A stretch of DNA of 64,000 bases from Carnobacterium jeotgali MS3 (GTDB taxonomy: Bacteria > Bacillota > Bacilli > Lactobacillales > Carnobacteriaceae), in contig NZ_JQNF01000010.1 of assembly GCF_000745125.1 (NCBI RefSeq), positions 1 to 64,000 on the forward strand, read 5' to 3'. A model generated the notes under the pieces. The model made no database searches. It saw only the letters and a program-made list of their open reading frames with translations, and was not told the DNA's origin. The translations under genes were made by a program, and so were the position numbers. This document shows positions 1 through 64,000 of the stretch, in pieces (the stretch's first letter is position 1; every line of letters begins with the position of its first letter).

Positions 1-27
1 AAAATCTGACCATACTTCTATTTTCAT
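1..27 (-). pseudogene. First nine codons of a frnE-like gene, cut by window edge
   Basis: Minus-strand copy of the start of the DsbA-family gene at 6826. It reads MKIEVWSDF and runs off the left edge. Whether the rest of the gene lies outside the window is unknown. Confidence 0.8.
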
Positions 28-133
28 CCTGTATCACTCCTAATAGTTGCTTACTAATGATAAGCATAAAGGTAAAAGTATTCAGTTGTCAATAAAAGTT
101 AATCTTTTTTGAAAAAAAGCTTTGTAAAAAAGC

Positions 134-162
134 TTGCAAATAAGAACAAGAATGTGTATATT
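134..162 (+). promoter_or_regulatory. Promoter of oppA-like gene (left copy)
   Basis: A -35 TTGCAA (134-139) and a -10 TATATT (157-162) are separated by exactly 17 bases, about 65 bases before the start codon. The ribosome site is AGGGGG just before 229. Confidence 0.6.
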
Positions 163-228
163 TATTATCAAGTTCTAATTTTATTAGAGAGAGATTAAAA
201 ACGGATAAGAAAACAGGGGGATTTAACT

Positions 229-1902
229 ATGGAAAAGAAAAAGTGGTGGCAATCAGGTGCATTAGTGTTAACAGCTGGTTTATTAGTAGCTTGTGGAAAT
301 GACGCAGAAAGCGAAAAAGGCAGTTCAAGCTCAAGTGAAGGTAATTTAGCAGAAGAGCAAGTATTAAATTTAGTTGAAATTGCTGAATTACCGACTGGGG
401 ATACAGCACTAGCTACAGATACAGTAAGTTTTACTGTTTTTAATAACATCAATGAAGGCTTGTATCGTCTTGATAAAGACAGCCAACCCATTCCTGCTTT
501 AGCTGAAGATGAAGCAACAGTTAGCGAAGACGGCTTAGAATATACTTTTAAATTGCGTGAAGACACAACTTGGTCAAATGGTGACCCTGTAACAGCTAAA
601 GATTTTGTTTACGCTTGGAAACGTGTTGTTAATCCTGAAACAGCTGCTTCTTATTCTTACTTATTTGAAGGAATTAAAAATGCATCAAGTATCATTTCAG
701 GTGAGGCTGATCCTGAAACATTAGGCGTAGAAGCAGTAGGCGATTATGAATTGAAAGTGACAATGGAAACGCCAGTACCTTATTTCATTTCATTAATGGC
801 ATTCCCTACATTCTTCCCTCAAAATCAAGCATTTGTAGAAGAACAAGGTGATAATTATGGAACTTCAGCAGAAACAATGGTCTTTAATGGACCGTTCACA
901 TTCACTAAATGGGATGGAACGAATCTAAACTGGACATACGAAAAGAATGAAGATTATTGGGATGCTGAAAATGTTGCTTTAGAAGAGATTAATGTTGAGG
1001 TTATTAAAGAAACGTCAACAGCGTTAAATTTATATGATTCTGGTCAAATTGATCGTGTTAATTTAACAGGTGAATTTGCTAAACAATACCAAGATAATGC
1101 AGACTACACAGTTGAAACAGAAGCAAGAACGTCTTATCTTCAATTGAATCAAGAACGAGATGGCAAAGAAACACTCTTAGCAAATGAAAACTTACGTAAA
1201 GCTATTGCAACTTCTTATGACCATGATTTATTGGTTAATGAAATCTTAGCTAATGGTTCTCAAAAAGTAGGAGGACTTGTGCCTGCTGAATTAGCAGCAA
1301 ATCCAACGACTGGAGAAGATTTCCGTGCAGAGTCTGGCGACTATCTAACGTTTGATAAAGATGCAGCTAATAAATACTGGGAAGCCGCTAAATCTGAACT
1401 AGGTACAGATACGGTAACATTAGAATTACTTGGTGATGATGATGAATCAAACAAAAAAATCGGTGCTTACATGAAAGACCAAATTGAAACAAACTTACCT
1501 GGTGTAGAAATCACACTGAAAAATGTTCCATTCAAAGCTCGTTTAGAATTACAAACAAAACAAGATTATGATTTAGCTTTAGGTGGATGGGGAGCAGACT
1601 TTGCTGATCCAGTTAACTTTATTGATTTAATGACATCAGAAAGTCCATATAACCGTTCAAGCTACAGCAATGCAGAATTTGATAAATTAGTTGCCTTATC
1701 TAAAGGTGAAAATGCAACAGATGTTGATGCACGTTGGACAAACTTGCTTGATGCAGAAAAAATCTTATTAGATGAAGCTGGCGTAGCTCCTCTTTTCCAA
1801 AGAGCAGCAGCAACATTGCAAAAAGAATATGTTAAAGATATCTATAACTACCAAGTTGGAGCTAAATACAGCTACAAAGATGCTTATATTGAATCTCACT
1901 AA
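229..1902 (+). CDS. Oligopeptide ABC transporter substrate-binding lipoprotein (left copy)
   Basis: 557 residues, a family 5 extracellular solute-binding protein of the OppA type. It would bind peptides outside the membrane and hand them to an OppBCDF permease. The N-terminus has a charged MEKKKWW start, a hydrophobic stretch and a lipobox ending LVAC, so Cys22 should be lipidated after signal peptidase II cleavage. The family-typical stretch WSNGDPVTAKDFVYAWKR lies near residues 116-133. No oppBCDF genes are nearby, so it is an orphan binding protein; permease partners must be encoded elsewhere. The encoded protein is identical to that of the mirror copy at 4952-6625. Its paralog at 44776 is clearly related but distinct. 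Confidence 0.9.
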   Translation: MEKKKWWQSGALVLTAGLLVACGNDAESEKGSSSSSEGNLAEEQVLNLVEIAELPTGDTALATDTVSFTVFNNINEGLYRLDKDSQPIPALAEDEATVSEDGLEYTFKLREDTTWSNGDPVTAKDFVYAWKRVVNPETAASYSYLFEGIKNASSIISGEADPETLGVEAVGDYELKVTMETPVPYFISLMAFPTFFPQNQAFVEEQGDNYGTSAETMVFNGPFTFTKWDGTNLNWTYEKNEDYWDAENVALEEINVEVIKETSTALNLYDSGQIDRVNLTGEFAKQYQDNADYTVETEARTSYLQLNQERDGKETLLANENLRKAIATSYDHDLLVNEILANGSQKVGGLVPAELAANPTTGEDFRAESGDYLTFDKDAANKYWEAAKSELGTDTVTLELLGDDDESNKKIGAYMKDQIETNLPGVEITLKNVPFKARLELQTKQDYDLALGGWGADFADPVNFIDLMTSESPYNRSSYSNAEFDKLVALSKGENATDVDARWTNLLDAEKILLDEAGVAPLFQRAAATLQKEYVKDIYNYQVGAKYSYKDAYIESH

Positions 1903-1934
1903 AAAGTGACTTATTTATAAACAAGACTAAATAG

Positions 1935-1980
1935 AAAGAGCTCTGAACGAGAAGTATCACTCTTCGTTTAGAGCTCTTTT
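1935..1980. terminator. Bidirectional terminator, left arm
   Basis: Inverted repeat with arms built around AAGAGCTCT(G/A)AACGA, followed by T-runs on the plus side and preceded by A-runs, so it can end oppA from the left and the small membrane gene from the right. Mirrored at 4874-4919. Confidence 0.8.
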
Positions 1981-1998
1981 TATCTTAGACGCTTCTGT

Positions 1999-2359
1999 TC
2001 AGGCTTTAGTTGCTTTATTAACAATTTTGTTCGTTTGTAAATCAAAAAGAATATTGCAAACAAATAACACAGCTAAAACAGAAATACTCACAGCGGTATT
2101 ATTATTAAGATAAAAATGAACAAATAGCGAATAAATCACGATTTTAGCGATTAATTGCAAACTAAAAATTTGTTTTAATTTTTTATTAAAGGAATGGTCG
2201 GTTTAGCTTTGATATTTTTTATGATTCTTCGATCATTTACAAGGAAGATACGAACGAATTGACTTTCAAATCATAAGCGCCAAAATGACGTAAGGCTAAT
2301 AAATTTCCCATTACGTAAAAGACAATTAGTCCGATTAAAAGGTATTGAAACAAGAGCAT
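1999..2359 (-). pseudogene. Frameshifted copy of small membrane protein gene
   Basis: Mirror copy of the intact gene at 4499-4855. Two single-base deletions relative to that copy, in the T-run at 2179-2184 (6 versus 7) and the A-run at 2268-2270 (3 versus 4), break the frame. Because both lie in homopolymers, sequencing error is as likely as real decay. Confidence 0.7.
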
Positions 2360-2452
2360 TACTCCTTTCTGAGCAGTAGAAAATAAGTTGATTATTTATT
2401 ATACCATAACGTCTGCAGAACTTTTTTTCACTAGTGCAGTTCAAGAAAACGA

Positions 2453-2497
2453 AAAAAGTAAAACCTATCCATGAGGTTAGTATCATGGATAGATTTT
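2453..2497 (-). terminator. Terminator after DUF4828-like gene (left arm)
   Basis: Stem CTATCCATGA / TCATGGATAG with flanking A/T runs directly follows the stop codon of the minus-strand gene at 2496. Mirrored at 4355-4400. Confidence 0.75.
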
Positions 2498-2870
2498 ACT
2501 CTGTTAAAACAAATAAATAATTTTTCTCATCGGCATCGTCATAAAAAGATAATGTATCATTTGCTTGACGCTTAGCAATCAATTCATACCCAAAATGATC
2601 CGTGAAGACAAGTTGTTGTGAGGAGATAGAAGTAATGCTACCTAAAATAGGTTGGTCATTAATAACAAAATTTCCTTCTTTTGTTATTTTTAAAAGACGC
2701 TGTTTTTCGTCTAGTTCTTGATTACTCCAAGTCCCGATGAAAGGAGCAAGAGGATCTTTCATAGAGATTGATTTAGATAAGCCGTTCTTTTTCTTTGAAA
2801 CAGAATTTCCCAGCAATCCTGCAACAACAGAAAAACCTAAGAAAAGATTGATGTATTTATTCATTTTCAT
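2496..2870 (-). CDS. DUF4828-like small secreted or membrane-anchored protein (intact copy)
   Basis: 124 residues from the start chosen here. The ribosome site GGGAG lies 9 bases before this ATG; a longer open frame upstream lacks one. The product has a short hydrophobic N-terminal segment (about residues 5-20, LFLGFSVVAGLLG) followed by a basic patch KKKNG, then a small soluble domain containing PFIGTWSNQE and the late FTDHFGYELI and SFYDDADEKNYLF stretches. These match my recollection of the Lactobacillales DUF4828 family, whose function is unknown. The mirror copy at 3983-4356 is frameshifted, so this arm preserves the likely true reading. Confidence 0.65.
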   Translation of the reverse strand: MKMNKYINLFLGFSVVAGLLGNSVSKKKNGLSKSISMKDPLAPFIGTWSNQELDEKQRLLKITKEGNFVINDQPILGSITSISSQQLVFTDHFGYELIAKRQANDTLSFYDDADEKNYLFVLTE

Positions 2871-3183
2871 AATTTTTTTCTCCCATAATAAGTAATAAAA
2901 TAAGTGCATCTATAAAATAAAACGTTGAATGTCAACTACTTTATTATATGCTTATTTTGGGGAATTAAATAGGGACTAAAGTATTATTTTGATGTCAAAT
3001 TGATGTTAAATAGATTACTAAATGATAAAAAGACAAAATGAAATAATATTTCTGCTTTTTTGATTAAATAGATAGAAAGACTTGATTCTCAACGAAAAAC
3101 AGTCCAAAATGTAGGAATATACTTCTTTCCCTTGTCCAGTGATGAATGAAAGTAAATAAAAAATAATAAAGGATGTTACTTTG

Positions 3184-3301
3184 ATGAACGTGATTAAATT
3201 TGGTGGAAGCTCATTAGCTTCAGGAAGTCAGTTGAAAAAAGTAGTACAAATTGTAAAAGCGGATGCTGCAAGAAAAATTGTTGTCGTATCAGCTCCTGGT
3301 A
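3184..3301 (+). pseudogene. Aspartokinase 5' fragment (left)
   Basis: Encodes MNVIKFGGSSLASGSQL and onward to VVVSAPG, the ATP-binding start of a class III aspartate kinase (KFGGSS motif), the first step of lysine/threonine synthesis. The frame ends in a TAG just past 3301 where the palindrome centre begins. An AAAGGA ribosome site precedes it. Only about 39 of some 450 codons are present. Confidence 0.75.
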
Positions 3302-3551
3302 TGTAGATCAGTTCTGAATCAGAAGATGAATCGATAAAGCGACTAACTTGGATTATTATCGCACTTGCTAGCATTATTTGGCATATGCTAAGCATCTATT
3401 GGTTGATTCATCATGATTTCGTTCAAAGCTAATCTTCTGATTTGAACGCGCAATAATCTTACCCAATACTGCGCTAAAATCATGCCTACAAGAGCTTTCA
3501 TACCAAATCCAATCAATAAGTCGGTTACCTTTTCATCTTCTGTTGAACGCT
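3302..3551. other. Noisy centre of the inverted duplication
   Basis: Inside position 3301 the two halves stop being identical but still align loosely as inverted copies with many small indels (for example the shared CAGAAGATGAA and CTTG-TAG blocks), leaving an unmatched loop of very roughly 80-100 bases. Read from the right half on the minus strand, an aspartokinase frame continues only if single-base indels are corrected. This pattern is what an uncorrected single-pass long read looks like. Confidence 0.7.
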
Positions 3552-3669
3552 TACCAGGAGCTGATACGACAACAATTTTTCTTGCAGCATCCGCTTTTAC
3601 AATTTGTACTACTTTTTTCAACTGACTTCCTGAAGCTAATGAGCTTCCACCAAATTTAATCACGTTCAT
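3430..3669 (-). pseudogene. Aspartokinase 5' fragment (right)
   Basis: Minus-strand mirror of the left fragment, extending further to APGKRSTEDEKVTDLLI, typical of aspartokinase. Beyond that the printed frame is not kinase-like, but after local frame corrections the DNA reads GHDFSAVLGKIIARFKSEDLALNEIM, which looks like a natural continuation. The gene therefore appears truncated by the fold-back rather than by evolution. The complete gene should exist elsewhere in a viable prototroph. Confidence 0.7.
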
Positions 3670-3917
3670 CAAAGTAACATCCTTTATTATTTTTTATTTA
3701 CTTTCATTCATCACTGGACAAGGGAAAGAAGTATATTCCTACATTTTGGACTGTTTTTCGTTGAGAATCAAGTCTTTCTATCTATTTAATCAAAAAAGCA
3801 GAAATATTATTTCATTTTGTCTTTTTATCATTTAGTAATCTATTTAACATCAATTTGACATCAAAATAATACTTTAGTCCCTATTTAATTCCCCAAAATA
3901 AGCATATAATAAAGTAG

Positions 3918-3944
3918 TTGACATTCAACGTTTTATTTTATAGA
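3918..3944 (+). promoter_or_regulatory. Possible promoter of DUF4828-like gene (right arm)
   Basis: A consensus -35 TTGACA (3918-3923) is followed after a short 15-base gap by TATAGA (3939-3944), 39 bases before the ATG at 3983. The remainder of the 3670-3982 gap is AT-rich and holds the upstream region of the divergent aspartokinase fragment; I see no riboswitch there. Confidence 0.4.
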
Positions 3945-3982
3945 TGCACTTATTTTATTACTTATTATGGGAGAAAAAAATT

Positions 3983-4356
3983 ATGAAAATGAATAAATAC
4001 ATCAATCTTTTCTTAGGTTTTTCTGTTGTTGCAGGATTGCTGGGAAATTCTGTTTCAAAGAAAAAGAACGGCTTATCTAAATCAATCTCTATGAAAGATC
4101 CTCTTGCTCCTTTCATCGGGACTTGGAGTAATCAAGAACTAGACGAAAAACAGCGTCTTTTAAAATAACAAAAGAAGGAAATTTTGTTATTAATGACCAA
4201 CCTATTTTAGGTAGCATTACTTCTATCTCCTCACAACAACTTGTCTTCACGGATCATTTTGGGTATGAATTGATTGCTAAGCGTCAAGCAAATGATACAT
4301 TATCTTTTTATGACGATGCCGATGAGAAAAATTATTTATTTGTTTTAACAGAGTAA
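3983..4356 (+). pseudogene. Frameshifted copy of DUF4828-like gene
   Basis: Mirror of the intact gene at 2496-2870. A run of four A's at about 4166 (five T's in the left arm) shifts the frame after codon 61, giving an early stop. GGGAG precedes the ATG by 9 bases. Confidence 0.75.
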
Positions 4357-4400
4357 AATCTATCCATGATACTAACCTCATGGATAGGTTTTACTTTTTT
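4355..4400 (+). terminator. Terminator after DUF4828-like gene (right arm)
   Basis: Stem CTATCCATGA / TCATGGATAG followed by TTTTACTTTTTT, starting at the stop codon of the upstream gene. Confidence 0.75.
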
Positions 4401-4448
4401 CGTTTTCTTGAACTGCACTAGTGAAAAAAAGTTCTGCAGACGTTATGG

Positions 4449-4454
4449 TATAAT
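4449..4454 (+). promoter_or_regulatory. Extended -10 promoter of small membrane protein gene
   Basis: TGGTATAAT gives a perfect -10 hexamer with an upstream TG, 45 bases before the probable TTG start; the -35 is weak. Mirrored at 2398-2403. Confidence 0.55.
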
Positions 4455-4498
4455 AAATAATCAACTTATTTTCTACTGCTCAGAAAGGAGTAATGCTC

Positions 4499-4855
4499 TT
4501 GTTTCAATACCTTTTAATCGGACTAATTGTCTTTTACGTAATGGGAAATTTATTAGCCTTACGTCATTTTGGCGCTTATGATTTTGAAAGTCAATTCGTT
4601 CGTATCTTCCTTGTAAATGATCGAAGAATCATAAAAAATATCAAAGCTAAACCGACCATTCCTTTAATAAAAAAATTAAAACAAATTTTTAGTTTGCAAT
4701 TAATCGCTAAAATCGTGATTTATTCGCTATTTGTTCATTTTTATCTTAATAATAATACCGCTGTGAGTATTTCTGTTTTAGCTGTGTTATTTGTTTGCAA
4801 TATTCTTTTTGATTTACAAACGAACAAAATTGTTAATAAAGCAACTAAAGCCTGA
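4499..4855 (+). CDS. Small membrane protein of unknown function (intact copy)
   Basis: 118 residues from a TTG start. The ribosome site AAAGGAG ends only 2 bases before the in-frame ATG at 4493 but 8 bases before the TTG at 4499, so TTG is the better start. Hydrophobic segments lie near residues 1-20 (FQYLLIGLIVFYVMGNLLAL), 68-83 and 86-105, separated by a basic stretch with DRRIIKNIKAKP, suggesting three membrane passes with a positively charged cytoplasmic loop. I do not recognise the family. It converges on the oppA-like gene and shares its terminator. The left mirror copy is frameshifted. Confidence 0.6.
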   Translation: MFQYLLIGLIVFYVMGNLLALRHFGAYDFESQFVRIFLVNDRRIIKNIKAKPTIPLIKKLKQIFSLQLIAKIVIYSLFVHFYLNNNTAVSISVLAVLFVCNILFDLQTNKIVNKATKA

Positions 4856-4873
4856 ACAGAAGCGTCTAAGATA

Positions 4874-4919
4874 AAAAGAGCTCTAAACGAAGAGTGATAC
4901 TTCTCGTTCAGAGCTCTTT
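4874..4919. terminator. Bidirectional terminator, right arm
   Basis: Same AAGAGCTCT-based hairpin as at 1935-1980, between the membrane protein gene (plus) and the oppA-like gene (minus). Confidence 0.8.
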
Positions 4920-4951
4920 CTATTTAGTCTTGTTTATAAATAAGTCACTTT

Positions 4952-6625
4952 TTAGTGAGATTCAATATAAGCATCTTTGTAGCTGTATTTAGCTCCAACT
5001 TGGTAGTTATAGATATCTTTAACATATTCTTTTTGCAATGTTGCTGCTGCTCTTTGGAAAAGAGGAGCTACGCCAGCTTCATCTAATAAGATTTTTTCTG
5101 CATCAAGCAAGTTTGTCCAACGTGCATCAACATCTGTTGCATTTTCACCTTTAGATAAGGCAACTAATTTATCAAATTCTGCATTGCTGTAGCTTGAACG
5201 GTTATATGGACTTTCTGATGTCATTAAATCAATAAAGTTAACTGGATCAGCAAAGTCTGCTCCCCATCCACCTAAAGCTAAATCATAATCTTGTTTTGTT
5301 TGTAATTCTAAACGAGCTTTGAATGGAACATTTTTCAGTGTGATTTCTACACCAGGTAAGTTTGTTTCAATTTGGTCTTTCATGTAAGCACCGATTTTTT
5401 TGTTTGATTCATCATCATCACCAAGTAATTCTAATGTTACCGTATCTGTACCTAGTTCAGATTTAGCGGCTTCCCAGTATTTATTAGCTGCATCTTTATC
5501 AAACGTTAGATAGTCGCCAGACTCTGCACGGAAATCTTCTCCAGTCGTTGGATTTGCTGCTAATTCAGCAGGCACAAGTCCTCCTACTTTTTGAGAACCA
5601 TTAGCTAAGATTTCATTAACCAATAAATCATGGTCATAAGAAGTTGCAATAGCTTTACGTAAGTTTTCATTTGCTAAGAGTGTTTCTTTGCCATCTCGTT
5701 CTTGATTCAATTGAAGATAAGACGTTCTTGCTTCTGTTTCAACTGTGTAGTCTGCATTATCTTGGTATTGTTTAGCAAATTCACCTGTTAAATTAACACG
5801 ATCAATTTGACCAGAATCATATAAATTTAACGCTGTTGACGTTTCTTTAATAACCTCAACATTAATCTCTTCTAAAGCAACATTTTCAGCATCCCAATAA
5901 TCTTCATTCTTTTCGTATGTCCAGTTTAGATTCGTTCCATCCCATTTAGTGAATGTGAACGGTCCATTAAAGACCATTGTTTCTGCTGAAGTTCCATAAT
6001 TATCACCTTGTTCTTCTACAAATGCTTGATTTTGAGGGAAGAATGTAGGGAATGCCATTAATGAAATGAAATAAGGTACTGGCGTTTCCATTGTCACTTT
6101 CAATTCATAATCGCCTACTGCTTCTACGCCTAATGTTTCAGGATCAGCCTCACCTGAAATGATACTTGATGCATTTTTAATTCCTTCAAATAAGTAAGAA
6201 TAAGAAGCAGCTGTTTCAGGATTAACAACACGTTTCCAAGCGTAAACAAAATCTTTAGCTGTTACAGGGTCACCATTTGACCAAGTTGTGTCTTCACGCA
6301 ATTTAAAAGTATATTCTAAGCCGTCTTCGCTAACTGTTGCTTCATCTTCAGCTAAAGCAGGAATGGGTTGGCTGTCTTTATCAAGACGATACAAGCCTTC
6401 ATTGATGTTATTAAAAACAGTAAAACTTACTGTATCTGTAGCTAGTGCTGTATCCCCAGTCGGTAATTCAGCAATTTCAACTAAATTTAATACTTGCTCT
6501 TCTGCTAAATTACCTTCACTTGAGCTTGAACTGCCTTTTTCGCTTTCTGCGTCATTTCCACAAGCTACTAATAAACCAGCTGTTAACACTAATGCACCTG
6601 ATTGCCACCACTTTTTCTTTTCCAT
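4952..6625 (-). CDS. Oligopeptide ABC transporter substrate-binding lipoprotein (right copy)
   Basis: 557 residues, identical in protein sequence to the left copy at 229. It is an OppA-type family 5 solute-binding lipoprotein with lipobox LVAC (Cys22), expected to bind oligopeptides on the outer face of the membrane. This copy sits in a natural context, divergent from the frnE-like gene at 6826. No permease or ATPase genes lie beside it. If the palindrome is an artefact, this is the only real copy. The second distinct paralog at 44776 is also an orphan. Confidence 0.9.
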   Translation of the reverse strand: MEKKKWWQSGALVLTAGLLVACGNDAESEKGSSSSSEGNLAEEQVLNLVEIAELPTGDTALATDTVSFTVFNNINEGLYRLDKDSQPIPALAEDEATVSEDGLEYTFKLREDTTWSNGDPVTAKDFVYAWKRVVNPETAASYSYLFEGIKNASSIISGEADPETLGVEAVGDYELKVTMETPVPYFISLMAFPTFFPQNQAFVEEQGDNYGTSAETMVFNGPFTFTKWDGTNLNWTYEKNEDYWDAENVALEEINVEVIKETSTALNLYDSGQIDRVNLTGEFAKQYQDNADYTVETEARTSYLQLNQERDGKETLLANENLRKAIATSYDHDLLVNEILANGSQKVGGLVPAELAANPTTGEDFRAESGDYLTFDKDAANKYWEAAKSELGTDTVTLELLGDDDESNKKIGAYMKDQIETNLPGVEITLKNVPFKARLELQTKQDYDLALGGWGADFADPVNFIDLMTSESPYNRSSYSNAEFDKLVALSKGENATDVDARWTNLLDAEKILLDEAGVAPLFQRAAATLQKEYVKDIYNYQVGAKYSYKDAYIESH

Positions 6626-6691
6626 AGTTAAATCCCCCTGTTTTCTTATCCGTTTTTAATCTCTCTCTAATAAAATTAGAACTTGATAATA

Positions 6692-6720
6692 AATATACAC
6701 ATTCTTGTTCTTATTTGCAA
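6692..6720 (-). promoter_or_regulatory. Promoter of oppA-like gene (right copy)
   Basis: Minus-strand -35 TTGCAA (6715-6720) and -10 TATATT (6692-6697) with 17 bases between. It stands back to back with the promoter of the frnE-like gene. Confidence 0.6.
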
Positions 6721-6760
6721 GCTTTTTTACAAAGCTTTTTTTCAAAAAGATTAACTTTTA

Positions 6761-6790
6761 TTGACAACTGAATACTTTTACCTTTATGCT
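6761..6790 (+). promoter_or_regulatory. Promoter of frnE-like gene
   Basis: Consensus -35 TTGACA (6761-6766), 18-base spacer, -10 TATGCT (6785-6790), 35 bases before the start codon. Confidence 0.55.
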
Positions 6791-6825
6791 TATCATTAGT
6801 AAGCAACTATTAGGAGTGATACAGG

Positions 6826-7452
6826 ATGAAAATAGAAGTATGGTCAGATTTTGTTTGCCCTTTTTGTTACATTGGAAAACGTCATTTAGAAGCAGCTATA
6901 AAAGAGCGCACCGATGTAGAAATTGAATTTCATAGTTATGAACTAGATCCCACAGCACCTGAAAAAGTTGAAGGAAATATGGAAGATTATTTCGCTGATC
7001 ACAAAGGAATGAGTGTTGAACAAGCTCATTCTATGATTCAACAAGTTACTCAAATGGCTAATAACGTCGATCTAGATTACCATTACGAAACGATTCAGCA
7101 TGGAAATACTCTGAAACCACATCGTTTGTTTCAATATGCTAAAGAACATGGTAAAGGAAATGAATTTATGGAACTAGCAAAAAAAGCTTATTTCATTGAA
7201 GGGAAATGGTTAAATGATGATGACTTTTTAGTTCATTTAGCCACTTCGATTGGATTAGATGAAACAAAAGTTAAAGACGTTTTATCTTCAGAAGCTTATT
7301 TAGATGCCGTACGTTTGGACCAAGCCAAAGCAGCTGAAATTGGTGTTCAAGGTGTTCCTTTCTTTGTTATTGATGAACAATATGGCATCAGTGGAGCACA
7401 ACCTATTGAAGTATTTGAACAAGTATTAGCAGAAATAGACGCAAAAAAATAA
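6826..7452 (+). CDS. DsbA-family thiol oxidoreductase, FrnE-like
   Basis: 208 residues, the usual length for FrnE/2-hydroxychromene-2-carboxylate isomerase-like proteins with a thioredoxin fold. The start MKIEVWSDFVCPFCYIGKRH shows the active-site CPFC at residues 11-14. The C-terminal thioredoxin signature GVQGVPFFVID holds the cis-proline. There is no signal peptide, so it should act in the cytoplasm, probably in thiol-disulfide handling or oxidative stress. AGGAG lies 9 bases before the ATG. It is a single gene ending at a strong terminator. The exact substrate cannot be told from sequence. Confidence 0.85.
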   Translation: MKIEVWSDFVCPFCYIGKRHLEAAIKERTDVEIEFHSYELDPTAPEKVEGNMEDYFADHKGMSVEQAHSMIQQVTQMANNVDLDYHYETIQHGNTLKPHRLFQYAKEHGKGNEFMELAKKAYFIEGKWLNDDDFLVHLATSIGLDETKVKDVLSSEAYLDAVRLDQAKAAEIGVQGVPFFVIDEQYGISGAQPIEVFEQVLAEIDAKK

Positions 7453-7539
7453 TTGAATGACTGATATAAATATTTTAATTTGATGCGTTTCACGAATAGT
7501 GTTCTACTGTTTGGAATGTAATTATTAATTAAACAACCA

Positions 7540-7580
7540 AAAAACCCTCAGAAATTAGCGCCTAATTTCTGAGGGTTTTT
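7540..7580. terminator. Bidirectional terminator between frnE-like and purine permease genes
   Basis: Long perfect stem AAAAACCCTCAGAAATTAG / CTAATTTCTGAGGGTTTTT with a two-base loop; serves both converging genes. Confidence 0.9.
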
Positions 7581-7598
7581 ATTTTTTTCAACTAGTAA

Positions 7599-8876
7599 TT
7601 AGATTAATGCAATAGCGATCATTGTAAGCAAGAATAAAAATGATACAACGTGCATAGCTTTTTTCACTTTAAATAAATCACCTTGTGCTAATTTGAAAAT
7701 TGGATAAGCTACGAAACCAAATGCTAATCCATCAGCAATACTTGACGTTAAAGGAATCATAACCACAATCAAAAATGCCGGGAACCATTCACTAAAATCA
7801 TCAAATGGCATATACTTCAAATTCCCCATCATGATGGCACCTGTAATAACAATTACGGGTGACAATGCTGCGTTTGGAATATAAGACAACAGCGGAGTAA
7901 AGACTAATGAAAGTAAAAACAATCCTCCAGCAAAAATAGCTGTTAAACCTGTTTTCCCTCCAGCTTTAATTCCTGAAGCACTTTCTGCTGCTGGAATAGT
8001 TGGACTTGTTCCGAGTAAGCCAGATACAAGAGTCATGACTCCGCTGACTTTGAATGCACTGGTATAACGCGTTTTATCTTCTAACATTCCTTCAAATAAC
8101 CCAATCGATTCAAAGATCAAGATCATTGTCATAGAGAAAATGGCTATTAAAGAAGGTAAAGTAAAGACAGCTGAGAAATCTAGCGCTCCTAAAAGTGCTG
8201 GGAACTCTGTGATGTTTCCCAATGAGAATGAAGAAACACCTGCTTTATGAATACCAGTCACTAGCGAAATAAGTGTGATCACAACAATTCCAATAAAGAA
8301 GTTTCCAGGTACATTTCTTAAGTACAATACGCCAGATAAAAAGATTCCAATAACGGCCAATAATACAATTGGATCCGATAGATCGCCTAAGACTGCAAAT
8401 GAGTCTGCTCCTCCATCAACAAGAATACCGCCATTTTTTAATCCTAGTACAACTAAAAACAAGCCTATACCAGCTGTGATTCCGTGCTTTAATGAATCAG
8501 GAATAGCATCTGCTAACAGTTTACTAATTGAAGTATATCCGACAACAATAAACAATAATCCCGATACGACAATAACAGATAATGCTTGCTGCCATGATAG
8601 CCCCATTGCTCCAACAATTGTATACGTAAAGAATGCATTGATCCCCATACCTGGTGTTAAGACCAGCGGAGCATTTCCCCATAATCCCATAACAATACTT
8701 CCAATAGCTGAAACGAGTATTGTACTAAAAACACTTAACTCGGCTGGAATACCTGCATCAGCTAGTATTAAAGGATTTACGATAATTATATAAGATAATG
8801 CAAAAAAGGACGTAAATCCTGCTAACATCTCTTGTTTGATACTTGTTTGTTTCTCTTTCAATTTAAAATAATTCAT
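7599..8876 (-). CDS. NCS2-family purine permease (AzgA/PbuG group)
   Basis: 425 residues with about 12-14 hydrophobic segments. The start EMLAGFTSFFALSYIIIVNP and the motif LTPGMGINAFF are hallmarks of the AzgA-like branch of NCS2 transporters, which take up hypoxanthine, guanine or adenine with protons. Later TIPAAESASGIKAGGKTG is the conserved second half signature. A clear AAGGAG precedes the ATG. The gene stands alone with a long leader containing stem-loops (see 8877-9027). Substrate within the purines cannot be fixed from sequence. Confidence 0.88.
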   Translation of the reverse strand: MNYFKLKEKQTSIKQEMLAGFTSFFALSYIIIVNPLILADAGIPAELSVFSTILVSAIGSIVMGLWGNAPLVLTPGMGINAFFTYTIVGAMGLSWQQALSVIVVSGLLFIVVGYTSISKLLADAIPDSLKHGITAGIGLFLVVLGLKNGGILVDGGADSFAVLGDLSDPIVLLAVIGIFLSGVLYLRNVPGNFFIGIVVITLISLVTGIHKAGVSSFSLGNITEFPALLGALDFSAVFTLPSLIAIFSMTMILIFESIGLFEGMLEDKTRYTSAFKVSGVMTLVSGLLGTSPTIPAAESASGIKAGGKTGLTAIFAGGLFLLSLVFTPLLSYIPNAALSPVIVITGAIMMGNLKYMPFDDFSEWFPAFLIVVMIPLTSSIADGLAFGFVAYPIFKLAQGDLFKVKKAMHVVSFLFLLTMIAIALI

Positions 8877-9027
8877 TATTTCTGCTCCTTTTCGATGTGT
8901 TTTTCAAACACAAGTAATCTGGAGACATGGGCTTGCAAGCTTTATAAAGCTTGCATAGCAAAAAAGAAAGTTTCTTTCTTTACACGCCCCAACATTTCAT
9001 TATACCATCTGTAGAATCAAATGTCAT
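8877..9027 (-). promoter_or_regulatory. Promoter and structured leader of purine permease gene
   Basis: On the minus strand -35 ATGACA (9022-9027) and an extended -10 TGGTATAAT (hexamer at 8999-9004) are 17 bases apart. The transcript leader of about 115 bases can form a hairpin AAAGAAAG/CTTTCTTT followed by U's, a 20-base perfect palindrome GCAAGCTTTATAAAGCTTGC, and an outer pairing GGGC/GCCC that would enclose both. It does not match the purine riboswitch core. Confidence 0.5.
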
Positions 9028-9085
9028 GACTTATATTGTATTTTAATCAAGCCGTTAAAACACTCGTTTCAGCTCGTATGATTCA

Positions 9086-9136
9086 CAAAAACGAACCTTC
9101 TATTAGTCAAGATGACTAATAGAAGGTTCGTTTTTA
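9086..9136 (-). terminator. Terminator of glycogen operon
   Basis: Stem AAAAACGAACCTTCTATTAG with its complement and T-runs, immediately downstream of the GH13 stop codon. Confidence 0.9.
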
Positions 9137-9140
9137 TTTT

Positions 9141-11000
9141 TTAAATTGTAAGAATAGTCATTTCTTGATTCTGTTCTTTTTTTAACAGAACAATGCCATT
9201 GCCTTCTACTTGAATATGATTTATTTGATGCTTGTTTAAAAAAGAAACAATATCAAAATCATACTGTTCTAAAATAGCTGAAATTTCTAAGCGATTTTTT
9301 TTATTGGATGTGTTTAAAAGAACGACTACAAATTCTTCCATACTTATCCATCTGATGATCCCCACTAATTCATCTTGTGAAAAAACATAAAAATCGCCAT
9401 CTTTCAGACTATTTCCATTCTTTCTTAAAGCAATCATTTTCTTTACAACGAATTGAATCTCTTTATTTTCTTTTCCCCATGGATACATTCTGCGATTATC
9501 TGGATCTTCTTTTCCTTCAAGACCTACTTCATCTCCATAATAAAGACTCGGAACTCCAGGTAAGACAAACAATAAGAGCAGTGCTTGTTTTAATTTTGCT
9601 ACATTCTGGTTTAATGCCGTTAAAATTCGTTCAGTATCATGTGTTCCGATATTATTAAAATTACTTTTGAACGCTTCAGGTGGATAATTTTCTTTTAAAT
9701 TCATCCACTTTTCAGCAGCTTCTTGCGGCTTGATGGATTTTCTGAGCAATCCTAGAATAATCTCTCGAAAAGGATAATTCATCGCTCCATGCAACATACC
9801 TCCTTCAATATAATGTCGCCTTTTTTCATAAGCAATTTTATTCGAAGCATCTTCCCATACTTCTCCAATAAGTACAGTGTCTTGGATAGTTTCTTGTAAT
9901 GCTGATCGTATCCCTTTCAGTACATCATCCGATAATTCATCCGCTACATCAAGGCGCCATCCACCTAAACCTAGCTTTGACCACTTGCGTATGACACTAT
10001 TTTTTTCTTTATAAATGAAAGACTGGACCTCTGGATTTTCCGTATTTAACTTGGGTAAATCTTTCACACCCCACCAAGATTCATAATCTTCCGGAAAATT
10101 TTTAAAGGTGTACCAATCAGAATAGACGCTTTTCTTAGACTGATAGGCTCCTACCTCATTATACGTTCCAAACAAATTAAAATAGCGACTGTCCGCACCA
10201 GAATGGTTAAATACGCCATCTAAAACAATATGCATACCCGCTTGTTTGGCTTCTTTAATAAGTTCTTTAACTATTTCTTCATCGCCAAACATGGGATCGA
10301 TTTTCATGAAATCGCCTGTATCGTATTTATGATTGCTGCGTGCTTCAAATATCGGACTGAGATACAAAATGGTTATACCAAGTGTCTTTAAATAAGGCAA
10401 TTTTTGGATAATACCCTTTAAATTTCCGCCATAGAATTCCCAGCGAACAACTTCCCCTTTTTCGTTCTTAATGTACATGGGCAAATCATCTTGATTAGCA
10501 TACAAAAAAGAATTTTTTTTTGGATTCGCTACTTTTCCATCTTCGTTGCCATTGTAAAAACGGTCAACAAAAATATGGTAAGCAACTCCCTCACGGTACC
10601 AATTAGGTGAAGCATCATCATAAAGATAGCTGGTTAATTGATAGGGTTTCACTTGATTTTCAGCTTCATAGATGTGACCTGCTCCGCCTTTTGATTGTTG
10701 ATTATTTCCGTAATAAAGTGTCTTTGTTTGCTTTTCTTTAGGAAGTGTCAGTTTAAAAAAATAATAATACAATCCTTGTCCTTCTGTTAATGAAACCGTT
10801 ACTTGGTAGTGAGAATCTCCTTTGGAATGCATTTCTATTTCAAACGTATCTCCAAAATCTTTTTGTACGATTAAGTAAACTGATTCAACGACTGGCCGTT
10901 CACACGTAATAGTAAAAGTTACTTTTTCATTAACCCGTACAGCCCCAAATGGTCTTTTGTATTCTGTTAACCAAGAATTGTAATAAATTGTTTCCGTCAT
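9141..11000 (-). CDS. GH13 alpha-amylase family hydrolase (neopullulanase/maltogenic type)
   Basis: 619 residues. The first about 110 residues look like an N-terminal beta-sandwich starch-binding domain of neopullulanase-type enzymes, followed by the TIM barrel. All four conserved GH13 regions are visible: DGVFNH (261-266), GWRLDVADE (347-355, nucleophile Asp351), LIGEVWED (acid Glu380) and IGTHDTE (His454-Asp455). No signal peptide, so it should cleave intracellular glycogen or maltodextrin. It is the last gene of the glycogen operon, 41 bases after glgP, and AGGAAATTAA precedes the ATG. Together with glgP it forms the degradation branch. Exact bond specificity (alpha-1,4 versus alpha-1,6) is uncertain. 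Confidence 0.88.
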   Translation of the reverse strand: MTETIYYNSWLTEYKRPFGAVRVNEKVTFTITCERPVVESVYLIVQKDFGDTFEIEMHSKGDSHYQVTVSLTEGQGLYYYFFKLTLPKEKQTKTLYYGNNQQSKGGAGHIYEAENQVKPYQLTSYLYDDASPNWYREGVAYHIFVDRFYNGNEDGKVANPKKNSFLYANQDDLPMYIKNEKGEVVRWEFYGGNLKGIIQKLPYLKTLGITILYLSPIFEARSNHKYDTGDFMKIDPMFGDEEIVKELIKEAKQAGMHIVLDGVFNHSGADSRYFNLFGTYNEVGAYQSKKSVYSDWYTFKNFPEDYESWWGVKDLPKLNTENPEVQSFIYKEKNSVIRKWSKLGLGGWRLDVADELSDDVLKGIRSALQETIQDTVLIGEVWEDASNKIAYEKRRHYIEGGMLHGAMNYPFREIILGLLRKSIKPQEAAEKWMNLKENYPPEAFKSNFNNIGTHDTERILTALNQNVAKLKQALLLLFVLPGVPSLYYGDEVGLEGKEDPDNRRMYPWGKENKEIQFVVKKMIALRKNGNSLKDGDFYVFSQDELVGIIRWISMEEFVVVLLNTSNKKNRLEISAILEQYDFDIVSFLNKHQINHIQVEGNGIVLLKKEQNQEMTILTI

Positions 11001-11041
11001 TTAATTTCCTCAGTTCTACTGTAGTTAACATTTCTTCGTCG

Positions 11042-13477
11042 TTATATTGGCTGATTTCCTTTTAAAAAGGCTTTATTTTTTGTAGATAGCCCCTTAACAT
11101 TCCATATTTCATCCGCATAACGCATAATTGTGAAGTCGGCTGAAAATGGCCCAGAACTTGCAATGTTGATTAATGCTTTCTGATTCCACAACTGTTTATT
11201 TTGGTATAATTCATCTGCTCTTTCTTGCGCTGCAACAAAACTTTCAAAATCTTGCAAGACATAATATTCATCATTGTATCGAATTAAGGAGTCGTAAATC
11301 ACTCTGCCTTCTTCTTCAATATCCGGAATGGTACCATTTACTAGACACTCCAATACACGATTTAAACGTGGGTTATTCTCTAAGACTTTTTTAGAAGAAT
11401 AATACCCTTCTCGATTCATTTGATTCACTTCATCATTTGTCAAACCAAACAAAAATATATTATCTTCTCCTACTAGATCCTTGATTTCAATATTTGCACC
11501 GTCCAAAGTCGCCATAGTTAAAGCACCATTCAGCATCAATTTCATATTGCTTGTTCCAGAAGCTTCTTTACCGGCTAATGAAATTTGTTCACTAATATCG
11601 GCAGCTGGGATAATCAATTCTGCCAAGGAAACACCGTAATTTTCAACAAAAATGATTTTTATTTTATTTCCTACATCTGGATCATTATTTACCAATTGAG
11701 CTAACGCGTTGATAAATTTTATAATTTGTTTAGCATAGATGTAACTTGGTGCGGCTTTTGCTCCAAATATAAAGACTCTTGGTTGCAATTCCACTGTTGG
11801 ATTTTCTTTGATTTTCAAATAACGATCCAAAATATGAAGGGCATTTAACAATTGACGTTTATAGGCATGCAGTCTTTTGATTTGTACATCAAATAAAGCA
11901 GTAGGGTCAAGTTCAATGTCGTATTTTTCTTTTGCATAGGCTGCAAAGTGTTTTTTGTTAGCCAGTTTAATAGCTGCTAACTGCTTTAACGTTTCGTCAT
12001 CTTTCGCGTAAGCTTTAAACTGTCTGAGTTCTGCTGGGCTGGTTTTCCATTCTTTGCCTATTTTCTCATCAATTAACTGTGTCAATTTTTCATTGGCTAA
12101 ATGCAACCATCTTCGTTGTGTGATACCGTTTGTTTTGTTATTAAATTTAGATGGATACATTTCATAAAAATCTCGCAATGTTTGTTCTTTCAAAATATTT
12201 GTATGCAACTGTGCAACACCATTTACACTGTGGCTACCGATAATCGCTAGGTTCGCCATTTTGATATTGCCATCTGAAATAATGGTAGTTCGATAAGTCA
12301 ATTCTTCCCCATATAAAGGTATTTTTTTATCAATATGGTGTTGATTGATGGCTTCAATGATTTGGTAGATGCGTGGAATCAATTCTTGGACCATTTGAAC
12401 AGGCCATTTTTCCATAGCTTCTTGCATAACAGTATGGTTGGTGTAACTAATTGATTTCTTCGTAATATCCCAGGCTCTTTCCCAACTCAGACCTTCTTCG
12501 TCTAACAAAATACGCATCAATTCTGGAACACATAAAGCCGGATGTGTATCATTAACATGAATCGCTATTTTATTTGGAAAATCACTCCATGGCAGCTGTT
12601 GTTTTTTGAAAAAGCGAATGATGCTTTGAATCCCAGCAGATGTAAAGAAGTATTCTTGACGCAATCGAAGAAGCTGTCCTTCATAGTTGGAATCATCTGG
12701 ATAAAGTACTTCTGTAATTTGATTCACGACTTCTCGTTCAGCACTTGTTTTGAAATTTATTTCTTCCTCAGGTGGTATTTCTGCCGACCATAACCGTAGT
12801 TTATTGACGACATCATTTTCATAACCAATCATTCCTGTGTCGTAAGGGACCGCTAAAATATTTTGAGTATTAGAATAAATCGGTCGTAGCTTATTCTCCC
12901 CATCCTCTTTCATATAGACTTCTCCACCAAAACGGATCATAACAGCTTTATTCTCTTTTCTAACTTCCCAAACATTTCCGTTACGTAACCAATTTTCAGG
13001 CAATTCTACTTGGTAACCATCAACAAATTTTTGTTGAAACAAGCCATAGCGGTACCGAATACCATTTCCATTGCCTGGGATGCCTAGAGAAGCGATAGAA
13101 TCCATGAAACAAGAAGCTAATCTTCCTAGTCCACCATTGCCTAGAGCTGGATCTACTTCTGATTTTACAATAGCATCAAAATCTAATCCCATTTCTGCTA
13201 TTCCATCACGTACTGTATCTAAAATACCTAGATTCAATAGATTGCTTTTCAGCATACGTCCAGGCAAAAATTCCATCGAAAAGTAAAAAACTTGTTTGAC
13301 TTTATCTTCAAGATACCGTTGACTTGTTTGATTCCAATTTTCAGAAGAATAGACTTTTACGAAGTTCCCTAATGCTGTGTATTGTTGAATAGATGAAGAA
13401 TCCTTCACATTGGAAGCATACAATCCTTCGAATACTTGTTTAAATTGTTTTTTAAATGCAGTCGTTGTTAACGTCAT
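11042..13477 (-). CDS. glgP: Glycogen phosphorylase
   Basis: 811 residues, normal for the GT35 family. It phosphorolyses alpha-1,4 chain ends to glucose-1-phosphate. The pyridoxal-phosphate site EASGTSNMKLMLNG places the Schiff-base lysine at about residue 646; the early GNGGLGRLASCFMDS and HVNDTHPAL stretches are further signatures. It lies between glgA and the GH13 gene in the minus-strand operon, separated from glgA by about 180 bases holding a strong hairpin, so it may also be transcribed or tuned separately. Substrate is likely intracellular glycogen. Confidence 0.97.
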   Translation of the reverse strand: MTLTTTAFKKQFKQVFEGLYASNVKDSSSIQQYTALGNFVKVYSSENWNQTSQRYLEDKVKQVFYFSMEFLPGRMLKSNLLNLGILDTVRDGIAEMGLDFDAIVKSEVDPALGNGGLGRLASCFMDSIASLGIPGNGNGIRYRYGLFQQKFVDGYQVELPENWLRNGNVWEVRKENKAVMIRFGGEVYMKEDGENKLRPIYSNTQNILAVPYDTGMIGYENDVVNKLRLWSAEIPPEEEINFKTSAEREVVNQITEVLYPDDSNYEGQLLRLRQEYFFTSAGIQSIIRFFKKQQLPWSDFPNKIAIHVNDTHPALCVPELMRILLDEEGLSWERAWDITKKSISYTNHTVMQEAMEKWPVQMVQELIPRIYQIIEAINQHHIDKKIPLYGEELTYRTTIISDGNIKMANLAIIGSHSVNGVAQLHTNILKEQTLRDFYEMYPSKFNNKTNGITQRRWLHLANEKLTQLIDEKIGKEWKTSPAELRQFKAYAKDDETLKQLAAIKLANKKHFAAYAKEKYDIELDPTALFDVQIKRLHAYKRQLLNALHILDRYLKIKENPTVELQPRVFIFGAKAAPSYIYAKQIIKFINALAQLVNNDPDVGNKIKIIFVENYGVSLAELIIPAADISEQISLAGKEASGTSNMKLMLNGALTMATLDGANIEIKDLVGEDNIFLFGLTNDEVNQMNREGYYSSKKVLENNPRLNRVLECLVNGTIPDIEEEGRVIYDSLIRYNDEYYVLQDFESFVAAQERADELYQNKQLWNQKALINIASSGPFSADFTIMRYADEIWNVKGLSTKNKAFLKGNQPI

Positions 13478-13591
13478 AGTTTTCTCCCCGTATTCTTTTA
13501 TAGTTGTTGTTCAACAAATGGTGTGGCTGTTTCAAAATCATTTTGAAAATTCCAACTAATAGATTCCATTTAATTTGCCACAAGCGTTCTT

Positions 13592-13655
13592 AAAAAAAGA
13601 AACTTCAACAGTTAAAATAAGAATAGTTGCCTATTTTTATACTCCTGTTGAAGTT
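13592..13655 (-). terminator. Terminator or attenuator between glgA and glgP
   Basis: On the minus strand GAACTTCAACAG (13644-13655) pairs with CTGTTGAAGTT (within 13592-13611), followed by TTCTTTTTTT. It sits directly after the glgA stop and before glgP, so it could end most biosynthetic transcripts before the degradative genes. A weak promoter-like pair TTGTGG-16-TATTAG follows it. Confidence 0.7.
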
Positions 13656-13660
13656 CATCA

Positions 13661-15097
13661 TTATGCCTTAAGTAGCGCTGTGTAAACGTCTATATATTCT
13701 TTAGTAGACTTCTCCCAACTAAAATCTTTTGTCATAGCTTGTTTTACCAATGATGACCACGCTTTTGGTTCATCATAATAAAGAGTCAATGCACGATCAA
13801 TGGTCTCAACCATCACTTCTGAACGAAAATCATAAAAGCTAAATCCAGTTCCTTCACCAGTAACTGGGTTGAAAGGTTCTACCGTATCTTTTAATCCACC
13901 CGTTTCATGAACAATTGGCAAGGTGCCATATCGAAGCGAATTCAATTGTGATAATCCACATGGTTCAAATGCTGATGGCATAATAAATAAATCACTTCCC
14001 GCATAAATCAACTGGGCTAAGGATACATCAAAATCAATGATGACTTTAAATTTCTCTGGATATTTCCAAGTGAAATAACTAAAACTGTCTTCATATTCTT
14101 TTTCTCCTGTACCTAATATCAGAACTTGGATATTTCGTTGCATCAATTCATCTATTTTATCACGTAACAAGTCACAGCCTTTTTGAGTGGTCAATCTACT
14201 GACCATAGACATTAACGCAACCTTCTTATCTACTGGTAAACCGACACGTTCTTGCAATGCCAATTTATTGGCCGTTTTTCCAGCTAATTCTTTTGCAGAA
14301 AAATGAGCTGGAATCAAATCGTCCGTTTCAGGATTGAAGACATCATAATCGATTCCGTTTAAAATGCCGCTCAATTTATAATTATTGTGCCGTAATACAC
14401 CATCTAAATTTTCTCCAAACTCAGGTGTCTGAATTTCTTGTGCATAAGTCGGACTTACTGTTGTGACCTGGTCCGCATAAAATATGCCACCTTTTAAGCA
14501 ATTAATCTGGTCATAGTACTTCAAACCATGCTCATGAAACGTATTGTATCCAATACCATATAAATCAGATAACGCGAGTTGATCGTATACCCCTTGGAAC
14601 TGGAGATTATGAATCGTTAAAATCGTTTTTATCGATTGATAGTTCTCAATCCAATGGTACTTATCTTTTAGTAAGACTGGAATAATAGCAGTATGCCAAT
14701 CATTTACATGCAATACATCCGGAATAAAGGCTATTTTTTCCAGCATTTCACAGATTGCTTGCGCAAAAAAGGCAAACCGTTCACCATCATCATCAAAACC
14801 ATAAATACTTGGACGATCAAAATAGTAAAGATTATCAACAAAGTAGTACACTACTTTGTCCTTTTCCAACTTTTTAATGCCGCAATATTGGCTTCTCCAG
14901 CCAACTTTCACTTCAAATTGAACGACATCTTCTAGCTGATCTTTATATTTTTGAGGCATCGTACTGTACAAGGGCAATACCACTCGCACATCTATACCTT
15001 GTTTTTTTAATTCTTTTGGCAAAGCTCCGGCGACATCTCCTAATCCACCAGTCTTAAAGAAAGGAGCACATTCCGCCGCCGCAAATAGTACTTTCAT
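13661..15097 (-). CDS. glgA: Glycogen synthase
   Basis: 478 residues, a GT5 bacterial ADP-glucose-dependent glycogen synthase. The N-terminal KTGGLGDVAG (Lys15) binds ADP-glucose, and the C-terminal PSAFEPCGLSQL holds the catalytic E-X7-E region. I take the ATG at 15097, since GGGAG lies 8 bases before it; a longer TTG-started frame reaches 15118 but would overlap glgD without a ribosome site. Gap to glgD is 4 bases, indicating translational coupling. It extends alpha-1,4 chains made available to the branching enzyme. Confidence 0.96.
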   Translation of the reverse strand: MKVLFAAAECAPFFKTGGLGDVAGALPKELKKQGIDVRVVLPLYSTMPQKYKDQLEDVVQFEVKVGWRSQYCGIKKLEKDKVVYYFVDNLYYFDRPSIYGFDDDGERFAFFAQAICEMLEKIAFIPDVLHVNDWHTAIIPVLLKDKYHWIENYQSIKTILTIHNLQFQGVYDQLALSDLYGIGYNTFHEHGLKYYDQINCLKGGIFYADQVTTVSPTYAQEIQTPEFGENLDGVLRHNNYKLSGILNGIDYDVFNPETDDLIPAHFSAKELAGKTANKLALQERVGLPVDKKVALMSMVSRLTTQKGCDLLRDKIDELMQRNIQVLILGTGEKEYEDSFSYFTWKYPEKFKVIIDFDVSLAQLIYAGSDLFIMPSAFEPCGLSQLNSLRYGTLPIVHETGGLKDTVEPFNPVTGEGTGFSFYDFRSEVMVETIDRALTLYYDEPKAWSSLVKQAMTKDFSWEKSTKEYIDVYTALLKA

Positions 15098-15101
15098 CTT
15101 T

Positions 15102-16274
15102 TCAGCTCCCTTTTTCAACAGTCATTTTACTATCTTTTTCAATAACTAATGGGTTTTCTTTGGTTCCGGTTAATTTTACTCCTGGACCAATCTTTACACC
15201 CTTATCTAAAATGACGTAATTTAATTCTGCTCCTTCAGCAATTTTACAGCCTTGCATAATTAAAGAGTGTCTGACAATTGCTGTTTTTTCAAGGGTAACT
15301 TTACGGAAAATAAGTGAATCTTCCACTGTTCCATCAATCACACAGTCACTGGCAAACTGAGAATTACTAACTTTCGCTTCTTTAGAATAATAAGTTGGTG
15401 CTCCATTTTTCACTTTTGTAATGACCGGTTGACTACGATAAAATAATGCATTGTAATTATCCTCATCTAACAAGTCCATATTTGCATCATAATAACTTGA
15501 AACATTTTCAATATTTTTCAAGTAACCCGTATATTCATAACCATGTACTTTATTTTTTTTCAAACTGTGTCTAATTAAGACATTGATATCGCCTTTTATA
15601 CGATTATTCGCTGCCTCAGTCGTTAATTCAACAAATTTGTCCTTGCTCATAATCGCAATTCCCATTCCAATAGCCATTTTTGTTTCATCTTTTGATAGTT
15701 CACGTGCTGGAGTCAGAGCAGTTACTTTACTATCTCCTTCTGCCGCAAATGATAAACAATTATCAATCGAATCCGGTAAACAAAATCCTTTTGAAACATT
15801 TTTATAAACAATGGTGATATCTGCTTCATTTTCAAGATGGCTTCTTAAAACACCTTTCACATCTACGTTGCACAACATTTTACTGCCCATAACCACTACA
15901 TAACCTTTTTTAGAATGTTGCACAAAATCAATTTGGTCTTGGTAATAACTGCTAATTTCGCCTGGTTCTAATTTTTCTAAGGCCTCTTTGATTTCTGCTC
16001 CTGAGTGAACGAATAAACCCCCACCAACGGTAGAGTCCATCCCCCAAGGGTAACCACTTCGAACGTGATCCATTAATGATCTAGCGCTGCCTCGGACAAA
16101 TATGGCAACAGAAGAAACTTCTGCACTGTATAAACTAGAAAGCGGAAAATCAATTAATCGGTAACGTGATCCAAACGGCAATGCCGCAACTGCTCTTTTT
16201 TTCGTTAAAGGCATCAATTGTCTTTCTGATTCATCTAAATTTAAAACTGCACACAGCTGTTCTTTAATCTTCAT
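15102..16274 (-). CDS. glgD: Glucose-1-phosphate adenylyltransferase regulatory-type subunit
   Basis: 390 residues, homologous to GlgC throughout ([10 protein letters not shown], left-handed beta-helix C-terminus with [14 protein letters not shown]). It lacks the N-terminal GGXGTRL nucleotide loop seen in GlgC, having [21 protein letters not shown] instead. That is the known state of Bacillota GlgD, which forms a GlgC/GlgD heteromer that is more active than GlgC alone. It overlaps the end of glgC by 11 bases, consistent with coupled translation of the two subunits. Confidence 0.95.
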
Positions 16275-17412
16275 CTTTTAACCCTCCTACCTCTTCTGCA
16301 TATCCAATAACCGTAATATTTTTTTCATCTCCATTAATTTGAGCTCCATCATGAACTTTTGCATTTTCTCCAATAATGGCACAATTGATCGTTACATTTT
16401 CTCCAATCGTTACATTTGCCATGATCAGACTGTCTTTAATTGTTGAATTTTTACCCACTTTGACATTATGAGATAAAATTGAATGTTTAACTTCTCCAGC
16501 AATATAACACCCATCAGCAATCATTGAATCTGAAACATTTGACGATTTCGTCAAAAATTGTGGCGGCGCAGAAGGATTTTGAGTGTAAACCCTCCAGGAT
16601 GTATCTCTTATATTCAATGCATGATTTGGATCTAAAAATTCCATATTCGCTTCCCAAAGACTTTCAATCGTTCCTACATCTTTCCAATAGTCTTTAAAAG
16701 CGTAAGCAAAAATATTCTCGCTGTTTCTTAAATAAGCAGGGATAACATCTTTCCCAAAATCTTCCATCGTTCTATTTTTCGCATGATTGTCAACAAGATA
16801 TCTTTTCAACATTGGCCAATCAAAAATGTAGATTCCCATTGAGGCTAAGTTACTTTTAGGTTCTGCTGGTTTTTCTTCAAATTCAATAATTCGATTTGTC
16901 TGATCGGTGTTCATGATACCAAAACGGGGAGCTTCTTCAATAGGAACTGGAATAACACCTACTGTTAAAGCTGCATCCTTTTCTTTATGAAATTCAATCA
17001 TATCTTGATAGTCCATTTTGTAAATATGATCTCCGGAAAGAACTAGTAGATATTCAGGATTATAGCGGTCAATGAAATCAATATTTTGATAAATAGCGTG
17101 AGCCGTTCCTTTAAACCATTTTTCACCATCTACACTTGAATAAGGTTGTAAAATCGTTGCCCCACCATCATGTGTATTTAGCCCCCAGCTTTCACCATTT
17201 CCTACGTGAGTATTCAATTCAAGCGGCTGGTATTGGGTAACTACACCAACATTTTTGATGCCAGAATTAGCACAATTACTTAATGCGAAATCAATGATCC
17301 GATACTTTCCACCAAAAGGTACAGCTGGTTTAGCAATATCTTTGGTTAACTTTCCAAGCCTTGTTCCTTGTCCTCCTGCTAAAATCATAGCTAATGTCTC
17401 AGTTTTTTTCAT
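16264..17412 (-). CDS. glgC: Glucose-1-phosphate adenylyltransferase catalytic subunit
   Basis: 382 residues. It makes ADP-glucose from ATP and glucose-1-phosphate, the committed step of glycogen synthesis. The N-terminus carries the intact nucleotide loop [12 protein letters not shown] followed by [26 protein letters not shown] is the metal and substrate region, and the C-terminus is a hexapeptide beta-helix. It lies 54 bases downstream of glgB and overlaps glgD. Confidence 0.97.
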
Positions 17413-17466
17413 TGTTCTAACGGAAGAATCATCTTGCCATTCTTCCTCTACCCTCCTTTTTATCTT

Positions 17467-19392
17467 TTAGCTTTTTGGTACTCCGAAAACTCTTTTAGGT
17501 CGTAAGATTACTACACTCATTGCCGGTACAATTAGTTCAATCGTATGGTCTTTTTGATTAGTCGTTTCTTTTACCGTTCTCAAAGGTCCCTGATTTCTTG
17601 TCCAAACTCCACCATACTCACTCATTTCAGTATTTAAACACTCTTCATAAACGCCTTCAAATGGCACACCCACCCGATAGTTTTTACGTTCAACAGGCAC
17701 AAAATTGCAAATCACAACTACAAAATCACGTGGCTTTTTCCCTTTACGAATAAAAGTTAAGACGGTTTCATCCGCGTTATCCGCATTTAAAATTTCAATA
17801 CCGGCTGCTTGATGATCAATTTCCCACAAAGCCCGTTCTTTTTTATAAATAGCATTTAAAGTTTCCATAAAATGTAAATGTTTGGCATTCATCTCATCGG
17901 TCAAATTTTGCCATTCTAATCCTTCATGAATTCGCCATTCTAGAAACTGACCAAAATCATTTCCCATAAAGTTTAATTTTTTACCTGGATGAACCATCAT
18001 AAATGCCTCTAAAGTGCGTAAGCTAGCAAATTGATTGTATCGATCGCCTGGCATTTTATGCATTAAAGATTTTTTTCCGTGAACAACTTCATCATGAGAA
18101 AATGGTAAAATAAAATTTTCATTGAATGTGTACATGAAAGAAAAGGTGATTAAGTTAAAATGATGTTTCCGTAATGCCGGGTCCATTTCAAAGAACTTTA
18201 AGGTATCGTTCATCCACCCCATATTCCATTTGTAATTAAACCCTAAACCTCCCATATGAACAGGCTTTGTAACGTTTGACCACGCTGTACTTTCTTCAGC
18301 AATCATCAGTGTTTCAGGATGCCGTTCAAATACTTTTTTGTTTAATTTTTTTATAAACTCAACGCCTGCTCTATTATGATTGCTTCCATCTTCATTAGGT
18401 ACCCACTCACCAATATCATAATCCAAGTACAACATACTTGACACGGCATCAACTCTTAGTCCATCTAAATGGAATTGTTCGATCCAGTAAAGAGCGTTAG
18501 AAATTAAAAAGCTTTGAACCTGATCTTTGCCTAAGTCAAAGTTCATTGTGCCCCATCGGTTATTTTCAGCTTTATTCTTATCAGCATATTCAAATTGTGG
18601 TGTCCCATCAAAATAAACCATACCGTAATCATTGCGATTAAAATGACCTGGAACCCAATCCATTAACACGCCGATATTTGCCAGATGAGCCGCTTCTACA
18701 AAATCTTGAAACTCTTCCATCTTGCCAAATTTTGACGATAATGCATAGTACCCAGTCAATTGGTACCCCCAAGATGCATCTAAGGGGTGTTCCATCAAAG
18801 GCATAAATTCAATATGCGTATAACCCATCTTCTTTACATAAGGAATTAGTTCATTTTGTAATTCAGGGATGGTATACCAGCTATCGTCATCATGATGTTT
18901 CCAAGAGCTGAGGTGTACTTCGTAGATATTTAGAGGACGTTCATAAACAGAAAAGCGTTTTTTACTGGCCGTCCAAAGACCATCTTTCCATTTCTTTTTC
19001 GGCAAATCTTTTACAACTGAAGCATCTTTAGGTCTTACTTCAAATTCAAGCGCATAGGGATCAATTTTTAATTTTACCGTACCATCAGATTGTTCTATAC
19101 GGTATTTATAACATTGCCCTTCGATAGCTTGCTCACTAAATACTGTCCAACTGCCTGTACTGGCTATTCTTTCCATTTCGAGGCCTTCATGCCAATCTGA
19201 AAAATCTCCTACTAAACCAACACTTTTTGCATTAGGAGCCCATACAGTAAAACGAAAACCAACTTTCCCTTCAAAATTTTCCCGCTTACATCCCATAGTT
19301 AGATAACTATTAAAATGCTCACCCGTGTTAAACAAATACAACTCTTTTTCAAGATTAGCTTTAATTTCATCATTTACCGATCTATTCGTCAC
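17467..19392 (-). CDS. glgB: 1,4-alpha-glucan branching enzyme
   Basis: 641 residues from a GTG start. GGGAG lies 8 bases before this GTG; the upstream in-frame TTG at 19407 has no ribosome site. An N-terminal carbohydrate-binding module 48 (FRFTVWAPNAKSVGLVGDFSDW) precedes the GH13 barrel. Conserved regions are MDWVPGHF, GLRVDAVSSM (nucleophile about Asp315), MIAEESTAW (acid about Glu366) and FSHDEVVHGK. It introduces alpha-1,6 branches and is the first gene of the glgBCDAP operon. Confidence 0.96.
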   Translation of the reverse strand: MTNRSVNDEIKANLEKELYLFNTGEHFNSYLTMGCKRENFEGKVGFRFTVWAPNAKSVGLVGDFSDWHEGLEMERIASTGSWTVFSEQAIEGQCYKYRIEQSDGTVKLKIDPYALEFEVRPKDASVVKDLPKKKWKDGLWTASKKRFSVYERPLNIYEVHLSSWKHHDDDSWYTIPELQNELIPYVKKMGYTHIEFMPLMEHPLDASWGYQLTGYYALSSKFGKMEEFQDFVEAAHLANIGVLMDWVPGHFNRNDYGMVYFDGTPQFEYADKNKAENNRWGTMNFDLGKDQVQSFLISNALYWIEQFHLDGLRVDAVSSMLYLDYDIGEWVPNEDGSNHNRAGVEFIKKLNKKVFERHPETLMIAEESTAWSNVTKPVHMGGLGFNYKWNMGWMNDTLKFFEMDPALRKHHFNLITFSFMYTFNENFILPFSHDEVVHGKKSLMHKMPGDRYNQFASLRTLEAFMMVHPGKKLNFMGNDFGQFLEWRIHEGLEWQNLTDEMNAKHLHFMETLNAIYKKERALWEIDHQAAGIEILNADNADETVLTFIRKGKKPRDFVVVICNFVPVERKNYRVGVPFEGVYEECLNTEMSEYGGVWTRNQGPLRTVKETTNQKDHTIELIVPAMSVVILRPKRVFGVPKS

Positions 19393-19534
19393 TTGATTCA
19401 CTCCCAACTAAGCATTCTAAAATATGAAACTTTTCATCGTTTTATCATCTTTATTTCATTTTACAACGAAACGATTTAATAATCGACCTAATCTTATAAT
19501 TCTTTTAAAGTATTCCATTCAATCTTATGTTTGT

Positions 19535-19540
19535 AGTATA
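19535..19540 (-). promoter_or_regulatory. Probable glg operon promoter (-10)
   Basis: Minus-strand TGGTATACT (hexamer at 19535-19540) gives an extended -10 about 145 bases upstream of the glgB GTG; the -35 is poor. The intervening leader contains a short TGAAA/TTTCA dyad near 19424. The rest of the 19393-19782 gap is AT-rich with nothing else I recognise. Confidence 0.45.
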
Positions 19541-19782
19541 CCATTATTTGAGGAAATCGCTTACTAATACACAATTGAAATTTTTATTTCCTCTACTTTG
19601 ATCCTAAATTTAGAGTTATTTAGTTTTTAATTGGCTTCAGAATAAATACTGAATTGTTTATATTTAATAGTTCAATGTATTCGTCTAAACTATTTTCTTA
19701 GCAAAACCTTTTTTGTTTAATTGTTTGCCAATCTTTCTGTTCAAATAGAAAGAAATCCTAGCAAATGCTTTGTTAAAAGTGC

Positions 19783-19807
19783 GTAACACTGTTACTAATG
19801 GTAAAAT
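19783..19807 (+). promoter_or_regulatory. Promoter with operator-like dyad ahead of nfeD-floA
   Basis: A perfect 6-1-6 dyad GTAACACTGTTAC (19783-19795) ends 3 bases before an extended -10 TGGTAAAAT (hexamer 19802-19807). The dyad lies where a -35 would be, so a regulator could block or replace -35 recognition. A further leader hairpin AACTAAG/CTTAGTT follows near 19815-19838. Confidence 0.5.
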
Positions 19808-19887
19808 GAAACTAACTAAGATTAGTTCTCCTTAGTTTTAACGACTAAAAAAGACTAGCGGAACGTCTCTTAAAGGAGGTGAATATA

Positions 19888-20487
19888 TTGGAAATACTCT
19901 TATTAACTGTTGGCTTTATTGGTTTAGTAATAGCGGCATTAACGCCTCAATCGACGTTAGGTGGACTTTTAGCACTAGCAAGCTTTGGTGGTTACTTCTA
20001 TTTAAACAGTTTAGAAAATTGGGTCCCTATTGTTATTTTCATTTTAGGCATTTGTCTACTAATCTTTGAAGTTTTTGTACCAGATTTTGGTGTAGCAGGT
20101 ATCATTGGTTTTCTTTTAATTGTTGGCGGTGTTTATTTAACTAACGATGATTTGGGACTAGCGCTACGCGATTTAAGCATTGCAGTAGTAGCCGCTTCAT
20201 TCTTAGTCATCATGCTTATTAGAAGAGGTTATTCCTTAGCTCATATAGAAAAACTCGTCCTTAAAAATAATTTGGACAAAAAAAGTGGTTTTTCGAGTAA
20301 TAATGATGCATCCGTTTATTTAGGAAAAACGGGAACAACAACTACGCCTCTTAGACCATCTGGGAAAGTTCAGTTTGATGGCACAGAATTAGATGTCGTA
20401 AGCACAGGTGAGCACATTGATGCTGATGTTTCAGTTGTAGTTACAAAAGTAGAAGGATATAAAATTAGTGTTAGGAGAGTGGATTAA
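19888..20487 (+). CDS. NfeD-family membrane protein
   Basis: 199 residues from a TTG start. The perfect AAAGGAGG ends 8 bases before this TTG; the earlier in-frame GTG at 19879 overlaps the ribosome site and cannot be used. There are four to five hydrophobic segments in the first about 115 residues and a soluble beta-rich C-terminal OB-fold ([32 protein letters not shown]). This matches the long NfeD/YqeZ type lacking or having lost the ClpP-like protease part. NfeD proteins partner with flotillins, and floA follows after 2 bases. Confidence 0.85.
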
Positions 20488-20489
20488 AC

Positions 20490-21491
20490 ATGACAACAGC
20501 TACAGAAACCACAACAAATTGGATAGGTTTTCTATTTATAGCCATTATCGTAATTATCGTTATCAGCTTATTTTTCCGTTTCGTACCCGTTGGATTATGG
20601 GTCACAGCCTATTTTTCAGGTGTCAAAGTCAACATAGGAACTCTTGTAGGAATGCGTTTAAGACGAGTAGCTCCACAAGATATTATCCGTCCACTAATCA
20701 AAGCGACTAAAGCTGGTTTAGATATCGATATCAACGAATTAGAAGCCCATTATTTAGCTGGTGGAGATATCAACCAAGTTATCGATGCTTTAATTGCCGC
20801 ACAACGTGCAAATATTGATTTAGTATTTAAACAAGCTGCTGCAATCGACTTAGCAGGAAGAAATGTTTTTGAAGCCGTACAAGTCAGTGTTAATCCTAAA
20901 GTTATTGAAACACCTCAAATTGCTGCCATGGCAATGAATGGTATTGAAGTTAAAGCACGTGCAAAAGTAACGGTTCGTGCAAATATTGAACGACTTGTCG
21001 GTGGTGCTGGTGAAGAAACAATCATCGCTCGTGTTGGCGAAGGTATTGTAACAACCGTTGGTAGTGCCGCTAGACATACAGATGTTTTAGAAAATCCAGA
21101 CTCGATTTCAAAAACAGTTTTAAGAAAAGGATTAGATTCTGGTACAGCTTTTGAAATTCTTTCAATTGATATTGCGGATATTGATGTTGGACGGAACATT
21201 GGTGCCAGCTTACAAATGGAACAAGCCCAAGCAGATAAAAATATCGCTCAAGCTAAAGCCGAAGAAAGACGTTCAATGGCGATTGCTCAAGAACAAGAAA
21301 TGATCGCTGAAGTTCAAAAAATGCGCGCTCGCGTGGTTGAAGCTGAAGCCGAAGTACCTTTAGCATTAGCCGAAGCATTAAGATCTGGTAATTTAGGGGT
21401 AATGGATTATTACAATATGAAAAACGTTAATGCTGATACTAAAATGAGAAACTCTATTACAGGTTCTACAGAGAGAGAAAGTGATGAATAA
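20490..21491 (+). CDS. floA: Flotillin-like protein FloA
   Basis: 333 residues. One N-terminal membrane hairpin (about residues 10-40, [21 protein letters not shown]), then an SPFH-like domain ([21 protein letters not shown]) and an Ala/Glu-rich coiled coil (about 235-290). This is the UPF0365/YqfA type that forms membrane microdomains and controls fluidity and assembly of membrane complexes in Bacillota. Its stop overlaps the next start (TAATG), so the three genes form a tight operon with nfeD. Confidence 0.93.
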
Positions 21492-22090
21492 TGAATAGTT
21501 TATTGACCCTTGTTATTTTATTTCTAATAGGGACTGCATTCTTTTCTTTCATAACAACCATATTTCGTATTTTCATGTCCTTAATTGGAAATTCATCTGC
21601 TCCTTCAAAAGGCAAACAAAGACAAATTTCTCAACGAGCAGATTTAACTCACAAAGACTCTATTTCTTTAAAAGATGCTTTTATCGCTCACGACCCTGCC
21701 AGACTAAGATCACAAAAGAACACACCTGTTGACTCTTCCAAAAAAAGAAATCAGCAGACCCGCTCAAATCAATTATCTAGTCGTATGCAACAAGATGCAG
21801 CGCAAAGAAGAGCAGCAAACTTGCAAAAAAATACCAAAAGACGACCAGAACCCGTTCATTCCTCTTCCACTTCAAAATCAACTCTTTTTCACGAAAAAGA
21901 GTTGAAGAGAAATGCCAATCATACACAGTTTGAAAAAAATGATTTAACCACTTTAGTTCCAATTGAAAAAGTAACTTCTACAAATAAAATTACTCATCCA
22001 TCTCGAACTAAAAAAAATCAATTTCAAAAAGATCTTGTCAGAGGGATGATTTACAAAGAGATTTTAGATAAACCTCGTAGTTTAAGATAA
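21491..22090 (+). CDS. Unknown single-pass membrane protein in the nfeD-floA operon
   Basis: 199 residues. One hydrophobic helix at residues 2-33 (LLTLVILFLIGTAFFSFITTIFRIFM) is followed by about 140 residues rich in Lys, Arg, Gln, Ser and Asn, probably disordered. The last 25 residues (FQKDLVRGMIYKEILDKPRSLR) look like a compact amphipathic tail that may be the conserved part. It overlaps floA by one base, so it is very likely translated with it. It sits where B. subtilis has yqfB, but I see no similarity. I do not recognise a family; a scaffold or adaptor for flotillin microdomains is only an inference. Confidence 0.7.
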   Translation: MNSLLTLVILFLIGTAFFSFITTIFRIFMSLIGNSSAPSKGKQRQISQRADLTHKDSISLKDAFIAHDPARLRSQKNTPVDSSKKRNQQTRSNQLSSRMQQDAAQRRAANLQKNTKRRPEPVHSSSTSKSTLFHEKELKRNANHTQFEKNDLTTLVPIEKVTSTNKITHPSRTKKNQFQKDLVRGMIYKEILDKPRSLR

Positions 22091-22101
22091 TATAAAAAAA
22101 C

Positions 22102-22340
22102 GGCTCTTCGTCAAATAGTGAGGATGCTTCTAAAAATTCTTTCGGAATAGACGGATTTGCTTGAAAGATCTTAAGCCTAAAGTCTTAAGATCTTTCAAGC
22201 CTCAAACATCGCTTAATCGCTAAAGCGTTAAAGCGGTGTAATTCGCATTGAATGCTTTACAGGGCTACAAGCAATCCTATTCCTCCAGAAGTGTTAAGCG
22301 TGAACTAAATTCATCTATCAACACTAAAAAGTATAGAGCC
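22102..22340 (+). mobile_element. MITE-like repeat, copy A
   Basis: 239 bases beginning GGCTCTTCGTCAAATAGTG and ending CACTAAAAAGTATAGAGCC, the same termini as copies B, C and D. It shares a long internal block (CTACAAGCAATCCTATTCC region) with copy C. It contains no gene. It carries an extra internal 17-bp perfect hairpin at 22159-22200 not seen in the other copies. No clear target duplication remains; the IS at 22343 abuts its right end. Confidence 0.8.
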
Positions 22341-22366
22341 AAAAGAGGCTGGGACAAAACCTAGCT

Positions 22367-22411
22367 AAAAAGCATCCAGAAAAGTTTAAATGACTTTTCT
22401 GGATGCTTTTT
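22367..22411. terminator. Inward-protecting terminator in IS left end
   Basis: Stem AAAAGCATCCAGAAAAGT with its complement and a terminal T-run, between the left inverted repeat and the transposase promoter region (TATAAT near 22436). Confidence 0.8.
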
Positions 22412-22480
22412 ATAATACAAAAAGAAACCCCTTTGATATAATGTAAATAACCACAAATACAATTATCGGAGGGGTTTCTA

Positions 22481-24004
22481 ATGTATAAAAAATATACCAC
22501 GAATCAAACAAGCTTGCCAATAGAATTGTCTTGTTTATTGTCTCCAAACCATATTATTTTTGAAATTCATGAATTTATTGAATCAATGGACAACACGTTG
22601 TTTTCTCAACTTGATTCTTCCGAGGGAAGACCTGGTTATCATCCAAGGTTACTAATAAAAGTACTTCTCTTTGCTTATTCAGAAGGGATTTATTCTGGCC
22701 GGAAAATTGAAAAAATGATGACGGAAAACATAGCCATGATGTGGGCAGTTAGTAACGAAGTTATCTCCTATCGAACAATCAACCGATTTCGTTCTTCTGA
22801 AAATTGCCAAAAGTTATTACCTGAATTATTTACTGAATTTACGGTTAAACTCAAAACAGAAAATCTTATCTCTATGAATGAACTATTTATAGATGGAACT
22901 AAAATAGAGGCTAACGCCAATAAATATTCCTTTGTATGGAAAAAAGCTATAGACAGATATGCAACTTCTCTCAGAATGAAGACGAAACAATATTTTGTAG
23001 ACGAAATTCAACCACTGGTTGAAGAATCTATGGTGATAGATGATTTAGAGGATATTTCTATTGGCGAACTTGAGGATTTGACAACCCTAATCGAAAAAGA
23101 AATCAATCAATTGACTACTGATATTGAAGATCATCCTGTTCATGGAAAGAACCCCAAGAAACAAAAGAGACGAAGATTAAAAAAACATTTACGTAAATTG
23201 AAAAATGATTTCATCCTACGCAAAAGAAATTATGAAGCCCATGATAAAGTGTTTAATGGTCGTAATAGCTTTTCTAAGATTGATTTAGAGGCTACTTTTA
23301 TGAGAATGAAAGACGATCATATGATGAACGGCCAGTTAAAAGCGGCGTACAATATTCAAATCGGTACTGAAAATCAATTTGTATTAGCTTATGATGCTTT
23401 TCCAAATCCAACGGATACACGGACACTCATTCCGTTTGTTGAATCATTAGATTACTTGCCAAAAATGATTATTGCAGATGCTGGTTATGGCAGTGAAGAG
23501 AACCTAAATTTTCTGAATGATATCGGAGTAAATCATCTCATAAAATATAACCTCTTTGATAAAGAACAAACACGATCCTATAGTAGCTCTTCAAGAAATA
23601 GAAAAAACTGGACTTATCATTCCGAAGGAAATTACTTTATACATCCAGATGGTACAAATTATTATTTTAACTATATAAGTCACAAGAAAAACAGTAGTGG
23701 ATTTCATCAGGATAGTCATGTTTATAGACCGGATAATCCAGAGGAGGCAGAACAAAAAGCCTTCTATTACAATTGGCATTATGAAGCTTTAAAAGAAATA
23801 GAAGCGACTAAGCTTTTATCACCTGAAGGCTCCAAGATTTTTGCGAGACGCAAAATCGAGGTAGAGCCAGTTTTCGGGCAGGTAAAAGCTAATTTAGGTT
23901 TCACTCGCTTCCATTTGCGTGGGAAAGAGAAAATTAAAGTCGATATAGGTTTGGCTTTTATGGCTAATAACTTCAAAAAATATAGAAAAACAAAGGCGAT
24001 TTAG
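22481..24004 (+). CDS. IS1182-family DDE transposase
   Basis: 507 residues, full length. The N-terminal domain (GRPGYHPRLLIKVLLFAYSEGIYSGRKIEK) is the DUF772-like DNA-binding part typical of IS1182. The catalytic triad is likely the Asp of LFIDGTKIEA, the Asp of MIIADAGYGSEEN and the Glu of KIEVEPVFGQVKANLGF. A basic insertion KKQKRRRLKKHLRKLKN lies in the middle. Ribosome site GGAGGGG precedes the ATG. No frameshift or stop is seen, so the element may be active. Confidence 0.93.
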   Translation: MYKKYTTNQTSLPIELSCLLSPNHIIFEIHEFIESMDNTLFSQLDSSEGRPGYHPRLLIKVLLFAYSEGIYSGRKIEKMMTENIAMMWAVSNEVISYRTINRFRSSENCQKLLPELFTEFTVKLKTENLISMNELFIDGTKIEANANKYSFVWKKAIDRYATSLRMKTKQYFVDEIQPLVEESMVIDDLEDISIGELEDLTTLIEKEINQLTTDIEDHPVHGKNPKKQKRRRLKKHLRKLKNDFILRKRNYEAHDKVFNGRNSFSKIDLEATFMRMKDDHMMNGQLKAAYNIQIGTENQFVLAYDAFPNPTDTRTLIPFVESLDYLPKMIIADAGYGSEENLNFLNDIGVNHLIKYNLFDKEQTRSYSSSSRNRKNWTYHSEGNYFIHPDGTNYYFNYISHKKNSSGFHQDSHVYRPDNPEEAEQKAFYYNWHYEALKEIEATKLLSPEGSKIFARRKIEVEPVFGQVKANLGFTRFHLRGKEKIKVDIGLAFMANNFKKYRKTKAI

Positions 24005-24034
24005 CCTAAAGAATTTACTTAATCAGTTGAAAAA

Positions 24035-24081
24035 ACTAAAAAAACGTTAATTGCAAAAATGCAATTAACGTTTTTTTAGTT
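24035..24081. terminator. Terminator at IS right end
   Basis: Stem ACTAAAAAAACGTTAATTGC with complement GCAATTAACGTTTTTTTAGT, between the transposase stop and the right inverted repeat. Confidence 0.85.
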
Positions 24082-24121
24082 ACTGGGAGGTTTTGTCCCA
24101 GCCTCTTCTTTTTGCTCAAGA

Positions 24122-25894
24122 CTATACTTTCGCTTCTTCTTCATCATATTCTAGTGCTTTTGATCCTTGTACTCCAGAACTTACTCGAATAACGTTTTCA
24201 ACAGGATAAACAAAAATTTTGCCATCGCCAACCGTCCCGGTATACAATGCTTGTCTAGCTGTTTCAATCACTAAAGAAACGGGTGTCTTACTTACCACTA
24301 TTTCTAATCGTATTTTAGGCAATAAGTTGGCTTCCATCTCCACTCCTCTATAATAAGCTGTTTGTCCTTTTTGAATGCCATACCCTTGCACGTTCGTTAC
24401 TGTCATTCCTGTGATTCCAATATCATTTAAAGCTTTTTTCAAATTGTCGAATTTAGCTTCATTCGCTATAATGTCTACTTTCATTAATTTAGCATTTTCG
24501 TCCGTTTTATTTGGATCTATATTACCTGTTTTAAAAGCTTGCGGTTGAACTCCAATAGCTTGATGGGCATCCTTTTCTTCAATAGAGACGCCCCCTATAC
24601 CAACAAAAGCTAAATTAGTTTCTAGTTTTTCAAAATTAAACCCTTGAAACACTGGTTTTTGCCCAAATGGAACCGTAACAAAATCTCCATAACTCGATTC
24701 TAAACCATGTTCTGATATATCCATACCTGCAATCTCTTCTTCTGGTGTTACGCGCAAGCCAATTGTTTTATCGACAAGTTTAAATGTAATGATCATCGTT
24801 GACACTACCCAAAGAGCTACTGAACCTACCCCTAATAACTGAATACCTATAAGATTAAAACCACCACCATAAAACAGACCTCCATCAGTTGCAAAAAAAC
24901 CAACCAAAATAGTTCCTAAGGCTCCAGAAACTCCATGCACTCCAAATGCTCCAACTGGATCATCAATTTTAGCTTTCTTTTCAATAAATTCGATTCCATA
25001 GACTAAAGCACTAGCCGAAATTGCTCCAATAGCTACTGCACCAAATGGCGAAACCGTTGCACAACCTGCAGTAATTCCTACCAAACCAGCTAATGACCCA
25101 TTAAGTGTCATGGAAATATCTGGTTTACCATACTTTATCCACGTTATCATCATAGCAACTAAAGTAGCTGTTACAGCTGATAAATTTGTATTCAAAAGAA
25201 TTGTTCCAATCAGCGTTAATGACTCATCTCCAGTTGCCGAAACCGTTGATGCTCCATTAAAACCAAACCAAGCGAACCAAAGAATAAATACGCCTAGAGC
25301 CCCTAAAGTTAAACTATGTCCTGGAATAGCTTTTGCTTTTCCAGCTTCATCATATTTCCCGATTCTTGCTCCAACCATTTTCGCACCAATCAAAGCCGTT
25401 ATTCCTCCTACCATATGAACAGCTGTTGATCCCGCAAAATCAACAAATCCTAATTGGGATAACCATCCTCCACCCCAAATCCAATGTCCTGAAATAGGGT
25501 AAACAACTGTAGAAATAACTAACGTGTATACGAGATAGGCACTGAATTTCGTTCTTTCAGCCATTGCTCCAGAAACAATTGTTGCGGCAGTTGCAGCAAA
25601 AACAGTTTGAAACATCAAGAATACATATCCCGGTATTGTCGTATCATAATTTCCTTGTACAAATAGGTCAGGTGTTCCAATTAAACCTGCTATACTCGGA
25701 CCAAACATTACACCAAAGCCAATGATCCAGTACATTAAAGAGCCTAATACAAAGTCCAATAAATTTTTCATGATAATATTCCCTGCATTTTTTGCTCTAG
25801 TAAACCCTGTCTCAACCATTGCAAAACCTGCTTGCATAAAAAATACCAAAACTGTTCCTACTATTACCCATAACGTGTCCACAGATGAAAACAT
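24122..25894 (-). CDS. Ammonium transporter fused to a P-II signalling domain
   Basis: 590 residues. Residues 1 to about 400 are an Amt/Mep/Rh channel with about 11 helices; twin histidines are in STAVHMVGG and GAFGVHGVSG. A linker of about 70 residues leads to a complete P-II (GlnB/GlnK) domain from residue 471 (MKVDIIANEAKF). In the P-II T-loop, YRGVEMEANLLPK has Met where proteobacterial P-II has the uridylylated tyrosine (Tyr51), so that modification is impossible. Fusing channel and plug would give direct feedback on ammonium uptake. A perfect GlnR-type box lies upstream. The gene ends next to the IS element. Confidence 0.93.
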   Translation of the reverse strand: MFSSVDTLWVIVGTVLVFFMQAGFAMVETGFTRAKNAGNIIMKNLLDFVLGSLMYWIIGFGVMFGPSIAGLIGTPDLFVQGNYDTTIPGYVFLMFQTVFAATAATIVSGAMAERTKFSAYLVYTLVISTVVYPISGHWIWGGGWLSQLGFVDFAGSTAVHMVGGITALIGAKMVGARIGKYDEAGKAKAIPGHSLTLGALGVFILWFAWFGFNGASTVSATGDESLTLIGTILLNTNLSAVTATLVAMMITWIKYGKPDISMTLNGSLAGLVGITAGCATVSPFGAVAIGAISASALVYGIEFIEKKAKIDDPVGAFGVHGVSGALGTILVGFFATDGGLFYGGGFNLIGIQLLGVGSVALWVVSTMIITFKLVDKTIGLRVTPEEEIAGMDISEHGLESSYGDFVTVPFGQKPVFQGFNFEKLETNLAFVGIGGVSIEEKDAHQAIGVQPQAFKTGNIDPNKTDENAKLMKVDIIANEAKFDNLKKALNDIGITGMTVTNVQGYGIQKGQTAYYRGVEMEANLLPKIRLEIVVSKTPVSLVIETARQALYTGTVGDGKIFVYPVENVIRVSSGVQGSKALEYDEEEAKV

Positions 25895-25916
25895 ATTGTT
25901 ACCCCCTTTTTTAATA

Positions 25917-25949
25917 TGTTATAAAATCTAACATTAGAAAAAGAGTCAA
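25917..25949 (-). promoter_or_regulatory. GlnR box overlapping the amt promoter
   Basis: TGTTATAAAATCTAACA at 25917-25933 fits the GlnR/TnrA consensus TGTNA-N7-TNACA at every position. A minus-strand -35 TTGACT (25944-25949) and a -10 TTTTAT (25921-25926), 17 bases apart, place the box over the -10 and spacer, as expected for repression under nitrogen excess. Confidence 0.75.
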
Positions 25950-25977
25950 ACAAGTGATTTACTTGAATTAGCAAAAA

Positions 25978-26041
25978 AAACTAAAAAAACCTATCAATTG
26001 ATGTTACTTTTAATGACATCAATTGATAGACTTTAGTTTTT
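25978..26041 (-). terminator. Terminator of ROK kinase gene
   Basis: Stem CTATCAATTGATGT / ACATCAATTGATAG extended by A/T runs, directly after the ROK stop codon. Confidence 0.85.
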
Positions 26042-26941
26042 TTATTCTTCATTTAACTTGTAATTATACAATGCTCCAATAATATTTCCATTATTTCCAA
26101 ACTTACTACCCATAATAGTTGGAACTATAAAAAGCCCTTCTCCCAACTCTTCTTCATATATTTTTGACAGATTCTCTTTAATTAATTGAATCAGTAATGG
26201 ATTTCCACTTATGCCTCCACTGATGATAATCCTTTCTGGATCTAAAATGGTTTGTAGATTGAATAATTGAATTGCTAGTGTATAGCAATATTCATTTAAA
26301 CAGTTCGCCGCTTTTTTATTTCCAGCTTCAATTAATTCATACATCTTATATCCGTTTATAGACTCTATAGGCAGTTCACATTGAACGGCTATATTTTGAA
26401 ACAATTTCTTAATGCCATTTTGAAATCCAAACATATAATCAGCATCTTTAGTTCTAGCACTATTCGTTTTAATAAAAGAAAATTCTCCTGCTGAATAATG
26501 GTGACCTTTCAGTACTTCTCCATTTACAACGATTCCGCCGCCAATGCCCGTCCCTAGATTAAGCATAATAGCATGTTGAATACCTTTTAAGTTTCCTTTC
26601 CATAATTCTCCAAGTGTTGCAGCTTTCCCATCATTTTCAACATGAATAGTCGTTTGGCATCTCGTCTCCAACATTTCTACCATATTCATTTTCTTGATAT
26701 ACTTTAACGATCCACCATGAACTGCATAACCAGTTTTGGATTGAATAATTCCAGGCATACTAATAGCCATTCCCTCAATTTGATTGGCATACTCATCGTA
26801 AATATCGCCCATCATATCTAAAAATTGTGTTAACGATTCCATAGGTGTTTTGATTGTTTTAATATCTCCTAATTCACCTTGGTCATCTATTAATCCATAA
26901 TTTGTTTCTGTTCCTCCTATATCAATGCCTAGATAAAGCAT
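26042..26941 (-). CDS. ROK-family sugar kinase
   Basis: 299 residues. N-terminal phosphate-binding motif LGIDIGGTETNYGL and LGTGIGGGIVV are ASKHA/ROK signatures; catalytic Asp is in HVENDGKAA. The zinc-binding CXCGXXGCXE motif of glucokinases and NagC-type proteins is absent (GHHYSAGEFSFI in its place), as in the beta-glucoside kinase (BglK-like) branch. It therefore likely phosphorylates a glucoside or free sugar in the cytoplasm. No sugar transporter lies beside it, so the substrate is unknown. Confidence 0.8.
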   Translation of the reverse strand: MLYLGIDIGGTETNYGLIDDQGELGDIKTIKTPMESLTQFLDMMGDIYDEYANQIEGMAISMPGIIQSKTGYAVHGGSLKYIKKMNMVEMLETRCQTTIHVENDGKAATLGELWKGNLKGIQHAIMLNLGTGIGGGIVVNGEVLKGHHYSAGEFSFIKTNSARTKDADYMFGFQNGIKKLFQNIAVQCELPIESINGYKMYELIEAGNKKAANCLNEYCYTLAIQLFNLQTILDPERIIISGGISGNPLLIQLIKENLSKIYEEELGEGLFIVPTIMGSKFGNNGNIIGALYNYKLNEE

Positions 26942-27115
26942 TATTCTTCCCTCCTTAATTTTAAAACTACTTATTTATTTTTAGTTTATCACTATCACAC
27001 TTCAAATAAAACGGTTGCATTAAATGTCATTTTTATTTATTTCATTTAACCATTGTTATGTAATACTATTCTAGCTTTTTGTCACACAACTAACATCATA
27101 TTTGCACTTTATTTA

Positions 27116-27124
27116 TGCTATAAT
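27116..27124 (+). promoter_or_regulatory. Extended -10 promoter of M23 hydrolase gene
   Basis: TGCTATAAT with the hexamer at 27119-27124, 45 bases before the TTG start. No good -35 is seen at the proper distance. Confidence 0.6.
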
Positions 27125-27168
27125 TTTTAAGTATGAAACAAGTATGAGAATCTTATGGAGGTAGACTA

Positions 27169-28650
27169 TTGAAAAAAAGAGTATTAACAGGAATTATGGC
27201 TACGATGTTATTTGCTAGTCCCTTTCTGCCAACTATCGCTCAAGCCGATACATTGGAAGAAATGGAACAACAAAAAAATGCACTTGAATCACAATCATCT
27301 GAGCTTAATAATAAAATCACTGAACAAGATGAAGCCTTAACTAATTTAGAAACAGAAAAAAGCAATTTAGAATCAGATATTACTATCCTGCAAAGTCAGA
27401 TTGACGAAACAGTCTTAAAATTACATGATCAAGAACAAAAATTAGAAGAGTCTAAAGCAAAAGTCGAACAATTAAAAAAAGAAATCGAAGCTTTAAAAAA
27501 ATTAATTGCTCAACGGACAGATAAGCTTGAAAACCAAGCTCGTTCTGTACAGACTGATGCTAGTGCTTCTAATTTAATAGGCCTTCTTATAACTGCTGAA
27601 AGTTTTACAGATTTAGTAGGCCGCATAGGTATTGTTAACCAATTGGTTACTGCCAACAAAGATATTGTTACTGAACAAGCAATAGATCAAGCATCTTTAG
27701 AAACTAATGAAGTAAAAGCTGAAGCTGAAAAAATTGCTGTTGAAGATACAAAAAACGCTATTGAATTATCAAAAAATAATTTAGTCGCTCAAAAAGCTGA
27801 AATGGATGATAAAATCGTCCAAGTTGCTATTCAATATGATATGACCGAAGAAGAAAAAAATACATTTGTTAATGAACAACAAGTCATCGCTACTCAAACC
27901 AGTACTTTATCTGAAGAAATGCAAAAAGAACGTCAACGCATTATCGAAGAGGAACAAGCGAGACAATTAGCTATTCAAAAAGCTGCTGAAGTAGCAGCTG
28001 CAAAAGCTGCAGCTGAGGAAGAAGCCAGATTAGCTGCTGTAGAAACTCAAGAAAAAGCTGAACAAGAAGCTGCTGCTCAAAAAGTTGCGGAACAAAAAAC
28101 AACTGTGGCCAACTCAGCTCCTGAGAAATCAACAAACACGAATAAATCGAATAATTCGTCAAGCACTACTACTAGTCCTAGTAACTCAAGTCCTTCAAGT
28201 AACTCTAGTTCTTCAAAAAAACCAATTGTGACACAAAAACCAAAACCTACACCTTCACCTTCATCTGATTCAGGTTTTATTCGTCCTAGTGGCGGTTATA
28301 TGACCTCAGCATACGGTTATCGCATTCACCCTATCACGGGTGTGTATAAACTACATGGTGGAACTGACTTTGGTGGTGGTGGAGCAATCGTTGCTTCTAA
28401 AAGTGGTACTGTTGTCTTTGCCGGATATGACTCAGGTTGGGGTTATTACGTGAAGATTGATCATGGCAATGGGATGCAAACCCTTTACGCTCACATGGTT
28501 GCAGGAAGTTTACTTGTTTCTCCAGGTCAACAAGTCTCTCAAGGTCAACAAATTGGTACAATGGGTACAACTGGTTCTTCTACTGGCGTACATTTACATT
28601 TTGAAATGTACAAAAACGGAAGCCGTGTTAACCCAGCATCTTATTTATAA
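27169..28650 (+). CDS. Secreted M23 peptidoglycan endopeptidase with coiled-coil domain
   Basis: 493 residues, TTG start set by GGAGG 8 bases upstream. A signal peptide ends at about AQA-D (residue 26). Residues 27-290 form long coiled coils of the PcsB/CwlO/EnvC kind, followed by a Ser/Thr/Pro/Asn-rich linker (about 300-365). The LytM domain is C-terminal: HGGTDFGGG carries the first zinc ligands and HLHFEMYKNG the later ones. This architecture is that of division hydrolases activated by FtsEX. It probably cleaves peptide cross-bridges at the septum or wall. It is a single gene. Confidence 0.9.
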   Translation: MKKRVLTGIMATMLFASPFLPTIAQADTLEEMEQQKNALESQSSELNNKITEQDEALTNLETEKSNLESDITILQSQIDETVLKLHDQEQKLEESKAKVEQLKKEIEALKKLIAQRTDKLENQARSVQTDASASNLIGLLITAESFTDLVGRIGIVNQLVTANKDIVTEQAIDQASLETNEVKAEAEKIAVEDTKNAIELSKNNLVAQKAEMDDKIVQVAIQYDMTEEEKNTFVNEQQVIATQTSTLSEEMQKERQRIIEEEQARQLAIQKAAEVAAAKAAAEEEARLAAVETQEKAEQEAAAQKVAEQKTTVANSAPEKSTNTNKSNNSSSTTTSPSNSSPSSNSSSSKKPIVTQKPKPTPSPSSDSGFIRPSGGYMTSAYGYRIHPITGVYKLHGGTDFGGGGAIVASKSGTVVFAGYDSGWGYYVKIDHGNGMQTLYAHMVAGSLLVSPGQQVSQGQQIGTMGTTGSSTGVHLHFEMYKNGSRVNPASYL

Positions 28651-28665
28651 ACTTAATTATTGACT

Positions 28666-28717
28666 AAAAAGAAGACAGATCGTTCATTTTCCAAATGAAC
28701 GATCTGTCTTCTTTTTA
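28666..28717 (+). terminator. Terminator of M23 hydrolase gene
   Basis: Near-perfect stem AAAAAGAAGACAGATCGTTC with complement ending CTTCTTTTT. The last bases CTTTTTAG are also the left target duplication of MITE copy B. Confidence 0.9.
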
Positions 28718-28718
28718 G

Positions 28719-28846
28719 GGCTCTATACTTTTTAGTATGGATAGCTTAATTTAGTTCATGCTTAAGACGATACCAATGCTCTTACAAGCAACTCTCTTTA
28801 TTCCATAAGAATTTTTTGAAGCATCCATACTATTTGACGAGGAGCC
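28719..28846 (-). mobile_element. MITE-like repeat, copy B, with perfect 8-bp target duplication
   Basis: 128 bases, in reverse orientation to copies A and C, beginning GGCTCTATACTTTTTAGTATGG and ending CTATTTGACGAGGAGCC. CTTTTTAG stands immediately before (28711-28718) and after (28847-28854). The right duplication overlaps the stop codon of the ECF S-component gene, which is rebuilt intact. No coding capacity. Confidence 0.85.
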
Positions 28847-28850
28847 CTTT

Positions 28851-29390
28851 TTAGCTAGTATAATATCTACCAAGAAATTTTTTTAGTAAAGGAAACAAAA
28901 TGGGTGCTAATATCAGATAAAAACCGCCATTTCCGACTGCATGTAACGTGTCAAAAGGGAGCCCTGATGAATAATAAACCCAAAAATTTTGAATGCCAAA
29001 AAACGGAGCTTGCACTATAGAAATCAAAAAACCATATAAATATCCTGTGAAACCAGCGTATATAAGCATGAATCCAAAAGGAATCTTGTTAAAAAAAGGT
29101 TTAATAATCCATCCAGTAAATAAAACAATCCCACCAAACGAAACGATTTGAGCAATCGTCCAGACTCCCATTCCAAGTGTTATATTTGATAGAATAATTG
29201 ACAATACGGCTACAATCAACGCATCCGTTACTCCTAACGTTAACGTTAAAATAATTAATATAACTGTCACAGGCTGGACATTTGGTAGAAACTGCAACAA
29301 CTGCCGACTTACTTGACAAAGTGCCGTCATAAAAGCAAGTAAAGTGAGTCTTTGAAGAGATTTTTTGCCATTCATGTTATTGTAAAGCAT
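28851..29390 (-). CDS. ECF transporter S component, probable cobalamin-type (CblT/CbrT-like)
   Basis: 179 residues with about five to six hydrophobic segments, the size and pattern of an ECF substrate-binding subunit that works with a shared EcfAA'T module. The N-terminus (SLQRLTLLAFMTALCQVSRQLLQFLPNVQPVTVILI) resembles S components with a conserved PNVQPVT turn. Its start overlaps the DUF4430 gene by 14 bases; the next ATG at 29375 would follow without overlap, and neither has a good ribosome site, so coupling is likely. Placement after an adenosyltransferase and a transcobalamin-like lipoprotein points to vitamin B12. The specificity is inferred from context. Confidence 0.75.
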   Translation of the reverse strand: MLYNNMNGKKSLQRLTLLAFMTALCQVSRQLLQFLPNVQPVTVILIILTLTLGVTDALIVAVLSIILSNITLGMGVWTIAQIVSFGGIVLFTGWIIKPFFNKIPFGFMLIYAGFTGYLYGFLISIVQAPFFGIQNFWVYYSSGLPFDTLHAVGNGGFYLILAPILFPLLKKFLGRYYTS

Positions 29391-29790
29391 TTAAAAACCA
29401 CTTCACTTGATCTCCATCTTTTACTAAGTATTCAGCTGCACCTACAGTTGGCTGTTTATCGTTCACCTCATACATCCAATATTTTCCTGCCTCCTTGTCT
29501 TGTTTCATTCCATCAATAGAGACAATAAAGCCACCTTCTTCCACTACTTCATACTGGTCTTTTAGAACTTCTAGTACAGTAGTGCCTTCTTCTACTTCCA
29601 TTTTTTTACTTGTGCCATCGACTTCTTTTCCATCTTTTTCTAATGAACTACCAACAGTGAGCATTTCTTTTGTTTGATTCTCAACTAAACTGCTTTGTTC
29701 TGAAGAAGCAGTTTCTTTTGCAGACCTATCTCCACATGCTGCCAAATTTAGAGCCGTTAGTACTATAAATCCTACTTTTAAAATTTTCAT
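29377..29790 (-). CDS. DUF4430 lipoprotein (transcobalamin-like domain)
   Basis: 137 residues. A lipoprotein signal (MKILKVGFIVLTALNLAAC, Cys19) is followed by a Ser/Glu linker. A small domain from about residue 62 (KMEVEEGTTVLEVLKDQYEVVEEGGFIVSIDGM ... KYWMYEVNDKQPTVGAAEYLVKDGDQVKWFL) fits DUF4430, which resembles the C-terminal domain of intrinsic factor and transcobalamin. On the outer membrane face it could capture cobalamin or present it to the adjacent S component. The operon is adenosyltransferase, this gene, then S component. Confidence 0.75.
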   Translation of the reverse strand: MKILKVGFIVLTALNLAACGDRSAKETASSEQSSLVENQTKEMLTVGSSLEKDGKEVDGTSKKMEVEEGTTVLEVLKDQYEVVEEGGFIVSIDGMKQDKEAGKYWMYEVNDKQPTVGAAEYLVKDGDQVKWFLNALQ

Positions 29791-29840
29791 TTTTATTTAT
29801 TCCTCCAACAATCAACTATTTTATAATCTGTTATATTTTT

Positions 29841-30431
29841 TTATTTTAAATCCTCTTTTTTCAACTCCGGATGAAAAACTTTTCCTCCTCTTTCATATAA
29901 AATCTCTTTTACATTATAAGTACAATTAACTGCTCTCGCGACGGCATATAGATAATCAGACAATCGGTTCAAATAAATAGCTACCTGTTGATTTATCGCT
30001 TCTTCAGATCCAAGCGTGACAATCTGTCTTTCCGTTCTTCTGGCAACTGTTCGAGCCATATGTAATAAACTAGCTATTGGATGACCTCCTGGCAATACAA
30101 AGGATTCAATTAAAGGAGCTTTATCAGCATAATCATCAATAATTGCTTCTAAATTTTGTACCGTTTCTTCTGTTACTTTACACTTTAGCTTTCCATGGAT
30201 ATCTGCTAAGTCCGTTCCGCAATCAAATAGATTGTGCTGAATTTCGATGAGTTCTCTTTTTAACACTCTGTCATTTTCAGTTAATTGACTTATGATATAC
30301 CCCATTAGAGAGTTTAATTCATCAATTGTTCCATAAGCGTTAACTCGATTCGAATCTTTCTTTACCCTTTCTCCACCAATTAATCCTGTATCGCCTTTAT
30401 CGCCTGTCTTTGTATAAAGTTGCATATTCAT
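29841..30431 (-). CDS. PduO-type cob(I)alamin adenosyltransferase
   Basis: 196 residues, a five-helix bundle family. The N-terminal TKTGDKGDTGLIGGERVKKD is the ATP-binding P-loop-like motif, VNAYGTIDELNS follows, and the C-terminal ARTVARRTERQIV and YLNRLSDYLYAVARAVN are conserved binding segments. It converts cob(I)alamin and ATP to adenosylcobalamin. It is the first gene of the minus-strand trio with the DUF4430 lipoprotein and the S component, so it likely adenosylates imported corrinoid. No B12-dependent enzyme or B12 synthesis gene is in the window. Confidence 0.92.
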   Translation of the reverse strand: MNMQLYTKTGDKGDTGLIGGERVKKDSNRVNAYGTIDELNSLMGYIISQLTENDRVLKRELIEIQHNLFDCGTDLADIHGKLKCKVTEETVQNLEAIIDDYADKAPLIESFVLPGGHPIASLLHMARTVARRTERQIVTLGSEEAINQQVAIYLNRLSDYLYAVARAVNCTYNVKEILYERGGKVFHPELKKEDLK

Positions 30432-30470
30432 TCTCCTTTACCACTTTCTTAAACCACTATATATCAGTTC

Positions 30471-30503
30471 ATTATATTTTTCAACCACAACATGTTGTGT
30501 CAA
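30471..30503 (-). promoter_or_regulatory. B12-module promoter with 14-bp palindrome between -35 and -10
   Basis: Minus-strand TATAAT (30471-30476) and TTGACA (30498-30503) are separated by an unusually long 21 bases. The perfect palindrome CACAACATGTTGTG (30486-30499) lies between and partly over the -35. A long spacer with a central dyad recalls MerR-type control, but no regulator gene is adjacent. I see no cobalamin riboswitch. Confidence 0.45.
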
Positions 30504-30543
30504 AACAAAAAAAGATTAAGTCGGTTGACCTAATCCCTTTTTG
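30504..30543 (-). terminator. Terminator of CAP-domain gene
   Basis: Minus-strand stem GATTAGGTC / GACTTAATC followed by seven T's; also carries T's in the plus direction. Confidence 0.7.
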
Positions 30544-30584
30544 CCGATTCAACTAATCATTTCAGACTATCGCTAGGTTAAAAG

Positions 30585-31238
30585 TCATAACGGTGTTCCG
30601 AATAGTTGAACAATATAAAGATTTTCTCCATCATAATGGACACCAATACCGACCTGTTTGAAACCCATATTTACCATATTCTCATAATGGCCAGGGCTCT
30701 CTTTTAATCCTTTGAACAACCATTCAGCCATTTCTTTTTCATCTAAATAATTGGTTCCCATTGCCAAGTTTTCTCCTGCTAGCTGATAGGTATACTCAAC
30801 GCCCGCTTCTTCTAAAACCGTAAAGGTGGCTCTACCGTCAGGACGCGTATGCGAAAAAGATTCTTCCGTTTCAATCGCTCGTATATTCGCTGCTTTTTTC
30901 AATTGATCATTAGAAGTTACTGGTGAAACGCCTACTTCTTTTCTCAATTCATTTAATAACTCCAAGACCCTATTCTCTACGATTCCAACATCAATTTCAT
31001 CCGTTTTCATTAGGTCATTCGTACTTGTAGTTACTGAGTTCGTGCTCGTTGCTTGTTCTTGTTCACTAGTGACTGGATTTCCTTCGATAACTACACTCTC
31101 TTCATTGGTTAGTTTATCCGCCATTTGAGAAAGAGTGTTTCCAATTTTTGTACCTTCTAGAATAGTTGAATTTCCCAGTCCATAGCCAAAACCAATCAAT
31201 AGGATCACTATCAAACTATATGAGAAAAATTTTCTCAT
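30585..31238 (-). CDS. CAP-domain extracellular protein
   Basis: 217 residues from the ATG preceded by GAAAGG; an open frame extends further upstream without a ribosome site. One N-terminal hydrophobic segment (residues 5-22, FSYSLIVILLIGFGYGLG) is a signal anchor or signal peptide. After a Thr/Ser/Asn-rich stalk the C-terminal CAP/SCP domain runs from about residue 90: NELRKEVGVSPV, SFSHTRPDG, LAGENLAMG and SPGHYENMVN hold its four signatures. Such secreted CAP proteins are widespread in Bacillota, with uncertain function. Confidence 0.88.
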   Translation of the reverse strand: MRKFFSYSLIVILLIGFGYGLGNSTILEGTKIGNTLSQMADKLTNEESVVIEGNPVTSEQEQATSTNSVTTSTNDLMKTDEIDVGIVENRVLELLNELRKEVGVSPVTSNDQLKKAANIRAIETEESFSHTRPDGRATFTVLEEAGVEYTYQLAGENLAMGTNYLDEKEMAEWLFKGLKESPGHYENMVNMGFKQVGIGVHYDGENLYIVQLFGTPL

Positions 31239-31376
31239 TCCATCAAACCTTTCTTTTATTCTACTTGACTGAAGTACTAGTTGTAGTATACCAAAAATCA
31301 TGTGCTACAAATACAGGTTGAAACGAAAACGATTGTTCTCTTTTTAATTTATATTTTACTAAGCATTTGGTGAACA

Positions 31377-31412
31377 AAAAAAGACCGTTTCTTTAAGAAA
31401 AGATCTTTTTTG
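31377..31412 (-). terminator. Terminator after gene at 31424
   Basis: A/T-rich inverted repeat AAAAAAGACC ... GATCTTTTTT about 12 bases after the minus-strand stop codon. Confidence 0.6.
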
Positions 31413-31423
31413 ATTTTAAACGT

Positions 31424-31753
31424 TTATTTAAAGTTTTCTATTAATTGATCCAACGTTTTCAAGATAGCTTTACTTACTCCAAAATCAATATTGAGTATTC
31501 CGACCGAGCTACCTGAAATGATTGCTATCAATTCAACTTGTTCATTTTCTAAAGGATGGATATGGAGAGTCAAGGTTGCTACACTTTCATTTCGGTAAAA
31601 GTATTTTTCAAAAACGGTTAAGTAACCTTTTCCATAGTCAAAATCAAACTCATAAGTAGTAGATTGTTCATAATTTTCAGCAGTCAAATTTTTTTCGAGG
31701 TACTTTAAAAGATCATAACTATTTCCATTCAAGATAACCTGCTTTTCTTTCAT
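31424..31753 (-). CDS. Small cytoplasmic protein of unknown function
   Basis: 109 residues, acidic, with no signal peptide or membrane segment. It looks like one alpha/beta domain: a helix at the start (NSYDLLKYLEKNL), several beta strands (YEFDFDYGKGYLTVFEKYFYRNESVATLTLHIHP) and a C-terminal helix (KAILKTLDQLIENF). I do not recognise the family. It is a single gene flanked by terminators and divergent from the nucleotidase gene. Confidence 0.7.
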   Translation of the reverse strand: MKEKQVILNGNSYDLLKYLEKNLTAENYEQSTTYEFDFDYGKGYLTVFEKYFYRNESVATLTLHIHPLENEQVELIAIISGSSVGILNIDFGVSKAILKTLDQLIENFK

Positions 31754-31872
31754 ATTGTCCCACCCTTTAGATTTAGTTTATTCTATTATGCTGTTTTTTT
31801 TACCATTGAACAAGGCAAATGGTATACTTTCTTAGGTGAATTAGAGAATAACTAATCCAAGGAGGCAACAAT

Positions 31873-32556
31873 TTGAAACAATACCAAACCCTTTTATTTG
31901 ATATCGATGATACATTACTAGATTTTACAGCAGCTGAGGATCATGCTCTCAGGTCTTTATTTAAAAAATATAATTTGGTGTTAACCGATGAGTTGAATCA
32001 TTTTTATAAAAAGATGAATCATCAATTATGGTCTTCATTTGAAAAAGGCGAAATTGAGAAAGAACAACTGTTACATTCACGATTTTCCATCTTATTTCAA
32101 CAGCTTGGCTTAACGGTAGACGGGGTTCATTTAGACAACCTATACCGTCATTATCTTGAACAAAGTGCTGTCTTAATTGACGGAGCAGAACAACTCATCA
32201 AGCAATTAGCAAATCATTACGATCTTTACATTGTGACAAATGGGGTTGCACGAACACAATCCATTCGTCTGAAAAATGCGGGTTTAACTCCTTATTTTAA
32301 AGGTGTCTATATTTCTGAAACCATAGGATACCAGAAACCTATGAAAGAATTCTTTACTCACGTTTTTGAAAATATTCCAAAACAAGTGATGGATAAAACG
32401 CTTATTATTGGCGATTCTTTGTCTTCCGATATTCAAGGAGGATTTAATGCGGGAATTGATACATGTTGGTTTAATCCAAAGAGCACAAAAAGCTTTATTC
32501 AGAACCCAACTTACGAGATTCAACATCTTACTGCGTTAGCAGACATTCTTTTATAA
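31873..32556 (+). CDS. YjjG-type HAD nucleotidase
   Basis: 227 residues, TTG start 7 bases after GGAGG. HAD motif I FDIDDTLLDF has the catalytic aspartates at 10 and 12; motif II is YIVTNG, and motif III/IV is KPMKEFF ... LIIGDSLSSDIQGG. The alpha-helical cap lies between motifs I and II. The YjjG family removes phosphate from non-canonical pyrimidine nucleotides, limiting their entry to DNA. It is transcribed alone. Confidence 0.85.
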   Translation: MKQYQTLLFDIDDTLLDFTAAEDHALRSLFKKYNLVLTDELNHFYKKMNHQLWSSFEKGEIEKEQLLHSRFSILFQQLGLTVDGVHLDNLYRHYLEQSAVLIDGAEQLIKQLANHYDLYIVTNGVARTQSIRLKNAGLTPYFKGVYISETIGYQKPMKEFFTHVFENIPKQVMDKTLIIGDSLSSDIQGGFNAGIDTCWFNPKSTKSFIQNPTYEIQHLTALADILL

Positions 32557-32661
32557 TTGCATGATACAGATGATTCAAAATCATTCACTAAAATCGTTTA
32601 AAATTGACCTATACCAATTTCAAAAACATTGATTTATCAACCTTTCTAAGCTATTCTGCTG

Positions 32662-32705
32662 TATAATTTAATTGCATTCTCTTAGGTGTAAGTGCTACAC
32701 TTAAG
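32662..32705 (+). promoter_or_regulatory. Promoter and operator-like dyad before FAD oxidase gene
   Basis: A -10 TATAAT (32662-32667) is followed 13 bases later by an imperfect 25-base dyad (32681-32705, arms CTTAGGTGTA and TACACTTAAG). The dyad lies in the early transcribed region, where a repressor could block elongation. Confidence 0.5.
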
Positions 32706-32757
32706 AATGAAAGAAACAAAAAAAGCATCTATTTTATACCCAAGAAGGAGAATTTTC

Positions 32758-34122
32758 ATGTCATTAAAAGAGATTATTGCCGATTCAACTCGTATTTTTG
32801 AAGGGAAAGATGTTCCTGAAAAATACTTATTTGATGAATATGTCGGTCATGCAAAAAGTGTTTACGGTGTTGCTTTACCTAAGACAAAAGCTGAAGTGAT
32901 TGCGTTAGTAAAATTTGCTATTCAAGAGAATCTAGCTATTATTGCTCGTGGAGCTGGTACTGGATTATCTGGTGCAACTGCTCCCGTTCAAAATGAACTG
33001 ATTATCGATTTACACCTTATGAATCAAATCATTGACTTTGATTTAGAGACTTTAACATTGACTGTTGAGCCTGGTGTATTGCTTCATGAAATTCAAGAGT
33101 ATGTTGAAAGTAAAGGATTCTTTTACCCACCAGATCCTGGCTCAAAGAATTCTTCTATCGGCGGGAATATTGCTACAAATGCTGGCGGCATGCGTGCTGT
33201 TAAGTATGGTGTAACAAGAGATTATGTTCGCCAATTAGAGGTTGTCTTAGCAACAGGTGAAGAATTAACCTTAGGCAGCGTTAATATAAAAAATAGTTCT
33301 GGTTATGACTTGAAAGATTTATTTATTGGTTCTGAAGGAACTTTGGGTATTACAACTCAAATCAAATTAAAAGTTATTCCGTTGCCTAAAGCTAGCTTAT
33401 CTCTAGTCGTTGCTTTTCCAACTCTTAAAGAATCAACGGATGCTGTTTTAACGATTCTGCAAAATGGCGTTGACCCTACAGCCCTTGAATTTTTTGAAAG
33501 AGAAACGATTCATTTAAGCGAAAAAGAAAAAGGGGTACTCTTCCCTAGTCAAAAAGGTGAATCTTATCTTTTAATCACATTAGACGGCGATAATATGGAT
33601 GTTATCCACAACCGTGTTCAATTGCTTAAAAAAAGTATTCAGCCTCATAACGCTTTAGAATTAGTTGTTTTAGATACTCCTGAACTAGAGAAAACAGCTT
33701 GGGCTTTACGTGATTCTTTGTTAACCGCTGTAGTAAATTATACTGAGCAAGTAACGATGGATGAAACAGTTCCAATCAATCAACTTTCTACACTTTACCA
33801 ATACACCAAACAATTGGAAGCAGAAAGTGGATTGAGTATGATTAGTTTTGGGCACGCAGGTGATGGCAATCTTCATACGTGTGTTGCTCGTGGAACAATC
33901 ACAGATCAACGAGAATGGGAATCAAAACGTGATGATGTGTTGACTAAAATGTATGCAAAAATCAAAGAATTAGGTGGACTTCCATCTGCCGAACATGGTA
34001 TTGGATTGATAAAAAAACCGTACCTTGCTAAAATGACAGACCCGAATTACCTTGCATATATGCGCAAAATCAAGCAAGTTTTTGATCCAGAAGGCCGTTT
34101 AAACCCAACTAAAGTGATGTAA
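32758..34122 (+). CDS. FAD-linked glycolate/D-lactate oxidase subunit (GlcD family)
   Basis: 454 residues from the ATG preceded by AGAAGGAG; a longer open frame from 32692 has no ribosome site. The N-terminal FAD-binding PCMH/VAO domain shows ARGAGTGLSGATAP, PPDPGSKNSSIGGNIATNAGG and VTRDYVRQLEVV. The C-terminal cap ends with SFGHAGDGNLHTCV and SAEHGIGLIKKPYL, substrate and FAD contacts of the D-lactate/glycolate dehydrogenase family. It would oxidise a 2-hydroxy acid. No partner glcE/glcF genes are adjacent, so it may work alone. Confidence 0.88.
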   Translation: MSLKEIIADSTRIFEGKDVPEKYLFDEYVGHAKSVYGVALPKTKAEVIALVKFAIQENLAIIARGAGTGLSGATAPVQNELIIDLHLMNQIIDFDLETLTLTVEPGVLLHEIQEYVESKGFFYPPDPGSKNSSIGGNIATNAGGMRAVKYGVTRDYVRQLEVVLATGEELTLGSVNIKNSSGYDLKDLFIGSEGTLGITTQIKLKVIPLPKASLSLVVAFPTLKESTDAVLTILQNGVDPTALEFFERETIHLSEKEKGVLFPSQKGESYLLITLDGDNMDVIHNRVQLLKKSIQPHNALELVVLDTPELEKTAWALRDSLLTAVVNYTEQVTMDETVPINQLSTLYQYTKQLEAESGLSMISFGHAGDGNLHTCVARGTITDQREWESKRDDVLTKMYAKIKELGGLPSAEHGIGLIKKPYLAKMTDPNYLAYMRKIKQVFDPEGRLNPTKVM

Positions 34123-34130
34123 ACAAATTA

Positions 34131-34182
34131 AAAAAAAGAGTAAAGCCCACTCTCTTATTTCGAGAGTGGGCTTTACTCTTTT
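34131..34182. terminator. Bidirectional terminator between oxidase and gcvPB
   Basis: Long stem AAAAAGAGTAAAGCCCACTC / GAGTGGGCTTTACTCTTTTT with T-runs on both sides of converging genes. Confidence 0.9.
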
Positions 34183-34188
34183 TTTTAT

Positions 34189-35646
34189 TTATGGTGTATG
34201 TTTAACAATTAATTGTCTAGCAGCTTTCACTTCATCTAAGCGTCTTACAGAGGTCGTGTATGGAGCATTTAAGACCATCTCTGGTGTTTCTTCTACTTCA
34301 ATTGCTATTTGGATTAAGGCATCTGCAAATGCATCTAGTGTCTCTTTTGTTTCCGTTTCTGTTGGTTCAATCATCAAAGCTTCATCAACAATTAACGGGA
34401 AATAAACCGTTGGTGCATAATAACCAAAATCTAAGATTCTCTTTGCAATGTTCAGTGTTGGAACACCTTGTTTTTTCTGTCTTGAACCGGATAAAACAAA
34501 TTCATGTTTGCTGTATTGGGTATAAGGTGTATCATAATACGGTTCTAGTCGCTTACGTAAGTAATTCGCATGCAGTACGGCGCTTTCAGATACTTGGCGT
34601 AATCCTTTAGGCCCCATTGTTCGTATATATGTATATGCACGAACATTGACCCCAAAGTTTCCATAATATCCTTTTACACGGCCGATAGAATCAGGATAAG
34701 CTGCATTCAAAACATAATGATTTTCTTGTTTTTCAATCCGTGGAATCGGTAAATACGGAATCAAAAACTCCTTGACTCCAACTGGACCAGATCCTGGTCC
34801 TCCGCCACCATGTGGCGTGCTGAATGATTTGTGTAAATTTAAATGAACAATATCAAAACCCATCATTCCGGGAGTTGTTTGACCTAAAATAGCATTCAAG
34901 TTTGCACCATCGTAATAAACTAAGCCACCTGCTTCATGAATAATCTCAGCCATTTCGATAATATCTTTCTCAAAAATACCTAATGTATTTGGATTAGTCA
35001 ACATTAATCCAGCAGTATCCTTCCCAACTTGTTTTTTCAATTCAACTAGATCCACTGTTCCGTTCGGATTAGACGGTATTTCAACTACATCAAATCCAGC
35101 AGCATGAGCACTCGCAGGATTAGTTCCGTGAGCAGAATCAGGAACCAATATCTTCGTTCTAGCAGCTCTATCGCCATTTTTAGTGTGATAAGCTTTTATC
35201 ATCATCAATCCAGTCCATTCTCCTTGAGCACCGGCAGCTGGCTGTAAGGTGATGGCATCCATTCCTGCAATCACTTGTAGATCTTCTTGTAATTCATACA
35301 ATAGTTCAAAAGCTCCCTGAACCGTTTCAACAGGTTGAAACGGATGAATCGCTGCAAACCCGTCATAACGAGCAACATCTTCGTTAATTTTTGGATTGTA
35401 TTTCATCGTGCACGAACCCAATGGATAAAATCCATTATCTACACCAAAATTTTTAGTCGATAACGATGTGTAATGACGCATCAATTGAGGTTCTGATACT
35501 TCTGGCAATTCAGCCGGTTCTTCACGAATCAGGTGTTGTGGAAATTTGGTTGTTAGATCAATTAAAGGAACATCGCTTTCGGGAAGGCTAAAAGCTGAAC
35601 GTCCGGGTTGACTTACTTCAAAAATCAAATCATTGTATTCCGTCAT
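34189..35646 (-). CDS. gcvPB: Glycine decarboxylase subunit 2 (P-protein beta)
   Basis: 485 residues. This is the C-terminal half of the split P-protein of the glycine cleavage system. The PLP lysine lies in [20 protein letters not shown], a strictly conserved site; [11 protein letters not shown] near the start is typical. It pairs with GcvPA, whose gene overlaps it by 4 bases. Together they decarboxylate glycine and load the aminomethyl group on lipoyl-GcvH. Last gene of the gcvT-gcvH-gcvPA-gcvPB operon. Confidence 0.96.
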
Positions 35647-36989
35647 TTAGTTATTCCCTCCAGTGCTTCAATAAATTGATCTATTTCTTCTTTTGTTCGT
35701 TGTTCAGTAACCGCGATCAACATTGCATTTTCCATGCCATAATCAAATTCCAAATCGTATCCGCCAATGAAGCCTTTTTGAAGCAGCAGTTGATTAATTT
35801 CTTTAATTGGAGCATTCAGCTGCACGACAAATTCATTGAAATTTGGCGCTTCATTTTTCAATAAGAAGCCTTTATTTTCCATTTGTTTCGCCATATAATC
35901 TGCTTTTTCAATATTCAGCTTGGCCATTTTTTTTATGCCTTCTTTTCCTAAAGCAGACATAAAAACAGCTGATGCTAATGCATTCAACGCTTGATTGGAA
36001 CTCATGTAAGAAGTCGCTTTCTCACGGCGAATGTGCTGTTCTCTTGCTTGGAGAGTTAAAACAAATCCCCGTTTGCCTTCTGAATCGGTTGTTTGACCTA
36101 TAATACGTCCTGGAATTTTACGGATATATTTTTTCTTGACTGCAAAGTAACCACAATGCGGTCCACCAAAATTCATAGCTAATCCCATCGGCTGCATGTC
36201 GCCAACTACAATGTCCGCCCCTAATTTTCCCGGCGATTCTAGCAAAGCTAAAGCTAAAGGATTGGCCATCACGATTAATAAGGCTTTGTGTGCTGTAACC
36301 AGTTCTTTAATTGCTGCTAGATCCTCAACTGAACCAAAAAAATTGGGGTACTGGATGACAACAGCTGCAGTTTCTTTATCTAGTTGTTCTTCCAATAAGG
36401 TTAAATTTGTACTGTCATTCAATAGGTCAATCTCTGTTACTTGATAGTCATTCCCATTGGCAACCGTTTGAAGAACTTGTCTCCCTTGAGGATGAGCGGC
36501 TTTAGAGATAAGAATTTTAGAACGTTTCGTTGCACCAACAGCTAATGTAGCTGCTTCTCCAAGTGCAGTAAACCCATCATATAAAGAAGAATTCGCTGCA
36601 TCCATACCCGTTAATTCACATACCATCGTTTGGAACTCAAACAAAGCCTGCAATTCTCCTTGGCTAGCTTCTGCTTGATAAGGCGTGTACGCTGTGTAAA
36701 ATTCTGAACGAGAAATAACATGATCCACTACGCTTGGAATGTAGTGATCATAAGTTCCAGCTCCTAAAAAAAGCGTATAATCATGAGCAGTAGCATTTTT
36801 GGCTGCTAATCGTCTCATTTTCTTTATTAAAGCTGACTCATGAACAGCTTGTGGAATTGGTAAATCTTCTGTCAATCTAATTTCTGTTGGAATATCCGAA
36901 AATAATTCATCAACTGATGTAATTTCTAAAGCATCTAACATCTTTTTTTGGTCTTGTGCAGTATCCGGAAGGTATCTATATTCGTTCAA
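35643..36989 (-). CDS. gcvPA: Glycine decarboxylase subunit 1 (P-protein alpha)
   Basis: 448 residues from a TTG start, which is the normal length of the family. GAGGAGG, inside the end of gcvH, lies 9 bases before this TTG, giving [18 protein letters not shown]; the longer frame to 37049 would read back through gcvH. Conserved [14 protein letters not shown] and [20 protein letters not shown] are visible. Subunit 1 lacks the PLP lysine but completes the active site with GcvPB. Confidence 0.95.
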
Positions 36990-36993
36990 TCGC

Positions 36994-37395
36994 TTATGCC
37001 TCCTCTTCAGCTGCCAATTCAGCAACGTAGGCTTGATAGTTTGCTTCACTTAATAATCCTTTTAATTCAATCGGATTTTCTAATTGGATCTCTGCAAACC
37101 ATCCTTCTTCATATGGAGAATCATTGACTAATTCAGGTCCGTCTTCTAATTCTTCATTAACAGCTATAATCAATCCAGTAACTGGCGAAAAAATTTCTGA
37201 AGCTGATTTAATAGATTCAACAGTTCCCATTTCACTACCAACAGAAACCTCTGCATCTATTTCTGGAACTTCTACATATACGATGTCTCCAAGCTGTTCT
37301 ACAGCGTAAGCTGTAATTCCTACACGTACTGTATTTTCTCCTAATGGCAAAATCCATTCATGGTCTTTACTATATAATCTTTCCTCTGTCATCAT
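36994..37395 (-). CDS. gcvH: Glycine cleavage system H protein
   Basis: 133 residues from the ATG 6 bases after AGGAG; a second ATG follows directly and is equally possible. An upstream ATG at 37416 would swallow the ribosome site. The lipoyl domain is complete, with the lipoylated Lys63 in TVESIKSASEIFSPVTG. H protein shuttles the methylamine group between P, T and L proteins. The gene for L protein is not in the operon. Confidence 0.94.
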   Translation of the reverse strand: MMTEERLYSKDHEWILPLGENTVRVGITAYAVEQLGDIVYVEVPEIDAEVSVGSEMGTVESIKSASEIFSPVTGLIIAVNEELEDGPELVNDSPYEEGWFAEIQLENPIELKGLLSEANYQAYVAELAAEEEA

Positions 37396-37430
37396 AAAGC
37401 ACTCCTCATTCTTCATTATTATTTTGGTAG

Positions 37431-38540
37431 TTATTTTTCTCTTTTATAGAATGGCGTTTCTACAATTACGGCGTCTATTAGCTTATTGCGTACTTCAATT
37501 TTTACTTTTGTGTCTACTTCGTTTCCGTTGGTTGACAAAAAGGCTAATGCAATACTGCTGCCTAGTGTTGGAGATTTTGTTCCTGAAGTGATCACACCAA
37601 TTTCAGAACCAGCTTCATCAAGAACCTTGTATCCATGTCGCGCGATTCCTTTTCCAATCAACTCGAGACCTTTTATTTTTTTATCTACTCCACTTTTCAA
37701 TTGAGTTGTTAAAGCAGCTTTTCCGATAAAATCAGCTTCTTTTTTAGTTTTAACGGCAAATCCAATGCCTCCTTGAAGAGGTGAAATAGTGTCTGAAAGT
37801 TCATTTCCATACAATGAAAGACTCGCTTCTAAACGCAATGTATCGCGAGCACCTAATCCACAAGGCTGCAAGCCCTCTTCTAATCCTACTTCAAGCAGCA
37901 AATGCCATAATTTTTCGGTTTCTTTGGCTTCCAAATACACTTCAAAACCATCTTCTCCAGTGTACCCTGTACGAGAAATTAGGACAGGTGACAAGTCGTT
38001 TAATTCAACATGCTGGAAAAAGTGAAACGGTTTGAGTTTACTCAAATCATCATTTGCTAGTTTTTGTAAGATTCTTTCGGCATTTGGGCCTTGGAGAGCT
38101 AGCAATCCAATATCTTCTGATCTATTTTCTAACACAACGTCTCCGGTCAGATGTTTCTCCATCCACTGAAAGACTTTGTCACTATTTGATGCATTAGGTG
38201 TAACTAAATACCCTTCTTCATCTAGTTTAAAGATAATCAAGTCATCAATTGTACCGCCATGTTCATTCACGATAGCATTGTATTGCGCTTGACCAATTTT
38301 TATTTTCGACACATCATTCGTCAATAAATAATTTAAAAATACTCCGGCATCTTTTCCTTTTACAAGAATCTCTCCCATGTGGGAAACATCAAATAATCCA
38401 GCATATGTACGGACACTTTTATGCTCATCTGCTATACCTGAAAATTGAACAGGTAAAGCCCAACCTCCAAAATCCATTAATTTAACATTTTTTTCTTTAT
38501 AATAGTTGAATAAAGGTGTTTTTTTTAATTCTTTTTCCAT
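37431..38540 (-). CDS. gcvT: Aminomethyltransferase, glycine cleavage T protein
   Basis: 369 residues. It transfers the methylene group from lipoyl-GcvH to tetrahydrofolate, releasing ammonia. Conserved N-terminal KKTPLFNYYKEKNVKLMDFGGWALPVQF, folate site VSHMGEILVKG, and SRTGYTGEDGFEVY with GARDTLRLEAS are all visible. First gene of the gcv operon. The 270-base gap upstream shows no glycine riboswitch, only a 12-bp palindrome GTTAAATTTAAC at 38614-38625. Confidence 0.95.
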   Translation of the reverse strand: MEKELKKTPLFNYYKEKNVKLMDFGGWALPVQFSGIADEHKSVRTYAGLFDVSHMGEILVKGKDAGVFLNYLLTNDVSKIKIGQAQYNAIVNEHGGTIDDLIIFKLDEEGYLVTPNASNSDKVFQWMEKHLTGDVVLENRSEDIGLLALQGPNAERILQKLANDDLSKLKPFHFFQHVELNDLSPVLISRTGYTGEDGFEVYLEAKETEKLWHLLLEVGLEEGLQPCGLGARDTLRLEASLSLYGNELSDTISPLQGGIGFAVKTKKEADFIGKAALTTQLKSGVDKKIKGLELIGKGIARHGYKVLDEAGSEIGVITSGTKSPTLGSSIALAFLSTNGNEVDTKVKIEVRNKLIDAVIVETPFYKREK

Positions 38541-38744
38541 CTTATATCCCCCATTCTTTCATGATAGGCAGCAAATAAAATTGTTGTTGTTCTTTTTTTA
38601 GTTTACCTTGTAAGTTAAATTTAACATTTTACCTTACTCTTTCATAGACTAACATTTGCTTTGATAAAAAAATAAGTGTCTGTTATTTTTTTCCTACTAA
38701 GGCATAATGATTGCTTTTTAAGGCTTTTTCTTTTAAGATTTTTA

Positions 38745-38773
38745 TTGAAAACGTTTGCGTTTACTGGTATATT
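38745..38773 (+). promoter_or_regulatory. Promoter of Spx-like gene with overlapping cre-like site
   Basis: TTGAAA (38745-38750), 17 bases, TATATT (38768-38773). The 14-mer TGAAAACGTTTGCG (38746-38759) matches the CcpA cre consensus TGAAAACGTTTTCA at 12 positions and overlaps the -35, suggesting catabolite repression. Confidence 0.5.
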
Positions 38774-38811
38774 ATACTACTATTCATAGAACTTGATAAG
38801 GAGGGTTTCAC

Positions 38812-39216
38812 ATGATTACGTTATATTCATCTGCTAGTTGTACTTCTTGTCGCAAAGCCCGTTCCTGGTTAGTAGAACATGACATTCCATTCACTGAAAA
38901 GAACGTGTTTACTGAAAAAATAACCGACCAAGAATTGAAATCAATTTTGCAACTGACGGAAAACGGAACAATTGAACTCATCTCACAACGCTCACAAGCT
39001 TTTAGAGAACTAAATGTGGATATAGACGATATGCCTTTAGGAAAAGTATTGAAACTGATTCAGCAACATCCCGGAATTATGCGTCGCCCTATCCTTGTGG
39101 ATGATAAGAGGTTGTTAGTTGGTTATAATGAAGAGGACATCCGCTGCTTTTTACCGCGAGATATCCGCAAACTAGAACTTTCCAAATTACACGATCAATT
39201 ACCAGTCAACTTCTAA
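38812..39216 (+). CDS. Spx/ArsC-family regulatory protein
   Basis: 134 residues. The redox switch CTSC occupies residues 10-13 and RRPILVDDKRLLVGYNEEDIR is the second Spx hallmark. Spx proteins bind the RNA polymerase alpha subunit C-terminal domain and redirect transcription under disulfide stress. Many Lactobacillales carry several Spx paralogs, so this may be Spx itself or a paralog. GGAGGG precedes the ATG. Confidence 0.88.
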   Translation: MITLYSSASCTSCRKARSWLVEHDIPFTEKNVFTEKITDQELKSILQLTENGTIELISQRSQAFRELNVDIDDMPLGKVLKLIQQHPGIMRRPILVDDKRLLVGYNEEDIRCFLPRDIRKLELSKLHDQLPVNF

Positions 39217-39248
39217 TGATAAAAAAATTCGTAGTTGTTATTATACGT

Positions 39249-39293
39249 AAAAAGACTTCTCTCCACTGAGTAAAATGGAGAGAAGTCTTTTTA
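39249..39293. terminator. Bidirectional terminator
   Basis: Stem AAAAAGACTTCTCTCCA / TGGAGAGAAGTCTTTTT between the Spx-like gene and the converging flavoprotein gene. Confidence 0.9.
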
Positions 39294-39296
39294 GCC

Positions 39297-40619
39297 TCAC
39301 AAATCAAATAAAGTATTAAATATTTCTGACATAACAGGATGAGTGATAACTTGGTCTCTCAGATACGTATATGGAATTTGATTATCCATTGCCATCTTAA
39401 CTTGATTGACCAATTCATGTGCTTGGTCCCCAAAAAGAGTCACGCCTAAGATTTCATTTGTCTCTTTGTTGACGACTGCTTTGTACAAACCTCTTGTATC
39501 GTTAATAACATCTGAGCGGGTCGTTCCACTGACTAGAGCCGTATTCGTTATCACTTGATATCCTTGCTCTTTTGCTTCTGATTCGGTTAAACCCACGCGA
39601 GCAAATGCTGGCTCAATAAAAATCGAATAAGGTACATGTTGGCGCTCTGAACGCCTGCGATTCCTTTTACCCAATACATAATCAGCAATTAATTTCGCAT
39701 CATTAATTGTAATATACGTAAATTGATAGCCTCCTCTAACATCTCCTAAGGCAAAGACATGTTCAACTGCGGTTTCTAAAAAGTCGTTTACTTCGACTCC
39801 GCCTGTTTCATCCACCACAATACCCGTACTCTCTAAATTCAAGTTTTTAGTATTGGGTTTGCGTCCGGTAGCGACCAAAACTGCATCGAATAAAAATTCC
39901 TTATGGTCTTCAGTTTCAAGTTTAACTAGTTCTTTTTCGTTTGAAACTTTATTTATTCTTGCATTCAGCTGGATTGTTATTTTTTTATCTTCCAGAACTT
40001 TTTGAACGGTTTGTGCTACCTCGGGTTCTTCTTTTGGCATAAACTGATCACCTGTCTCAAAAAGAGTCACTTTCGATCCAAACATAGCATAAATCGAAGC
40101 AAATTCTAACCCAATATTTCCTGCTCCAATAATGCCCAATGTCTTAGGTATTTTGGGCAATGATTGAAGTTCAGTGCTGTTGTAGACATTTTTTGTGTCT
40201 GTTAACCCTTCAATAGGTGGATAGTAACTGTCTGATCCAGTATCAATAAAGATATATTCCGCTTCAAGTTCTTCCAATTTTTTGCCTAGATCAACTGTTA
40301 TCACATGATTGGATTTGAATGAACCCATTCCGGTATATAAATCGACCCATTCGTTATTCTGCATGCTAGTAAACTCAGTGTTTCGATTTCTTTTAGTAAC
40401 GTCGTTTTTACGTTTTAATGCTTCTGCATAGCCTTTTTCTTCACGAGCATCGTGTTCTAAAATTTTGGTAGGGATACAACCAATATTTACACAAGATCCG
40501 CCATACATCAACTCATTTTTTTCAATCAAAGCTACTTTCCATTCATTCGCTGTCAACTTAGTTGCTAAGGTACGAGCACCTTGGCCAAATCCAATAATAA
40601 TCGCATCATACTTTTTCAA
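39297..40619 (-). CDS. Pyridine nucleotide-disulfide oxidoreductase (RclA/Har/mercuric reductase-like)
   Basis: 440 residues, TTG start. FAD motif IIIGFGQGARTLA, redox-active CVNIGC (about residues 43-48), NAD(P) motif LGIIGAGNIGLEFASIYAMFG, and the second FAD site FALGDVRGG are all present; the C-terminal dimerisation domain is complete. The family includes RclA and the hypothiocyanous-acid reductase of streptococci, which defend against oxidants. No lipoyl-dehydrogenase partner genes are nearby. Adjacent placement to an Spx-like gene fits a redox stress role, but this is inference. Confidence 0.8.
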   Translation of the reverse strand: MKKYDAIIIGFGQGARTLATKLTANEWKVALIEKNELMYGGSCVNIGCIPTKILEHDAREEKGYAEALKRKNDVTKRNRNTEFTSMQNNEWVDLYTGMGSFKSNHVITVDLGKKLEELEAEYIFIDTGSDSYYPPIEGLTDTKNVYNSTELQSLPKIPKTLGIIGAGNIGLEFASIYAMFGSKVTLFETGDQFMPKEEPEVAQTVQKVLEDKKITIQLNARINKVSNEKELVKLETEDHKEFLFDAVLVATGRKPNTKNLNLESTGIVVDETGGVEVNDFLETAVEHVFALGDVRGGYQFTYITINDAKLIADYVLGKRNRRRSERQHVPYSIFIEPAFARVGLTESEAKEQGYQVITNTALVSGTTRSDVINDTRGLYKAVVNKETNEILGVTLFGDQAHELVNQVKMAMDNQIPYTYLRDQVITHPVMSEIFNTLFDL

Positions 40620-40789
40620 AATAACACCGTTCCCTTCTAAGATTATTTGTATTCGTTTTCTTAATCCGACTTTAGTATAGCATTTGAATACTCTATTAAA
40701 GAATAATCAGCTCACAAGATTTCAACATATAACCTATAATATAAAATCACATTAAAGAGTTTTGATTTACTCTGTTTATTAATTTGTTT

Positions 40790-40818
40790 TTGTAAACGTT
40801 GGTTATAAATGGTATTCT
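40790..40818 (+). promoter_or_regulatory. Promoter of rpiR-type regulator with cre-like site
   Basis: TTGTAA (40790-40795), 17 bases, extended -10 TGGTATTCT (hexamer 40813-40818). TGTAAACGTTGGTT (40791-40804) resembles the first two thirds of a CcpA cre site. Confidence 0.45.
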
Positions 40819-40853
40819 TATAAAAAAGTACATAGAGGTAGGTTATCTTATTT

Positions 40854-41660
40854 ATGACAAACAATCTTGATCTTTCTAATCGAATTAACCAAAATTATTC
40901 CCTCTTATCAAAAAAAGAAAAGCAGGTAGCTGCATTTATACTTGAACATAAAAAAGACATTGAATCATGGAACATTAAAGATCTTTCACGTTTAACTGAG
41001 ACTTCAAATGCTACTATTTCACGTTTTTGTGCGAAATTAAGTTATCGGAATTTCAATGAATTTAAAACATTTGTAACTCAAGAACTAAGCGGCAATCCTA
41101 CCCCTTTGCAAGTACCCGTCAAAATTGCTAGCTACTATACACAATTGATTCATTCAGCATCTCAATTAATTGAAACAAAACAGATCAATGATTTTGTGGA
41201 AGCTATTCATCTTTCCAATAAAATTTTAATTTGCGGCGTTGGCAATTCTGGATTAAGTGCTATGGAATTGAAATATCGTTTAGTCAGAATGGGATTGATT
41301 GTTGACGTAGTAACCGATCCGCATATGATGTTAATGGATGCCGTGTTATTAAAAAAATACGATTTAATGATCGCTATTTCTAATTATGGGCAAACGCAAG
41401 CTGTCATTGATGCCTGTACGATAGCAAAAAAAGAGGACGCGACTGTTTTTGTCATTACCAATCAAAATCACACACCTTTAACAAAAATTGCCGATCAAGT
41501 ACTATTTGCTTCTGGTAGAACATCTATTCCAGATGAACAATTTATCAATAGTCAATTGCCAATCCACTTTATTTTAGACGTATTGTGCTACGTTTTATTA
41601 GAAAATAAGTCTTATAAAGAGAACAGAAGAAAAACTTTAACTGCGATAGATTTGAATTAA
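40854..41660 (+). CDS. MurR/RpiR-family transcriptional regulator
   Basis: 268 residues. The N-terminal HTH_6 domain (LSKKEKQVAAFILEHKKDIESWNIKDLSRLTETSNATISRFCAKL) binds DNA; the C-terminal SIS domain (about 105-235, ILICGVGNSGLSAMELKYRL) senses a phosphosugar. It converges on nanE and the PTS gene, which it most likely controls, with ManNAc-6-P or GlcNAc-6-P as the probable ligand. A large terminator separates the two transcription units. Confidence 0.9.
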   Translation: MTNNLDLSNRINQNYSLLSKKEKQVAAFILEHKKDIESWNIKDLSRLTETSNATISRFCAKLSYRNFNEFKTFVTQELSGNPTPLQVPVKIASYYTQLIHSASQLIETKQINDFVEAIHLSNKILICGVGNSGLSAMELKYRLVRMGLIVDVVTDPHMMLMDAVLLKKYDLMIAISNYGQTQAVIDACTIAKKEDATVFVITNQNHTPLTKIADQVLFASGRTSIPDEQFINSQLPIHFILDVLCYVLLENKSYKENRRKTLTAIDLN

Positions 41661-41670
41661 AGTGAAATAA

Positions 41671-41732
41671 AAAAAAAACAAAAAAGCTAGTAAAAAGTGG
41701 CCTAAAACCACTCTTTACTAGCTTTTTATTTT
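41671..41732. terminator. Bidirectional terminator between rpiR-type gene and nanE
   Basis: Stem AAAAAGCTAGTAAAAAGTGG / CCACTCTTTACTAGCTTTTT with T-runs on both sides. Confidence 0.9.
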
Positions 41733-41738
41733 CACTTG

Positions 41739-42431
41739 TTAATTTACTTCTTTCATTTTCCCAACAAACTCAGCAGTTATTAATTGAGGCCGAGTAATAG
41801 CACTTCCCACTACAATTGAATGCACTCCAAGTTCTTTACATCTTTTCGCTTTCTCAGGTGTATCAATGTGACCTTCAACAATAACAGGAACGTTGACAGT
41901 CTCTAAAATGATTTTCAAACGTTCAAAATCGTTGTCTGCAATATTTTGGCCTTCAGATTTTTTTGTGTATCCCATTAAAGTAGTAGAAACACAGTCAAAA
42001 CCAATTTTCTCTGCTTCAATTACTTCTTCTACAGTTGATGCATCAGCCATTAGTAAGATGGAAGGATATTTAGAACGAATCGCTTGAACAAATGACTCCA
42101 AGGTTTCCCCATTTGGTCTAATGCGGTCAGTAGCATCTAGAGCAATCATATCACATTTAGACTTAGCCAACTCATCAATTTCTTTCATCGTTGCCGTAAT
42201 AAAGACTGCTGAATCTTCATAGTCTCTTTTAACGATTCCAATAACCGGCAAGTCTGTATTTTTTTTGATTTCAATGATATCTTCTTTAGAATTTGACCGA
42301 ATCCCTTTTGCTCCACCCTCTTCAGCGGCAACAGCCATTCTTCCCATAATATATGAACTGTGTAATGGTTCATTGTCTAAAGCTTGACATGAAACAACTA
42401 ATTCTGATTTTATTTTATCCAACATATTCAT
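41739..42431 (-). CDS. nanE: N-acetylmannosamine-6-phosphate 2-epimerase
   Basis: 230 residues. A TIM-barrel enzyme converting ManNAc-6-P to GlcNAc-6-P. Family motifs are VSCQALDNEPLHSS, GGAKGIRSNS, PVIGIVKRDY, IALDATDRIRP and VEGHIDTPEKAK. It lies 2 bases downstream of the PTS gene, so the two are co-transcribed. No nanA (sialic acid lyase) or nanK is present, so the substrate is probably ManNAc taken up and phosphorylated by the PTS rather than sialic acid. Confidence 0.95.
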   Translation of the reverse strand: MNMLDKIKSELVVSCQALDNEPLHSSYIMGRMAVAAEEGGAKGIRSNSKEDIIEIKKNTDLPVIGIVKRDYEDSAVFITATMKEIDELAKSKCDMIALDATDRIRPNGETLESFVQAIRSKYPSILLMADASTVEEVIEAEKIGFDCVSTTLMGYTKKSEGQNIADNDFERLKIILETVNVPVIVEGHIDTPEKAKRCKELGVHSIVVGSAITRPQLITAEFVGKMKEVN

Positions 42432-42433
42432 TT

Positions 42434-43972
42434 TTATTCGTCTCCTAACAATTCTTCAATCTCATTTTTAATAACAGACACTTGCGGTCCATAAACAACT
42501 TGGATTCCATTTCCTCTTTTGATTAGTCCTTGACTGCCCGTTTCTTTTAATAGTTCTTCATTGACTAAAGTCTCGTCTTTAACGGTGACACGTAGTCTAG
42601 TAGCACAATTGTCAACATCCACTAAATTGTCTGCTCCGCCTAGACCATTAACAACATCTAGTGCACGGCCTTCTACTTTTGCTTTGTTCCCAGCAACTTC
42701 TATTTTATCCGTTCTACCTGGCGTTTGGAAGTTGAATTTTGTAATTAGGAACATGAATGTGAAGTAATACAAGAAGAACCAGACTACTCCTATTACTAAT
42801 ACCATTATCCAATTTGTGCGTTCATTTCCTTGCAAAACCCCGAATAGAATAAAGTCTATAAATCCACCAGAGAAGGTTTGGCCAATTGTTATCTCAAAGA
42901 TATGTGCTAACATAAATGCAAGTCCATCAAAAACAGCATGTACTACATATAATGCCGGTGCTATGAATAAGAATGAAAATTCTAGCGGTTCTGTAATCCC
43001 TGTTAAGAAGGATGTTAAGGCTGCGGACAACATCAACCCGCCAACAACTTTTTTATTTTCCGGTTTTGCTGTTTTATAGATTGCAAATGCAGCTCCAACT
43101 AAACCAAACATCATTGTAATGAAACGTCCTGACATGAAACGTGCTGTTCCACCGAAGAACTCTTGTGTTGCTGGATCAGCTAATTGAGCAAAGAAAATAT
43201 TTTGTGTTCCTTGAACAAGTTCTCCACCGACTTCCAATGTTCCTCCAACAGCCGTTTGCCAAAAAGGAAGATAGAAAATGTGGTGCAATCCAACTGGTCC
43301 CAGCATACGTAAGATAAATCCGTATAAGAATGTTCCTAAGTAGCCAGTAGCATTAACTACATCGCCTACGTTAGTAATAAGACCTTGGAATACTGGCCAT
43401 ACAAAATACATAATAGCTCCTAAAATAATGGCTGAAAAAGACGTGATGATTGGAACAAAACGTGAACCACCAAAGAATCCAAGATAGGTTGGCAATTCAA
43501 TTTTATTAAAGCGATTGTGTAAATAACTGGCTAAAATCCCAACTATGATCCCTCCAAAGACTCCTGTTTCAAGTGTTTGAATACCTAATGTACTTCCTTG
43601 ACCAACTGCAGCAAGGTTATCCACAGCTAATTTTCCATTAATAGTCAATATCGCATTAATACTTGAATGCATAACCAAGTAACCGATCAAAGCAGCTAAA
43701 GCAGCTGTCCCTTTATCTGATCTTGCTAATCCAATAGCTACTCCCACTGCAAAAATTACAGGTAAATTACTAAAGACGATATTTCCTGCACTACTCATAA
43801 TCGTAAAGATAGCTTGTAACCACGCAACATCCAAAATAGGATAAGCGCTTACTGTATTAGGATTAGATAACGATCCTCCAATTCCTAAAAGTAATCCAGC
43901 AGCAGGTAAAATTGCGATTGGCAACATGAACGACTTACCAAATTGTTGAGCTTTCTCAAAAAACGTTTTCAT
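42434..43972 (-). CDS. PTS EIICB permease, glucose/N-acetylhexosamine superfamily
   Basis: 512 residues. The EIIC domain (1 to about 410, about ten hydrophobic segments) has family signatures GLHHIFYLPFW, MSGRFITMMFGL and LTSFLTGITEPLEF. A C-terminal EIIB domain (about 433-512) carries the phosphocysteine in VDVDNCATRLRVTV. No EIIA domain is attached, so a shared EIIA must serve it. First gene of the nanE operon, suggesting N-acetylmannosamine as substrate, with GlcNAc or maltose types as alternatives. Confidence 0.9.
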   Translation of the reverse strand: MKTFFEKAQQFGKSFMLPIAILPAAGLLLGIGGSLSNPNTVSAYPILDVAWLQAIFTIMSSAGNIVFSNLPVIFAVGVAIGLARSDKGTAALAALIGYLVMHSSINAILTINGKLAVDNLAAVGQGSTLGIQTLETGVFGGIIVGILASYLHNRFNKIELPTYLGFFGGSRFVPIITSFSAIILGAIMYFVWPVFQGLITNVGDVVNATGYLGTFLYGFILRMLGPVGLHHIFYLPFWQTAVGGTLEVGGELVQGTQNIFFAQLADPATQEFFGGTARFMSGRFITMMFGLVGAAFAIYKTAKPENKKVVGGLMLSAALTSFLTGITEPLEFSFLFIAPALYVVHAVFDGLAFMLAHIFEITIGQTFSGGFIDFILFGVLQGNERTNWIMVLVIGVVWFFLYYFTFMFLITKFNFQTPGRTDKIEVAGNKAKVEGRALDVVNGLGGADNLVDVDNCATRLRVTVKDETLVNEELLKETGSQGLIKRGNGIQVVYGPQVSVIKNEIEELLGDE

Positions 43973-44010
43973 TTCTTCACTCTCCTCTTTCTTTTTCTTA
44001 TTTGATATTC

Positions 44011-44087
44011 ATTCTATATCATGAAAATGTTTTCGTCAAGGTAATAATTAAGGAAATATTTTCATTAAAGTAGAAGGCTACTTTAAT
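44011..44087 (-). promoter_or_regulatory. Promoter, cre-like site and operator dyad of PTS-nanE operon
   Basis: Minus-strand -35 TTGACG (44034-44039), 17 bases, -10 TAGAAT (44011-44016). TGAAAATGTTTTCG (44022-44035) matches the cre consensus at 12 of 14 and lies over the spacer. Upstream, a perfect 10-bp dyad ATTAAAGTAG-N4-CTACTTTAAT (44064-44087) is a plausible site for the RpiR-type regulator. Confidence 0.6.
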
Positions 44088-44101
44088 TGCCAAATCAAAA
44101 C

Positions 44102-44147
44102 AAAAAAGTTGAACGTTTTCAGATTCTGAGAACGTTCAACTTTTTTT
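44102..44147 (-). terminator. Terminator of YrhK-like gene
   Basis: Stem AAAAAGTTGAACGTTTTCAG / CTGAGAACGTTCAACTTTTT immediately after the minus-strand stop. Confidence 0.85.
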
Positions 44148-44150
44148 GTT

Positions 44151-44576
44151 TTATTCACTCTTTTTTTCTCGATTGCCTTCTTTTTTATACTCTTCATCGT
44201 TATCTTCACCATAATACTCTTCGTTGTATTCATCGTCTTCTTCTGGTGCACCTTGCTTTTTTTGATTCCTTTTTTCTTCTCTCTCGGCTGCTTTTTTATC
44301 ATCATAAATAAATACATTATGAAATATTTTTAGGATTGGTCGTGCCGTTAGAAAAACGCCACCAATTAAGTACAGATAGGTGCCGTAAATATCTGGAATA
44401 TCTGTTAAAGTGGCTAAACTCCCTATGATGTAAAAAATCCCAGTTAAAATATCATTTACTAATGAAATTAAAGTGTAACGATTCTGGAAGTACAACCGAA
44501 AACGTCCGCTCTTTATCTCTATATCTTCTTCTTTATCTGGCACAACTTCATGTTCTTTACGCTCAATTTTTGGCAT
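44151..44576 (-). CDS. YrhK-like membrane protein
   Basis: 141 residues. Two hydrophobic helices (about 37-57, LVNDILTGIFYIIGSLATL, and 63-83, YGTYLYLIGGVFLTARPILKI) with RFRLYFQNRYTLISLVNDIL upstream fit the YrhK domain of Bacillota. The charged C-terminal tail (100-141) is full of Glu, Asp, Lys and Tyr and likely disordered. Function of the family is unknown. It stands alone with its own terminator. Confidence 0.7.
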   Translation of the reverse strand: MPKIERKEHEVVPDKEEDIEIKSGRFRLYFQNRYTLISLVNDILTGIFYIIGSLATLTDIPDIYGTYLYLIGGVFLTARPILKIFHNVFIYDDKKAAEREEKRNQKKQGAPEEDDEYNEEYYGEDNDEEYKKEGNREKKSE

Positions 44577-44775
44577 ATCTCTTTACCTCACCTTTTTTTA
44601 TATATTCATTAATGAGTATATAAGATTCCTTATGAACTTTCCAAAAATAGGTTCGATGGATAGTGTTATTAAAAAACACCTACTTAATAATGAGAACTTG
44701 CACGTTTTCTATTCTGGTATTAAAATTGATTAGTTACGTAATCAATTTTAACAGATAAATTTTGGAGGAATTAGT

Positions 44776-46437
44776 ATGAGTATAAAAAGACTGTTGTTTA
44801 GTATAACCTTTTTTAGCGCAACACTATTATTAACTGCTTGCGGATCAAATGAAGAAACGGCTACAGGAAAGAACGATCTAAAAGAACATGAACTCGCTTC
44901 TGAACAAGTTATGCATTTGACTGTGGAAAGTGAATTAGCCACAACTGATAGTGTATTAGTAGCTGAAAATATTACCTTTGCTGGCATAAACCAATTTATA
45001 GAAGGGCTTTATCGTTTAGATGAAAATAACGAGCCGGTTCCTGCTTTAGCTGAAAGTGAAGATCTTTCAGCAGATGGCTTGACCTATACGTTTCATTTAA
45101 GAGAGGATGCTGAATGGTCTAATGGCGACCCCGTCACCGCGCATGATTTTGTTTTTTCATGGCGCAGATCGGTTGACCCTACTTCTGGAGCTGCATATGC
45201 TTATTTATTTGAAAATATTAAAAATGCAGCTGATATTATGACGAAACAGCTTCCAATCGAAGACCTGGGCGTTAAAGCTATCGATGACTATACACTAGAA
45301 GTAACCCTTGAAACACCGATTGCTTACTTCTCTTCTCTTATGTCCTTTGTTTCGTTCTTTCCCCAAAATGAGGCCTTTGTAACGAAAACTGGCGATTTGT
45401 ACGGAACAAGCAGTGAAACGACTCTTTCAAACGGTCCATTCGTATTAACGGAATGGGATAGTGGATTGGATGAAAATTGGACGTATGAAAAGAATCCTGC
45501 TTATTGGGATGCAGAAAAGGTTTATTTAACTAAAATTACCAACCAAGTGATAAAAGAAGTCGCTACTGGAGTCAATTTATTTGAAAAAGGCACTGTAGAT
45601 AATGCCTTGCTATCTGGCGAATACGCAAAACAATTTCAAAAAGATCCTGGTTACACTGTTGAATATTTTTCCAGAACTAATTATTTAGAAGTTAATCAAA
45701 CGAATAATCCTTATTTGAAAAATGAAACGCTCAGAAAAGCCCTTGCACTAGCAATTAACCGCGAAGAATTAACGGCTATTATTTTAAATAACGGTTCATT
45801 ACCTATCACGGGATTGGTCCCAGATCACTTTGTTAAAAATCCTGAAACCGGCACAGAATTTGCACAAGAAGCTGGGGAATTTTATACTTATGATCTTCCT
45901 AAAGCTCAAAAATTAGTAAAAGATGCTAAAACAGAGCTTGGGGTAGATACAATCGAACTTGAATTACTTGGTGATGATGATGAAACAAGCAAACGGGTTA
46001 TGGAATATTTACAAGGGGAACTGCAGAATAATTTGGACGGTATAGAGATCAAATTATTAAATGTGCCATTTAGTGCACGTTTAGCTAAAGCTGCGGCAGG
46101 TGATTTTGATTTAATTTCCTCAGGTTGGAGTGGTTATGTGTCAGACCCAATGATTATGTTAGATGTTCTTTATAGTACGTCAGCTTATAATAATGGTGGT
46201 TATGCTAATAAAAAAGTGGATCAATTGATTGATGATGCAAAAGGGGTTCACGCAAATGATGCTCTCTTGCGCTGGAATGATATGATAAAAGCTCATCATA
46301 TCGCCATTGAAGACGCTGCACTTATTCCATTGTACCAAAAAGGAGAAGCTATGTTGCGCAATCCTAAAATCAAAGATATCACTATTAATTCCGTTGGTGC
46401 TAGGTACAGCTATAAAAATGCCTATATTGTCGACTAA
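44776..46437 (+). CDS. Second oligopeptide-binding lipoprotein (OppA paralog)
   Basis: 553 residues. Lipoprotein signal MSIKRLLFSITFFSATLLLTAC (Cys22). The OppA-like domain is strongly similar along its length to the protein at 4952 (for example LREDAEWSNGDPVTAHDFVF here). GGAGG precedes the ATG. Like the other paralog, it has no permease or ATPase beside it. A dipeptidase gene converges on it, which might reflect peptide use. Such orphan binding proteins either share one Opp permease or act as peptide sensors. Confidence 0.92.
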   Translation: MSIKRLLFSITFFSATLLLTACGSNEETATGKNDLKEHELASEQVMHLTVESELATTDSVLVAENITFAGINQFIEGLYRLDENNEPVPALAESEDLSADGLTYTFHLREDAEWSNGDPVTAHDFVFSWRRSVDPTSGAAYAYLFENIKNAADIMTKQLPIEDLGVKAIDDYTLEVTLETPIAYFSSLMSFVSFFPQNEAFVTKTGDLYGTSSETTLSNGPFVLTEWDSGLDENWTYEKNPAYWDAEKVYLTKITNQVIKEVATGVNLFEKGTVDNALLSGEYAKQFQKDPGYTVEYFSRTNYLEVNQTNNPYLKNETLRKALALAINREELTAIILNNGSLPITGLVPDHFVKNPETGTEFAQEAGEFYTYDLPKAQKLVKDAKTELGVDTIELELLGDDDETSKRVMEYLQGELQNNLDGIEIKLLNVPFSARLAKAAAGDFDLISSGWSGYVSDPMIMLDVLYSTSAYNNGGYANKKVDQLIDDAKGVHANDALLRWNDMIKAHHIAIEDAALIPLYQKGEAMLRNPKIKDITINSVGARYSYKNAYIVD

Positions 46438-46471
46438 TTGTTCTTTCTAGTTTAGTCAGATATTCTTATCC

Positions 46472-46513
46472 AAAAAAGTTCACCAGCAAAATAACTGCTG
46501 GTGAACTTTTTTT
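46472..46513. terminator. Bidirectional terminator
   Basis: Stem AAAAAAGTTCACCAGCA / TGCTGGTGAACTTTTTT between the oppA paralog and the converging dipeptidase gene, partly overlapping the dipeptidase stop region. Confidence 0.9.
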
Positions 46514-47447
46514 ATCGTGGTAAATGATTAATAAAGTTTTGAAAAGCAAACCCTTCAACTTCTTCAGCAGTGAATTTTCCCAGTAACGCTTGGATAAAAT
46601 TCTGTGTTTCTCCAGCATGTGACAAACCTTCAATATGCGTGCTAATTCCATCAAAGTCTGATCCAATTCCAAGCGTATGAACAGCACCTAATTCAACTAA
46701 CCGCTCAACATGAGGAATCAAATCAGCGATAGTTACCTTTTTGTATTTGCCTTCTTCAACCGTAAATGTTGGATTAAAAATGACATGAATCATAGCATCA
46801 CGCTCAATCATCGCCTTGATTTGCTCATCATTTAAATTTCGTACATGACTGCATAAGGAAAGAACATTTGAATGAGTGGCAATCGGATAGCTCGCACATT
46901 TCATGACATCCCAAAAACCTTGTACACTCAGATGAGAAACATCTGTAAATACTTTTCGCTCGTTCAACCGCTTGACGATTTCAAAACCAAACGTTGTTAA
47001 TCCACCGCCTCTTGGTTCTTCAACACCATCTGCTGCCAAGTTAGCTGGATTCCACGTCAGTCCTACTGACAATACCCCTGCATCTAGTAAGTAGTCTAAC
47101 TTGCTCAGTTCATTTCCAATAGAAGAAACACCTTCTAAAGTCAGAAATGATCCAATTTCCTCTTCTTTCAACTCATGGATATCATCCCATTTTTTTAGTT
47201 GTTTCATTTCAGGATTTTTACCAAGAATATCCTTTTGGTAATAGTCAATTTGTTCTAAGACGGCTGCAAATTGTTTATCAGAAGGAAGGTCTGGTTCAAT
47301 AAAGATTGCAAAAGCTTGTACTTTCACTTGCCCTTCTTTTAAGCGTGCAAGATTTACATCTAATTGGTCTGAATCCTTAAAATCTAAAGTCCCTTTACTA
47401 TTTTGCATTTTATAAAGAACATCACAATGCATGTCTATACTATTCAC
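46512..47447 (-). CDS. Membrane dipeptidase family protein (peptidase M19)
   Basis: 311 residues. TIM-barrel zinc dipeptidase of the renal dipeptidase family. Metal ligands are the HCD of IDMHCD near the start, the Glu of LEGVSSIG, and histidines in ATHSNV and DVSHLS; the late GIGSDFDG is the conserved C-terminal motif. No signal peptide, so the bacterial enzyme should act in the cytoplasm on dipeptides, possibly those with D-residues. GGAGT-like site upstream. Confidence 0.9.
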   Translation of the reverse strand: MNSIDMHCDVLYKMQNSKGTLDFKDSDQLDVNLARLKEGQVKVQAFAIFIEPDLPSDKQFAAVLEQIDYYQKDILGKNPEMKQLKKWDDIHELKEEEIGSFLTLEGVSSIGNELSKLDYLLDAGVLSVGLTWNPANLAADGVEEPRGGGLTTFGFEIVKRLNERKVFTDVSHLSVQGFWDVMKCASYPIATHSNVLSLCSHVRNLNDEQIKAMIERDAMIHVIFNPTFTVEEGKYKKVTIADLIPHVERLVELGAVHTLGIGSDFDGISTHIEGLSHAGETQNFIQALLGKFTAEEVEGFAFQNFINHLPR

Positions 47448-47524
47448 ATTTACTCCTGCTTTCCGCTTTTACGCACTTCTTTATATTTTCTCATCATACT
47501 TTAATCACAATAGAAGTGCAATAC

Positions 47525-47569
47525 TAAAAAAAGGGAGACAAACAGCTGCGAGCTGTCTATACCCCTTTA
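47525..47569 (-). terminator. Terminator of MFS gene
   Basis: Minus-strand stem AAGGGG ... ACAGCT-GCG-AGCTGT ... CTCCCTT followed by seven T's, just after the MFS stop codon. Confidence 0.65.
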
Positions 47570-47573
47570 TAAT

Positions 47574-48845
47574 CTAATTCAGTTTCGTTTCACGAGTTGG
47601 TTCTTCAACAAAATAAAGGATCGCACCGCCAATAACAAAAAGAATGATTAGTGCAAATACCCCGTTTAAGGAGTTCCCAGTCCTTTGAGAAATAACCGCT
47701 ACTAAAACAGGTCCAATAATAGCTGCAAATTTGCCGAAAATGTTGTAAAAACCAAAGAATTCATTTGCATGTTTCTTAGGAATCAACTGGCCAAATAACG
47801 AACGGCTGAGTGCTTGGATTCCGCCTTGAGCTGTTCCAACAAGAACGGCAAGTACAATGAATGTCACCAATGAATCTAAAGTCAGAGCATAAATACAAAT
47901 AAAGGTATACGTAATAATTCCAACATAAATCATCTTTTTATTGCCAAATCGGCCAGCTAAGATACCATACAAAATAGAAAAAGGGAAAGCCACAAATTGA
48001 CTCACCATCATTACAACGATTAAATCATTCGCTGCGAGTCCAATATCTGAACCAATCGCAGTCGCCATCTGGAAAATTGTTCCTACACCGTCTATGTAAA
48101 AGAAGTACGCAGCCAAAAATAAAAAGACATTGCGGTACTGACGAATATTTTTAAGTGTTTCCCATAACCTCAAAAAACTATTTCTAACGACATGGGGCTG
48201 TTTTTCAATATACGTCTTTTGTTCGACATTTTTCCAGTATGGAATGGTAAAAACAAACCACCATAACGCTGTTGCTACAAAGCCGCCTTTGATAAGCGCA
48301 CTTTGCGATACTGGTAGAATACCTGTTAACTGAAAGAAAATAAAAATAACAAAAGGAATTGAACTGCCAATATAGCCCCAGCCATAGCCTGCACTGGATA
48401 CACGATTCATTCGGTTCAAGGTTGTAGTATCGACCAACGAAGCATCGTAAAAAATATTTGCAGCCCCATAACCAATCGAAGAAATGGCATAAAGAGTCAA
48501 TAACACTAACCAATTTTCATCTGGAATGAAGGCAAAGCTAATGGTAGCAATAATGCCCAGACCTGTTGCTAAAGTAAACATCGGGTTGCGATACCCTTTA
48601 TAATCAGCAATTGCTCCTAAAATAGGGGCTAGTAACGAAACAACTAATGTTCCTATTGAATTTGCATACCCAAGATACGCTGTCGAATTTGCCGCACTAA
48701 CGCCTGAACCTTCAGAAACGGCTTTGAAAAACAAGGGGAAAACTGCTGTAGTTACCATGATCGCATAAGCTGAGTTAGCCCAATCTTGCAGAATCCAACT
48801 TTTCTCAGGTTTCGTATACTTAAATCGTTCTTTTTGACTATCCAT
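47574..48845 (-). CDS. MFS transporter, UMF1/Atg22-like
   Basis: 423 residues with about 12 hydrophobic segments. The start KPEKSWILQDWANSAYAIMVTTAVFP is the UMF1 signature, and GTAQGGIQALSRSLFGQLIPKKHANEFFGFYNIFGK is the family's conserved late motif. Yeast Atg22 exports amino acids from the vacuole; bacterial substrates are unknown. It lies 18 bases downstream of the phosphodiesterase gene, so both are probably co-transcribed. Confidence 0.87.
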   Translation of the reverse strand: MDSQKERFKYTKPEKSWILQDWANSAYAIMVTTAVFPLFFKAVSEGSGVSAANSTAYLGYANSIGTLVVSLLAPILGAIADYKGYRNPMFTLATGLGIIATISFAFIPDENWLVLLTLYAISSIGYGAANIFYDASLVDTTTLNRMNRVSSAGYGWGYIGSSIPFVIFIFFQLTGILPVSQSALIKGGFVATALWWFVFTIPYWKNVEQKTYIEKQPHVVRNSFLRLWETLKNIRQYRNVFLFLAAYFFYIDGVGTIFQMATAIGSDIGLAANDLIVVMMVSQFVAFPFSILYGILAGRFGNKKMIYVGIITYTFICIYALTLDSLVTFIVLAVLVGTAQGGIQALSRSLFGQLIPKKHANEFFGFYNIFGKFAAIIGPVLVAVISQRTGNSLNGVFALIILFVIGGAILYFVEEPTRETKLN

Positions 48846-48863
48846 TACTTTCCCTCCTCGTGC

Positions 48864-50141
48864 TTAATTAAATAAAGTATCTAGAACTTTTCCATCTATT
48901 GCCTGAGGAAATTCCAGTCCCATTGCATGTAAAAAGGTCGGGCCTTCATCAACCAATCGTGCTGAGGGTATGCGAGCATTTGAGTTGATTCCTGGGCCTG
49001 AAATGAACAGTGTTGTTTCATAATTTTCTTTTTTAGGACTGTATCCATGTGTCCCTTTATGGAATGCTGTTGTCTCAGCTCGACTAATTTCTTCTAAAAA
49101 TGGACCATCACTATCACTGACAAAATAGTAGCCTTTCTTAGCTTCTACTAAAAAACTACAAGTGGCATCTGCTCCTAAATCAGCAGCTTCTTCTTGAGTA
49201 TAAATAGTCTCTATTTGTTCAGAATGCTGCTCTAAACTATTACGGACATCCGCTAAGTTTACGCCAGGTTTGGTATATATGTAACATGACCCGTCTGCTC
49301 CTTTAGCCAAGACATCCCATTCTTGAATCATTCCGTCTTTACTTTCTTTTAACCAGCCTTGTGCTTTAAATAACTGGTTTAGTCTTACAACTGTATGAGT
49401 GTCTAATTGATAATGATCTCCAAATAGCGCCAATACGGTTTCTTCAAAGATTCCTTTTTCTTTCATAGCAGTAATAATTTGATTTAAGTGATCATCCATC
49501 CGTTTAATGGCTGCCCTTGCTTCTTTTGTATCTACGCCAAACTCATGTCTCGTACTGTCCAAGTCAACTAAATGGATTGCCATTAAATCAGGATTTTTAG
49601 TATGGATTGTGTCTACAATTCCAGCAGTTAAGAAATGATCTAATTCAGGCTGCTTGATTCCGTTTCGCATTTTACCAAATTTCCGTTCCAAATTGAACAC
49701 AAATTTTGGTGAAGATGACCATAATGAAATTAAGACTTGCGATTGCCAAGGACGATTGGCAAAAATCTCCGTAAGGTTATAGTTTATAGCTTTACTTCGA
49801 CCAGTAACTGGCCATAGAAAAGAAGCAATCGTGTACCCAGCTTCATGGGCAATATCAAATAGGCTAGGAACTTTGATATCTTTGGCATACCAGTGCCAGT
49901 CAGGGGATTTTCTTTTAGGCTGCACATAGGTGTTGTTCGTAATCCCATGTGTCTTAGGGTATACCCCCGTTACAATAGATGTATGTGCCATATAAGTTAA
50001 AGATGGATAAACCGTTTCTACTTTTTCTACTAAAGCACTGCGCTCCAACAAATATTTAAATGTTGGCAATGTACGGGCATAGGCTAAATCTTTTGCTCCA
50101 AAAGCATCTAAAGAAATCATGTATAAACGCTGTTTCTTCAT
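48864..50141 (-). CDS. Alkaline phosphatase superfamily phosphodiesterase
   Basis: 425 residues from the ATG preceded by GAGGAGG; the frame open to 50177 has no ribosome site. Type I nucleotide pyrophosphatase/phosphodiesterase fold: MISLDAFG holds the first metal ligand, the nucleophile Thr is in MAHTSIVTGVYP, HLVDLDSTRHEFG and LFGDHYQLDTH give further metal ligands, and HKGTHGY the last. No signal peptide or membrane segment, so likely cytoplasmic. Substrate unknown. It leads a two-gene unit with the MFS transporter. Confidence 0.85.
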   Translation of the reverse strand: MKKQRLYMISLDAFGAKDLAYARTLPTFKYLLERSALVEKVETVYPSLTYMAHTSIVTGVYPKTHGITNNTYVQPKRKSPDWHWYAKDIKVPSLFDIAHEAGYTIASFLWPVTGRSKAINYNLTEIFANRPWQSQVLISLWSSSPKFVFNLERKFGKMRNGIKQPELDHFLTAGIVDTIHTKNPDLMAIHLVDLDSTRHEFGVDTKEARAAIKRMDDHLNQIITAMKEKGIFEETVLALFGDHYQLDTHTVVRLNQLFKAQGWLKESKDGMIQEWDVLAKGADGSCYIYTKPGVNLADVRNSLEQHSEQIETIYTQEEAADLGADATCSFLVEAKKGYYFVSDSDGPFLEEISRAETTAFHKGTHGYSPKKENYETTLFISGPGINSNARIPSARLVDEGPTFLHAMGLEFPQAIDGKVLDTLFN

Positions 50142-50244
50142 TTTAATCCTCCTCTTTACCGCTCTATTATCCCACAAGTTTTTTCGCTGAGAAAGCTAGT
50201 TTTGTCATTTTTATGTAAAGAATTTTCATTGATTTTTCTATTTT

Positions 50245-50408
50245 GGCTCTTCGTCAAATAGTGTGGCTGCTTACAAACATGATAGAATCGGGCATGAGTG
50301 CCCACAGTGCTACCCTTTCATTTTTCTACAGGGCTACAAGCAATCCTATTCCTCCAGAATGTTAAGCATGAACTAAATTCATCTATCCACACTTAAAAGT
50401 GTAGAGTC
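50245..50408 (+). mobile_element. MITE-like repeat, copy C
   Basis: 164 bases starting GGCTCTTCGTCAAATAGTGTGG and ending with AAAAGTGTAGAGTC (last hexamer degenerate). Flanks TCTATTTT (50237-50244) and TATATTTT (50409-50416) agree at 7 of 8 bases, a likely decayed target duplication. Shares the CTACAAGCAATCCTATTCC block with copy A. Confidence 0.8.
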
Positions 50409-50420
50409 TATATTTTTCGT

Positions 50421-50627
50421 AAAAAAAAAGCACTGATAAAATCAGTGCTTTTCCGACAATATTCATTTTCATAAATAGGTCCCATGAATTCCACAAAACA
50501 GAGGGGTCCAAACACCTGCATCTTGCAGTTGTACAGAAGTACGGTTGTGCCTTGTCTAAAGTTCCAATCACTTGTCGCCGCAGCGAAATGACCGAAGTCA
50601 CCTGATTGGAGGTCAACTCATCGCATG
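50421..50627 (-). ncRNA. Candidate structured small RNA of unknown family
   Basis: The stretch is clearly richer in G+C than its surroundings. A promoter (-35 TTGTAT at 50656-50661, 17 bases, extended -10 TGGTAAAGT with hexamer 50633-50638) points to a start near 50627. The end is a textbook terminator, AGCACTGAT-AAA-ATCAGTGCT with nine U's. Between are paired segments: CCCATG/CATGGG closing the body, CCAATCA/TGATTGG enclosing a UUCG-loop hairpin and CGC/GCG, then GTAC/GTAC and CTGCA/TGCAG hairpins. Length is about 207 bases. I could not assign it; 6S-like RNA or a lactic-acid-bacteria-specific RNA are options. A 96-codon open frame on the same strand is not protein-like. Confidence 0.6.
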
Positions 50628-50632
50628 GGTAT

Positions 50633-50661
50633 ACTTTACCATGGTATTTCATTAAATACAA
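50633..50661 (-). promoter_or_regulatory. Promoter of the candidate small RNA
   Basis: TTGTAT-17-TAAAGT with an upstream TGG on the minus strand. The gap 50662-50830 up to the next gene otherwise shows only AT-rich sequence and the upstream region of the plus-strand gene at 50831. Confidence 0.55.
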
Positions 50662-50830
50662 GAGTTTTTTCATATTTACCTATTTTTTTTATGCAACTGT
50701 TAATAAAACTTATTTCTATTTTCCATGCTTATCATTGGTACTATACACTTAGCTGTTCTATAATGGGATTGATTCAAAGGAAAAGTTTTTCTTATTACTA
50801 GGCAAGACTTTAATTTAAGGAGGCCTTTTT

Positions 50831-51256
50831 ATGAAAGAAGAAGTTATTGTGAATTATTTGGATCGTCATGGACTAGAAGCAAAAACTGGTACGACCATTT
50901 TGGTTGAAAGAAAAACATGGAATCGAAAATGGTACGCTACATTATTTGGTAAAAACAAAACTGAAAATATCTACCTAAATTTTGCTGAAAGAGAATTTGT
51001 TATTTTGCCGCTTGTTCAAGACTCTATGACTCTTATTGAAGGCGACTACGCCCAAGTTCCTCTGATAGAAGTTAAATCGATTTATTTCAAAAACCAATCA
51101 ACCTATTATGCTTTAATGATTCAATACAACGATGCTACTGATACCGATGATCGCATAAAAAAATACAGAGTCCCTAAGGAAGTTGCTGATTCTCCATGGC
51201 ACAAACAAAATTTAGACAACCTAATTGAGCGCTTTGGGTTAAAAGAATCTAAATAA
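50831..51256 (+). CDS. Protein of unknown function
   Basis: 141 residues with no signal peptide or membrane segment. Predominantly beta strand, alternating hydrophobic patterns (TTILVERKTWNRKWYATLFG, NIYLNFAEREFVILPLV, LIEVKSIYFKNQSTYYALMIQYND) that suggest a PH-like barrel, then a C-terminal helix (HKQNLDNLIERFGL). Perfect AAGGAGG lies before the ATG. I do not recognise it. Single gene with its own terminator. Confidence 0.75.
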   Translation: MKEEVIVNYLDRHGLEAKTGTTILVERKTWNRKWYATLFGKNKTENIYLNFAEREFVILPLVQDSMTLIEGDYAQVPLIEVKSIYFKNQSTYYALMIQYNDATDTDDRIKKYRVPKEVADSPWHKQNLDNLIERFGLKESK

Positions 51257-51303
51257 AAAAACGGTTTTTAGACATTCATTTATGCCTAAAAACCGTTTTT
51301 TTC
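51257..51303. terminator. Terminator after gene at 50831
   Basis: Stem AAAAAACGGTTTTTAG / CTAAAAACCGTTTTTT with a 14-base loop. Confidence 0.9.
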
Positions 51304-51344
51304 ATTTAGCCTTTTTTCAGACTAGTAAAGCCACCTTTTTTGTC

Positions 51345-51725
51345 TTAGTTCTGAATGACTTCGATTTTATATCCATCTGGATCGGTAATAAAGAAGAAAT
51401 TAGCTGCATTATCTGGAAGACTTTTTAGATCTGTAACTTCATATCCACTAGCTTTATACTCTTTTTGAGTCGCGCCTAAGTCATCTACACCAATTGCAAT
51501 GTGCCCATATCCATTTCCAAGAGTGTACGCTTCTTCTTGATCATAGTTATAGGTTAATTCTAATTCATAATCATCGCCATCCAACACTAAATATACTAAT
51601 GTAAATTTAAGTTCTGGAAAATCTAAACGACGAGCTTCTTTAAATCCTAATACATTTGTATAAAATTCCATTGATTTTTCTAAATCTTTTACACGAACAC
51701 AAGTATGCAACATTTTTTTTGTCAT
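51345..51725 (-). CDS. gloA: Lactoylglutathione lyase (glyoxalase I)
   Basis: 126 residues, a single VOC-fold glyoxalase I of bacterial length. KKMLHTCVRVKDLEKSMEFYTNVLGF carries the first metal His; the Glu in ELELTYN, the His in GYGHIAIGVDD and the Glu in GYKIEVIQN complete the metal site. It detoxifies methylglyoxal as the thiol hemithioacetal. It lies 75 bases downstream of another VOC protein gene and may share its transcript. Confidence 0.9.
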   Translation of the reverse strand: MTKKMLHTCVRVKDLEKSMEFYTNVLGFKEARRLDFPELKFTLVYLVLDGDDYELELTYNYDQEEAYTLGNGYGHIAIGVDDLGATQKEYKASGYEVTDLKSLPDNAANFFFITDPDGYKIEVIQN

Positions 51726-51800
51726 CTTTCAATCATCCTCTCATTCCATTATTTACTACCTCTTTATCTTAATGCAATTCCACCTAGAGTTCAAAAAATA

Positions 51801-52181
51801 TTATTCGTGTAGTTCCAATGGCAAACCATCTGGATCTTTGAAAAAAGTGAATTTCCCATTTGTGTACTCATCAATTCGGACCGGCTCTGTTTCAATTCCT
51901 CTTTTGTTCAACCACTCGATGGCTTCGTCAAAATCATCAACATAAAAACACAAATGTCTCAATCCTACTGCTTCCGGTTGTGTAGGCCGTTTTGACGGAT
52001 TAGGAAAAGAAAACAATTCAATTTCACTTTCTCCCAGTTTTAAATCCAACTTATAGGAATCGCGTTCTGCTCGGTAATTTTCACGTATGATTTCTAAACC
52101 TAAGATTTCAGTGTAGAACTGTTTAGATTTTTGGTAATCAGACGCAATGATGGCCACATGATGAATTTTTTTAATATTCAT
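51801..52181 (-). CDS. VOC-family metalloprotein (glyoxalase-like)
   Basis: 126 residues from the ATG 8 bases after GGAGG; the frame open to 52211 is not supported by a ribosome site. KKIHHVAIIASDYQKSKQFYTEILGLEII, EIELFSFP, GLRHLCFYVDD and GLPLELHE match small VOC proteins often annotated GloA2 or SMU.1112c-like. Metal ligands His, Glu, His, Glu are in the expected places. Substrate is unknown. It lies 19 bases downstream of the GNAT gene. Confidence 0.83.
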   Translation of the reverse strand: MNIKKIHHVAIIASDYQKSKQFYTEILGLEIIRENYRAERDSYKLDLKLGESEIELFSFPNPSKRPTQPEAVGLRHLCFYVDDFDEAIEWLNKRGIETEPVRIDEYTNGKFTFFKDPDGLPLELHE

Positions 52182-52200
52182 AGAACATTCCTCCAATTTT

Positions 52201-52737
52201 TTAAATGTCACGAATCATTTCAATACTTGTAAAATCTGGATTTTCAGTATCGACTATGTCCTGAAGGTAGTTAAATCCAAGAGCTTTATAGAATAAAAGG
52301 CTCTCTTCATTTGATTTAAAGAAACTGACCAACTGAGTATTGTTTCCTAATAGTTGTTGCATTTGTGTTAAGTGATCTACCAATCGTCTTCCAATTCCTT
52401 GTTTTATATAATCTGCATCAACATATAAAACAAATATTTTACCTACCTTAGAATCAACAATTCCTCCGCCAATTACACCGATAACTTTTCCGTCTAATCG
52501 AGCAACAATCCAGCCACTCCATTTAGCCGATACTTCTTTAATTTCTTTTAGAATTCTTTCAGGATTGTAATATTCTTCAACTTTCTCCTGTACTTTTTGC
52601 TTATCCTTTACAGCAGTTGCTGCATAAGCATACCCTTCAATACAAATAGCCACGATACTATCAATGTCTTCTATTGTAGCCAACTCAATACGAACGTCTT
52701 CAAAACTTGAATTCTCTTTTACTTCAACCTGTTTCAT
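52201..52737 (-). CDS. GNAT-family N-acetyltransferase
   Basis: 178 residues from the ATG preceded by AGAGGAG. The acetyl-CoA motif is KIFVLYVDADYIKQGIGRRLVDHL, and the C-terminal FFKSNEESLLFYKALGFNYLQDI is typical. The acyl acceptor cannot be deduced. It heads a likely three-gene unit with two VOC proteins, which might be a small detoxification cluster. Confidence 0.85.
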   Translation of the reverse strand: MKQVEVKENSSFEDVRIELATIEDIDSIVAICIEGYAYAATAVKDKQKVQEKVEEYYNPERILKEIKEVSAKWSGWIVARLDGKVIGVIGGGIVDSKVGKIFVLYVDADYIKQGIGRRLVDHLTQMQQLLGNNTQLVSFFKSNEESLLFYKALGFNYLQDIVDTENPDFTSIEMIRDI

Positions 52738-52942
52738 CCCTTTTTCTCCTCTAGTCAAATTCTCCAATAAACACCCTTTTATTCTATCCTGTTATCAACT
52801 ATATTTTTCTTATCACCTCTAAATTAGCACTAAATAGCCCATTTGTCACTAGCATACTGGCGGCGATATAAAAACAATTTTGCCGTACTAGATTAATTTA
52901 CGGTATACTTCAATTAGTCTATTTTTTATAAGGAGGGACAAA

Positions 52943-53866
52943 GTGACTGTTAGCAGTATTATTTTACAACAATTGGGCAGTATGTTTATTCTTATCCTTT
53001 TTGGCTACATTCTTATAAAAGGAAATGTGCTAAATAGTTCTGGCACCAAGCAAATTGCTAAAATGTTAGCAAACTTTATTACCCCTGTGCTGTTATTTAT
53101 GTCCTTTCAACGAGCGTATCATTCGAGTCAATTCAAATGGTTTTTAGCAACGGTTGGAATTACGATTTTGTTGATGGCTGTCCGCATCCTAGTGAATTAT
53201 TTTTTCTTACGGAATGCCTCTCGAACAGATCGTTACGCCACAACTTTTACAAATGCAGGATTTATTGGAATTCCGTTAGTTCTAGCAGTACTTGGTTATG
53301 AAGGTGTTTTTTTTGTATCTGCCTATAGTGCTGTGACGAATATCTTACAGCGGACTTATGGCATTTACATCATTTCAGGTGATAAGTCATTGATTACTCC
53401 AAAACGAGCATTGCTAAACCCTGCAACTTTAGGCGCTCTTACTGGATTAATTTTTTACTTACTGCAAATACAGTTGCCAACACTTTTAAGTGATTCTCTT
53501 TTTACTATTGCAGATTTAAATACCCCTTTAGCCATGATTTTATTAGGCAGCTATGTAGCAGAATCTAAATTACTAAATCTCTTTAACCATCCGCGAGCTT
53601 ACTGGACGACTTTTTTAGCTTTAATTCTTTCTCCTATTATTAGTATCTCACTATTATGGTTATTGCCTTTAGATAATTACTTAGTCTTTTTTGTCTTAGC
53701 CATTGCAACGGCTGCTCCAATCGCCGTAAATACAGCTTTATTTTCACAACTTTATGGCGGAGATTATGAATATGGTGCGCGTTTAGTTGTTTTATCAACT
53801 TTGCTGTCCATTATTAGTATGCCTTTAATGTTACGGTTTGCTGATTTTGTCTTTTTAATGAATTAA
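52943..53866 (+). CDS. AEC-family transporter
   Basis: 307 residues, GTG start after AGGAGGG. About ten hydrophobic segments with the family's internal two-fold repeat: ANFITPVLLFMSFQRAY and TNAGFIGIPLVLAVLGYEGVFF in the first half, DLNTPLAMILLGSYVAES and ATAAPIAVNTALFSQLYGGDYEYGARLVVLSTLLSII in the second. The auxin efflux carrier family exports or imports organic acids such as malate. Single gene. Confidence 0.9.
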   Translation: MTVSSIILQQLGSMFILILFGYILIKGNVLNSSGTKQIAKMLANFITPVLLFMSFQRAYHSSQFKWFLATVGITILLMAVRILVNYFFLRNASRTDRYATTFTNAGFIGIPLVLAVLGYEGVFFVSAYSAVTNILQRTYGIYIISGDKSLITPKRALLNPATLGALTGLIFYLLQIQLPTLLSDSLFTIADLNTPLAMILLGSYVAESKLLNLFNHPRAYWTTFLALILSPIISISLLWLLPLDNYLVFFVLAIATAAPIAVNTALFSQLYGGDYEYGARLVVLSTLLSIISMPLMLRFADFVFLMN

Positions 53867-53931
53867 TTTTTAAAGGCGAAGACAAATAAGAAGCTTCCTA
53901 TCATATTAATTAACTAAAGAACAGAGCAGAT

Positions 53932-53968
53932 AAAAAGAACCCATCTATTTTGTATAGGTGGGTTCTTT
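53932..53968 (+). terminator. Terminator of AEC gene
   Basis: Stem AAAGAACCCATCTA / TATAGGTGGGTTCTTT with a five-base loop. Confidence 0.8.
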
Positions 53969-53995
53969 GAATTAGCAAGTAGGATGATAACTCTA

Positions 53996-54238
53996 TCATT
54001 TTTCATTTTTTGAAAAAATTTCTTTCATGTAATCATCAAGAAAAAGTTTATAAGTGATAAATAATCCACCTGATGTTTTAAAAAAAGAAACAAAAAATGC
54101 CATTTTATGGTGTGAAGAAAGGTATTCACTATAAAAGTAATTTAGTAAAAATACAAGTACTATCCATACAATAAGGGCTAAAATCCATTTTTTTTTTCCA
54201 TACTTACCACAACTCAATCTATTTAATGTTTTATTCAT
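53996..54238 (-). CDS. Small membrane protein of unknown function downstream of tRNA-Leu
   Basis: 80 residues if the ATG at 54238 is used. The open frame continues back into the tRNA gene, where it cannot be coding. Two hydrophobic segments are visible, WILALIVWIVLVFLLNYF (about 18-35) and MAFFVSFFKTSGGLFITYKLF (about 45-65). There is no clear ribosome site, so the start and even the expression are uncertain. No family is recognised. Confidence 0.4.
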   Translation of the reverse strand: MNKTLNRLSCGKYGKKKWILALIVWIVLVFLLNYFYSEYLSSHHKMAFFVSFFKTSGGLFITYKLFLDDYMKEIFSKNEK

Positions 54239-54289
54239 TCTATTTCGAGAGTCAATAAATTTAGCAAATCGAAAACCTTGATATATCAA

Positions 54290-54373
54290 TGCGGCCGAGA
54301 AGAGTCGAACTTCCACCAGGATAATCCTGACCAGCCCCTCAAGCTGGCGCGTCTACCATTCCGCCACGACCGC
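54290..54373 (-). tRNA. tRNA-Leu (GAG anticodon)
   Basis: On the minus strand, acceptor arms GCGGTCG / CGGCCGC pair along seven positions with discriminator A. The anticodon stem CCAGC / GCTGG encloses TTGAGGG, giving anticodon GAG. A long variable arm and the GTTCGACTC T-loop typical of class II tRNA-Leu follow. CCA is not encoded. Confidence 0.95.
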
Positions 54374-54569
54374 GTTTAAAAACCTTACTAATACGGTATC
54401 CTCGATAATTCTAACGTTAGTTTACGCTTGATTTCGATAATTACCACATTAGTTATTATACAAATACGTGATCTTTTTTGCAATAGCAACAAACGAAACA
54501 AAAAAAAGGCAATATAAAATAAGCCGAAAATTAATCCGACTTAAATCTCATATATTCTATTATCGTAAA

Positions 54570-55058
54570 TTAGTCCATTCGAAAGTTTTCTTCGACATAT
54601 ATCCGTTCTTCTTCGGGTGTGGCTAAACGTTCCGCTTCTCCGATATCACCCTCGTTCGAAGACCATATACGATTATGCACTTCTACTGAATTCGAAAAAT
54701 CCCCTTTTTTCCACGTGGTCAATATCTCACGATAGGATTCTTCGTTTTCCATTTCTGTTTCGTCTAATACCTTAAGTAGCATATCGATGTTTTCTTCTTT
54801 CATTTCAAATGCGCCCCACTTAGATTCTGCGTATACCTTTTGATGGGTCATTTCGTGTACTCTACGTTCGAATCCTTCATCGGAATACACATAAGGTAGT
54901 GATTCGACTACTTCCGCAGATTCGATTTTTTCTGCTATTTCGGCGTCTTTCGACTTTTCGTTTGCCTTATCAAAAGATATAAAAACTACGGTCATAATCC
55001 CCCCTAATACTAATACCCCGAGTAACCCTAAAATAATTTTTTTCAATTTTGTTCTCAC
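54570..55058 (-). CDS. DUF6241-like secreted or anchored protein, second of tandem pair
   Basis: 162 residues. N-terminal membrane segment (about 8-28, IILGLLGVLVLGGIMTVVFIS), charged linker, then a domain with VHEMTHQKVYAESKWGAFEM, LTTWKKGDFSNSVEVHNRIW, IGEAERLATPEEERIYVEENF. I believe this is DUF6241, of unknown function. The upstream gene encodes a close paralog 9 bases away. Both genes use more TCG, CGA and TTCGAA-type sequence than their neighbours, which hints at foreign origin. Confidence 0.65.
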   Translation of the reverse strand: MRTKLKKIILGLLGVLVLGGIMTVVFISFDKANEKSKDAEIAEKIESAEVVESLPYVYSDEGFERRVHEMTHQKVYAESKWGAFEMKEENIDMLLKVLDETEMENEESYREILTTWKKGDFSNSVEVHNRIWSSNEGDIGEAERLATPEEERIYVEENFRMD

Positions 55059-55067
55059 CTCATATAA

Positions 55068-55637
55068 TTATCTGAAATTTCTTTCTACGAAATCTTGTTC
55101 TTCTTCCGGTGTCAATAACCGTTCTGCTTTTCCAATTGTACCGCCTTCTTCTAACCACACTTTATTGTGTACTTCGACCGCATTAGAAAAGTCCCCGTCT
55201 TTCCACTTGTTTAGGACTTCCTTATAATATTCTACTTCTTCATTTGAATTAGATTCTTTTAGTGCTGATAGTAGTGAATCGATGTGTTCTTCGCTCAGTT
55301 CGTACACTTCAAACTTGTATTCTGCGTATACTTTTTGGTGCGTCATTTTGTGAATTAATTGTTCGATACCCACGGAATCATTTTCCCACGTTCCTATAAA
55401 TTCGACGGAAGATGATTCCATATCTGACGGAAGTGTTCCCATATTGATTTCGGGATATTCCTCTATGACACTTTCTTGAAATTTCGATTCTTTGATTGCT
55501 TTCGATTCTTCAACTTCTTCTTGCATAGATTCGGTTACATCGACTTCTTCCGTATTTTGATACGTTATGTAAATTACCAACGGCAGCAAACTAAGTATAA
55601 ACAATGTTAAAACTAATCCTATAAAAAATTTCTTCAA
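55068..55637 (-). CDS. DUF6241-like secreted or anchored protein, first of tandem pair
   Basis: 189 residues. N-terminal membrane segment (about 4-25, FFIGLVLTLFILSLLPLVIYIT), a Glu/Ser-rich extracellular linker of about 60 residues, then the same C-terminal domain as its neighbour: LIHKMTHQKVYAEYKFEVYE, LNKWKDGDFSNAVEVHNKVW, IGKAERLLTPEEEQDFVERNF. Shared MTHQKVYAE, GDFSN and VEVHN blocks show a local duplication. Function unknown. GGAGG precedes the ATG. Confidence 0.65.
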   Translation of the reverse strand: MKKFFIGLVLTLFILSLLPLVIYITYQNTEEVDVTESMQEEVEESKAIKESKFQESVIEEYPEINMGTLPSDMESSSVEFIGTWENDSVGIEQLIHKMTHQKVYAEYKFEVYELSEEHIDSLLSALKESNSNEEVEYYKEVLNKWKDGDFSNAVEVHNKVWLEEGGTIGKAERLLTPEEEQDFVERNFR

Positions 55638-55854
55638 ATTAATGTCCTCCTATACCAATTCACTTACTTATTATCATGTTAATTGAAAAATATGAAATTA
55701 GCAACCCTTGTTCATGGACCTTCGTTTTGTAATAATAAAAACAAAAATGTGTGTACCTATTCGATCATAAGTGATTTCGCAATAAATACTACGAAAACTA
55801 TTGTACAAAAAAAAGACACTGCCTAACGTCTAAAATTAAACGTCAAGAAATGTC

Positions 55855-55954
55855 GGCTCTATACTTTTTAGTGTGGATAGACGAATTTAATTTAGTCAGT
55901 AATTACTATTCTGGAGGAATTTTTAGAAGCAGTCACACTCTTTGAAGAAGAGCC
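55855..55954 (-). mobile_element. MITE-like repeat, copy D
   Basis: 100 bases, the shortest copy, starting GGCTCTATACTTTTTAGTGTGG and ending GAAGAAGAGCC. Flanks GAAATGTC (55847-55854) and GAAATATC (55955-55962) agree at 7 of 8. The rest of the 55638-56104 gap is AT-rich; a short AACGTCTAAAATTAAACGTC hairpin lies at about 55825-55844. Confidence 0.8.
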
Positions 55955-56104
55955 GAAATATCTTGGTATTCTTCCACAAGCTGATTTTGTTTGTTATTTA
56001 ATCCATGGTCACTTTGATATAAAACTGGCTTTTCGAAAGTCTTGTTAATAAAGTTAAAAAATAAAGGCTAGAAATATTTTTTATCCCAGCCGATTCATTT
56101 TGCT

Positions 56105-57940
56105 TTATTTCAATACCAAATTGCCCTTTACATCTAAATATGCAGTAATGTTTTCCCTTATGTCCATTAAAGTTAGTTGTTTATATCCGATATGTACTGT
56201 TGTCCCCCCGTAAGCCTTTTTAATTTGAACGGTACTACCTGCTGGTACAGAAAGAATCGTTTTCACTCCTCCAGTTGATCCAACAACATTGGCTTTAATG
56301 CCTTCTTTTGCTGTAATATTTCCCCCTCGTAAATAACCACCAATTACTACTTTACCTTGAGCTTCTATTGTAGTATTTATGCAGCCCTTACCAAAAACAT
56401 GGATATCTCCATTACATAACAAAGTGCTATTTGACACACTTGCAATATAAATAAATTTACTTTCTTCTAAATCTAGCAGATTCATCTCTTGGATAGTATG
56501 CATCAGCGATATCAATAATTTAATTTGAGTTAAGGTGATATCTAATTGAAAAACTTCAAATAATAAGTTTTTTAATTGTTCTGCTGTAATTTGCCATTCT
56601 TTTTTTAAGAAATCTTTTTCTTGATAAACAAGTTCTATGTAGTTTTTCGCAACATCAGTAAATTTAACAAAACTGTGCTGAAGTAAAAATTTAAAAATAG
56701 ATTTTAGACTTTGTTTCGATTCACTATTCTTATATGATGCGGACTTAGCAGTTTGCGATAAAATTTCGTACATCTCTTCTAACTGTTCGGTAATCGTCCT
56801 TAGGTAAGAATCAAGTTGAACGATAACGGTATTCTTTTCACCAACAGAAAGAATAGAATTTTCACTGTTTCCACCACTAGTAATCGAGTTCAGTGCTGTC
56901 ACAGTAGAGTTCCTTATAGATGAATGAACAATTACATTACTTCCGGCATCTATAACCATATTCTCCTCTACTTCTCCTTTTATTTCTACATCTCCAAAAA
57001 AGTGAATATTTCCTGTAGTGAGATTAACATTTCCTTTTTGGATAAATTTAGGAATGATAGCTGCTTTTACAATATGATCCTTCTGGTAGATACGTGGTCT
57101 TCCACTCCTAGTCGCAACGATACGGTTTCCATGCAACTTTGTTCCATTTTCCGAATAAAAAGTAATGGACTTCAAGGATTTGGGTTTAATTGGTTGATTG
57201 GTAACACTGATACCCGTGTTTCCTTGTTGTGGAGGATGAATAATTCCTAATAGTTCACCTGTTTCCACAATCGGTATCTCACTACTCTCTCGAAAATCAA
57301 TGTTGCCTCTTTCATCTTCCAACAATAAGTTTTTAATGTTCAAATCGACTTTCATTTCTAAAAAACCATCTTTCCCATCTTGTGGAGGTATACCTGTTGC
57401 TACTTCATATATGATTGGTTCTTCAGCTTGAGATGCCATGATAATCACTTCTTCTCTAATCCCATAAAAGACATTGGCTTCTCTTAAAGCTTGACGAATT
57501 TCCTCTATACTGACTTTTTCAGTAATTGTTTTTTTTTCTTCCACTGTTAACGTTACTTTTCTTGCTAAAAGAGCATTCTTTATTTTTCTCGTTATCTCAT
57601 ATCCAGGCTCAACCTCAATATAAGCTTTTAATTGCTGTTCATTTGTTGTCACAATGCATCTTGGCAATACCTTTCCATTTATGACCTCAATAGAAATATC
57701 ATCTTTTTCAGAAATAGCCAACATATCCTCCGTCATGATTTTCCCGTTCTTTGTCACTATTATTTCATTCAAAAAAGCACTATCAATTTGCAATGTAGGG
57801 AAAACTCCCGGATCATCTTTCACGTATACTACCCCGTTAGTTATCCAAATCTTCCCCTTTAATAATTGCTTTTTGTAGCTAGCAAAGCCTTGGTAATCAA
57901 TCAATTTCTCTACTTTTCCCTTAACTATTTCGCCCTCCAT
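56105..57940 (-). CDS. FapA/DUF342-family polymer-assembly protein
   Basis: 611 residues, GGAGG before the ATG. The N-terminal FapA domain (about 70-240) contains YEVATGIPPQDGKDGFLE. The central right-handed beta-helix has GNVNLTTGNIHFFGDVEIKGEVEENMVIDAGSNVIVHSSIRNS, then a helical insert (about 375-480) interrupts it and the helix resumes (GDIHVFGKGCINTTIEAQGKVVIGGYLRGGNITAKEG). The family affects flagellar or surface polymer assembly and cell shape in other bacteria. No flagellar gene is in this window. No signal peptide, so it is cytoplasmic. Confidence 0.85.
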   Translation of the reverse strand: MEGEIVKGKVEKLIDYQGFASYKKQLLKGKIWITNGVVYVKDDPGVFPTLQIDSAFLNEIIVTKNGKIMTEDMLAISEKDDISIEVINGKVLPRCIVTTNEQQLKAYIEVEPGYEITRKIKNALLARKVTLTVEEKKTITEKVSIEEIRQALREANVFYGIREEVIIMASQAEEPIIYEVATGIPPQDGKDGFLEMKVDLNIKNLLLEDERGNIDFRESSEIPIVETGELLGIIHPPQQGNTGISVTNQPIKPKSLKSITFYSENGTKLHGNRIVATRSGRPRIYQKDHIVKAAIIPKFIQKGNVNLTTGNIHFFGDVEIKGEVEENMVIDAGSNVIVHSSIRNSTVTALNSITSGGNSENSILSVGEKNTVIVQLDSYLRTITEQLEEMYEILSQTAKSASYKNSESKQSLKSIFKFLLQHSFVKFTDVAKNYIELVYQEKDFLKKEWQITAEQLKNLLFEVFQLDITLTQIKLLISLMHTIQEMNLLDLEESKFIYIASVSNSTLLCNGDIHVFGKGCINTTIEAQGKVVIGGYLRGGNITAKEGIKANVVGSTGGVKTILSVPAGSTVQIKKAYGGTTVHIGYKQLTLMDIRENITAYLDVKGNLVLK

Positions 57941-58339
57941 AAGTAAACGCCTCCATTCTCAGTATCTTTCTCAGTATATCCTATTTCCCATTCGAAATAT
58001 ACCAATTTTAGGCTTCTCTATATACCTTATCCAATTTCTTAATTTTTTCCACACAGAATTTCTACTTTATGACTCTTTCTTTGAAAAAACATGGAACACG
58101 ATAGCTTTTTTGTAGCTTATTTTATTAATTAGTTTTTTTAAATTCCTGTTAGCTTTCTATTGCTTTATGCTTTATGGTATGATTAAAGACACCTACTATC
58201 CTTGTTGAGAAATTTGCAAAGGATTGAAGAAGTTTAATTTAGCTGTAGGCGACGATAGTGATAGTAACTTCTCTAATGAGTTAGATGAGTAGAACTAAAT
58301 ATGAAGGTTTAAAAAACGAGTATTAGAAAGGTGATAAAA
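57941..58339. other. 399-base gap between divergent fapA-like gene and gene at 58340
   Basis: AT-rich. It holds a plausible plus-strand extended -10 TGGTATGAT near 58175-58183 and an imperfect hairpin ATCCTT ... AAAGGAT at about 58198-58225 in the leader of the downstream gene. I recognise no riboswitch or RNA gene. Confidence 0.4.
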
Positions 58340-58651
58340 TTGAATTTTAAAGAATTCGAAGAATATTTAGACGCAAATTTAGGAAGTAAAGACATCTTTT
58401 TTGAAAAAGCTATGGAAGACCAAATGAGAAGGAACGCTAGAAGACCACCTGCAAAAAGATGGAATGAAGCAAAATTAGAACGGGCTGTTAATAGAATGTG
58501 GATAGACATTGTTAGAAGTATCTATGATAAATTTAAAATCACGATCAATACTAAGTCTGCTGATCCCTATCAAGCTTGGATAGAGTTTTTCGAAAAAAAT
58601 GAAGCTTTAGAAAACTTAGATGAAATGATGAATGATTTAGAATTTGAATAA
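58340..58651 (+). CDS. Small acidic protein of unknown function
   Basis: 103 residues from a TTG start 8 bases after AGAAAGG; the GTG at 58331 overlaps the ribosome site. Mostly helical: NFKEFEEYLDANLGSKDIFFEKAMEDQMRRN, a basic RRPPAKRWNEAKLERAVNRMW patch, and an acidic tail NEALENLDEMMNDLEFE. No membrane segment. I do not recognise the family. The basic patch followed by an acidic tail would suit a nucleic-acid or protein adaptor, but this is speculation. Confidence 0.7.
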   Translation: MNFKEFEEYLDANLGSKDIFFEKAMEDQMRRNARRPPAKRWNEAKLERAVNRMWIDIVRSIYDKFKITINTKSADPYQAWIEFFEKNEALENLDEMMNDLEFE

Positions 58652-58678
58652 ACACTCATTGGAATAACGAGTTCCATA

Positions 58679-58718
58679 CAAAAAGAGTTCAGACACTTGT
58701 CTGAACTCTTTTTGTATT
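58679..58718. terminator. Bidirectional terminator before groEL 3' end
   Basis: Stem AAAAAGAGTTCAGACA / TGTCTGAACTCTTTTT between the gene at 58340 and converging groEL. Confidence 0.9.
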
Positions 58719-58743
58719 ATTTATTCGTTTTAAAATGGTGAGC

Positions 58744-60381
<1,638 letters not shown>

Positions 60382-60419
60382 TCATTAATTTAGTTTGTTC
60401 AAGTTTTTACTCGTTATAT

Positions 60420-60704
60420 TTAATCTATGACTGCAACGATATCGTGTTCTTTTACCACTAAATATTCTTTACCGCCGTATTTCACTTCTGTTCCAGCATA
60501 TTTTTCAAATAACACAGTATCGCCTACATGTACTGACAATGCTACTGTTGAGCCGTTTTCCAAAACACGACCTTCCCCAACAGCGATTACTGAACCAGTT
60601 TGAGGTTTTTCTTGAGCTGAACCCGGTAAAACAATCCCACTGACTGTTTTTTCCTCTTCCTTAGCAACTTCAATGATGACACGATCTCCTAATGGTTTTA
60701 ACAC
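60420..60704 (-). CDS. groES: Co-chaperonin GroES (Hsp10)
   Basis: 94 residues, full length. [35 protein letters not shown] contains the mobile loop that binds GroEL, and [18 protein letters not shown] ends the protein. First gene of groES-groEL, behind a sigma-A promoter and HrcA operator. Confidence 0.99.
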
Positions 60705-60737
60705 GTAAATCCCTCCGTTTAAATTATTTCTTCTGTT

Positions 60738-60803
60738 TTAGCACTCAGACAACTCAAGTGCTAAACTACTTCTTTATCATAACAAATATAGAAAAGAATG
60801 CAA
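60738..60803 (-). promoter_or_regulatory. groESL promoter with CIRCE element
   Basis: CIRCE: TTAGCACTC (60738-60746), nine bases, AAGTGCTAA (60756-60764); one mismatch from the HrcA consensus GAGTGCTAA. Minus-strand -35 TTGCAT (60798-60803), 16 bases, -10 TATGAT (60776-60781) lie upstream, so the operator covers the transcription start. The rest of the gap to 61058 is the AT-rich leader of the CPBP gene. Confidence 0.9.
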
Positions 60804-61058
60804 GAATTTTTATCTCGCTTCCAATCCCTTTTTAGTTGGAACCTCTTTTATCGAAAAGTAATCTTTGTCTTCTATAGAAGTAGGATTTCTTTTTCACTCT
60901 TTTATGGTATACTGAAAAATGAAGTTATTTTCAATTTATCTAAATTTTAGCAGTTGTTACTATTTCATTAGAGAGCTTTTTACGTCTAATAAATAGAACT
61001 ATCACTAAACTGGGTAAAAAAGAGACTCAATTATTTCGAAAAAAAGAAGGTATTGATC

Positions 61059-61718
61059 ATGATAAAAAAGATCACTAGTCACACATCTATTTTAATTATT
61101 GTTTTTTATTTAATTGCTCAATTTTTACCAGTATTTATCATTTCAGCAACTCCAAAAGACTTCCAAACAGAAGCTTCAATTTACGGAACAATCGTTAGTT
61201 TTTCTTTAGGAGCCATCGCTATGCTTATACTCAATCGAAAATCTACTATCCGAAATTCGTTGACGTTAAGTCCTTCGTTACCTTTAAAAAGCATTCTTTA
61301 TTGGGGAATCATTGTTGGAATACCACTCGTACTTTTAGCACAATACATCGCAAATATTATTGAAATTTTAGTATTGGGGCTTCCAATAGACTCTGCGAAT
61401 ACTCAAAATATTCTTGTGATTGTAGAAAGTTACCCTATCTATATGATCATCGTTTCAATTATGGGACCCATTATGGAAGAATTCGTTTTTAGAAAAGTCA
61501 TTTTTGGTTCCTTATATGATCTTACAGGCGGTATCGGTGCAGCAGTGATTAGTTCGCTTATCTTTGCTTTTATGCACTTTGATGGACATATTTTACTTTA
61601 CTCTGCTATGGCTTTTGTTTTTTGTTTCTTGTATAGTAAAACAAAAAATATAGCAACTTCAATCATTGCGCACGTCGCTATGAACACAATTGTGCTCTTA
61701 ACAAGCTTCTTACAATAG
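61059..61718 (+). CDS. CPBP intramembrane metalloprotease (YdiL-like)
   Basis: 219 residues from the ATG 8 bases after GAAGG; the TTG at 61053 is too close to it. About six to seven hydrophobic segments. CPBP (Abi/CAAX protease) motifs are EEFVFRK (EExxxR), FAFMHF (FxxxH) and HVAMNTI (HxxxN). The family cleaves membrane or prenylated substrates; in Bacillota some protect against bacteriocins. Adjacent ydiK, rex and groESL reproduce the B. subtilis ydiL neighbourhood. Confidence 0.85.
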   Translation: MIKKITSHTSILIIVFYLIAQFLPVFIISATPKDFQTEASIYGTIVSFSLGAIAMLILNRKSTIRNSLTLSPSLPLKSILYWGIIVGIPLVLLAQYIANIIEILVLGLPIDSANTQNILVIVESYPIYMIIVSIMGPIMEEFVFRKVIFGSLYDLTGGIGAAVISSLIFAFMHFDGHILLYSAMAFVFCFLYSKTKNIATSIIAHVAMNTIVLLTSFLQ

Positions 61719-61747
61719 CTTGCTAAGTATTAGAAAGGAATTTTCAT

Positions 61748-61954
61748 TTGATAAATAAACGGAATTTTATAATACAAGTTATCTTCACTTACTTGATGTC
61801 AGGAGTGTTCATCTGGTTTGCTGTTGATTCTGTTGGCAACTCAGGCTGGACATTTTTTTCTATCCTCTATGTTTTGTTTTCGACAAGTTATTTTGTTAGA
61901 GCTTCAAAAATCCTTGAAATTTATTTCAAACTAAAAAAAGGAAACAAACCTTAA
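61748..61954 (+). CDS. YdiK-like small membrane protein (DUF4305)
   Basis: 68 residues, TTG start 7 bases after AAAGGAA. Two helices: IIQVIFTYLMSGVFIWFAVDSVG and FSILYVLFSTSYFVRASKILEIYF. It matches my memory of DUF4305/YdiK, whose function is unknown. Conserved order with the CPBP protease (29 bases upstream) and rex supports the assignment. Confidence 0.75.
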   Translation: MINKRNFIIQVIFTYLMSGVFIWFAVDSVGNSGWTFFSILYVLFSTSYFVRASKILEIYFKLKKGNKP

Positions 61955-61974
61955 TCGGTTTGTTTCCTTTTTGT
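61934..61974. terminator. Bidirectional terminator between ydiK-like and rex
   Basis: Stem AAAAAGGAAACAAACC / GGTTTGTTTCCTTTTT, overlapping the last codons of the ydiK-like gene. Confidence 0.85.
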
Positions 61975-61978
61975 TTAA

Positions 61979-62620
61979 TTACTCTTCTGTTGGTTTGTAA
62001 TGATCTAAGAAATAAATCAATGTTTGAAGTTCATTTGTTAAATCAACGTTTTGAACTCTCACAGTGTCTGGTACAGAGATTCTAAAAGGTGTAAAGTTCA
62101 AAATCCCTCTTACATTTGCTTCAACTAATCGGTCAGTTGTTTCTTGTGCTACATTTGATGGAATCGTGATAATAACAATTTCAATTTGTTGAACTTTCAG
62201 TTGTTCAATCATATCATCCATATGGTAAATAGGAACACCACTTAAAATGGTACCTACGATTTCTTTATTTATATCAAACGCGGCACTGATCCGCATATTA
62301 TTGCTTTGATGGAAGTTATAGTTCAATAAAGCATGTCCTAAGTTCCCTACTCCAATTAGAGCAACATTTGTTAAGCGATCTTGTTTAAGCGTTTTGCTGA
62401 AGAAGTTCATCAAATCCTCAACATCATAACCGTATCCTCTTTTTCCTAAAGCACCAAAATATGAAAAGTCTCTTCGAATTGTTGCACTATCTACTTTAAT
62501 AGCCTCACTCAATTCAGTTGAAGAAACACGTACTTTTCCGGAATCGTGTAAGAATCGCAAATAGCGATAATAAATAGGCAATCGCCTAGCCGTTGCATTG
62601 GGTATTTTTTTTTCTACCAT
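61979..62620 (-). CDS. rex: Redox-sensing transcriptional repressor Rex
   Basis: 213 residues from the ATG 7 bases after GGAGG; the open frame to 62647 lacks a site. Winged-helix domain ([54 protein letters not shown]) then a Rossmann domain with [14 protein letters not shown] binding releases DNA, so Rex derepresses fermentative and redox genes when NADH is high. Rex-like half-sites occur at its own promoter and a dyad near the divergent ABC-F gene. Confidence 0.96.
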
Positions 62621-62676
62621 TCTTTTTCCTCCATCAGTTATAATCAAATTTCTTCAATTGATTTGCTGTTTCAAAT

Positions 62677-62711
62677 TTCACAAGCAAACAATTATATATT
62701 TTCCTTCACAA
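62677..62711 (-). promoter_or_regulatory. rex promoter region with Rex-like half-sites
   Basis: A minus-strand -10 TATAAT (62691-62696) is flanked by two TTGTGAA half-sites in the same orientation (62677-62683 and 62705-62711), 28 bases apart. Rex operators contain TTGTGA plus its inverse, so these are at best partial sites for autoregulation. Confidence 0.4.
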
Positions 62712-62818
62712 TCTTTTTTCAAGTGAACGGTATTATTATATCACTTCCCTATTATATTACTACCACTTTTTTTGTTTTTTTTATAATTTCATATACTTAC
62801 TATTAGTTATATTACTAA

Positions 62819-62867
62819 AATTCACATGAATCCTTGTGAATTCACTTCTGAAAAGTTAGCCTATAAT
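62819..62867 (+). promoter_or_regulatory. Promoter of ABC-F gene with upstream dyad
   Basis: AATTCACA (62819-62826), eight bases, TGTGAATT (62835-62842) form a perfect inverted repeat. A -10 TATAAT lies at 62862-62867. The half-sites resemble Rex half-sites but in the opposite arrangement to the usual operator. Confidence 0.4.
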
Positions 62868-62938
62868 GGATAGTAATTTCCCTTGAACTAAATCTATGCT
62901 AAACTACTATTGAGAATGATGAAATGAGGACCAAGACT

Positions 62939-64000
62939 ATGATTCTATTACAAGCACAACATGTTGCCCGTTATTTTGGAGCAGAAGTGTTGTTTGAAAA
63001 TATTTATTTAGAAATTCAAGAAAACTCTCGTATCGCTTTAGTTGGAAGAAATGGTACAGGTAAATCGACTCTTTTAAAAATGATTGCAGATATCGAGCAA
63101 CCTGACTCTGGAAAAATTGTTAAAGGCAAACAAGTCACTATTGGGTATTTGGCTCAAAATACTGGTTTAGCCTCTGAAAGAACTATATGGGATGAAATGT
63201 TACTGGTTTTTGAACCTGTTATCCAACTTGAAAAAGATTTGCGTACTATTGAAAAACAACTTGGAGATCCAGAGCTGCTTTCTAATGAAGAACTATACCA
63301 CGCAACATTAAATCGCTATGACCAGATTCAGCACCGCTTTCGTGAGGAAAACGGCTTCGGATATCAATCTGAGATTCGTTCTGTCTTACATGGTTTTCGT
63401 TTTTATGAAGAAGATTATCTTAAACAAATCAACCAACTTTCGGGTGGCCAAAAAACGCGATTAGCTTTAGCAAAATTATTATTAGAAAAGAAAGACTTAC
63501 TGATTCTTGATGAGCCAACAAACCATTTAGATATCGAAACATTAAGCTGGCTGGAAAGCTATTTGCAATCTTACAAAGGAGCATTGCTGATTGTTTCTCA
63601 TGACCGTTACTTTTTAGACAAAGTCGTAAATGAAGTTTATGAGATTAGCCGTAAAAAGATTTCTCATTACAAAGGAAATTATTCAAGGTATTTAGATCTT
63701 AAAGCGGCACAACTTGAGCAAGAATGGAAAGAATTCGAGAAACAACAAGGCGAAATTGCTAAATTAGAAGATTTTGTCAACCGTAACCTAGTTCGTGCAT
63801 CAACAACGAAAAGAGCGCAAAGCAGACGGAAACAGCTAGAAAAAATGGACCGGATTGATAAGCCTCAAGGAGACGAAAAATCAGCTCGTTTTTCATTTAA
63901 ATCAGAAAAAGCAAGTGGCAATGTGGTATTGTCTTTAACTAATGGTGCAATTGGTTACGACGATACTATTTTATCTAGTCCTATTGCATTAGATGTGCGC
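62939..64000 (+). CDS. ABC-F family ATPase, cut by window end
   Basis: 354 codons are present and the gene runs off the right edge. No membrane segment. First ABC domain: Walker A GRNGTGKSTLL, signature LSGGQKTRLALAKLLL, Walker B DLLILDEPTNHLD and H-switch IVSHDRYF. The linker (KLEDFVNRNLVRASTTKRAQSRRKQLEKM) is the P-site tRNA-interacting motif region of ABC-F proteins. The second ABC domain just begins at 63910. ABC-F proteins act on ribosomes in translation or antibiotic protection. Next to rex it resembles B. subtilis ydiF. Confidence 0.92.
   Translation, partial: MILLQAQHVARYFGAEVLFENIYLEIQENSRIALVGRNGTGKSTLLKMIADIEQPDSGKIVKGKQVTIGYLAQNTGLASERTIWDEMLLVFEPVIQLEKDLRTIEKQLGDPELLSNEELYHATLNRYDQIQHRFREENGFGYQSEIRSVLHGFRFYEEDYLKQINQLSGGQKTRLALAKLLLEKKDLLILDEPTNHLDIETLSWLESYLQSYKGALLIVSHDRYFLDKVVNEVYEISRKKISHYKGNYSRYLDLKAAQLEQEWKEFEKQQGEIAKLEDFVNRNLVRASTTKRAQSRRKQLEKMDRIDKPQGDEKSARFSFKSEKASGNVVLSLTNGAIGYDDTILSSPIALDVR

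Follow-up and report, generated by a model that had tools for sequence, protein, structure and literature searches.

Within the window, by which we mean the whole 64,000-nucleotide stretch of Carnobacterium jeotgali MS3 DNA that was analyzed, one small gene raises the question of which RNA it makes and on what that RNA acts. A sequence-only reading had described a structured RNA that it left unassigned. We searched Rfam with Infernal and found that the RNA has a name: family RF02840 (Ref68, Lacto-3 RNA) matched positions 50625-50486 over the complete model (1-124 of 124), with a score of 63.4 bits that clears the cut-off of 44, and this supports a real conserved RNA. The family itself is already known, and Rfam files it twice, once in an entry without a stated function and once as MarS, a reported virulence regulator. 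As far as our literature search shows, three points appear to be new in this analysis: the unity of Ref68 and MarS, a closing helix termed P2, and a predicted pairing with 23S rRNA. In the accessible literature (no subscription papers), we found nothing on the function of Ref68/Lacto-3 and no bacterial sRNA that pairs with 23S helix 89 or 90. The available part of an enterococcal Grad-seq text does not name Ref68 (PMC10117718).

The RNA gene and its family

The gene has a promoter and a terminator of its own on the minus strand, as the sequence-only reading had claimed (Table 1). A simple consensus scan of the window listed neither of them. We compared the upstream regions of 98 homologous loci. 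A TANNNT box was found 5-9 nt upstream of the RNA in 96 loci, versus 10% of control positions, and a TTG -35 box in 76, versus 1% of control positions. The claim of a structured RNA was also borne out, as the minus strand folds better than its shuffles (z -3.2, reached by 0 of 200 shuffles). We rejected a protein-coding reading: a 96-aa ORF overlaps the RNA, and it is without a start codon in 7/7 relatives read, is not conserved, and is interrupted or frameshifted in several relatives. Wherever the Ref68 RNA was found, it was present in one copy per genome.

Table 1. Features of the Ref68 RNA gene and of its transcript in the window
Feature	Position	Strand	Details
Whole Ref68/Lacto-3 transcript	50421..50626	minus	~206 nt; predicted start at 50626; RF02840 and R1 matches
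Promoter	50633..50661	minus	-35 box TTGTAT (50661-50656); 17-nt spacer; extended -10 TGG-TAAAGT, with TAAAGT at 50638-50633
5' tail	50612..50626	minus	AUGCGAUGAGUUGAC; unpaired in the comparative fold; residue 7 at 50620
Domain 1	50564..50609	minus	P1 with hairpins P1a (UUCG loop) and P1b (UGCG loop)
Domain 2	50455..50556	minus	enclosed by long-range helix P2: GACAA (50556-50552) with UUGUC (50459-50455)
Hairpin P3	50511..50551	minus	comparative fold, covariation
Hairpin P4	50478..50509	minus	comparative fold, covariation
P4 loop UGUGGA	50490..50495	minus	complementary to 23S 2473-2478 (UCCACA); covarying residue R at 50491
Hairpin P5	50460..50477	minus	comparative fold, covariation
Intrinsic terminator	50421..50454	minus	14-pair stem followed by a T run
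MITE-like dispersed repeat	50241..50412		~172 bp, outside the RNA, directly behind the terminator

Other known RNAs were set aside. Only Ref68 and one tRNA gene (54290-54373, minus strand) scored above the Rfam cut-offs in the window, in agreement with the earlier judgment that the RNA is not a tmRNA, RNase P, SRP RNA, or T-box; box C/D and H/ACA guide families also gave nothing above cut-off there. A 6S-type RNA, which that reading had considered, was dropped: the window holds no cut-off-level match to RF00013, and the genome has its 6S RNA gene on another contig (G000:C5:312828-313015, minus strand, 74.1 bits). The repeat reported behind the terminator is dispersed, with 64 BLAST matches in its own genome (pieces and the repeat itself counted). 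Two pieces of one MITE-like copy (G000:C5:312491-312742) lie directly downstream of the 6S RNA gene. Because copies are thus found behind both the Ref68 RNA and the 6S genes, the repeat may prefer sites behind terminators.

We wondered how widely the RNA occurs. RF02840 matched 29/39 relatives and 147/295 genomes drawn from the order; a search of the identical draw with RF01732 (asd/MarS) gave 66 matches, and the two models combined covered 181/295 genomes. The other 114 matched neither model under strict filters, which drop weak matches, so the RNA is not known as a requirement of every ribosome in the order. In all 32 genomes matched by both models, the two matches coincided on the same strand, with 5' ends offset by exactly 1 nt. 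The Rfam copy that we used has no clan for RF02840 or RF01732, and given these coinciding matches they should share one. Seven streptococcal loci had weak RF02840 matches, and at each of them RF01732 matched at the identical place (7/7). A control genome of Lactococcus lactis, a laboratory species, was likewise matched by both models, with RF02840 scoring below its cut-off and RF01732 above its own.

To avoid depending on the Rfam models, we built a full-length model, R1, from families f2 and f9 only, without streptococci and without any member of the window's family (f1). R1 matched the window at 50626-50450 with 81.4 bits and recovered 7/7 MarS loci; two of these matches were weak (E 0.07-0.08), one of them partial. 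The 5' tail and the P4 loop are kept across seven families. Gene neighbors are partly common to families f1, f4, and f6, which is consistent with a single ancestral gene. Judged from these comparisons, Ref68 and streptococcal asd/MarS are one family. The window RNA itself falls outside RF01732 by score, with no match in its genome at E 0.001, so it is no member by covariance model; it is nonetheless homologous to asd/MarS, as judged through the intermediates. The suggestion of a clade-specific RNA holds within the searched scope: R1 matched 2/151 genomes of the class under strict filters, both within the order. Since R1 with those filters also failed on streptococci in which the RNA is known to exist, the RNA cannot be called absent outside the order.

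Fold of the RNA

The comparative fold reads, from the 5' end, as a tail, domain 1 (P1, P1a, P1b), domain 2 (P2 closing P3, P4, and P5), and the terminator. Nine helices were supported when 16 relatives (families f2 and f9) were aligned by sequence only: 86.7% of cells pair, and 36/43 pairs show changes on both sides. None of 500 shuffles reached any of these measures, and versions of the structure slid along the alignment dropped to 32-44% paired cells. This covariation again argues for a real conserved RNA. The three-way 5' domain, P3, and P4, all with covariation, are features of Ref68 that the RNA displays, and the window sequence fits R1. In an alignment of 87 matches fitted to the model, of which 86 were distinct and a few partial or due to chance, 92.3% of cells paired. 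The inner stem of P4 was the weakest helix, with 74-75% of cells paired. One member of the window's family (L028, genome G009) carries an insertion of about 160 nt, a very rough figure, between P1 and P3.

P2 was proposed unprompted by RNAalifold on the sequence-only alignment, and it covaries. Its 3' strand lies outside the Rfam Ref68 match, which stops just past the P4 loop. The branched fold proposed earlier, with a closing stem and two domains, was borne out. Folded alone, the window RNA forms the three-way domain with its UUCG and UGCG hairpins; the closing stem of the second domain is absent from the unconstrained lone fold, appears there only when the 5' tail is kept free, and comes from comparison. 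The minimum-energy lone fold (-63.3 kcal/mol) is without P2, versus -59.8 kcal/mol for the comparative fold with a free tail.

The tail is largely paired in the lone-sequence ensemble of the window RNA. Across 126 RNAs folded singly, the unpaired probability was at least 0.5 for the tail in 40 and for the loop in 98. Because lone folding often ties up the tail, its freedom is a comparative inference. In the lone fold of the window RNA, tail positions 50620-50615 pair with 50490-50484, on the 3' side of the P4 loop (minus strand). In such a model the two elements complementary to 23S rRNA close on each other, and this may be a closed state that opens on the target.

Complementarity to 23S rRNA at the tail and the P4 loop

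Conservation along the RNA is highest in the 5' tail. The tail consensus, AUGCGAUGAGUYGA, is complementary to 23S positions 2506-2519 in E. coli numbering, which we anchored on the conserved A2503 region. This stretch is the 5' strand of helix 90, beside the peptidyl transferase center. In the window's genome, the tail AUGCGAUGAGUUGAC and its own 23S sequence GUCGGCUCAUCGCAU (2505-2519) form 15 pairs, 2 of them G-U, with a predicted energy of -24.4 kcal/mol. The tail complement CTCATCGCA occurs at 17 sites in that genome, versus 5 for a reversed control pattern: 9 at one 23S place, 3 in the 16S-23S spacer, 1 in the gene itself, and 4 elsewhere. The spacer sites are copies of a 9-nt tail complement, CTCATCGCAAGATGAG, in three operons (L108, L115, L117), about 32 nt before 23S. 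Full 14-nt pairing to 23S or to a 16S piece was reached by 9/20000 shuffled tails. One further full 14-nt rRNA match was present in the transcript, from position 107 to 23S ~180, with 11 Watson-Crick pairs; it lies inside a paired strand of P3.

We queried 125 genomes for 23S rRNA and obtained the tail site from 88 and the loop site from 76; for the remainder the search pattern had no match or the loop site was not queried. The 23S patterns failed on two single-contig genomes (G018, G286), through either masking or a variant rRNA. All 14 tail positions pair with the genome's own 23S in 47/59 genomes. The exceptions inside the duplex are a G opposite G2509 (5) and a mismatch at residue 2 (1); the others are a mismatch at residue 1 (4) or 14 (1) and a 1-nt insertion (1). 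In the genomes seen, the 23S tail-site stretch varies only at 2513, which is A or G. Tail residue 7 and position 2513 combine as U-A in 52, U-G in 17, C-G in 18, and C-A in 0 of 87 genomes. C7 occurs with G2513 in three families (f2, f9g14, and f4g58, the last among the genomes queried later). On the 23S tree this pair alone is not significant, with 2-3 of 5 independent pairs changing together and none opposed, and many other 23S columns are also wobble-compatible with residue 7. At the tail, change in the RNA is thus compatible with 23S, not significant alone.

The loop of P4 offers a stricter comparison. Its consensus is UGUGRA, and in the window UGUGGA is complementary to UCCACA of the genome's own 23S, at the helix 89 tip. 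A rule derived from only this genome states that a UGUGAA loop should face UUCACA in 23S. In the 75 genomes with both loop and 23S, from 40 genera, R and 2474 are a Watson-Crick pair without exception (75/75): A-U in 28 genomes (16 genera) and G-C in 47 (24 genera). A later batch of 34 genomes yielded 23S for 21, and 0 went against the rule. Complementarity to rRNA is thus kept by compensatory change at the loop site. AGUGGA loops, with one pair fewer, were found in f2g15 and in three f2g39 genomes. The L028 RNA has a UGUGAA loop, unlike the rest of its family, which predicts U2474 in the 23S of G009.

Is this agreement peculiar to position 2474? In an alignment of 2919 23S columns (706 variable, 59 genomes), column 2474 alone agreed fully with R by Watson-Crick pairing; the next reached 0.81. 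In 40 genomes we also scanned the variable sRNA columns against the variable 23S columns, 58218 pairs in all. R-2474 was the sole perfect Watson-Crick pair, with the next at 0.889. When wobble was allowed and ties were ranked by Watson-Crick share, the pair of residue 7 and 2513 came second. Inspected by eye, the P3 loop was rejected as a third 23S contact, because its best column in the scan (23S 930, 0.889) is not perfect. On a 23S tree built without the tested columns, 2474 and the loop each changed six times, and the two changed together in 6/6 independent pairs, for which a sign test gives p 0.03, the lowest value that six pairs allow. A swap control with wobble allowed was weaker: the tail made 14/14 pairs in 47/59 own cases versus 72% of inter-genus swaps, and the loop all 6 pairs in 55/58 own cases versus 71%. 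The argument therefore rests on the strict column tests. The lone-sequence folds leave our confidence in the pairing unaffected, since the covariation is independent of them.

Proposed function and comparison with known systems

The order-wide family, its fold, its complementarity to 23S, and its rRNA-matched change (strict at the loop, compatible at the tail) were computed. On this covariation, pairing with 23S rRNA is very probably the selected function of the Ref68/MarS RNA. Its occurrence in the cell, its timing, and its effect we infer as follows. The best explanation, which we hold with moderate confidence, is a trans-acting RNA that would pair with 23S at two sites, likeliest on the immature 50S subunit. 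Its 5' end would form 14-15 pairs with the 2506-2519 region, and its P4 loop would pair with the tip of helix 89. The two predicted contacts are antiparallel and colinear and would flank 27 nt of 23S between the helix 89 tip and the helix 90 strand, so a single RNA can hold both. Within the finished 50S subunit, the strand of helix 90 lies base-paired and buried, which makes nascent or immature 23S the likeliest point of access. There the RNA would pair before the partner strand is made or folded, and it would hold the helix 89 and 90 strands until domain V folds, acting as a chaperone or checkpoint late in 50S assembly. If the pairing is granted, such a role in assembly is somewhat favored.

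Other uses of the same elements have to be weighed against this one. As in a conventional trans-acting sRNA, the P4 loop and tail might target mRNAs by base pairing close to their ribosome binding sites. The available text on MarS in S. pyogenes speaks for such targets: MarS binding to the mga 5' UTR shows as a gel shift and is lost in vitro when residues 88-89 are changed from CC to GG, and deletion of marS, which leaves the strain viable, lowers mga and its regulon (PMC5613026). We nevertheless regard mRNA targets as an unlikely main use, because mga is reported from S. pyogenes whereas seven families retain the tail and loop, and because mRNA targets leave the loop's change in step with 2474 unexplained. 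As residues 88-89 adjoin the UGUGAA loop, a streptococcal role on mRNA may coexist with the 23S pairing or be secondary to it. The same adjacency, counted on the streptococcal locus L065 (the residues follow directly after the loop), would suit an RNA that is soaked up by unassembled or fragmented 23S and so reports the state of assembly to its mRNA targets; a tail of 14-15 pairs exceeds what a sponge needs, and we think this use quite improbable. A CsrA-type sponge acting through GGA in the P3 loop was discarded, because the window's genus has AGA there; enterococci, according to the part of the Grad-seq text available, are also without CsrA (PMC10117718).

Instead of assisting assembly, the 23S pairing could serve to inhibit, store, or discard subunits, as in hibernation or in the quality control of damaged 50S. 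Pairing would obstruct function at both sites, which lie at the peptidyl transferase center and helix 89, and oxidative stress tolerance is reported to rise in a marS deletion (PMC5613026, available part). The accessible part of a study of S. agalactiae points the other way: the homologue there, Srn046, does not rise but falls, strongly in late stationary phase and also at acid pH (PMC4448216). This drop is easier to reconcile with growth and ribosome production than with hibernation, and we give inhibition or storage a low probability, equal to that of mRNA targets. Coincidence, in which protein binding or some other constraint conserves the tail and loop, seems to us hardly credible. Shuffled tails do reach a full 14-nt match at times, the tail was chosen for scrutiny through its conservation, and the wobble-allowed swap control is weak. 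Against this, the loop and 2474 changed together in every independent pair, and R-2474 was the unique top of the open scan, in the predicted register.

If the pairing with the ribosome's catalytic center is real, this would be, to our knowledge, the first RNA encoded in trans in a bacterium for which covariation shows an action on rRNA, and it would raise the question whether bacteria fold or check the peptidyl transferase center via small RNAs. MarS phenotypes would then have to be reread, as an effect on the ribosome could lie upstream of them. The predicted pairing site touches the helix 89 region, which is bound by orthosomycin antibiotics.

How does the RNA compare with known systems? By score over the whole model it is a member of Ref68/Lacto-3, and beyond the end of the Rfam match at 50486 it still has the remainder of P4, then P5 and the 3' strand of P2. 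The Rfam entry line of Ref68 shows no function, whereas the window RNA has a predicted one. With asd/MarS it has in common the 5' tail, the P4 loop, and the place of the gene in the double-match genomes. In contrast, asd/MarS has a simple hairpin where the window RNA has its three-way domain 1, and an mRNA target, mga, has been reported for it in S. pyogenes. 6S RNA (RF00013) is likewise small and structured and of similar length, but its long hairpin with a central bubble is not the fold found here.

The closest parallel in mode of action comes from outside the bacteria. Eukaryotic and archaeal snoRNAs, among them U3, U8, and the box C/D and H/ACA RNAs, pair with rRNA. Like them, the window RNA is a separate small RNA predicted to pair with rRNA; the likeness concerns mode of action alone and not membership, for the window RNA is bacterial and has another fold, and we know of no guide-RNP protein for it. 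On balance, we lean slightly toward the view that much of the Lactobacillales has a trans-encoded RNA that would pair with helices 89 and 90 in the peptidyl transferase region of 23S during 50S assembly, a bacterial counterpart of the snoRNA chaperones, with MarS as its streptococcal form.
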